Source: Methanolinea sp.
GTDB taxonomy: Archaea > Halobacteriota > Methanomicrobia > Methanomicrobiales > Methanospirillaceae
Direction: 5' to 3'
Assembly (NCBI GenBank): GCA_030055515.1
Contig: JASFYI010000005.1
Coordinates: 1-32,930 of the forward strand
DNA: 32,930 nucleotides
The first letter of the stretch is position 1; each line of letters opens with the position of its first letter. The notes beneath the pieces are model-generated. The model had not been told where the DNA came from and searched no databases. It was given only the letters and a program-made list of their open reading frames with translations. Of this stretch, positions 1-32,930 are shown piece after piece. The translations under genes and the position numbers were made by a program.

Positions 1-468
1 GATGTCCCCGATCGAGTTCGTCATCGCCCCGGACCCGAACGTCGCCGCGAGCCCCGTAACCGTCGACGCGTGGCACAGCCGCGCGCAGTGGTCGATGTGC
101 CGCGTCTTGAGGACGCCCCGCGCGAACTTCATCATCGCGTAGTTCTCCTCGTTGGAGACGCGGGCCGACGCGAGGCACGCGATCTCGTCGGGCTTGTACT
201 GCTTGAACTTCTTTGCCACGAGGTCGAGCGCCTCGTCCCAGCTCGCCTCGACGAACTTCCCGTCCTTCTTGATGAGCGGGACGGTGAGGCGGTCGGGGTG
301 GTTGATGAACTCGTGGGCATACGTGCCCTTCGGGCAGACCTTCCCCTCGTTCACCGGCGACCGGTGGTACGGCGCCGTTCCGACGACCTTCCCGTCCTTC
401 ACCACGAGGTTGAAGGAACATCCCGTCCCGCAGTAGGGACAGGTCGTCTGCACGTACTTTGCAATCAT
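1..468 (-). CDS. fdhA: Formate dehydrogenase catalytic (alpha) subunit, 5' part, runs off the left edge
   Basis: The first 156 codons read on the minus strand from ATG at 468; the rest lies outside the window. Residues 10-45 carry a [4Fe-4S] ligand set (C10, C13, C17, C45) typical of molybdopterin oxidoreductases. Residues 128-156 ([12 protein letters not shown] followed by a GSGAMTNSI segment) match the Mo/W-ligand region of formate dehydrogenases; the ligand position is Cys132, not selenocysteine. The family oxidises formate to CO2 and in methanogens passes electrons to F420 or heterodisulfide reductase through FdhB. An AGGTG Shine-Dalgarno sequence lies just upstream of the ATG. The family is clear; whether it is fdhA proper or a formylmethanofuran dehydrogenase-type paralogue cannot be settled from the N-terminus, but the CHAS motif favours FdhA. 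Confidence 0.87.
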
Positions 469-1101
469 TGAGACACCTGTTTACGGTGCCCTGTGATTAT
501 CGGCAGAAAATAAAGGTATCTAAATGTTTTTTTTCTGTATATCATTTTTATTTAATTTATTTAATAAGTTAATATAATATCAATTGAATAGCGACAATGC
601 CATGCACTTTTGCATGCATTCATTGCACCGCACTTTTTTATAAACGGTGAGTATAGACCGCCTTTTGCCCTGTTCACATGAACGCGGGCCAATGTTCCAC
701 ACATCGATCGTACAATTTCATATCATTCAACCCATTTTTTTCCCATTTCCACTCCTTTTCTGGAGAGTATTATTACCCGGTTTTTCGTTTCGAAGGGGTA
801 TGGCATAGTCTATCTTGCCGACTTTTATTGTTCCTGCCAATTTGTCAAACAATGAATTGTCTTCTTTTTTCGGGGTCAATGCCGGAAATCACGAGCGGTG
901 CACCCCTTCACACCCGGGACGATATCTCCACCGGATGCAGGAGGGATGGGATCCCCGTTGTAGTCTCATGACCCGTCCGGAAATGCAGAGAGACTCCATC
1001 GGAGATATTTAACGCGGGGCTTATCGCAATTATCACGAAATACGTGAGGAGCAGGTATCTTTGAAATAGAAGCGATTGTGAAAAACGGGAATATACCAGT
1101 A
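469..1101. other. Gene-poor AT-rich upstream region of fdhA
   Basis: No convincing gene. Bases 525-600 are extremely AT-rich and probably hold the fdhA promoter on the minus strand. An inverted repeat, CATGCA (601-606) and TGCATG (611-616) with a 4-nt loop, follows. A TATA-like TTTATAAA near 636-643 is symmetric and could serve either strand. On the plus strand it would start a transcript near 665, but the 97-codon reading frame from 678 has no recognisable protein character. Confidence 0.5.
601..616. promoter_or_regulatory. Inverted repeat in the fdhA upstream region, possible operator
   Basis: Perfect 6-bp inverted repeat CATGCA/TGCATG around CTTT, placed between the AT-rich fdhA leader and a TATA-like box. 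Position and symmetry suggest a protein-binding site, but no partner regulator is known here, so the function is a guess. Confidence 0.25.
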
Positions 1102-1458
1102 TTATCTCCCGAGGGCCAGTTCGACACCCCGGTTCATGCAGTCATATGCCTCTTTCTCACGTCCCATTTTCTTTAATGTCAGGCCCTTGTTGAACCACGT
1201 CTCCGCATTCTGGGCATCAAGGCTTATTGCCCTGTCGTAACAGGAGAGTGCCTCCTCGCAGCGGCCGAGTTCATCAAGGCTGTTCCCTTTCTCATGCCAC
1301 GCTATTGCATGGTGGGGATCACTGGCAAGAACCTTCTCAATCAGCTCCAGTGCCCGCGAATGCTCACCCTTCGTTTCTGACTCGAGTGCTTCACGGAGTA
1401 AATACGCCTCATCGGGGTGAATTTGCCTCACAGTTTTTCCCGTTGGTCTCGGTTCCAT
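1102..1458 (-). CDS. Small TPR-repeat protein
   Basis: A 118-residue protein read from ATG at 1458. From about residue 45 it has two clear tetratricopeptide repeats (AIAWHEKGNSLDELGRCEEA and AETWFNKGLTLKKMGREKEA) plus a partial preceding one, with the usual W/G/Y/A/P spacing. There is no signal peptide or membrane helix, so it is probably a cytoplasmic protein-interaction module; the partner is unknown. The frame stays open upstream to 1608, but a TATA-like GCTAATATAGC at 1508-1518 and a GAGG sequence before 1458 support the shorter start. It is divergent from the HTH/PAS sensor gene; a functional link is possible but unproven. Confidence 0.75.
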   Translation of the reverse strand: MEPRPTGKTVRQIHPDEAYLLREALESETKGEHSRALELIEKVLASDPHHAIAWHEKGNSLDELGRCEEALSCYDRAISLDAQNAETWFNKGLTLKKMGREKEAYDCMNRGVELALGR

Positions 1459-1507
1459 TTTTCTTTTCCCTCGCTGTGACCCTGGCTTCTTCCCAGGATT
1501 GGAAAAT

Positions 1508-1518
1508 GCTATATTAGC
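1508..1518 (-). promoter_or_regulatory. TATA box of the TPR gene
   Basis: Minus-strand GCTAATATAGC lies about 27 nt before a predicted transcript start near 1486, giving a leader of roughly 28 nt to the ATG at 1458. Confidence 0.45.
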
Positions 1519-1641
1519 ACCAGAAATTAACGATTTGCAAGCATAAAATGCACAAAGAGACTGAGTGGCACAAGCAGGGGCATTTTTTCGTGCATCACTG
1601 CACGGCATATGCGATAATCAGTGAACCCGGGCAGGGCACGA

Positions 1642-1650
1642 TTTTATAAA
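1642..1650 (+). promoter_or_regulatory. TATA box of the HTH/PAS sensor gene
   Basis: TTTTATAAA followed by a G run. The predicted start is about 1672, right at the first codons of a 17-codon leader ORF (1675-1728). Confidence 0.6.
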
Positions 1651-1674
1651 GGGGGCCAGATATTAACACGTGTG

Positions 1675-1728
1675 ATGAGCCAACCGACCAGGGGAGAATA
1701 CCTCTGGTCTCCCCGGGGATTGCTATGA
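1675..1728 (+). CDS. Possible 17-codon leader ORF coupled to the HTH/PAS gene
   Basis: ATG at 1675 (or GTG at 1672) opens a frame encoding MSQPTRGEYLWSPRGLL. Its TGA stop (1726-1728) overlaps the ATG of the next gene (1725-1727) as ATGA. The TATA box at 1642-1650 would place the transcript start at or next to this codon, so it could be translated without a leader and coupled to the sensor gene. A GGGGAGA/TCTCCCC hairpin (1691-1697/1708-1714) lies inside it, just before the GGGGAT Shine-Dalgarno-like site of the sensor. Such short frames arise by chance, so this is tentative. Confidence 0.3.
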   Translation: MSQPTRGEYLWSPRGLL

Positions 1729-4370
1729 GGAACGCCTCTTCATCAGAAAATATTGAAAAAATAAAAAAACTTCTTTCTGAGAACCCTCAGGGTTTGTGTA
1801 TCAATGAGGTTGCACGACTGCTTAAACGTCACCGCAATTCCGTTTCCCGCGACCTCCATGCACTCCTTGTCACGGGACAGGTCGAGGCCCATTCGTTCGG
1901 GACGACGAGAGTCTTTACCCTCGCCGCGAAAAAGGAGAGTATCTCACCACTTGATTGTATCCGCGACATGGTCATTGTTATCGATGGCAGGGGAACCGTT
2001 ATCGATGCCAATGCATCCCTCCTTGCATTCCTCGGGTGCCGGAAGGATGATCTCATCGGGCACCAGGTGAGTGATTTTCCTCTCCTCTCTTTGCCACTGG
2101 AACATTCTTCAATGGGCGCCAGTCCAGGTGAATGCCAAATGATCTTTCTTTCCCCCAAGAAGGGTGGATCCCATTTTTCTCTCAAAATGCGGAGGTTTCC
2201 TGCCATTGTTGACAATGGAGAACTGGGAGAATTCATCATCATCCAGGATTGCACCGAGGTGCAGTGCCTCCAGGATGCACTTGACAGCGAAAAACAGATT
2301 AGAGAGGCATTTTCCCATGTATCTTCCCTTTTCTATATCCATTTCCTTCCCCGCGGGGAGACACTTTCGTGTAGTGACTGGTATGCATCCCGTTTCTTTC
2401 CCTCTGCTCCTCCTCCCACAGAAACAAATTTCTTCTCATTGCTGGACCCTGAAGATGCAAAAAAATTGCAATCAGTCCTTGCCTCACTCTCCCCCGAAAA
2501 GCCATCTATTACACTCACTCTTCTGACAGGAACTCCAGGAAATGCTCTATATCCCATCGAATGGAAATTCCATGCAATTTTTGACAGGGATTTGCACGTT
2601 CAGTCCATACTCGCAACAGGTGTGGACTTGTCCCTCCAGATGAGGGCTCAGGAACAGGTAAGACAAAAAGAGAGATTCGTGGCCATACTCACGAGGGCAT
2701 TAGGCAATTTTCTCGACGAGCGAAACGGTGACCGGATATATACCCTCATCACTCACGATATTGGAGAGCTCATTCCCGGAGCATCTGTTGCCGCCTATTC
2801 CCTCGACCAAGAGTCCCAATCCTGTATCCTTGAAGCAGTGAGTGCGCCTGAACATCGCAGTGGCCCCTTCCCGATGCCCAACCCTGTATGGGTTGGGAGA
2901 AAGTTCTCCCTGAAGAACGACAGGACGGATTTTCTCCTTTCCCCTGAACTCACAACCGGCGACATGACGTGGACTGTTCTCACCCCGTCCTGGTTCCTGG
3001 CCGAATCTCTCCAAAATGAGAATATACCTCCCGGAGAACACCTCCCAGAGGATCCGCCGTGCTGTGCAGGGATATCATGGGGAGGGACACTCCATGGAAT
3101 TGTCGAAATTTACGCTCCCAGGGAAGAGATACTTGAACAAAAATCATTTCTCGTGGAGTACCTGAAGCTTTGCGCCCTCGCCCTGCGTGAACGTCAATCC
3201 CTGCGTAAAAAAGAGTTCTCCATGGAACTTTTCGAGACGGTCGCTGCCATCTCATCCCAGCCCATCGCAATTATAGACAGGAACGGCAGGTATACCTATG
3301 TCAGCCCCCATTTTACGGATCTCTTTGGCTACACACAAGAGGACATCCCCAATGGACGAGCCTGGTTCATGCGGGCCTTTCCCGATCTCTCTCTCCAGAA
3401 GAGGGCAAGGGAATTGTGGAAACGAGACCTTGCCTCCTCCTCCCCGGGCGAGATCCGTCCCCGCCAGTTCACGGTACGGTGCAAAGACGGAGTCTTCAAG
3501 GACATCTCGTTCTTACCCATCACTCTGTCAAATGGTGACCAGCTCGTCGTTTATGAAGACCTGACACCCCGCCACGAGTCAGTTCAGATGCAGAATCTCC
3601 TTTTCCATCTTTTCGTTTCATCCCATGACGGCATATACATCACGAGCACTGACGGGAGAGTTATCTCATGGAACCCGGCCGCACAGAGGATTTATGGATA
3701 CTCCTTTGAAGAGATACAGGGCCAGAGTCTCAAGATCCTAGAACCACCCCACCTTGTCGGTGAGATACACGGGATTCAGAAAAAGGCACTGGAGGGGGGT
3801 TATCTCGTCGATTTTGAGACTCAACGGGTGAGAAAGGATGGCAGGATCATCGATGTCTCCCTGACCGTATCCTCGATTAAAGGAGCAGGAGGCCAGATTG
3901 TTGGTATTTTCACAATTGTCCGAGATATTACCCTTAAAAAATCTGAGGAACGACTTCGGAATGCCGAATATCGCTACCAGGACCTAGTCAGTAGTATTAA
4001 CATTGGGGTCTACCGGTCAACAGGGGACCCCGAAGGGCGTTTTGTATGGAGGAATAAATCACTCCTTGAGATGCTCGGTTTCGAATCCCTCGATCAACTG
4101 AATGGGACAGGTGTAAGCTCCCTTTTTGCAAAGGAGGGGGGAAGGGAAGAGCTCCTCGGAGAGCTCCGCAGGAATGGGTTTGTAAAGAATCGCGAAGTCC
4201 TCCTCCGGAGACGGGACGGAAGTGTCCTGCGGGTCCTTGTCACCGCCCTTGCAACGTTTCAACCCGATGGTTCCATCGCATTCATCAACGGAATCGTTGA
4301 GGATATCACGTACCTGCGTTCCCTTGAAGAAAAAATTGATTCAATTGAAAAAAAGGGGAAAAATTATTAG
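1725..4370 (+). CDS. HTH-PAS-GAF multi-sensor signalling protein without a kinase domain
   Basis: 881 residues. Residues ~8-67 form a winged helix-turn-helix (INEVARLLKRHRNSVSRDLH). Residues ~76-180 are a PAS domain; ~190-305 a diverged PAS-like segment; ~315-490 a GAF-like region; ~500-615, ~622-735 and ~745-863 further PAS domains with S-box character (DGRVISWNPAAQRIYGYS, RKDGRIIDVSLTV). It ends in a short charged coil and has no histidine-kinase, GGDEF or receiver domain and no membrane helix. It is probably a cytoplasmic one-component regulator or sensor scaffold; HTH plus tandem PAS proteins are common in Methanomicrobiales. Ligand and target genes are unknown. The gene is richer in A and T than most of the window. 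Confidence 0.85.
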   Translation: MRNASSSENIEKIKKLLSENPQGLCINEVARLLKRHRNSVSRDLHALLVTGQVEAHSFGTTRVFTLAAKKESISPLDCIRDMVIVIDGRGTVIDANASLLAFLGCRKDDLIGHQVSDFPLLSLPLEHSSMGASPGECQMIFLSPKKGGSHFSLKMRRFPAIVDNGELGEFIIIQDCTEVQCLQDALDSEKQIREAFSHVSSLFYIHFLPRGETLSCSDWYASRFFPSAPPPTETNFFSLLDPEDAKKLQSVLASLSPEKPSITLTLLTGTPGNALYPIEWKFHAIFDRDLHVQSILATGVDLSLQMRAQEQVRQKERFVAILTRALGNFLDERNGDRIYTLITHDIGELIPGASVAAYSLDQESQSCILEAVSAPEHRSGPFPMPNPVWVGRKFSLKNDRTDFLLSPELTTGDMTWTVLTPSWFLAESLQNENIPPGEHLPEDPPCCAGISWGGTLHGIVEIYAPREEILEQKSFLVEYLKLCALALRERQSLRKKEFSMELFETVAAISSQPIAIIDRNGRYTYVSPHFTDLFGYTQEDIPNGRAWFMRAFPDLSLQKRARELWKRDLASSSPGEIRPRQFTVRCKDGVFKDISFLPITLSNGDQLVVYEDLTPRHESVQMQNLLFHLFVSSHDGIYITSTDGRVISWNPAAQRIYGYSFEEIQGQSLKILEPPHLVGEIHGIQKKALEGGYLVDFETQRVRKDGRIIDVSLTVSSIKGAGGQIVGIFTIVRDITLKKSEERLRNAEYRYQDLVSSINIGVYRSTGDPEGRFVWRNKSLLEMLGFESLDQLNGTGVSSLFAKEGGREELLGELRRNGFVKNREVLLRRRDGSVLRVLVTALATFQPDGSIAFINGIVEDITYLRSLEEKIDSIEKKGKNY

Positions 4371-4975
4371 AGACTTTTCATTGGGGTGGACAGCAATCAT
4401 TCCTTACCTATGGAAATCGCATTCGTGATCTCCATTTTATATACCCGCGTCCCGGTAGGAATCACGTGGTTTCAGCCCCCCCACAGAATCAAACTCAAAA
4501 TAACGCAAAATTATCGTTCAATTAACATTTGGGCACGCTTTCTCCAATCCCGGAAAAATTCCAATTGGAAAACTTCAAAATGCAAAAATAACAGGGGGTA
4601 AACAGTGAAATTGATCGTACTCGAAGGGGAACACACATTTGAAAAACGATGCACTCCCCCATGAGAGTGGAACGATAGGCATCTTCGTGACGAGACACCG
4701 TTCCTCGAGAAGAGACCCAAATCGAGGATGTCTTCAAAACAATGAAAAATGCATTCGGTTTAAGAAAAATCCACAGGTATCCAACGAAATCTGCGAAGGA
4801 GACGGTCTTTCCGAATCTACTCGTACTCGGACTCGTTATTTCTCTGGGATTTGGCGATAAGAATCAATTACGACGGTTGGTTGAATGGGGATGTGGGGAG
4901 GGAGCTAATTGTCCATTATTCGGTCAAAAATATCATTCCCCGGATTCCCAACCCTCTCTCCGGAAATCTGCCCTG
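4371..4975. other. Gene-poor AT-rich interval between the sensor gene and arcA
   Basis: No supportable gene on either strand; reading frames are short and of low-complexity composition. It holds an orphan TATA-like TTTTATATAC at 4435-4444 (plus) and a perfect 12-bp palindrome TTCCAATTGGAA at 4559-4570. The arcA side ends in a T-rich stretch on the minus strand (complement of ~4926-4931) that may act as its terminator. It may be decayed genes; I cannot identify what they were. Confidence 0.5.
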
Positions 4976-6229
4976 TCAGATCCCGTCGCGAACGAGCGGG
5001 CAGGTGAGGCAGTGGCCTCCCCCTCGCCCCCGCGAGAGCTCCGAGGCCTCGATTTCCACCACGTCGATCCCCGCCTCCCGGAAGTTCCGGTTCGTGTGCG
5101 TGTTCCGGTCGTAGCACACGACGCGGCCCGGGTGGATGGCGAGGACGTTGTTCCCGTCGTCCCACTGCTCCCGGGCCGCGTCGTACTCGTCGCCACCGGT
5201 CGGGATCGCGGTGAGGCTCTCTTCCCCAAGGGCGGAGCCGACAGCGGTGAGGAAGTCCCCTGCCTCCTCCACGCGGAACGGGCGGTCCCCCCCGCCGGGC
5301 TCGAGGACGAATGTCCGGAGGGCCGACGTGACCCTCGGGTACACGGTGACCACGTCCACGTCGAGCATGGAAAAGACGGTGTCGAGGTGCATGTGCGCGC
5401 GGTCGGGGGTCATCTGGGCGACGATGACCCTCTCCACGACGCCCTCCGCAAAGAGGGTGCCTGCAAGCCGCTCGATCATCGGCCCCTGCGTCCTCTCCCC
5501 CATCCCGACGAGCAGGACCCCCCTCCCCACGGGCATGATGTCCCCCCCTTCCATCGAGGGGATGCCCACAGACGGCACGGAGGTCTCCGACGGGGTCTCG
5601 ATGCAGGAATACCACACCCTCGCCCCTGAGAAGAGCGGGTGGAACCGGTACACCGCGGCGATGTTCACCGCTTCAGGTTTCCGCACGGGCCAGTGCATCG
5701 GGTTGACCGTCACCCCCTCGCCTATCCATGTCGACGAATCGCGGGGGAAGAGGGAGTTGGGGAGGGGAGGGAGGATGAAGGAGTCCGGCGGTGTCGATGC
5801 GACCTGGAGCGAGGACCGCGCCATCCCCTCCATGTAGATGCACTCGAGTTCCCTCCGGGTGAGCCCCCCCGTGAGGTGCGTCGCGAGCTGTTTTGGTTCC
5901 ATCTCGGAGAGGCACATCCTCACCGGCCTGCACGCGGATATTCCCACGGAAAACGGCGTGACGACCCGGTCCACCACCCATTCCCTTATTTTCTCATCCC
6001 TAAGGATGTCGACGAGGAGGTCGTGGAGATAGAGTACCCTCACGCCCTCGGCCCGGAGGACCCGCACGAACGCGTCGTGCTCTTTCTGGGCTCTCTCGAC
6101 CCACGGGATGTCATCGAAGAGGAAATCGCGGCAGTTCGCGGGCGAAAGCCGCCTCATGCCGAGGTCCGGCCGGTGCACGAGGACGGCGCGGAGCCTGCCC
6201 ACCTCGGAGAAGACACCGGGTCTTCCCAC
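4976..6229 (-). CDS. arcA: Arginine deiminase
   Basis: 417 residues from GTG at 6229, close to the usual ~410. It hydrolyses arginine to citrulline and ammonia in the arginine deiminase pathway. Family landmarks: N-terminal [14 protein letters not shown] (8-21); the FPRD segment with Asp164; MEGGD with Glu227; HMHLD with His281 and Asp283; and the C-terminal [12 protein letters not shown] with nucleophile Cys407. All expected catalytic residues are present. The GTG follows the arcC stop by 2 nt, and its GGGAGG-type ribosome site lies inside the end of arcC, so translation is coupled. Longer upstream frames run into arcC and lack the family N-terminus. Ornithine carbamoyltransferase and an arginine/ornithine antiporter are not in the window. 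Confidence 0.93.
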
Positions 6230-6231
6230 TG

Positions 6232-7167
6232 TCAGTCCCCCCCTCCCTCCCCCGGCCCGGGGACGACCTGCGTCCCCGCGTCCCCCGCGACGAGTCCCCC
6301 GATATCCGTGAGGGCGCCGATCGCGGCCCTCCTCCCGGTCGACTCCACGAAACGGCACGCGGCCTCGACCTTCGGGCCCATGGACCCGGGTTCGAACCGG
6401 AACTTCCTCAGGGTCCCGGGGGTGACCGCCCTCAGCCTCCGGGCGTCCGGCGTCTTCCAGCCGAGGTAGACGCCGTCCACGTCCGTTGCCATCACGAGGA
6501 GGTCGGCATCGACCTCGCGCGCGAGGAGTGCACTCGCGAGATCCTTGTCGATCACCGCCTCGACGCCGGTGAACCTCCGCACGCCCCCCTCACCCCGGAC
6601 GACCGGGATGCCCCCGCCCCCTGCGCAGATGACGACGACACCGGCCTCTATCAGGAGCCGGATGGGAACGATCTCCACGATGCGGAGCGGGTCGGGGGAG
6701 GGGACAACCCTCCTCCAGGAATCCCCGTCTTTTTCGAACTTCCATCCCCTCTCCCGGGCGATCCTCCCGATCTCCTCCCCGTCGTAGACGGGTCCCACGA
6801 ACTTCGACGGGTGGCGAAACGCAGGGTCGCGCGGGTCGACCTCGACCATCGTGAGGAGGGTCGCGCAGTGCCGGCCCGGGGGCAGCCTGTTTGCGAGTTC
6901 CTGCTCCACCATGTAGCCTATCATCCCCTCGGTCTGGGCATCGAGGACGTCGAGGGGGTAGGGCTTGAGGCGGCTGTCGCACGCGGCCTGGAGCGCGAGG
7001 AGACCGACCTGCGGCCCGTTCCCGTGCGTGACGATGACCTCGTGTTCCGCCGCGAGCGGCGCGATGCGGTCCGCCGCGAAACTCGCGTTCTCCCTCTGGA
7101 CCTCCGCGGTCATCGGCTGCCCCCTCCGGAGGAGGGCGTTCCCCCCGAGAGCGATCACGATCCTCAT
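6232..7167 (-). CDS. arcC: Carbamate kinase
   Basis: 311 residues, the family's normal length, from ATG at 7167. It transfers phosphate between carbamoyl phosphate and ADP, giving ATP when running catabolically. Visible landmarks are [18 protein letters not shown] (1-18), [10 protein letters not shown] (~46-55), a [10 protein letters not shown] segment, [11 protein letters not shown] and [10 protein letters not shown], all characteristic of carbamate kinases in the amino-acid kinase fold. The frame is open upstream to 7311, but family homology starts at this Met. It is the first gene of an arcC-arcA operon; a TATA-like GGATAATAG (minus, ~7226-7236) lies upstream, back to back with the promoter of the HNH-like gene. 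The pair could earn ATP from citrulline breakdown or feed carbamoyl phosphate the other way. Confidence 0.93.
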
Positions 7168-7280
7168 GGCCCTGCCCCGAGATCCCTCCCGCGCGGGAGG
7201 TGGCACCACCGGGGATCTGTCCCTTTCGCTATTATCCCTTGCGCGTGCCGGCAGTGCGGGGGAGGGGCCCCGGCAGGAAG

Positions 7281-7287
7281 GTATATG
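7281..7287 (+). promoter_or_regulatory. TATA box of the HNH-like gene
   Basis: GTATATG, predicted start of transcription near 7311. A GGAGG lies at 7316-7320, so either leaderless translation from GTG 7314 or SD-led translation from TTG 7329 is possible. Confidence 0.45.
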
Positions 7288-7328
7288 CCCCTGCGCGCCC
7301 CAAACCCGCACGCGTGGAGGAACGTGCG

Positions 7329-7745
7329 TTGCGGAATGAGGAGGATCTCGCAGCCTTCCTGCAGGCCCACCCCGTCAAGGTCCGGAGACTGGCCCGTGCC
7401 TGCGGGGGCCGCTGCGAACACTGCGGGGAGTCTTTCCCCGTCGGTCACCTCTCTGTCTACGTCCTCGACCCGCCGGCGGGGACACCGTGGCCCGGGGGAG
7501 GGCGAGGAGACAGGATCCTCGTCCTCTGCCCTGCCTGCCACGCGGCATTCTCCGGGGGAAAAGTCCCGTGGGAGAGCGCCGCGGTGCTCGTTGGGCTCCG
7601 CGCGGAAGAGACGGCGCGGGCGATGGAGAAGATCCTCGGTTCCGCGCCGCGCACGTACGTCCCGCCGGGTGGCCGCGATGCCGCGGAGATATTCGACGAT
7701 GCCGTGCGCGGCACCGGGCCCGACCTCTGCCTGAACGGCGGCTGA
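7329..7745 (+). CDS. Small HNH-like zinc-site protein of unknown function
   Basis: 138 residues from TTG at 7329, chosen because GGAGG (7316-7320) lies 8 nt upstream; GTG at 7314 is the alternative and could be leaderless. The N-terminal part is helical ([21 protein letters not shown]). A CxxC pair (CEHC) and a later CPACHAAF motif resemble the treble-clef zinc site of HNH-type proteins, with a His between them ([11 protein letters not shown]) that could be the first H. The second catalytic His of a true HNH nuclease is not obvious, so nuclease activity is not assured. It is divergent from arcC and converges on the phosphoribosyltransferase gene with 8 nt between the stops. Confidence 0.65.
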
Positions 7746-7753
7746 AACGGCCC

Positions 7754-8419
7754 TCACGGGTTACCCCTCGCGCGCCTGTACTTCCCCCCCTCCCTCTCTG
7801 CCCGTCCCCGCCGGACGAGTTCTCCGAGTGCATCCCCCACCGCGCGCCGGGAGGGTGCCATCCCGTACCGGTCCCGCAGGGCGGCGAGGATCTCGGCGGG
7901 CGCGAGGGGGTCTCTCCCCATGACGGACTCGCAGAATCCCGTGAGGTCCTCGTGGAGCGCCCACGGGTAGACTATCCACCGCCACGATTCCTCGTACAAC
8001 GCGTAGTAGTCGGGGGTGAATGCCGATTTCGCCTTGTGGTGGAGGACCGCGGTCCGGACGGCCTTTGGCGACAGGCCATTCAGGTACCGGACCGCGACCT
8101 CGAGGGTCTCTCCCGTGTCTGTCACGTCGTCGACGACGAGGACGTCCATCCCCCTCACGTCAGTCGCGAGGGGGTAGCGGACGACCGCGGATTCGCGGCT
8201 TTTGGCGGCGACCCCCCAGTGCTCCACCCGGATCGAGGTGAGGGACGAGAGCATGAGGGAGTCGCAGACGATCCGGGCGGGGACGTAGCCCCCCCTCCCG
8301 ATCGCGACGACGATGTCGGGGGAGAAAGAACCGCGTATTTTCTTGGCGAGGAGGCGGGAGAGTCTCACCGCCTCCCTCCACGGGACGAGTTCTACCGGGA
8401 ACGAATCTTCCGCGTGCAT
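7754..8419 (-). CDS. Phosphoribosyltransferase (purine salvage type) with C-terminal extension
   Basis: 221 residues from ATG at 8419 (an open frame continues to 8485 but looks non-coding). The type I phosphoribosyltransferase fold is shown by VVAIGRGGYVPARIVCD (~37-53) and the PRPP-binding loop LVVDDVTDTGETL (94-106). It resembles archaeal Gpt/Hpt-like enzymes that add ribose phosphate to guanine, xanthine or hypoxanthine; the substrate cannot be read from sequence. The last ~55 residues (APAEILAALRDRYGMAPSRR then LGELVRRGRAEREGGKYRR) look like a small winged-helix domain. It is transcribed in the same direction as CheC upstream, with 73 nt between them. Confidence 0.8.
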   Translation of the reverse strand: MHAEDSFPVELVPWREAVRLSRLLAKKIRGSFSPDIVVAIGRGGYVPARIVCDSLMLSSLTSIRVEHWGVAAKSRESAVVRYPLATDVRGMDVLVVDDVTDTGETLEVAVRYLNGLSPKAVRTAVLHHKAKSAFTPDYYALYEESWRWIVYPWALHEDLTGFCESVMGRDPLAPAEILAALRDRYGMAPSRRAVGDALGELVRRGRAEREGGKYRRARGNP

Positions 8420-8492
8420 GGTGGCCCTGTCTCGCGGGTGGGAGACGGTGCCACAACAGCCTTTCGGTCCGGTGCCGTGCGGCACCCCGCGG

Positions 8493-9116
8493 CTAGGCCG
8501 GACCCGCGGGATTCCCGATGAGCGACTCGAGGATCCCCGCCATCTTCTGGAGCGTGCCGTCCTCGATGAGGAGGACGATGTTCCCCTCTATCCTGTGCTC
8601 CGGGGAGTTGAGCTGGATGCGGAAGAGGATGATGTCGTTGTAGTCGACGCCCATGCCCACGATGAGGGACTGTACCATCGCGTGGAGGATGTCGGTCGCG
8701 AGGTACGGCGGCGAGGGGAGCATCACGAGGCTGAGCATCTCCGACGTCGCGTTGAGGAAAGAGGAGATCATGATGTTCCCTGCCTCGAGGAGGGCGCTCT
8801 GCCCGAGCTCGCCGAGCGACTGCCCGCTCTCCTCGCACCCGCACATGATCCCCGCGAGTTTCCTCGCCGAGTCCTGCGAGAAGTGGAGGATGAGGAAACC
8901 CCCGTGCGGGAGGTCGCCCTGGAGCTGGAAGACGATCATTGTCGCAACCTCGTCGCCGAGCACCGCGCCGAGGTCGGAGATGTCGAGGAGGTTGACCTCG
9001 GGAACGTTCATGTTGACCGTTGTCCCGATGATCTGGGAGAGGGAGGTTGCTGCGTGTGCAGCACCGATATTGGAGAGCTCCTTGAGGGCTTCCACCTGCA
9101 TCGGGGTAAACCGCAT
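8493..9116 (-). CDS. cheC: CheC-family CheY-P phosphatase, not in a chemotaxis cluster
   Basis: 207 residues from ATG at 9116. It has the two CheC/FliY signatures: ELSNIGAAHAATSLS (E13, N16) and LLEAGNIMISSF (E111, N114), each with the Glu/Asn pair that positions water to hydrolyse CheY aspartyl phosphate. Both sites look intact. Length and the pseudo-duplicated fold fit CheC rather than CheX or FliY. No cheA, cheY, cheD, methyl-accepting receptor or archaellum gene is in the window, so it may act in another two-component circuit. The minus-strand CTATTTTTTTAAT at ~9172-9183 may be its TATA region, and an AGGTG ribosome site precedes the ATG. Confidence 0.88.
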   Translation of the reverse strand: MRFTPMQVEALKELSNIGAAHAATSLSQIIGTTVNMNVPEVNLLDISDLGAVLGDEVATMIVFQLQGDLPHGGFLILHFSQDSARKLAGIMCGCEESGQSLGELGQSALLEAGNIMISSFLNATSEMLSLVMLPSPPYLATDILHAMVQSLIVGMGVDYNDIILFRIQLNSPEHRIEGNIVLLIEDGTLQKMAGILESLIGNPAGPA

Positions 9117-9171
9117 ATCGCACCTGCGACCGGCCTATAGAGAACTTTTGAAGAGATCTGTGCACGCGGAT

Positions 9172-9248
9172 TAAAAAAATAGCGGTCTCCCCGGTCTCCG
9201 CGGGGACGGGAAGCCCGGCCCGGGCACCAGCGCCCCCCTTCCCGTCCC
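9172..9248 (-). terminator. Long hairpin plus T tract after the DUF308 gene
   Basis: Perfect 11-bp stem GGGACGGGAAG (9203-9213) with CTTCCCGTCCC (9238-9248); a second GC-rich hairpin (GCCCGG/CCGGGC) lies in the loop. On the minus strand it is followed by TTTTTTT at ~9172-9178. It sits between the DUF308 stop and cheC, so it probably ends the DUF308 transcript. Confidence 0.5.
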
Positions 9249-9261
9249 GGAAATCGGGGGA

Positions 9262-9834
9262 TTATTCCACGGGGCAGATCTCCGGTGCGATCCTCCTCAC
9301 GATGAACCCGGCACCGACGAGGAGGATGCCATACAGCACGAAGTACACGCCCACCATGTACCCAAAGAGGATGAGAGACCCGTAGAGGGGATACGCCACG
9401 AGGAGGACGGCAAAAGCGATCGAGACAATCCCGAGGAGGAACAGGCACCACCGTCCCCGCCCCTCCCTCTCGGAGAATCCCATGGCGATGTTGACCACTC
9501 CTATCGCGAGGAGGACAACGCCGAGGATTGTCGAGAGGACCGCCCCGAAGACGAGCGGGGACATGATCGCTGCCATTCCCGAGAAGAACCCCGCGATACC
9601 GAGGACGAGGAGGAGACCCGAGTGGGGATCCCCGACCCGGCTCGCGAGGGCGATGACGACCGCGAATATCGCGAGCACGAGGATGACGATCCCAAGGAGG
9701 GTCACCACGACTTCCGCCGTGAGCTTTGGGAACGCGAAGAACATGATACCAAAGGCAATTGACATGATCCCCGTCAGGACGTAGGTGGACCACTTCATCC
9801 TGCAGATCGATTCCTCAAGGGAGACCTCGGCCAT
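9262..9834 (-). CDS. DUF308/HdeD-like six-helix membrane protein
   Basis: 190 residues from ATG at 9834; GAGGTG lies about 10 nt upstream. After a short cytoplasmic start (AEVSLEESICRMKW) there are six hydrophobic helices in three hairpins, with short polar loops (ASRVGDPHSG, SEREGRGRW). The repeated GI-x-SIAFGI-type helix pairs are the hallmark of the HdeD/DUF308 family. The bacterial prototype is linked to acid resistance, but most members have no known role. It lies upstream of cheC on the same strand, separated by an apparent terminator. Confidence 0.8.
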   Translation of the reverse strand: MAEVSLEESICRMKWSTYVLTGIMSIAFGIMFFAFPKLTAEVVVTLLGIVILVLAIFAVVIALASRVGDPHSGLLLVLGIAGFFSGMAAIMSPLVFGAVLSTILGVVLLAIGVVNIAMGFSEREGRGRWCLFLLGIVSIAFAVLLVAYPLYGSLILFGYMVGVYFVLYGILLVGAGFIVRRIAPEICPVE

Positions 9835-9954
9835 GGGCAGGCACCTCACCACCACTCTCTGCCGTGGTTGCCTTAACCTTATGGGAGCCTGGGGGATGCC
9901 CCCGCGGGCCCCCGGCCCCACTCCACCTTCTCTCCCCCTTTCCATCCCCCTTCC

Positions 9955-9964
9955 TACATATACC
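9955..9964 (+). promoter_or_regulatory. TATA box of the methyltransferase gene, leaderless start
   Basis: TACATATACC is centred about 27 nt before the ATG at 9987, so the transcript should begin at or within a few bases of the start codon. Confidence 0.55.
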
Positions 9965-9986
9965 AGTCCCCGCGAAAATACAGTGC

Positions 9987-10853
9987 ATGCACCGGATCGT
10001 CAACTGGAACGAGCTGTGGAAGGCGATCTTCGCGAGCTCCCCCGGCCGCATCGAGAAGGAGAAGGACCCCGGCGTGGTCTGGGACAGGAAGGCGAGGGCG
10101 TACCAGAAGGCCACGAGGGGCGAGCAGGAATCAGCGGAGCGGGACCTTGCATACGTCCGCCTCCTCCCCACGGATACCGTCCTCGACATGGGGGCGGGGA
10201 CGGGGAGACTCGCGGTCCCCATGGCACGGCGCGTCTCCCATGTCACCGCGCTCGACGCGTCGTCCGGGATGCTCTCCATCCTGCGGGAGAACATGGGGCG
10301 GGCGGGCCTCGCCAACTACACCTGCGTCCACATGAGGTGGGAGGACGTCGTCGTGGGGAGGGACATCGCGCCGCACGACGTCGTGGTCGCCGCGTTCTCC
10401 CTTGGCATCTACGACCTCGCCGCCGCGCTCGAAAAGCTCGACGCGGCTGCCCGAAGGGCGGTGTACCTCTTCTGGCACGCGGGCGAGTGGCGGGGACCCG
10501 AAGAGATGGAGCTCTACAGGGCGGTCTTCGGCGAGCTCGGCGCCGCGAGGAAGGGCTACCCCGACTACATCTTCCCGCTCAACATCCTGCACGACGCGGG
10601 GATCTATGCCTCGGTGCGGATCTACGACGCCGGGTGGGAGACGACGTATGCGTCGGTGGACGAGGCCGCGGAGAGCTGGATTGCGCTCCACTGCCCCGGG
10701 CTCAAGGACTCCACCCCGGTCCGGGAGTACTTCGCGCGGAGACTCCGGAGAAAATGGGAGGGCGGCCCGTTCGCCTACAGAGTGACACGGAGAACGGCCG
10801 TCGTCTGGTGGGAGAAACCGCAGGAGACCCGGGACAGAAAGGATACCGATTGA
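9987..10853 (+). CDS. Class I SAM-dependent methyltransferase, substrate unknown
   Basis: 288 residues from ATG at 9987, favoured by the TATA box 27 nt upstream; the frame remains open to 9864 but that stretch is Pro-rich and non-coding in look. Motif I VLDMGAGTGRL (65-75), an acidic post-I LDASSGM and a motif II region (DVVVAAFSLGIYDL) give a Rossmann methyltransferase. The C-terminal half (WHAGEWRGPEEMELYRAVFGEL, YPDYIFPLNILHDAGIYASV) resembles the methyltransferases that follow cofactor, corrinoid or metal-transport genes in methanogens, but no such partner is adjacent. The gene faces the tRNA-Phe gene. Confidence 0.8.
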   Translation: MHRIVNWNELWKAIFASSPGRIEKEKDPGVVWDRKARAYQKATRGEQESAERDLAYVRLLPTDTVLDMGAGTGRLAVPMARRVSHVTALDASSGMLSILRENMGRAGLANYTCVHMRWEDVVVGRDIAPHDVVVAAFSLGIYDLAAALEKLDAAARRAVYLFWHAGEWRGPEEMELYRAVFGELGAARKGYPDYIFPLNILHDAGIYASVRIYDAGWETTYASVDEAAESWIALHCPGLKDSTPVREYFARRLRRKWEGGPFAYRVTRRTAVVWWEKPQETRDRKDTD

Positions 10854-10902
10854 TGCTACGGAATCGCACCGAGAATAGATGCGCACCGCCGCGTGCGGTG
10901 AG

Positions 10903-10976
10903 TGCCTCAGCCCGGATTTGAACCGGGGACAACCAGATCTTCAGTCTGGCGCTCTCCCAAGCTGAGCTACTGAGGC
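10903..10976 (-). tRNA. tRNA-Phe (GAA)
   Basis: 74 nt on the minus strand. Acceptor GCCTCAG pairs with CTGAGGC, discriminator A; anticodon stem CCAGA/TCTGG encloses loop CTGAAGA with anticodon GAA; the T loop is GGTTCAAATCC. No intron, and no CCA is encoded. Confidence 0.96.
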
Positions 10977-11078
10977 GGGGAAACAATATTGTCGGTCACG
11001 GCTAATAAATTATGTGTTTTTCCGGATGAACAGAGATTACCGCCAGATCCACGCGGCGGCGAGCGGGTGTGGGGGACG

Positions 11079-12053
11079 ATGAGGTTCCCGTGGACCAGCC
11101 GGTTCCGGAAGGCCCCGGGGGATGAAATCCGGCTCCTGCTCTCGGGGAGGGAAGGGGGGGTCGTGCACCTCACGCACAACGACCTCGACGCCGTCGGCTG
11201 CGACGCCATCCACCGGAGGGCATACCCGCGGGTGACCACGCTCTTCTGCTCCGTGGGCCGGTTCCCCCGCGCGCTGGAGACGGTCTCCGGGACCCCGGGC
11301 GGGGGGAGCACCCTGAGCATAACGGACCTCGGCTACTTCCAGGGGGCAGAGTCCGTCCTGTCCCGGGTGAAGGCCGCGGGGTGGAGGGTCGAGTGGCGTG
11401 ACCACCACAGGTGGACGGAGGGGGAGATCGAGAGGGTCGCTGCATCCTGCGACGTCCTCCGCGTGAGCACCGAGACCTGCGCGACCGGGTTGTGTGCCCG
11501 GGACCTCCTCCCGGATGACCCTGTCGCGCGGGAGATCGCGTCGGTCGTCTGCGACTACGACCTATGGGTCCACAAGGACCCGCGTTCCGCGGTCCTCGGC
11601 CAGATCATCCAGCGGAAGGAGAACAGGGAGTACATCCGCGACAGGCTCGTCGAGGGTGTCTTCTCCGACGAGACCATGGCCCGCATGTACCGCGAGATCC
11701 GCGAGGACATGGAGAGGGCCATCAGGAAGAGCATGCGGAAGGCGAGGGTGCACGTCGCGCGGTTCCGGATCGGATTTGCACCTCTCTACGGGTACCCGAG
11801 CGAGACCGCCGCCGCGATGCGCAGGGAACTCGGGACGGAGATGGAGGTCCTCGTCTCGCCCTCGGGGAGGTTCTCTCTCCGCTCGGTCCCGCCGGTGAGC
11901 CACATCCTCGCGAAGAGCTTCGGCGGCGGCGGCCACCCCCACGCGGCCGGCGGGAACTTCCCGTTCGGGTTCTGGGACAGGATCATCTTCCGGCTCTCGG
12001 GCAGGTGTCCCTACGCCGCGCAGTTCGTGGCGCGCGCAGAATCACTCCCTTGA
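11079..12053 (+). CDS. DHH/DHHA1-family phosphoesterase
   Basis: 324 residues from ATG at 11079, preceded by GGGGGA. N-terminal DHH motifs: LTHNDLDAVGCDA (31-43), the ITDLG aspartate (Asp83) and DHH (108-110). The C-terminal DHHA1 motif FGGGGHPHAAGG is at 281-292. Together they give a two-metal nanoRNase/pApase-type phosphoesterase that could degrade short oligonucleotides, 3'-phosphoadenosine phosphate or cyclic dinucleotides; the sequence does not decide which. A longer frame to 10989 is open but starts next to the tRNA promoter region and adds nothing conserved. It is divergent from tRNA-Phe. Confidence 0.85.
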   Translation: MRFPWTSRFRKAPGDEIRLLLSGREGGVVHLTHNDLDAVGCDAIHRRAYPRVTTLFCSVGRFPRALETVSGTPGGGSTLSITDLGYFQGAESVLSRVKAAGWRVEWRDHHRWTEGEIERVAASCDVLRVSTETCATGLCARDLLPDDPVAREIASVVCDYDLWVHKDPRSAVLGQIIQRKENREYIRDRLVEGVFSDETMARMYREIREDMERAIRKSMRKARVHVARFRIGFAPLYGYPSETAAAMRRELGTEMEVLVSPSGRFSLRSVPPVSHILAKSFGGGGHPHAAGGNFPFGFWDRIIFRLSGRCPYAAQFVARAESLP

Positions 12054-12097
12054 GTGCGCATCCTTCCCCCTGCCGGCCCCGATTCCCTCTTTTTCCG

Positions 12098-12889
12098 TCA
12101 CGCGGTGCGGACAGTCGACGCCTCCACGAGGCGTCTCCAGTACTCCGGGCACTTCGCCGTGCAGTACCCCGCGAGCCGGACCCTCTCTGCGTCGCACACC
12201 TCGAGGATCCTCTCCACGTCGTCACCCCCCGGGTCGAGGAGGAAGACCGTTGCGACCTCGTACTCGTCCATGAGTTCCGCGAGTCCCGCGATGTCCCGCC
12301 CCCTCACGACGATTGCCCGCTGGTACTCGAGGAGTTCCCCGAGGGTGGCACGGTCCGCCCCCTCGACGAAGAAGAGGACGCGCCTGCCCGCGAGTGCCTC
12401 CAGTTCCCCGGGGACCGCCTCCCCGCCGATGCAGACGTGCCCCCCGATCCCCCTGTCCCGCATCTCCCGGAATAATCGCCTGTACTGCTCGCAGAGGGTT
12501 GCACGCGCCTCTTCCTCGTCGCCGTAGTGCGCGTCTTCTCTTGCGACGAGGTGGGGGGCGGGGACAGCGAACCTGCAGCCGGGGGAGAGGGCCACGGCCC
12601 TCGCCGCGTCGTCCGCGAGGAGCCCCGGAGACAGCGCGAGTTCTCCCGTAATTTTCCCTCCTTCGAGGCCCTCGATCGATTCCCCGAGCCGCTTCCCGTA
12701 GAACTTCCCCCCCGCGCAGGGCAGGGAGATCCCCGCGTCCAGCTGCGGGCGGAGACTCTCCTCCACGAGGAACGACGTGAGGTCCGCTTCCCTGCCCCTC
12801 TGGTCCTCCACCCACCCCGCGAGGTCGCCTGCGTCCGGCAATCCGGGCTCTGCGCCCAGCCCGCAGGTCGGAAGGACGGTTTTCCTCAC
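12098..12889 (-). CDS. Conserved-looking protein of unknown function
   Basis: 263 residues from GTG at 12889, with a GGGAGG ribosome site upstream. I do not recognise the family. It is soluble, without signal peptide or membrane helices. Visible features are alternating strand/helix segments (RRVLFFVEGADR, QRAIVVRGRDIAGLAELMD, YEVATVFLLDPGGDDVERILEVCD) suggesting an alpha/beta or TIM-barrel fold, and a C-terminal GYCTAKCPEYW with two Cys. Codon use matches the neighbouring genes, so it is a real gene. It is divergent from metG with only 47 nt between the start codons. Confidence 0.6.
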   Translation of the reverse strand: MRKTVLPTCGLGAEPGLPDAGDLAGWVEDQRGREADLTSFLVEESLRPQLDAGISLPCAGGKFYGKRLGESIEGLEGGKITGELALSPGLLADDAARAVALSPGCRFAVPAPHLVAREDAHYGDEEEARATLCEQYRRLFREMRDRGIGGHVCIGGEAVPGELEALAGRRVLFFVEGADRATLGELLEYQRAIVVRGRDIAGLAELMDEYEVATVFLLDPGGDDVERILEVCDAERVRLAGYCTAKCPEYWRRLVEASTVRTA

Positions 12890-12904
12890 GGTGGACCCTC
12901 CCAG

Positions 12905-12915
12905 TTATTTATAGC
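12905..12915 (+). promoter_or_regulatory. TATA box of metG, leaderless start
   Basis: TTATTTATAGC centred about 27 nt before ATG 12937 in the short divergent spacer. It implies metG is translated without a leader. Confidence 0.6.
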
Positions 12916-12936
12916 ATTACCATCAAAAGCATAGTG

Positions 12937-14925
12937 ATGCAAGACAAGCCCATCCTGGTGACCTGCGGTCTCCCCTACACGAACGGGCCCTGTCACATCG
13001 GGCACCTACGCACCTACGTACCCGCGGACTTCTACGTCCGCTCCCTCCGGCGCATGGGGGAGGAAGTGGTCTTCATCTGCGGCTCCGACAACCACGGGAC
13101 ACCCATCGTGGTGAGTGCCGAGGAAGAGGGCGTCTCGCCGAGGCAGCTCTCCGAGCGGTACCACGCCCACTTCGAGGAGACGTTCCGGCGGATGATGGTC
13201 CACTTCGACCACTTCGGGATGACCGACGATCCCACGAACCACGAGCGGACGCAGAAGATCGTGCGGAGGCTCATCGAGAACGGCCACGTCTACTCAAAGG
13301 TCATCCAGCAGAGCTACTGCCCGAAGTGCGCGCGGTTCCTCCCCGACAGGTACGTGGAAGGGCTGTGCCCCTACTGCGGGACCCCCGCGCGCGGCGACGA
13401 GTGCGACCAGGGGTGTGGCAGGCACCTCGAGCCGGGCGAGGTCCGCGAGCCGGTCTGCATGGTCTGCAAGACGAGGGCAGAGCTCCGCGACCAGGAGCAC
13501 TACTTCTTCCGCCTCGGGGCATTCAAGGAATTCCTCCTCCAATACCTCGAGGGGCTCAGGGGAACCCTCAACGCGCGGAACTACGCGCTCGGGTGGGTGA
13601 GGGAAGGGCTCCGCGACTGGTGCATCACGAGGACTCTGGACTGGGGCGTGAAGTTCCCGGGGAGGGACGACCTCGTCGTCTACGTCTGGGTCGATGCCCC
13701 CATCGGGTACATCTCGTTCACCGAGGAGTGGGCCGCGAAGGCCGGGCGGGACTGGAAGGAGCTGTGGTGTGGCGAGAACCGCGTGACGCACTTCATCGGC
13801 GGCGACATCGTGTACCACCACTGCATCTTCTGGCCCGCGCTCCTCGAGGGGGCGGGCTACGGGACACCGTACGCGATCGTCGCGAGCGGGATGGTCAAGG
13901 TGGACGACCACAAGTTCTCGAAGACGAGGGGGTACGTCGTCTGGACGAACGAGGACTACCTCGACCGCGGCCTGCCCCCCGATTACCTCCGGTACTACCT
14001 CCTCTCCTACACGAACCACACAAAGGACCTCAATTTCTCTTGGAAGGTCTTCTCGGAGAGAATCAACAACGAGCTCGTGAACACCCTCGGGAACTTCCTC
14101 TACAGGACCCTCCACTTCGCGCACAGGGAGTTTGGGGGGATCCCGGACGTCCCCGTCTCCCCCGCGATACTGGATAGGATACGGGAGGCCACCGCGAGAG
14201 TCACGGCGGCGGTAAGGGATTACGACTTCAAGGTCGCCGTGGACGAGGCGATGGCGCTCGCCGCGTTCGGGAACAACTACATCCAGGCGAACGCACCGTG
14301 GAAACTGGTGAAGTCAGACAGGGACGCCGCGTGCCGCGTGGTGAAGGACTGCCTCGTCCTCGCGCACGCGCTCTCCATCCTCTTCGAACCCGCGATCCCG
14401 GGGAAGGCCCGCGAAATCTGGGAGATGCTCGGGAACGATCGGCCGATGGAGGGTATCACCTTCGACGCGGCGGCACGCGACCTCCCCCCGCGGCCGCTCC
14501 CGGCTCCCCGCCCGGTCTTCCCGAAGATCGAGGACTCGCTCGTCCGCGAGATGGACGGGATCCTCACAGAGAGGGTCAGGAGGGCGGCCGAGCGCGCGAA
14601 GGAGGCAGCGAGGGTGCCGATCGAGGAATTCCAGCGTCTCGACATCCGGACGGGGAGGATCATCGCCGCGGAACCGGTCCCGAAGTCAAAGAAACTCCTG
14701 AAGCTCACGGTCGATCTCGGGGAGGGGACGAGGCAGGTGGTGGCGGGAATCGCGCAGTTCTACAGGCCCGAGGAGCTCGTGGGACTGAACGTCGTGGTCG
14801 TTGCCAACCTCGAGCCGGCCCGGATCTTCGGGATCGAGAGCCAGGGGATGGTCCTTGCCGCGGGCGACGAGGCGTCCCTCCTCGTCCCTCTCCGGGACGT
14901 CCCGCCCGGGACGAAGATCCGGTGA
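12937..14925 (+). CDS. metG: Methionyl-tRNA synthetase with C-terminal tRNA-binding domain
   Basis: 662 residues from ATG at 12937 (GTG at 12934 would add one residue). It charges tRNA-Met with methionine. Class I signatures are HIGH as CHIGHL (20-23) and KMSKS as KFSKT (~326-330). A Cys-rich zinc-knuckle insertion starts near residue 128 (CPKC, CPYC, CDQGC, CMVC), the two-knuckle arrangement of this MetRS type. The last ~100 residues (LDIRTGRIIAAEPVPKSKKL onward, with VVVVANLEPARIFGIESQGM) form a fused EMAPII/Trbp111-like OB-fold tRNA-binding domain; in some archaea this is a separate protein. T-rich sequence at ~14967-14985 may end the transcript. Confidence 0.96.
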   Translation: MQDKPILVTCGLPYTNGPCHIGHLRTYVPADFYVRSLRRMGEEVVFICGSDNHGTPIVVSAEEEGVSPRQLSERYHAHFEETFRRMMVHFDHFGMTDDPTNHERTQKIVRRLIENGHVYSKVIQQSYCPKCARFLPDRYVEGLCPYCGTPARGDECDQGCGRHLEPGEVREPVCMVCKTRAELRDQEHYFFRLGAFKEFLLQYLEGLRGTLNARNYALGWVREGLRDWCITRTLDWGVKFPGRDDLVVYVWVDAPIGYISFTEEWAAKAGRDWKELWCGENRVTHFIGGDIVYHHCIFWPALLEGAGYGTPYAIVASGMVKVDDHKFSKTRGYVVWTNEDYLDRGLPPDYLRYYLLSYTNHTKDLNFSWKVFSERINNELVNTLGNFLYRTLHFAHREFGGIPDVPVSPAILDRIREATARVTAAVRDYDFKVAVDEAMALAAFGNNYIQANAPWKLVKSDRDAACRVVKDCLVLAHALSILFEPAIPGKAREIWEMLGNDRPMEGITFDAAARDLPPRPLPAPRPVFPKIEDSLVREMDGILTERVRRAAERAKEAARVPIEEFQRLDIRTGRIIAAEPVPKSKKLLKLTVDLGEGTRQVVAGIAQFYRPEELVGLNVVVVANLEPARIFGIESQGMVLAAGDEASLLVPLRDVPPGTKIR

Positions 14926-15016
14926 GGGACCGGGAACGCCTGCACCCTGCCCCTCACAAAGAGACCTTCTTTTCCAATGTTTTTCGCGGGGTATTCCGGA
15001 CCGTCCTCCACACACC

Positions 15017-15616
15017 TCACCGGCGGGAAAGGACGTCCCTTGCCGCCTCGCGGACGAAGTCCACCCTTTCCTCTCCCTCCAGCCGCCTTATCTCTCCTAA
15101 TCCCTCCTCGCTCCCCAGCCTGCCGAGGGCGATGACCGCTGCCTTCCGGACGTAAGGGTTCTCGTCGCGGAGCCTCCCTGCGAGCGGCCGGACCGCGCTC
15201 TGGTCCCCTATCTCCCCGAGTGCCTTTGCCGCCATGTACCGCACGTGGTCCTTTCCGTCCGCGAGGGCCGCGACGAGCGCGGCGACAGCCCCGCGGCCCT
15301 TCGCCATCCCGAGGATCTCCGCGGCCCTGTACCGGACCCTCCAGTCGGGGTCGGAGAGGAGCGGGACGACGTCGGGGACGACTTCCTCCCCGAGTCCGCC
15401 GAGCGCGGCGGCCGCCTGGGCGCGGACGCCCTTGTCGGGATCCCGGAGGGCAGAGAGGAAGATCCCCTTGAACGCGGGGTTCTTCTCCCTGCCCGCGAGG
15501 AAGAGGGCATACCGCCGCACGTGGGGATCGGGCGAGTGTACGGCCTCCCCCGCGAGGATACCGCGGGCACTCTCGAGCGGGTCGCCATGGGGGGACGGGT
15601 CCGGTTCACTTGCCAT
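15017..15616 (-). CDS. HEAT-repeat protein
   Basis: 199 residues from ATG at 15616. From about residue 30 it is a run of five or so PBS-lyase type HEAT repeats (PDKGVRAQAAAALGGLGEE, PDWRVRYRAAEILGMAKG, GKDHVRYMAAKALGEIGD, ENPYVRKAAVIALGRLGS), each ~31 residues with the D-x-x-V-R-x-x-A-A-x-A-L-G core. There is no signal peptide; it is a probable scaffold. It starts 6 nt after the stop of a small membrane-protein gene, and its GGGGAG ribosome site lies inside that gene's end, so the two are co-transcribed. Confidence 0.8.
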   Translation of the reverse strand: MASEPDPSPHGDPLESARGILAGEAVHSPDPHVRRYALFLAGREKNPAFKGIFLSALRDPDKGVRAQAAAALGGLGEEVVPDVVPLLSDPDWRVRYRAAEILGMAKGRGAVAALVAALADGKDHVRYMAAKALGEIGDQSAVRPLAGRLRDENPYVRKAAVIALGRLGSEEGLGEIRRLEGEERVDFVREAARDVLSRR

Positions 15617-15622
15617 GCTGCA

Positions 15623-15898
15623 TCACTCCCCGGAGGGGGCGAGACGCCCCCGTTCTTCCCTGCACATTCCCCGCACACCGGCGGCGACGAGCCATGTCCC
15701 AAAGCCTAGGAAAACCGCTGCCGGGAACAGAGAGATTTCAGGAGGCATTCCCGTGGCCAGGAGGGCAAGACCAAGGGACGTGACCACGGCGCCGAGTCCA
15801 ACCGGGGGAATGCCGCTATTCACGTGGAAAACCGGGCATCCTCCCGCTGCATTCCCTGCCATGAGAGGAATATCCTCCTCGCGCTCCATAATACCCAC
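15623..15898 (-). CDS. Small two-helix membrane protein
   Basis: 91 residues from GTG at 15898 (ATG at 15889 is equally possible). It has a short polar N-terminus, two hydrophobic segments (PPVGLGAVVTSLGLALLATG and SLFPAAVFLGFGTWLVAAGV) and a charged C-terminal tail. The family is not recognised. It is upstream of, and tightly spaced with, the HEAT-repeat gene, which suggests a membrane anchor plus a soluble partner, by inference only. Confidence 0.55.
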   Translation of the reverse strand: MGIMEREEDIPLMAGNAAGGCPVFHVNSGIPPVGLGAVVTSLGLALLATGMPPEISLFPAAVFLGFGTWLVAAGVRGMCREERGRLAPSGE

Positions 15899-16249
15899 TC
15901 TTTCCGCCGTGTGTATCTCCCCTCCCTCGTGATGACCGGAACGGTACGTGGGAGTCCCCCTCCTGCAAAGTGTATCGCACGATGTGGTTTATGGACGGGG
16001 GGCATCCGGGACTGTGCGCGGGCGATTCTCGTCTCCCGTTCGGAACGCGTGCGCTGGTGGGGGAGAGAGCCGCGGGAACGCGAAAACGGAAAGGTTCGTG
16101 CGGCACGACCGGCACGAGAACCCGGGTAATCGGGGAGAGAAAGCCTTTAGGATCCGCGGGGGACTCCCTCCCAAGGGGCGACATTCTTTTATCTTCCCAC
16201 CCACATTACTGGTGTATCTGGTCTTCCTCTGGGAGATGGGGGTCCGAGA
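15899..16249. other. Intergenic region between divergent genes
   Basis: No gene supported. It holds the promoter of the small membrane-protein gene (minus) and, at 16187-16193, a TTTTATC TATA-like box for the secreted protein starting at 16250, with a G-rich ribosome site (GGGAGATGGGGG) before its ATG. Confidence 0.45.
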
Positions 16250-16942
16250 ATGAAGTTCAGGGAAGCGTGGTTACAGATGAGGCGCGGGACGTTGATAGGT
16301 ATTTTCGCGTTATTCCTCGTCGCGGGGCTCGTTGCCCCCGCGTGTGCAGCACCGGTCGCAGGATTCAAGGGAATTCCAAGTCCCGGGAGCTTGAGTAAGA
16401 CGAGCGTCCTCGAGAAGCTGTATGCCATCGGGGTAACGCTGAATTCCCAGCCTTTCCCCGGCGTAAGCGTACCATCGTCCCCGGGTGCGGCGGGTCAAGG
16501 TACCGTGAGTTACTCAAACAGCGTCTCGTCGTACGCGTCGTGCCCCTCCTGCTACGGGACGTGGCAGTCGACCGTGATCACCCACTACTCGTCCGTTCCC
16601 ACGTTCTATCCCGACGAGGTCCAGCCCCAGGAGAGGGACTACGGGTCCATGGTCGTGGTCGGTCCCGACGACGGGAAGAAGTACTACTTCTGGATAAAGT
16701 CCGACTTCTTCGCCCTCGATGTCGCGGACTACTACAATATGCAGTGGATTGGCCCCTCCGTCCTCCCCGTCTACTTCGACAACAACATCCTCTCGGGCAC
16801 CTATTGCCTGAAGGTCACCACGTCTCCATACAGCCCCTACAGGGACGTCGTGTGGTGCGGGACTGCCGTCGTCGCACCAAACCAGACGACGACCGTGAGG
16901 GTCGCCTTCTCGGGCTGCCCGTTCGGCTGCAACTGCTGTTGA
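16250..16942 (+). CDS. Secreted Cys-rich protein of unknown function
   Basis: 230 residues from ATG at 16250. Residues 1-33 are a signal peptide (basic start, hydrophobic LIGIFALFLVAGLVAP, cleavage near CAA-P). The mature part has eight Cys: C98 and C101 (SCPSC), C186, C203, and a terminal cluster CPFGCNCC (223-230). The even number and extracellular location suggest disulfides or a metal site. The middle is Tyr/Ser/Pro-rich with strand-like segments (YGSMVVVGPDDGKKYYFWIK; TTTVRVAF), so probably beta-rich. I do not recognise the family. A T/C-rich stretch after the stop could be a terminator. Confidence 0.7.
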   Translation: MKFREAWLQMRRGTLIGIFALFLVAGLVAPACAAPVAGFKGIPSPGSLSKTSVLEKLYAIGVTLNSQPFPGVSVPSSPGAAGQGTVSYSNSVSSYASCPSCYGTWQSTVITHYSSVPTFYPDEVQPQERDYGSMVVVGPDDGKKYYFWIKSDFFALDVADYYNMQWIGPSVLPVYFDNNILSGTYCLKVTTSPYSPYRDVVWCGTAVVAPNQTTTVRVAFSGCPFGCNCC

Positions 16943-17530
16943 GGACACCCGCCCTTCTTTCTCTATTTCTCCCTCCTTTCCCGGTAGCGGTGTCAGACCG
17001 CCACGCAGTGCGGAGACACTCCCCACAAGGATTCCACGGGCAAAATCCGAGGGAGATAGTTACCCTGAGGATGGTATCCCGCTTGAGAAAACCCCGTGGG
17101 GAGAGCGGGGACAGTCTTCCCTCCGTTTCCACCGGTTCCCTGTGAAAGCAACCGGCAAAACGGTTCTCAATAGCCCCTCCTCTCCCTGCATAGGCAACGT
17201 TCCCCGCCAATGGGGGGGGTACTGGATGCACGAGGGCAAACGTGCCTCTTCCCGTAAATCCCTTCGGTACATCAGGCCACGAACGGGAATCTATCTCGCG
17301 CTTGGCAGGATGTCAAAAGTGCAGTTGAAACCACGAATCCCGGGTTTGAGACTGGGCTGGTAACAGGATTTCGAGATCAGCCGGAAGGGTTAATTCCCGT
17401 ACTCCTGCCAAAAATTCCTGCACACGAAAAATCCGGGTAGTACATGGACGATTAAAAAAACCGAACCACGGATTTCCCGCGGTGGACGGGGTCTCCGGGT
17501 CGTGCCTTTTTTTCACCTGAAAAATGGGGG
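16943..17530. other. Convergent intergenic stretch, nothing identified
   Basis: 588 nt between two convergent secreted-protein genes. Short frames exist on both strands but none has a promoter plus ribosome site or a recognisable product. T-rich runs near 16953-16978 (plus) and the A-rich run 17505-17525 (T-rich on minus) probably end the flanking transcripts. No tRNA, SRP RNA or RNase P RNA signature was found. Confidence 0.4.
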
Positions 17531-18364
17531 TTATCCGGAAGTGAAGCTCACTTCCTTTGCGAGCGTGAACAGCCCGCTCGCGGAGGTGACGTCACTGTAT
17601 GTCACTTCGGTACCTACCGCCGTCGAGTTCCCGAGGCCCTCCTGCAGGCTCGCGGACACGTACGCGCTCGCGGACCCGACTGCACCGGTACTTGGGTCAC
17701 CTTCAGTCTGGTTCACGCCCTCGATCTCGACCGCGTAGTCAAGTGACACCGGCGTGCTCGGGGAATCGGACGTGATCCTCGCGCCGCTCGACGAGGTCAC
17801 CGCTGCCTCGCTCACGACCATGCTCGACCCTGCGACGACGATGTCGTTCGTCGGGGGTATCGCGTCTCCCTCGTTCACGCCCCAAACCGCGTCGCAGCAG
17901 CTCAATCCGGCAGTGCAGCCATTCGCGACCGAGGAGACGAGGATGCTCTCGGACGCGATCATCTTTCCTGTCTCCGTGCCGTCGCCGTTCGTGTCGTAGG
18001 TCATGACCTGCGTGCTCTCGAAGTTGTTGGAGTTCGCGGTCTTCGGCCCGGTGTCGAGGTTCGTGTATTTGTCGTAGGTCACCTCACCCGAGATTGCCAT
18101 CACGTCCTGTTGGTAGCTGATGGTCGACTCACCCTCGCCGCAGCTCTGGTTGAGCGGGGGGTTGTCGCGCAGGTCCTGGTTGCCCTGGACGTAGACGATG
18201 TCGGTGTGGGAATAGAGGTTCCCGATCACCGACGCGGACGTGAGCGTCGTGATCTTCGACGTCTCGTTCGTCGGGGACATGGTCCGCGCGGCGTTCGCGA
18301 GACCAGCCCCCACCGCGAGGAAAACTATCAATATCGCAAAGTAGGCCTGTATCCTCTTTCTCAT
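17531..18364 (-). CDS. Secreted protein, member A of a paralogous surface family
   Basis: 277 residues from ATG at 18364, with AAGGTGG upstream and a TATA box at 18421-18430. Residues 1-25 are a signal peptide (KRIQAYFAILIVFLAVGAGLANA). The mature protein is Ser/Thr/Asp-rich and beta-like, with several Asn-glycosylation sequons. It shares two blocks with the product at 31297-32247: GNQDLRDNPPL (61-71) and LDTGPKTANSNNFESTQ (103-119). Weaker similarity continues to the end (TPVSLDYAVEIEG, SASAYVSASLQEG). No known domain recognised; no C-terminal membrane anchor seen. It is probably exported to the cell surface or medium. Confidence 0.75.
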   Translation of the reverse strand: MRKRIQAYFAILIVFLAVGAGLANAARTMSPTNETSKITTLTSASVIGNLYSHTDIVYVQGNQDLRDNPPLNQSCGEGESTISYQQDVMAISGEVTYDKYTNLDTGPKTANSNNFESTQVMTYDTNGDGTETGKMIASESILVSSVANGCTAGLSCCDAVWGVNEGDAIPPTNDIVVAGSSMVVSEAAVTSSSGARITSDSPSTPVSLDYAVEIEGVNQTEGDPSTGAVGSASAYVSASLQEGLGNSTAVGTEVTYSDVTSASGLFTLAKEVSFTSG

Positions 18365-18420
18365 GATGCCACCTTGATTCGCATGGGACTGCGAACTCAA
18401 GGGTAGTGTACCTGCTGGAA

Positions 18421-18432
18421 GTATTTATAATT
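18421..18432 (-). promoter_or_regulatory. TATA box of secreted family member A
   Basis: Minus-strand AAATTATAAATAC. The predicted start is near 18399, giving a ~35-nt leader with an AAGGTGG ribosome site. Confidence 0.6.
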
Positions 18433-18820
18433 TCTGTCTGATTCCACTCATTTTCTTAAAAAACGCGAAATAGTAACGGTGTTCTGGATTTCTATAGATC
18501 GGAAAAATGAATGCATATTTCTTCACACAGGCACCTGCAAAAGTTCACGAGAGAGGTGAGATCGTTGTATTTGCCTCTTCGTAATAGCTCCATTTCACTT
18601 TCCGTCCACAGCCGCGAGGCATGACCGTGAGTATCATAATGGACGTGCCCCTCTTCGTACAGGCGTGGAAAGGACTTTTCGAGAGGATCTTTCCCGTCGA
18701 AAAATTTTCGGAGTCAAGAGACTGGAGGATTACCCCCACCCGTGCGGAGAACTCTCGCTGCGGGATGCTCACCGCGTACTATGGGTGCAAAAGAGAGGCA
18801 GCCGGGATGCTCGGAAGATT
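18433..18820. other. Intergenic stretch upstream of the small HEAT gene
   Basis: No convincing gene. A 68-codon plus-strand frame from ATG 18621 (start MTVSIIMDVPLFVQAWKG) is the best candidate, but its end overlaps the TATA box of the next gene and it has no clear ribosome site, so I do not call it. Confidence 0.35.
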
Positions 18821-18828
18821 TTTATAAA
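18821..18828 (+). promoter_or_regulatory. TATA box of the small HEAT gene
   Basis: TTTATAAA, predicted start near 18851, only about 5 nt before the ATG at 18856; translation is probably leaderless. Confidence 0.6.
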
Positions 18829-18855
18829 AGGGAGCATATTGCACTGTGCTCACAC

Positions 18856-19185
18856 ATGGCACACTCTGCATGGAAGAGCGGTGGAGAACGAACGCACGGC
18901 GTCGATGCACTCGTCCGCTCACTCGAGGCTCCAAGCGTCGATGAACGGTGGAACGCAGCGCGTTCCCTCGGTGCAAGGGGAGAAGAGGCAGTGGATGCAC
19001 TTATAAGGACACTGTACCACGATGACCCGCAGGTCCGCCTCCTCGCCGCGTGGGCGCTCGGGAACACGGGGAGCGAGAAGGCCATCCCCTACCTCGAGCG
19101 GATGCTCGAGGACGAAGATCCGTGTGCCCAGCTGGCTGTCGAGTGCGCGTTGCAGCGCATCCGGAGAACAGGTACTGCGAAATAG
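18856..19185 (+). CDS. Small HEAT-repeat protein
   Basis: 109 residues from ATG at 18856, chosen over the longer frame to 18742 because the TATA box lies at 18821-18828. It has two to three PBS-lyase type HEAT repeats (SVDERWNAARSLGARGEEAV, DPQVRLLAAWALGNTGSEKA, EDPCAQLAVECALQRI). It resembles the HEAT protein at 15017-15616 in repeat type but is shorter and under its own promoter. It is probably a cytoplasmic interaction module with unknown partner. Confidence 0.75.
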   Translation: MAHSAWKSGGERTHGVDALVRSLEAPSVDERWNAARSLGARGEEAVDALIRTLYHDDPQVRLLAAWALGNTGSEKAIPYLERMLEDEDPCAQLAVECALQRIRRTGTAK

Positions 19186-19632
19186 GATATCGGCCGACGG
19201 ACCGTCGATGAAAGGCAGGACGGTGCGGATACTCGGTGCGCCGTTCACCCTGCAAAATACGCAATCGTGCGGATGGTGGTCCCCCGGGTACGAAAAAGTC
19301 CCGCATGTCGACCGGCTTGCGCATTTCCCCCACACTGCAAAATGACAGAGCAGACATTTCCACGAGGTTACGCGAAATTGGTCCCAGGACATAAAGACAC
19401 GAAAAAGAGTGGATACAGATTGTGCCTTTCTCGTTCCCACGCAGGGTATCCGCAAAGGCAGGGCACGCGTGGGGAGATGGATCAGGACAGGGAAAAACCG
19501 AGGTGGATTTTCCGGTGGAAACATCCATCGTTATCCCGTTATTGACACCTTTATTAAAAGCCACGGAAAGACCGTGCCGCGCCCTGTCCCAGACAAGATA
19601 CATGGAACCTGAATAATTCGGGAAAACGTGGA
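19186..19632. other. Intergenic stretch before the tRNA pair
   Basis: No gene supported on either strand. An orphan TATA-like TTTATTAAAAG lies near 19550-19560 on the plus strand, pointing towards the antisense of tRNA-Asp; no product follows it. Confidence 0.4.
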
Positions 19633-19705
19633 CGCCCAGGTCGGAATTTGAATCCGAGTCGTCGGCGTGACAGGCCGACATGATAGGCCGCTACACCACC
19701 TGGGC
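19633..19705 (-). tRNA. tRNA-Asp (GTC)
   Basis: 73 nt on the minus strand. Acceptor GCCCAGG/CCTGGGC with discriminator G; anticodon stem TCGGC/GCCGA around loop CTGTCAC with anticodon GTC; T loop region GATTCAAATTC. It lies 26 nt after tRNA-Tyr and is likely co-transcribed with it. Confidence 0.95.
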
Positions 19706-19731
19706 ACATTTCTTCGCGCAACGTGTGGAGA

Positions 19732-19837
19732 TCCCGCCTCCCGGATTCGAACCGGGGACATCGCGGTAGCCGCGCAATTGCCGGAACCGGCAGATCATAC
19801 TACAGCCGCGCACTCTACCAGGCTGAGTTAAGGCGGG
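19732..19837 (-). tRNA. tRNA-Tyr (GTA) with a 32-nt intron
   Basis: 106 nt on the minus strand, 74 nt when spliced. Acceptor CCCGCCT/AGGCGGG has the archaeal C1-G72 pair and discriminator A. The 5' exon ends in CGCGGCTGTAG (anticodon GTA plus G37), and the 3' exon resumes with ACCGCG, which restores the anticodon stem. The intron occupies 19768-19799, at the canonical 37/38 position cut by the archaeal splicing endonuclease, and contains its own CCGG-type hairpin. A TTTATTTT box near 19862-19869 (minus) could drive the Tyr-Asp pair. Confidence 0.94.
19768..19799 (-). other. tRNA-Tyr intron
   Basis: 32-nt intron between G37 and A38. Its GCGCGGCT end can pair with the exon to give the bulge-helix-bulge structure required for splicing. 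Confidence 0.85.
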
Positions 19838-19967
19838 AATTGCGCTCATATTATAGGGGAAAATAAACTCTTAAACGTATCGATTCTGGGGATGCCCGGG
19901 GAAAACGGGGATATACCTTTAAGTGCTCGGGCGAGAAACCGATCTCGCATGTCCTCCAGAATAACAG

Positions 19968-21509
19968 ATGCGGGGAATTGCCTTCTTTGTCGCTAGCAAC
20001 GGACAGAGAAGGGTGACTGTTTTTGACACAACGCTCCGGGACGGCGAACAGACGCCCGGGATCTCGTTCACCTTCGAACAGAAACTCGAAATCGCCCGCC
20101 ACCTCTCGTCCATCGGTGTCCACACGATAGAGGCGGGATTCCCGGCCTCCTCGCAGGGCGAGAGGGAGACGGTGAAGGCGATCGCGAACCTCGGCCTCGA
20201 GGCGAAGGTCTGCGGCCTCGCCCGGTCGCGCAGGGAGGACGTGGACGCGTGCCTCGACTGCGACGTCGACATGGTCCACGTCTTCATCCCGACCTCGGAG
20301 GTCCAGCGGGTCCACACCATCAAGAAGAGCAAGGAGGAGGTCCTCGATATCACGGGGGAGATCGTCTCCTACGTCCGTGACCACTGCGACCTCTGCATGT
20401 TCTCCGCGATGGACGCGACGAGGACCGAGAGGGACTACCTCGTCGAGGTCTTCCGGACGGCCGCGGAGGCGGGGGCGACGATCCTGAACGTCCCGGACAC
20501 GGTCGGCGTCTCGACCCCGATGGCGATGCGCGACCTCATCTCCCACCTCGCGCGGGAGATCGACTGCCCGCTCGATGTCCACTGCCACAACGACTTCGGG
20601 CTCGCCGTCGCAAACACCATCACGGCCGTCGAGGCAGGGGCCTCGCAGGTCCAGGTGACGGTCAACGGGCTCGGGGAGCGTGCGGGGAACGCGGACCTCG
20701 CCGCGACCGTGATGATCCTCGAGTCCATCTTCGGGATCTCCACGGGAATCAGGAAGGAGAAACTCGTCGAGACGTCGCGCCTCATCTCGCGGTACTCGGG
20801 GATCGCGATCCCGCCGACGTACCCCATCGTCGGGGACAACGCGTTCTCGCACGAGAGCGGGATCCACTCCCACGGCGTGATCGCGTGCGCGGCGACGTTC
20901 GAGCCCGGCATCATGACCCCCGAGATGGTGGGGCACCGCAGGCGGCTCACCCTCGGCAAGCACGTCGGGAGGCACGCCGTCCGCCAGATGCTCGAGGAAG
21001 TCCACCTTCACCCGACCGACTCCCAGCTCGACAGGATCGTGGAGAAGATCAAGTTCATCTCGGTCAAGGGCAAGAGGGTCACCGACGCCGACCTCTACGA
21101 GATCGCGGAGACCGAGATGGGCGTCAGCAACGGCCGGCGGTACATCGAGCTCGACGAGTTCGCCGTGATGACTGGCAACCACGTCATCCCGACCGCGAGC
21201 ATCAAGGCACGGGTCGGGGGGGAGGAGCGGGTCTACAGCGCGACGGGGACAGGGCCGGTGGACGCGGCGATAAAGGCAATCCTCGGCGTGCTCCCCGTGA
21301 GGGTCCAGCTCAAGGACTTCCACGTGGAGGCCATCTCGGGCGGGTCAGACGCGATCGGGCACGTCACGATCGCCGTCGAGGACGAGCACGGCCGGACCTT
21401 CGACGCGAGCGGCTCGGGCGACGACATCGTGCTCGCCTCCACCGAGGCGATGATAAACGCCCTCAACCTCCTCCACAGGCTGGACAGGAAGGACGAGAGC
21501 AAAAAGTGA
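19968..21509 (+). CDS. leuA: 2-isopropylmalate synthase family enzyme (LeuA, or citramalate synthase CimA)
   Basis: 513 residues from ATG at 19968; a stop lies just upstream in frame, and GTG at 20013 is the only serious alternative. The TIM-barrel catalytic domain has FDTTLRDGEQTPG (19-31), IEAGFPASSQGE, VHCHNDFGLAVAN and NGLGERAGNADL, and an IVGDNAFSHESGIHSHG lid region. The C-terminal ~150 residues form the LeuA dimer/regulatory domain (VYSATGTGPVDAAIKAI). It condenses acetyl-CoA with a 2-oxo acid: 2-oxoisovalerate if LeuA, pyruvate if CimA. The regulatory domain argues against homocitrate synthase AksA; EAGFP leans to LeuA. A TATA-like ATATACCT is at 19911-19918. Confidence 0.88.
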   Translation: MRGIAFFVASNGQRRVTVFDTTLRDGEQTPGISFTFEQKLEIARHLSSIGVHTIEAGFPASSQGERETVKAIANLGLEAKVCGLARSRREDVDACLDCDVDMVHVFIPTSEVQRVHTIKKSKEEVLDITGEIVSYVRDHCDLCMFSAMDATRTERDYLVEVFRTAAEAGATILNVPDTVGVSTPMAMRDLISHLAREIDCPLDVHCHNDFGLAVANTITAVEAGASQVQVTVNGLGERAGNADLAATVMILESIFGISTGIRKEKLVETSRLISRYSGIAIPPTYPIVGDNAFSHESGIHSHGVIACAATFEPGIMTPEMVGHRRRLTLGKHVGRHAVRQMLEEVHLHPTDSQLDRIVEKIKFISVKGKRVTDADLYEIAETEMGVSNGRRYIELDEFAVMTGNHVIPTASIKARVGGEERVYSATGTGPVDAAIKAILGVLPVRVQLKDFHVEAISGGSDAIGHVTIAVEDEHGRTFDASGSGDDIVLASTEAMINALNLLHRLDRKDESKK

Positions 21510-21521
21510 TGCGGTGACCCG

Positions 21522-21537
21522 GGCCACCCCGGTGGCC
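21522..21537. terminator. Hairpin between convergent leuA and pfdB
   Basis: GGCCAC (21522-21527) pairs with GTGGCC (21532-21537) around CCCG in the 35-nt convergent spacer. There is no T tract, so termination is only suggested. Confidence 0.3.
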
Positions 21538-21544
21538 GAGCCCT

Positions 21545-21907
21545 TCAGGCGGCCCCGGGGGCAGGCCTGCCCTCGAGCGCCTGCTTCACCTGGGCCTGGA
21601 GCTGCTCGAACTTGCCCTGGAGGAGGGTCTCCTGTTTCTCGAGTGACTTGATCCGGAGCTCGAGGGTCTCAATCTTCTCGTTCAGCTTCGCGAGGACTTC
21701 CTCCTTCTTCTTCTGCATGAGGACGGACCCGACGCTCATGAAGACGGCGTTCTCGTCCGGGACGTCCTTCAGTTCCTCGGCTGCCCTCTTCGCCTCCCGG
21801 ACCGTGATCTCGTACTGGCTCTTCTGCGCCCCGATTGTCTGCATCTGCTGCTGCATCTGCTGCAGCTGGGCGATCTGGTTCTGGACCTTTGGTGATATGG
21901 TGTTCAT
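21545..21907 (-). CDS. pfdB: Prefoldin beta subunit
   Basis: 120 residues from ATG at 21907. It is a long coiled coil (NQIAQLQQMQQQMQTIGAQK at the start; KIETLELRIKSLEKQETLLQ near the end) around a short beta-hairpin region (DENAVFMSVGSVLMQKKKEE), the classic prefoldin beta layout. With the alpha subunit it forms the jellyfish-shaped hexamer that hands unfolded proteins to the thermosome. It starts 2 nt after the pcc1 stop with GGAGGAG inside pcc1, and is last in the rpl37ae-rpoP-pcc1-pfdB run. Confidence 0.94.
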   Translation of the reverse strand: MNTISPKVQNQIAQLQQMQQQMQTIGAQKSQYEITVREAKRAAEELKDVPDENAVFMSVGSVLMQKKKEEVLAKLNEKIETLELRIKSLEKQETLLQGKFEQLQAQVKQALEGRPAPGAA

Positions 21908-21909
21908 GC

Positions 21910-22164
21910 TCACTCTCCTCCTTCCCGCGGCGCGAACGCCTGCATCTCGTCTGCGACGCTGACCAGGCGCAGCCACATGTTGAGGGATGCACGGAGCGCG
22001 GAGATATCCCTCGCGCGGACCCTCAGCACGATCGTGCGGGAATCCTCGCACGTGCATTCCGCGCGCGACCGGGGATGCACATCTTCCGGGAACTCGGGGG
22101 CGAGTGCCCTGAAGATCGCCTCCGCGTGACGGCTCGTGATCCGGAACGTCGCCTCGTGATCCAC
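21910..22164 (-). CDS. pcc1: KEOPS complex subunit Pcc1
   Basis: 84 residues from GTG at 22164. It has the Pcc1/CTAG fold pattern: an N-terminal strand-helix (HEATFRITSRHAEAIFRALAPE), a middle strand (RTIVLRVRARDISALRASLNMWLRL) and a C-terminal helix. Pcc1 is the small dimerising subunit of KEOPS, which makes N6-threonylcarbamoyladenosine at position 37 of ANN-decoding tRNAs. Position between rpoP and pfdB is the conserved archaeal order and supports the call. Confidence 0.88.
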   Translation of the reverse strand: MDHEATFRITSRHAEAIFRALAPEFPEDVHPRSRAECTCEDSRTIVLRVRARDISALRASLNMWLRLVSVADEMQAFAPREGGE

Positions 22165-22346
22165 GGGCTCTCACCCCTTCCCCCGGTCGTGCACTGTACA
22201 AGTACGCGCGGGCACTTTTAAACCAGTTGCCCCGCGCGCATCCCCGTGCACCGTGGGAAAAAGGGGGGCGGTGCCGCACGTGCCGCGGCCACGGGGAGGT
22301 CCCGGCAAAAAAAGGACGGGTATTCGGGACCGGGACCCTTTCCCTG

Positions 22347-22481
22347 TCACCGGGCCTTCAAGTCCTTTATCGCCGCGCCGCGTTCCTTGAAGAGGATCCG
22401 GTGCCCGCAGAAGGGACACCTGACGTTCTGCTCTATCTCGACCTTCTGCTTGCACCGGGCACACTTGTAGCTCGCTGCCAT
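22347..22481 (-). CDS. rpoP: RNA polymerase subunit P (Rpo12)
   Basis: 44 residues from ATG at 22481, easy to miss because of its size. The sequence begins [16 protein letters not shown] and has [14 protein letters not shown]: four Cys in two CxxC pairs bind zinc, and RILFKER is the family signature. It is the archaeal counterpart of eukaryotic Rpb12 and helps hold the Rpo3/Rpo10 assembly platform. It follows rpl37ae by 7 nt and precedes pcc1. Confidence 0.94.
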
Positions 22482-22488
22482 CGGGGAC

Positions 22489-22785
22489 TCACTCCCCCGC
22501 ACCCGGCGCGGTCCTGTCTATCGCGCGGAGCGCGACGCGGAGCGCGGGCGTCTGCGGGGTGTACGCACCGCCGGCGAACTTGAACCCGCACTTCCGGCAG
22601 GCCCATATCCCCGTCCCCACCCTCCTCACCGCGACTACCTCGCACCGCGGGCAGGGGTGGGTAGCCCTCGAGATCGCCTCTGTCTCTGCGACCCTCTTCC
22701 GGATGAACCGGCCGTAGCGCGGCCCGAACCGGCCCGCGCTCAGCGTGACCCTTCCCTTCGCCGCCTTCTGCTGTCCGCTGCTCAT
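22489..22785 (-). CDS. rpl37ae: Large-subunit ribosomal protein L37Ae (eL43)
   Basis: 98 residues from ATG at 22785. Family features: [17 protein letters not shown] (18-34), then a zinc ribbon with HPCPRC and WACRKCG pairs and [11 protein letters not shown] near the C-terminus. Normal archaeal length is ~70-95. It is first in the downstream half of the superoperon; a TATA-like ACATTTAAGG (minus, ~22814-22823) in the 57-nt gap after sbds suggests its own promoter. Confidence 0.95.
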
Positions 22786-22842
22786 CTTCTCTTCCCCGAA
22801 TCGTTCTTGGTCCTTAAATGTATGCGGTGTTCCTTCTTATAC

Positions 22843-23538
22843 CTATTCGAGGATCTTCACCTCTCCCTGCCCCTTCGTGAGCCTGTTGACGAGCGAGTAG
22901 AAGTCACCCTGTATCCCGGCCGGGATGCGGACGATGCAGATCCACGACCCGTCCTTCTGCCACTCGTCCCGCTCGATCGTCGCGGCGGACTGGATCTCCC
23001 CAAACGCGCGGGGCGCGAACTCGGCGGGGACCTTCACCGCGATCCTCAGCTCCTCGAACTTGATCGGGAGGATGGGGCGCAGGGCCTTCACGGTCTCCTT
23101 CACGAGTTCCTCGACGCTCTTGTAGAGGTCGATGTTGACCCTCGCCTCCTCCATCGCCATCTCGATCCGCTGGGGAGGGTGGGGGAGCCCTGTCTGGGGA
23201 TTCACGGCATTCCTCGCGATGAAGGCGATGACCTGGCGGCGCTTGCTCTCGATCATCTGCCTCCTCTGCTCCGCGGTGAGCTGGATCTCCCCCTTGCGGA
23301 TGATCTTCGGCGCGATCTCGGAGAAATCGGTCGTCTGGAAGACTTTCTGGAGCGCCTCCTCGGATGCCTTCGTCCCCCGCGACGCGTTGGAGAAGACGTA
23401 GAGGGCTGCCACCATCTCCTCGAGCGGAACGTCCTCCCCCTGCCGGAACTTCACCGCGAGGTCCGGATCGACGAGGATCTCGAACCTCTCGCCGTGGCTC
23501 TCCAGCCTCGCGCAGACCGCCCTCTCGAGGGGTATCAT
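22843..23538 (-). CDS. sdo1: SBDS-family ribosome maturation protein
   Basis: 231 residues from ATG at 23538. The N-terminal FYSH domain is seen in [20 protein letters not shown] and [20 protein letters not shown]. Next comes the three-helix middle domain ([34 protein letters not shown]), then a C-terminal ferredoxin-like domain. SBDS/Sdo1 promotes release of the anti-association factor aIF6 from the large ribosomal subunit. It lies 11 nt after psmA on the same strand. In many archaea rrp4, rrp41 and rrp42 come next; here rpl37ae does. Confidence 0.95.
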
Positions 23539-23549
23539 CCCGCCACCCC

Positions 23550-24275
23550 CTACTTCTCCAGCTTCTCGACGAACGCGGAGACCTCTTCCTTGCTCATCTT
23601 CCTAAACAGGGGTCTCTCCCTCTCGATGACCCCGATCTCCACGGTATTGACGTCGAACTTGCCCTCCGTCGCGTCGTGGAGCGCCTTGATCCCGAGGACG
23701 ATGCAGTCGCTGATCCCCGCATCGTAGTCGTACTCCTCCTCGAAGACCTTCATGACGGCGTTGCGGCCTATCCCTATCCCCGTCGCCTTGTACTCGAGCA
23801 GCGTCCCGCTCGGGTCGGTCTCGAACAGCCTGCTCTCCCCGTCGCTCACGCCCGCGATGAGGAGGGCTGTACCGTACGGCCGCGCACCCCCGAACTGCGT
23901 GTAGGTCTGCATGTGGTCGCCCAGCTTCTTCGCGAGGGCTTCCACGTCGATCGCCTCGTCGTAGGTGAGGCGGTGGATCTGGCACTCGATCCGGGCACGG
24001 TCGACGAGCGCCCTCGCGTCGCCGACGAGCCCCGAGGAGGCTACCCCGATGTGCTCGTCGATCTTGAATATCTTCTCTATCGAGGAGGGCTCGAGGAGCC
24101 GGGAACTGACGCGCTTGTCCACGATCAGCACGACGCCCTCGCGGCACTTGATCCCGACGGCAGTCGTTCCCCTCTTGACCGCTTCCCGGGCATATTCGAC
24201 CTGGTAGAGGCGGCCGTCCGGGCTGAAGACGGTGATCGCCCGGTCATAGCCCATCTGGTATGCCTGTGGTTGCAA
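23550..24275 (-). CDS. psmA: Proteasome subunit alpha
   Basis: 241 residues from TTG at 24275; GGAGG lies 7 nt upstream inside the end of rnp2, which decides this start, and the protein then begins [21 protein letters not shown] as the family does. The [20 protein letters not shown] signature (10-29) and the absence of a catalytic N-terminal Thr identify alpha rather than beta. The outer rings of the 20S proteasome gate substrate entry and bind PAN; the C-terminus is LEK, without a beta-type propeptide. The next ATG (residue 8) would cut the gating N-terminus. Confidence 0.96.
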
Positions 24276-24277
24276 AT

Positions 24278-24763
24278 TTATTCCTCCAGATCCTCGGCTG
24301 TGAGAAACAATGGTTCCTGGCTTTTAAATCCTTTTTCAAATAAATCAACCTTCTCGATCTGGTACCGGATGCACGGAAACGTCCTGCCCCCGAAGCGGGC
24401 TTCCCCGGTCTCGGTCGCGGGGCAGAACGCGCCCTCCCGCACGGCCCTCCGCAGGGCACGCAGCGTCCCGGACGTCCTGACGGGCCGCAGCGCGACTCTC
24501 TGCGACCCGACGCGGTGGACCGTCGCGAGGGCAGCGACGAGCTCCCCCTCCGTTGACCGGACGCAGCGGACGATCGCGTGGCCCGCGCCCGCGGAGATGA
24601 CGGCCGGCTGGATCCGTGCCAGCCCCGCATCGCCGAAGAGGGAGGCCACGGCCTCCGCGACGGCGGCCGAGATGCTGCGGCCGTCGATCTCGGCCCACGG
24701 GGGTTCCACCCGCGAAAGGACGTACCGCTTGTTCTCCCGGAGTGTCGGGGGCAGGGGCCTCAC
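24278..24763 (-). CDS. rnp2: RNase P protein component 2 (Pop5 homologue)
   Basis: 161 residues from GTG at 24763, overlapping the rnp3 stop by 4 nt (GTGA). It begins RPLPPTLRENKRYVLSRV, the Pop5/Rnp2 signature, with a ferredoxin-like core including AIVRCVRSTEGELVAALATV and the SGTLRALRRAV segment. The C-terminal ~45 residues extend past the usual family end. Rnp2 pairs with Rnp3 and the RNase P RNA catalytic domain to mature tRNA 5' ends. Confidence 0.93.
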   Translation of the reverse strand: MRPLPPTLRENKRYVLSRVEPPWAEIDGRSISAAVAEAVASLFGDAGLARIQPAVISAGAGHAIVRCVRSTEGELVAALATVHRVGSQRVALRPVRTSGTLRALRRAVREGAFCPATETGEARFGGRTFPCIRYQIEKVDLFEKGFKSQEPLFLTAEDLEE

Positions 24764-25371
24764 CCGACCACCTCGACGGGACTCTCCGGGAAGAGCAGGG
24801 CCGAGACAGCCCCGAGCGCGGCCCGGACATCCTCGCGGTCGAGGCCGAAGAGGGCCCCGAGGGCCACCATCTCGCGGGGCGACCTCATCCCGAGGACCGA
24901 CCGTGCCCCCGAGGAGAAGGTGAGGGAGAAACCGAACTTCCCCGCGAACCGCGCGATCTCGGCGTACCTCTGGATGGCACGCTGCCGGGCCTGCCCCCGC
25001 TCAAAGACGATGGCCGAGATGTCGATGTCCACGGCGACGCCCTTCTCCGCGGCCAGCCGGGAGAGGACGTGGTCGAAGGAGTTCCTCGGGGCCGACTGGA
25101 TCCCGCGGATGATCCGGACGTGCCCCGACTGGATGAGCGCCCTGTTCCCCGCGTAGTCGGTTGCCTGCGCCGCGACGAGCGCCCGATTACCACAACTCCC
25201 GCCGCGGCCGTGCACCGAGAGCGGGATCACCTCGATCCCCGCGACGTTCCCCCCCGCGGGCACGGCCGCGACGATGCTGTCAAAACCGAGTTCGCGGGCC
25301 GTGAGCGCCATCCTCCGGAGGGAGGAGTCCCCGGCGGGATACGGGTAGACGCAGGCGTCCGTGCAGCGCAT
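24760..25371 (-). CDS. rnp3: RNase P protein component 3 (Rpp30 homologue)
   Basis: 203 residues from ATG at 25371. It has a PHP-like TIM-barrel of the Rpp30 family: CTDACVYPYP (3-12), ELGFDSIVAAVP, a GNRALIQSGHVRIIRGIQSA segment, VDIDISAIV and SGARSVLGMRSPREMVALGALFGL near the end. With Rnp2 it forms the heterotetramer that activates RNase P RNA. It follows rpl15e by 34 nt and overlaps rnp2 by 4 nt. Confidence 0.94.
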   Translation of the reverse strand: MRCTDACVYPYPAGDSSLRRMALTARELGFDSIVAAVPAGGNVAGIEVIPLSVHGRGGSCGNRALVAAQATDYAGNRALIQSGHVRIIRGIQSAPRNSFDHVLSRLAAEKGVAVDIDISAIVFERGQARQRAIQRYAEIARFAGKFGFSLTFSSGARSVLGMRSPREMVALGALFGLDREDVRAALGAVSALLFPESPVEVVG

Positions 25372-25405
25372 GGGAAAAGAGGTGCGGGGATAGGATCCCC
25401 CTTGG

Positions 25406-25996
25406 TTATTTGCCGATATTCCCGTGCGACCGGATGCTCGGCCGGGTCTTCTCGGTCCCGCGCCCGCGCCTGCGCATGCCCCTGCCCTTCATGCCCGCGC
25501 TCGTCTTGCCGCGTTCCGCGCGGCCCCGGTGGACGGGATCAGCGAGCCACGAGAGGTGCGGATCGCTCCGGATCGCGGGGTGGTGGCCGTCGACGAGGAT
25601 GACCTCGTACCACTTGTGGCGCCCGTCCTGCCCGACCCAGTAGGAGTTGAGGACCTCCATGTTCGGGTACCTGCGGGACGCCCTCTCCTCTGCCATCCTC
25701 TGGAGGCTCTTTGCGGGCGTGACCCTGTTGACGCCCATCCTTATGGACCGCCGGGCCCTGACGTACCGGGACTTCCGCCTCCCCCCGCGGCGGACCTTCA
25801 CCCTCACCACGACGATGCCCTGCTTTGCCTTGTACCCGAGGTTCCGGGCCCTGTCGATCCGCGTCGGCCTCTCGATCCGGACCACGCTCCCCTCGCGCCG
25901 CCACTTCTGCATCCTCTCCCAGAGGAGGTCGCCGACACCGGTCTCCTCGGGCCTCTTCCATGCCTCCCTCACGAAGGCGTACATCGAACGTGCCAT
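25406..25996 (-). CDS. rpl15e: Large-subunit ribosomal protein L15e (eL15)
   Basis: 196 residues from ATG at 25996, giving the family start [21 protein letters not shown] precedes it. The frame runs open to 26065, but that part lacks homology. Basic throughout, with [58 protein letters not shown] and a C-terminal [16 protein letters not shown]. It is first in the superoperon; a CATATAGG box (minus, ~26069-26076) lies upstream. Confidence 0.95.
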
Positions 25997-26092
25997 TGTC
26001 GCGCACCTTCCAGGTTCGGCCCGGCGACTCCCGGGCCACATTCCTCGGCGGGACGGATCCCGCAAGACCTATATGAATCGGCGGGGGCAGAC

Positions 26093-26593
26093 TTAAAGAG
26101 CGCGGTCGTCCTCCCCGCGGCCCCCTCCTCCCCCCTTCACCTTCTCAAGAACCCTGATGTCCGTGATCCGGGTGGAGGGGTACTGGCCGCGCCCGTCCTT
26201 CTCCGCGGACTTGACCATGTCCCAGACGGTGAGGAGGGCGACCGCAACGCCTGTGAGTGCCTCCATCTCGACGCCGGTCCTGCCGACCGAGCGGACGCGC
26301 ACGGTCGCCTCGAGGGAGTCAGGGAGCTCGCGGAAGTCCACCTCGATGCTGCTCACCGGGATGGGGTGGCACATGGGGACGAGGGACGGCGTCGCCTTCA
26401 CGGCGAGGACCGCCGCGACCCGGGCGGTCGCGAGGACGTTTCCCTTCACCACGGTCCCCTCGCGGATCGCGCGGAGAGTTTCGGGGCGAAGGACGATCCT
26501 CCCGGATGCCACTGCCTCCCTGTACACCTCGGGCTTCCCACCGATGTCCACCATGCGGGCCCTGCCGTCACGGACGTGCGAGAATTCACTCAT
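26093..26593 (-). CDS. moaC: Cyclic pyranopterin monophosphate synthase MoaC
   Basis: 166 residues from ATG at 26593. Family marks: MVDIGGKPEVYREAVASGRI (14-33), VPMCHPIPVSSIEVDF (active-site loop), VGRTGVEMEALTGVAVALLT and DMVKSAEKDGRGQYPSTRI with the catalytic Lys/Asp region. It converts the MoaA product to cyclic pyranopterin monophosphate for the molybdenum/tungsten cofactor, needed here by formate and formylmethanofuran dehydrogenases. The start overlaps the end of nnrDE by 8 nt, so the two are coupled. Confidence 0.95.
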   Translation of the reverse strand: MSEFSHVRDGRARMVDIGGKPEVYREAVASGRIVLRPETLRAIREGTVVKGNVLATARVAAVLAVKATPSLVPMCHPIPVSSIEVDFRELPDSLEATVRVRSVGRTGVEMEALTGVAVALLTVWDMVKSAEKDGRGQYPSTRITDIRVLEKVKGGGGGRGEDDRAL

Positions 26594-28025
26594 GCTCTCT
26601 TCCTCCCCCGAAGAGTGCGGCGGGGATGCGCGCGCAGAGGTCCGTCGGGAGCATGCCGCCCCCCATCTCCCTCTCCGCCGCCATCCCTGCCTTCCCGTTC
26701 ACGTACGCCGCGATGCACGCCGCCTCGAACGCGGGGAGGTGGCAGAGGAGTGCGCCCGCGACCCCGGCGAGGACGTCGCCCGTCCCGCCGACGGTCATGA
26801 CCGGCGATCCCGTCGTGTTGAACCGGACACGCTCCCCGTCGGAGATGACGTCCACGGGACCCTTGAGGAGGACGACCCCGTCCCGCGCAGCCTCCCTGAC
26901 GACCCTCGCCCTCCTGACAAGGTCTCCGGGCGGCACCTTCCCGAATGCCCTCCGGAACTCCCCCGCGTGCGGCGTGTAGATCGTCTCCCCTGCACGCGGG
27001 AGCGGGCGTCGGAGTGCGTCCGCGTCGACGACCGCCTTCTCGCATTCACTCGCGAGCGCGAGCACGACGTCGTGGCTCTGGTCCCCTAGGCCGCACCCCA
27101 TGACGACGACGTCCGACTCCCCCGCGAGCTCGAGGAGGCGCGGGAGGTGTTCCCTGCCGATCACCTCCCCGGGGATGCGCTCGAAGATGAGGTCGGGGAC
27201 CGGCTCGAAGACGGGCGACGCGACGCGGACGATGTCTGCGCCTGCCCGGAGGGCACCGAGTCCCGCGAGGTAGGGTGCGCCCTGGTACGGCCCGCCGCCG
27301 ACCACGAGGACTTTCCCCCCCGCGCCCTTGTGGGCGGAAGGCTCCCTGCGCGGGAGGAGCGAAAGGTCGCCCGGGCCGACGGCGACCTCTGCCTCGAGGG
27401 GAATCCCGATCCCCGCGACGATCGAGCCCTCGACCTTTGCGCGGTGGAAGGCGAGGATCCGGTCGGGGATGAACCCGGGCGTCGGGACGTCCGCAGAGAC
27501 CTTCAGGGCGGGCGAGAGGGACGCGAGCCGGACCATCGTCCGCGCGGGTTCCTTGGGTTCCCCTATCGCCCCGGTCCCGAGGATCGCGTCCACGATGCAG
27601 CCCGCCCCCGAGAAGAGTCTCCTTTTCGCGGTGACGTCCGCGGGGCACCGGGCGGGATAACACCTGACCGCGCAGTGCGCGAGGGCGGCAAGCTGCCGTG
27701 AACACTCCGGGGTCCTTCCCTCACCGTCGACGTAGAGGACAGAAACGTCGAGATCCTGGAGGTGCCGCGCGGCGGCGAGGCCGTCGCCCCCGTTGTTGCC
27801 CTTCCCGCAGAGGAAGAGGACGGGCTCCCTCGAGAGGGACCTCACGAACTCCGCGAGGGCATGCCCCGCTGCCTCCATAAGCTGGAGGGAGCTCACGCCG
27901 AGCGCCCTCGCGTTCCCGTCGATAGCCCTCATCCTCCCGGCGGACACGGGCCCCGTCTCGAGGAACTCCCGGTACTCGGGGCCGAACACCCGCTCCTCCC
28001 CTCTTCCGCGTTCTCCTCCGGTCAT
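26586..28025 (-). CDS. nnrDE: Bifunctional NAD(P)H-hydrate epimerase / ADP-dependent dehydratase
   Basis: 479 residues from ATG at 28025; the frame is open to 28334 but overlaps the divergent recJ-like gene there. The N-terminal YjeF_N epimerase domain (~25-230) has ISAGRM-RAIDGNARALG-like opening and VLFLCGKGNNGGDGLAAARHL. The C-terminal ribokinase-like dehydratase domain (~240-479) has GGKVLVVGGGPYQGAPYLA, MGCGLGDQS, YTPHAGEFRRAFG and VGGTGDVLAGVAGALL with the GTGD catalytic Asp. Together they repair damaged NAD(P)HX. It is the upstream gene of a nnrDE-moaC pair. Confidence 0.94.
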   Translation of the reverse strand: MTGGERGRGEERVFGPEYREFLETGPVSAGRMRAIDGNARALGVSSLQLMEAAGHALAEFVRSLSREPVLFLCGKGNNGGDGLAAARHLQDLDVSVLYVDGEGRTPECSRQLAALAHCAVRCYPARCPADVTAKRRLFSGAGCIVDAILGTGAIGEPKEPARTMVRLASLSPALKVSADVPTPGFIPDRILAFHRAKVEGSIVAGIGIPLEAEVAVGPGDLSLLPRREPSAHKGAGGKVLVVGGGPYQGAPYLAGLGALRAGADIVRVASPVFEPVPDLIFERIPGEVIGREHLPRLLELAGESDVVVMGCGLGDQSHDVVLALASECEKAVVDADALRRPLPRAGETIYTPHAGEFRRAFGKVPPGDLVRRARVVREAARDGVVLLKGPVDVISDGERVRFNTTGSPVMTVGGTGDVLAGVAGALLCHLPAFEAACIAAYVNGKAGMAAEREMGGGMLPTDLCARIPAALFGGGREHE

Positions 28026-28190
28026 GCGATCGCCTGTAGTTCGGCCGCGGAGATAATGAATATCCCCCGGGAGGGAGGACGCGTGCCGTGCTCCACCCAC
28101 CCCCGTTCCCGGCCGGAAAATCCCGCGGGATGCGCGGGGTATGGCAAAAACGAGTAGATTTTTTCTCCTCCGGCGTGGAGTAGTGATCCG

Positions 28191-29588
28191 ATGAGTCTCC
28201 TCGATGACGCCCGCGAGGTCGCGAGGGAGATCCTCGCGCACCACGAGGTGACCGTCATCTCCCACATCGACGCGGACGGGATCGCGGGGGAGGCGATCCT
28301 CGCCCAGGCCCTCTCCCGCGCCGGGATCCCCCACAGGTCCGTCTTCGTCCGGCAGCTCGAACCCCTCACCATGACGCAGGTCCCCGCGGACGACAGCCTC
28401 AAGGTCTTCTGCGACCTCGGCGCCGGGCAGCAGAACCTCCTCCTCGAGAAGGGTCTCTCAGGGGACGAAGTGGTCATCATCGACCACCACGTGAGCCAGC
28501 CGTGCGGGAGGGACTACCTGCAGGCAAACGCGCTCCACCACGGGCACCACAAGATGAGCGCGGCGGGGGTCGCGTACCTCGTCGCGTGCGCGATGGACAC
28601 GGCGAACACGGACCTCTCGAAACTCGCCGTCGTGGGCAACGTCGGGGACATGATGGCGCGCGAGGACTGCGGGCTCGTCGGTCCCGCCCGCGAGATCGCC
28701 GTCGAGGGCGCGGAGGGCGGGTGGATCGAGATCGTCCCCCGCGACCTGAACTGCTACGGGACCTCGACGCGGCCGCTCCACGTCTGCCTCGCGTTCAGCG
28801 ACGACCCCTACATCCCGGGCATCTCCAACAACACGGCAGGCGCTCTCCGGTTCCTCCAGAGGCTGGGAATCGAGCTCCAGACGCCGGAGAAGAGGTGGCG
28901 CGTCTGGGAAGAGCTCCTGCCGGACGAAAAGAGGCTCGTTCTGAGTGCGCTCGCGCAGCAGCTGATGGCCTGCGGCGAACCCGTCGACCGGCTCTTCTCG
29001 GAGAGCTACCTCTTCCCCGGCGAGGTGGAGAGGACGCCGCTCCGGAACGCGCAGGAGTTCGCGACGCTCCTCAACGCGTGCGGCCGGTGGATGCGCCCCT
29101 CGGTGGGGGGTGCGATCTGCCGCGGGGACAGGGGGGAGGCCTTCCGGCAGGCAGAGCACATGCTCATGAACCACCGCGCGGTCATCCGCGACCTCCTCGA
29201 GTACATCCTCTCGCGGGGGGTGAAGGAGCTCTCCCACATCCAGTACATCCACCTCGGCGACAGGTACCCCGACACGATCGTGGGGATAGGGGCGGGGATG
29301 GCCCTCTCCCGCCTGAACCCGGAGAAGCCCATCCTCGTCATGGTGGAACTGCCCGAGGACCCGACGCAGACGAAGGCCTCGATGCGCACGACGGAGCGGG
29401 TGGTCTCGCGGGGGATCGACCTCCAGCAGGCCATGGCCATCGCCGCGGCGGAGGTCGGGGGCGCGGGGGGAGGGCACAGGATCGCGGCGGGAGCGTACAT
29501 CCCGAGGGAATCGGAGGAGAGGTTTGTCGCGAGGATCGACGCGCTCGTCGGAGAGCAGCTCGCTTGCGCGCGTCAGGGCGATCGCTGA
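28191..29588 (+). CDS. RecJ-like DHH-family exonuclease (archaeal, GAN/Cdc45 relative)
   Basis: 465 residues from ATG at 28191. DHH-domain motifs: VISHIDADGIAG (22-33), VFCDLGAG (72-79), IIDHH (96-100) and a GNVGDMM segment. The C-terminal DHHA1-type end has AAEVGGAGGGHRIAAGAYIP. This is the archaeal single-stranded-DNA/RNA exonuclease family related to bacterial RecJ and eukaryotic Cdc45; members associate with the GINS/replisome or act in repair. It is divergent from nnrDE and overlaps the next gene by 65 nt. Confidence 0.9.
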   Translation: MSLLDDAREVAREILAHHEVTVISHIDADGIAGEAILAQALSRAGIPHRSVFVRQLEPLTMTQVPADDSLKVFCDLGAGQQNLLLEKGLSGDEVVIIDHHVSQPCGRDYLQANALHHGHHKMSAAGVAYLVACAMDTANTDLSKLAVVGNVGDMMAREDCGLVGPAREIAVEGAEGGWIEIVPRDLNCYGTSTRPLHVCLAFSDDPYIPGISNNTAGALRFLQRLGIELQTPEKRWRVWEELLPDEKRLVLSALAQQLMACGEPVDRLFSESYLFPGEVERTPLRNAQEFATLLNACGRWMRPSVGGAICRGDRGEAFRQAEHMLMNHRAVIRDLLEYILSRGVKELSHIQYIHLGDRYPDTIVGIGAGMALSRLNPEKPILVMVELPEDPTQTKASMRTTERVVSRGIDLQQAMAIAAAEVGGAGGGHRIAAGAYIPRESEERFVARIDALVGEQLACARQGDR

Positions 29589-30126
29589 CTTCCAGTTCGG
29601 GAGGGGGGCGGGGAGGGGCCTCTTCCCCGACGGCTGCACGTTCCAGTACTCGCGGACGGGCAGGATCCGGCAGGTCCTCTTCCGCGGCGAGAGGCTCGCG
29701 ACCATACGTGCATCCGACGGGAGGCTCACGCTCGGGATCGCGGGGGCACGGCTGCTCATGGAGGTGCTCCCGCCCCCCGCATACAGGGTGTGCATCCTCC
29801 CCGACGTCGCGGAATTCGCGAGGGCGGGCAAGAACGTCTTCTGCAGGCACGTCGTCGCGGCCGATCCGGAGATAAGGGCGGGAGACGAGGTCATGGTCGT
29901 TTCCGGCGACGACGAGCTCTGCGCGACGGGGACGGCGGTCGTCCCCGGCGGGGACATGCCGGTAATTACATACGGTGTCGCCGTCAAAGTACGGCAGGGA
30001 GTGAGTGCGCATGCTGCCGGGAGGCATCAACCCGAGGAAGATGAAGCAGGTGATGAAGCAGCTCGGGATGCAGGTCGAGCCGATAGAGGACGTGCGTCGG
30101 ATCGTGATCTCGACGGGGAAGGGTGA
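29524..30126 (+). CDS. PUA-domain protein with an unusual overlapping tail
   Basis: 200 residues from TTG at 29524, chosen because GGAGG (29513-29517) lies 6 nt upstream; it overlaps the end of the RecJ-like gene. The core (ARVRAIADFQFGRGAG, LFPDGCTFQYSRTGRIRQVLF, RLTLGIAGARLLMEVLPPPAYRVCILPDVAEFARAGKNVFCRHV then a GDEVMVVSGDDELCATGTAV strand pattern) is an archaeal PUA-type RNA-binding protein. After about residue 160 (KVRQG, ~30000) the frame runs on ~40 codons inside the NAC gene; this tail is of shadow composition. A stop exists there in another frame (TGA at 30002-30004), so a frameshift or a lost stop is possible. Confidence 0.72.
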   Translation: MSRGSTRSSESSSLARVRAIADFQFGRGAGRGLFPDGCTFQYSRTGRIRQVLFRGERLATIRASDGRLTLGIAGARLLMEVLPPPAYRVCILPDVAEFARAGKNVFCRHVVAADPEIRAGDEVMVVSGDDELCATGTAVVPGGDMPVITYGVAVKVRQGVSAHAAGRHQPEEDEAGDEAARDAGRADRGRASDRDLDGEG

Positions 30127-30364
30127 CTACGTCTTCGATTCCGCGGAGGTCGCGGTCATGACGATGCAGGGGATCACGACGTACCAGATCACGGGCAGCC
30201 CGCGCTTCGAGCCGGCCGCGCCGGAGATCCCCGAGGAGGACGTGAGGCTCGTCGCCGAGCAGGCCGGCGTGAGCATTGAAGCCGCCCGCGAGGCCCTCGT
30301 CCAGTCGGGCGGCGACATCGCCGCGGCCATCATCCGGCTCTCGGAGCATGTTCGCACCGGGTGA
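30011..30364 (+). CDS. nac: Nascent polypeptide-associated complex protein (NAC)
   Basis: 117 residues from ATG at 30011 (an in-frame GTG at 30005 is possible), with GGGAGTGA upstream. Starts MLPGGINPRKMKQVMKQLGM, typical of archaeal NAC. The NAC beta-barrel domain follows (VRRIVISTGKGDYVFDSAEV, TTYQITG) and ends in a UBA domain (EEDVRLVAEQAGVSIEAARE, SGGDIAAAIIRLSEH). It binds nascent chains at the ribosome as a homodimer. It overlaps the PUA reading frame by 116 nt and the trmI start by 17 nt. Confidence 0.93.
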   Translation: MLPGGINPRKMKQVMKQLGMQVEPIEDVRRIVISTGKGDYVFDSAEVAVMTMQGITTYQITGSPRFEPAAPEIPEEDVRLVAEQAGVSIEAAREALVQSGGDIAAAIIRLSEHVRTG

Positions 30365-31073
30365 CCGCGTCCTCCTCGCCGGGGAGGGGAGGACGTACTT
30401 CGTCCGGGCGGGGGAGGGTTCCTTTTCGACCGACAGGGGCGTCATCGACCTCTCCCTCCTCCTCTCCGCCTCGCCCGGCGATACGATCACCACGCACACG
30501 GGGTGCGCATTCCGCGTCCTCTCCCCCCGGGCACCCGACTTCTTCTCTCGCGCTGCCCGGAGCGGGGCGCCCATGCTCCCGAAGGACATCGGCCTCGTCG
30601 TCGCGTGCACGGGCATGAACAGGAACGACCGCGTGCTCGACGCGGGGACGGGGAGCGGGATTGCCGCGATCTACTTCGGCGGGATCGCGGGCTTTGTGGA
30701 GACCTGGGAGGTCCGCCCGGAGTTCGCGCGGTCCGCCGAGAGGAACATCGCGGACGCGAAGCTTGAGAACGTCCGGGTCGTCTGCGGCGACGTCCTCGAC
30801 GCGGACGGGACGTTCGACGTCGTCCACCTCGACCTCCCCGTCACTCCCGGGATCGTCCGGCACGCGTGGGACCTCCTTTCCCCCGGCGGGTACCTCGCGT
30901 GCTTCACCCCGTTCCTCGAGCAGCTCTTCACCGTCGTTGATACTGCCCGCGGGCTCTTCTCCGAGGTCACGGCGCACGAGTGCATCGGGAGGGAGATCGC
31001 GAGGGGCCCGAGGGGGACCCGCCCCTCCACCCGCGTCTGCCACACGGGGTACGTGACGGTCGCGAGGAAGTGA
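30348..31073 (+). CDS. trmI: tRNA (adenine-N1)-methyltransferase TrmI
   Basis: 241 residues from ATG at 30348, overlapping NAC by 17 nt. The N-terminal domain (APGDRVLLAGEGRTYFVRAG) and the Rossmann SAM domain with RVLDAGTGSGIAAIYFGG (~100-117), VETWEVRPEFARSAERNI and FDVVHLDLPVTPGIVRHAWD are those of the TrmI/GCD14 family, which makes m1A at tRNA position 57/58. The YLACFTPFLEQLF and REIARGPRGTRPS segments also fit. It completes a PUA-NAC-TrmI run that ties tRNA modification to translation. Confidence 0.93.
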   Translation: MFAPGDRVLLAGEGRTYFVRAGEGSFSTDRGVIDLSLLLSASPGDTITTHTGCAFRVLSPRAPDFFSRAARSGAPMLPKDIGLVVACTGMNRNDRVLDAGTGSGIAAIYFGGIAGFVETWEVRPEFARSAERNIADAKLENVRVVCGDVLDADGTFDVVHLDLPVTPGIVRHAWDLLSPGGYLACFTPFLEQLFTVVDTARGLFSEVTAHECIGREIARGPRGTRPSTRVCHTGYVTVARK

Positions 31074-31225
31074 GAGTCGCTGCGGGGGGGAGGTTCACGC
31101 GGGATCCACCGCCTGAGGGTCAATGGCAGTCACCGCGGGCCGGCCCGCGGCACGTTCCGAAGCATCCACTCATTAAGGCCGGACGCGTCCAATCCGCCCT
31201 CGTATTGCCACGGGAGAGGGAAAGG

Positions 31226-31296
31226 TTCTTATGCTCCTGTCACCAAAAAGACTGGTTGATGCTGAGAGTATCAGCATGAAATGTAGGAGGAAAAAA
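31226..31296 (+). promoter_or_regulatory. Promoter and hairpin leader of secreted family member B
   Basis: A weak TATA-like TTCTTATGC (31226-31234) predicts a start near 31255. The leader then holds a perfect 7-bp hairpin, ATGCTGA (31259-31265) with TCAGCAT (31271-31277), just ahead of the strong AGGAGG ribosome site (31285-31290). The hairpin at the very 5' end could stabilise a highly expressed mRNA. Confidence 0.45.
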
Positions 31297-32247
31297 ATGA
31301 AGAAGTTCGCAATTGCGGTCATCGCACTCGCCGTCCTCGCCGTGGGAATGGCAATGGCGGTCGACCCCATCCCGCCGACTGCGGAGACGCAGGGCATCTC
31401 GACGACGACTGCGGTCACGTGCGTGGGCACTGTCACGAACACTGAGACTGTTGTCTGGACGACGAGCAACCAGGATCTCAGGAACAACCCGCCGCTGACA
31501 GAATACTGGCCAAACTATCAGCTGAACACCACGACAGGTGCTATTGAAACCGGTGATCCCAATTTCACGTGGCAGCCAGAGAGGCAGGCAGTGCTGTCCT
31601 ACACCGAGTCCATCATCGCTGACAACGGCTACACCGAGTTCAACGAGATGCAGTCCGTAGACACCGGTGCAAAGACCGCGAACCAGAAGAACTTTGCATC
31701 GACCGAGCAGTTTGACTTCGTCGCGTCCGAGTCCGCGATGGGCAGGCTGACGTTCTCCGAGAGCATGCTCCTTGACCTCGCGAGCCAGGGATCCGACGCG
31801 ACGGAGAGGTTCATCTGCCCGTTCGCGACCGGTGACCAGGGATACATCCCGGCGTACTGCAACGTCTACGAGATGGGCAGCTCGTTCACCGGAACCGCCG
31901 TGACTGCAATCGCGCAGGCGGGCGAGAACCACATCGCGAAGGCGGCTGACGTCCCGACGCAGCTCAGCTACTCCATCGGTCTCACCGGGCAGGGCAGCGC
32001 CGCTGCATGGTTGAACGCACACGTCATGGAGGGCAGGACCGGTGTCGTCCTCGGTGAGGATGAAGCGGAGGATGTCTTGGTAGGCGGAAAGACATATGAC
32101 CGTGTCATCGTCAACCCCGACAGACGTACACTCATGGACTTCATGCAGGGCGTTGACCTCGTGTACAAGGAGAAGACCACTGCATCTGGCACCATCGCGT
32201 CCTTCAGCAAGTCCATAAGCATCCAGGACGCGGTCAGGCGCCTGTAA
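31297..32247 (+). CDS. Secreted protein, member B of a paralogous surface family
   Basis: 316 residues from ATG at 31297, after AGGAGG at 31285-31290 (upstream in-frame Met codons have no such site). Residues 1-21 are a signal peptide (KKFAIAVIALAVLAVGMAMA). It shares SNQDLRNNPPL (57-67) and VDTGAKTANQKNFASTE (121-137) with the product at 17531-18364, plus a weaker match to the end (TQLSYSIGLTG, SAAAWLNAHVMEG, TIASFSKSISIQ). Mature part is Thr/Ser/Ala-rich and likely beta-rich. No anchor, known enzyme motif or S-layer domain is recognised. Its strong ribosome site and good terminator suggest high expression. Confidence 0.78.
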   Translation: MKKFAIAVIALAVLAVGMAMAVDPIPPTAETQGISTTTAVTCVGTVTNTETVVWTTSNQDLRNNPPLTEYWPNYQLNTTTGAIETGDPNFTWQPERQAVLSYTESIIADNGYTEFNEMQSVDTGAKTANQKNFASTEQFDFVASESAMGRLTFSESMLLDLASQGSDATERFICPFATGDQGYIPAYCNVYEMGSSFTGTAVTAIAQAGENHIAKAADVPTQLSYSIGLTGQGSAAAWLNAHVMEGRTGVVLGEDEAEDVLVGGKTYDRVIVNPDRRTLMDFMQGVDLVYKEKTTASGTIASFSKSISIQDAVRRL

Positions 32248-32271
32248 ACCCTGCAGTCGCGGAACGAAAAA

Positions 32272-32309
32272 GGAGACCCCCGAGAGGGGGTTTCCGATTT
32301 TTTGTTTTT
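32272..32309 (+). terminator. Hairpin and T-tract terminator after secreted family member B
   Basis: GGAGACCCCC (32272-32281) pairs with GGGGGTTTCC (32286-32295) around the tetraloop GAGA; a run TTTTTT G TTTTT follows at 32298-32309. It is the clearest terminator-like structure in the window. Confidence 0.75.
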
Positions 32310-32605
32310 CACTCGTTTTACAGTCCTTATCAAGCGAAGCAGCCATACCCGCTGGATTTCAGGCTGAATCGCAGATCCCCAGCGTTCCCGCAACAGATCG
32401 CTCCCGTTTGCACTGTTTTCGAATGAAAGATCACCATAACAATTTTACTGGATACAAACTCACTCTACCCGTAATTCCCTGCATTATAAAGCACAGTTCG
32501 TGGGAGATATGCTTCGTGACAGGGCAGAGGTCATCACACGCGCTTCCTGCAAAAAGAATTTAATAATAATGGACAAAAGACTCATAATAAAAAGGAGATA
32601 GAGTA
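32310..32605. other. AT-rich promoter region of the repeat-protein gene
   Basis: No gene seen. Two candidate TATA boxes for the following gene: ATTATAAA at 32483-32490 (leader ~95 nt) and TTTAATAATA near 32560-32569 (leader ~15 nt, with the GGAGA ribosome site at 32593-32597). Confidence 0.4.
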
Positions 32606-32930
32606 ATGAGAAAGATATCCATTGCCTTCGGACTTACCTGCATCCTGTTCCTCTCCGGAAGTGTCACTGCGTTCCACGAGAACCTGACTCCTTCCATGGG
32701 CGGTACATACGACGAGGTCTTCCAGACCCCGGACCTCTCCCACGCGTGGTCGTCCTCGTACACTGACCCGTTCCAGCCGCTATTCGCTTCCTCGATGTGG
32801 TCTTCCTACACAGATGCTTTTGCAACTCCATCCCCAGGTTACTCTTTCGGGAGTAATACCGACGAGGTCTTCCAGACCCCGGACCTCTCCCACGCGTGGT
32901 CTTCCTCGTACACTGACCCGTTCCAGCCGC
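32606..32930 (+). CDS. Secreted repeat protein, 5' part, runs off the right edge
   Basis: 108 codons are visible from ATG at 32606 (GGAGA upstream); the frame stays open to the window end. Residues 1-22 form a signal peptide (RKISIAFGLTCILFLSGSVTA). The mature part is a repeat rich in Ser, Thr, Tyr, Trp, Phe and Pro: DEVFQTPDLSHAWSSSYTDP (from residue 36) occurs again from residue 86, exactly 50 residues later, with a half-repeat SSMWSSYTDAFATP between. No known family is recognised; likely an exported surface or matrix protein. Confidence 0.75.
   Translation, partial: MRKISIAFGLTCILFLSGSVTAFHENLTPSMGGTYDEVFQTPDLSHAWSSSYTDPFQPLFASSMWSSYTDAFATPSPGYSFGSNTDEVFQTPDLSHAWSSSYTDPFQP
32711..32930 (+). 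repeat. 150-bp coding repeat, two copies visible
   Basis: Copy 1 at 32711-32780 and copy 2 at 32861-32930 are identical over 70 bp except for one synonymous base (G at 32752, T at 32902). The period is exactly 150 bp (50 codons); more copies may lie beyond the window edge. Confidence 0.9.

Follow-up and report, generated by a model that had tools for sequence, protein, structure and literature searches.

A 57-bp sbds-rpl37ae junction where relatives carry exosome genes, and candidate replacement nucleases in an exosome-less class of methanogens

In eukaryotes and most archaea, the exosome is the core machine for 3'-5' RNA decay, and lineages that lost it therefore show what can replace it. 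In the archaeal exosome-proteasome-translation superoperon (Koonin, Wolf and Aravind 2001, as cited in PMC8481954), the exosome genes rrp4, rrp41, and rrp42 are joined to genes that we also find in the genome studied here, in the same order on both sides of a site from which those three are missing. Loss of the exosome in Methanomicrobiales and Halobacteria has already been published (PMC8481954); it is the same loss as the one described below and covers the whole clade, and the relevant section of that paper deals with presence and absence and does not describe this junction. Two systems of Haloferax volcanii offer the closest comparisons for what may take over. Its RNase R (PMC12320835, PMC10470531) also has an RNB domain and few accessory domains, and H. 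volcanii likewise lacks an exosome. Its RecJ3/4-aRNase J complex has been put forward as taking over the exosome's function in haloarchaea and certain methanogens that lack it (PMC10470531), and genes for aRNase J and RecJ-family proteins are present in our genome.

We analyzed a stretch of 32,930 nucleotides from a Methanolinea sp. contig (hereafter the window). The source genome is 1.76 Mb long, 99.1% complete, and encodes mcrA, as expected of a methanogen.

The sbds-rpl37ae junction in the window and in relatives

Both flanks of the superoperon (psmA-sbds and rpl37ae-rpo12-pcc1-pfdB) lie on one strand of the window. With Pfam and NCBIfam models, the minus-strand order reads rpl15e, rnp3, rnp2, psmA, sbds, a gap of 57 bp, rpl37ae, rpo12, pcc1, and pfdB. 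Before the gap are rpl15e (25406-25996; PF00827), the RNase P genes rnp3 (p30, 24760-25371; PF01876) and rnp2 (Rpp14/Pop5 family, 24278-24763; PF01900), the proteasome alpha subunit gene psmA (23550-24275; PF00227 and PF10584), and sbds (22843-23538; Pfam SBDS domains, TIGR00291 at 321 bits). After it come rpl37ae (22489-22785; PF01780, with NF003058 over its cut-off), rpo12 or rpoP, encoding the 44-aa RNA polymerase subunit P (22347-22481; NCBIfam NF001606 at 87.8 bits, over its cut-off), pcc1 (21910-22164; PF09341), and the prefoldin beta gene pfdB (21545-21907; PF01920). The start codon of psmA is apparently TTG. Elsewhere in the window, exported-looking proteins at 17531-18364 (minus strand) and 31231-32247 (plus strand) have a stretch like NQDLRNNPPL in common and may be paralogues.

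With the TAG stop codon of sbds at 22843-22845 and the ATG of rpl37ae starting at 22785, the gap between them is exactly 57 bp (22786-22842, minus strand). No rrp4-rrp41-rrp42 block was found between sbds and rpl37ae in the window, and the 57 bp hold no gene at all. Elsewhere in the phylum, 14 loci that carry the exosome have the same flanking genes but 2.1-2.7 kb between them, a span that contains three open frames. Pfam was run on two of these loci and identified the products as Rrp4 (ECR1_N, S1, and KH domains) and two RNase_PH proteins (Rrp41 and Rrp42). Because sbds and rpl37ae are neighbors in the order of the source genome and have rrp4-rrp41-rrp42 between them in these relatives, what is missing is precisely this block, and both flanks are retained. 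The gap measures 42-72 bp in nearly all of the ~30 junctions read from the order, and its shortness is neither chance nor local to the source genome. These results agree with the original prediction in the order of all the genes that it named, in the length of the gap, and in the usual place of rrp4, rrp41, and rrp42. Its description of the junction as an excision point holds in that this is the site of the exosome genes in relatives, but what we see is the state of a whole class rather than an event of this genome.

The neighborhood can also be broken differently. In three loci of haloarchaeal type (L121, L122, and L123), rpl37ae does not come after sbds, and in L121 sbds is followed by proteins reading as rps13, rps4, rps11, and rpoD.

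A proposed promoter before rpl37ae

It had initially been suggested that the gap may contain a new promoter for the downstream half of the superoperon, marked by the TATA-like ACATTTAAGG (22812-22821, minus strand); this sequence occurs only twice in the 1.76-Mb genome. A promoter-like pattern is indeed present at the junction, but its parts are probably arranged differently. In 26 of 31 distinct junctions, GAC[AC] stands at -30 to -18 relative to the start of rpl37ae, compared with a mean of 2.6 and a maximum of 8 in 1000 shuffles. Across these 31 junctions, which are related sequences, TATA-like 8-mers that are individually weak (5 of 8 positions matched) show a peak: they start 29-33 nt before the conserved GAC, a distance that matches archaeal promoters. 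Because a box at this distance would fall at the end of sbds, ACATTTAAGG is probably no TATA box, and we judge it unlikely in that role from the spacing. We propose instead that GTATAAGA (22835-22842, minus strand), directly after the sbds stop, is the likelier TATA box of an rpl37ae promoter. The conserved GAC looks like the transcription start; ACATTTAAGG would then be an AT-rich stretch just before it, and the AT-rich ACATTTAAGGAC (22810-22821, minus strand) runs into this GAC. A leader beginning there would be long enough to contain the Shine-Dalgarno-like GGGG that precedes rpl37ae (22794-22797, minus strand), where most junctions have a G-rich run near -12. Two loci that do carry the exosome (L127 and L128) also have AT-rich elements ahead of rpl37ae, so a promoter at this position need not be new.

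The gap could instead hold no promoter: transcription from upstream would then run on into rpl37ae, and the conserved bases would serve translation only. Such an account would fit the closeness and shared direction of the genes, the translation signal formed by the run near -12, and the weakness of the matches to the TATA consensus. Still, we find it somewhat less likely than not, given that the conserved GAC lies at a fixed distance and is preceded by the TATA-like peak across the 31 junctions.

Candidate replacement nucleases

The original prediction raised the question of which nuclease replaces the exosome, and a search of the source genome returned candidates of four kinds. An RNB-domain protein (match at C1:94243-95238; locus L142:3935-5575) scored 275 bits against PF00773 and 68 bits against the C-terminal S1 family PF18614. 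An aRNase J exceeded its family cut-off (aRNase J was present in 100 of the 100 members of the order searched), and a 630-aa beta-CASP protein looks like aCPSF1. There are also several DHH/RecJ-family genes. One lies near the superoperon, on the plus strand of the window (28191-29588; NF053576 RecJ_archaeal at 540 bits, over its cut-off, with DHH, DHH-CID, and DHHA1 domains). Several relatives likewise have a DHH gene ~5-6 kb from sbds. We regard the RecJ-family protein at 28191-29588 as a candidate for part of RNA 3'-end decay, and the bacterial-type RNB protein as a candidate that may stand in for the exosome in most members.

The RNB protein belongs to a different subfamily from H. volcanii RNase R. 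Against the RNB protein of the source genome, other class members scored 617-878 bits and family f14, a family of exosome-bearing methanogens, scored 505-515 bits, compared with 64-90 bits for families of haloarchaeal type. In a maximum-likelihood tree, whose root is not fixed, the haloarchaeal proteins fall beyond very long branches in a separate clade on a long, fully supported branch, and the class proteins lie outside the bacterial group (branch length 1.04, support 96/100). The motif differs as well, being of DFDD type in H. volcanii RNase R and DLDQ in all 48 aligned members of the subfamily found here (12 from the class, 2 from f14, and 34 bacterial). Scores, tree, and motif together rule out a common origin with haloarchaeal RNB. 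Descent of the class protein from f14 is unsupported, as the f14 proteins nest within bacterial sequences. Family f14 (genomes G239 and G248) carries both an exosome block (L124, L125) and an RNB protein (L138, L139), the latter 60-72% identical to bacterial ones and apparently the product of a separate transfer. We found no description in the literature of a bacterial-type, Gln-bearing RNB distinct from haloarchaeal RNase R.

The DLDQ subfamily keeps the equivalents of Asp201, Asp207, and Asp209 of E. coli RNase II and has Gln at the equivalent of Asp210, so that the protein of the source genome has three of the four active-site aspartates. Asp209 is the most critical residue (PMC3293843), and the equivalents of Asp201 and Asp210 are magnesium ligands (PMC12320835). 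Because Gln replaces a metal-binding aspartate, it is not certain that this RNB is active.

This substitution lends some weight to another account, in which a RecJ-aRNase J complex, as proposed for H. volcanii, would be the stand-in and RNB would be secondary or inactive. DHH/RecJ-family genes were present in 16 of 16 genomes tested, including those without RNB, which together with the general presence of aRNase J is consistent with such a role, and the published co-occurrence extends to certain exosome-less methanogens (PMC10470531). However, DHH proteins also occur in exosome-bearing relatives, our RecJ-family assignments do not separate RecJ3 or RecJ4 from other RecJ proteins, and the critical Asp209 equivalent is kept in RNB. 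Judging from these gene contents and residues, a RecJ-aRNase J stand-in strikes us as possible but somewhat unlikely, and RNB may be the replacement in most members.

Extent of the loss and its possible consequences

Profile searches for RNase_PH (PF01138) returned no match in the 150 genomes searched from the order, nor in the 232 from the class (of which 135 are of good quality), the source genome included. RNase_PH was present in 155 of 247 genomes of the phylum and in 12 of 14 control genomes, the positives ranging from bacteria to Sulfolobus and including Methanosarcina acetivorans. None of 100 genomes of the order had the ECR1_N domain of Rrp4 and Csl4 either, whereas both controls, Sulfolobus and M. 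acetivorans, gave matches. Exosome genes elsewhere in the genome, which would have pointed to relocation, were thus missing, and the searches of the source genome, the order (RNase_PH and ECR1_N), and the class (RNase_PH) largely rule out relocation in favor of loss. That the genes moved or diverged past recognition is highly improbable given the class-wide absence of RNase_PH with positive controls and the missing Rrp4/Csl4 domain, even though these were profile searches only and ~1% of the source genome may be unassembled. Given the absence across the whole class and the published loss (PMC8481954), the headline is already known: loss of the exosome is a class-wide state and not an event of the source genome alone.

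RNB is less evenly distributed than this absence. Of the 150 genomes searched from the order, 108 gave a match, including that of our Methanolinea; among the 109 of good quality, 90 did so. By contrast, the listed members of one genus (g24, family f6) have neither RNB nor RNase_PH and keep aRNase J and DHH proteins. Two of them (G042 and G054) are single-contig genomes of 98% completeness with neither domain. The control genome of Methanocaldococcus jannaschii also matched neither model, so a double absence is not unheard of. We found no literature describing a genus of this order that has neither exosome nor RNB.

Taken together, we consider it very probable that the 57-bp junction is the collapsed rrp4-rrp41-rrp42 site, that the exosome was lost in the class ancestor, and that other nucleases now act on RNA 3' ends, with a separate promoter for rpl37ae. 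The ancestor of this class of methanogens (probably the Methanomicrobiales of published taxonomy) would have lost the phosphorolytic exosome, after which sbds and rpl37ae would have become neighbors, separated by a short region with promoter-like and ribosome-binding features. The rpl37ae half would have its own promoter, with the TATA box at 22835-22842. The nucleases that would now handle RNA 3' ends are, in most members, chiefly the RNB exoribonuclease of bacterial type and, alongside it, aRNase J, aCPSF1, and RecJ-family proteins.

More tentatively, and in a reading that could nearly as well hold as fail, two exosome-less archaeal lineages may each have taken up a different RNB. The one in this class would be an unusual nuclease or else a pseudo-nuclease that binds RNA, and in the genus with neither exosome nor RNB, enzymes of the RecJ and aRNase J type would carry out 3'-end decay.

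To the known loss, this analysis adds a phylum-wide comparison of the exact junction, a proposed promoter whose elements are better placed, and a characterization of the candidate nuclease. Because the candidate replacement differs from the haloarchaeal one and is absent in one genus, these lineages provide natural comparisons for which enzyme does the work.
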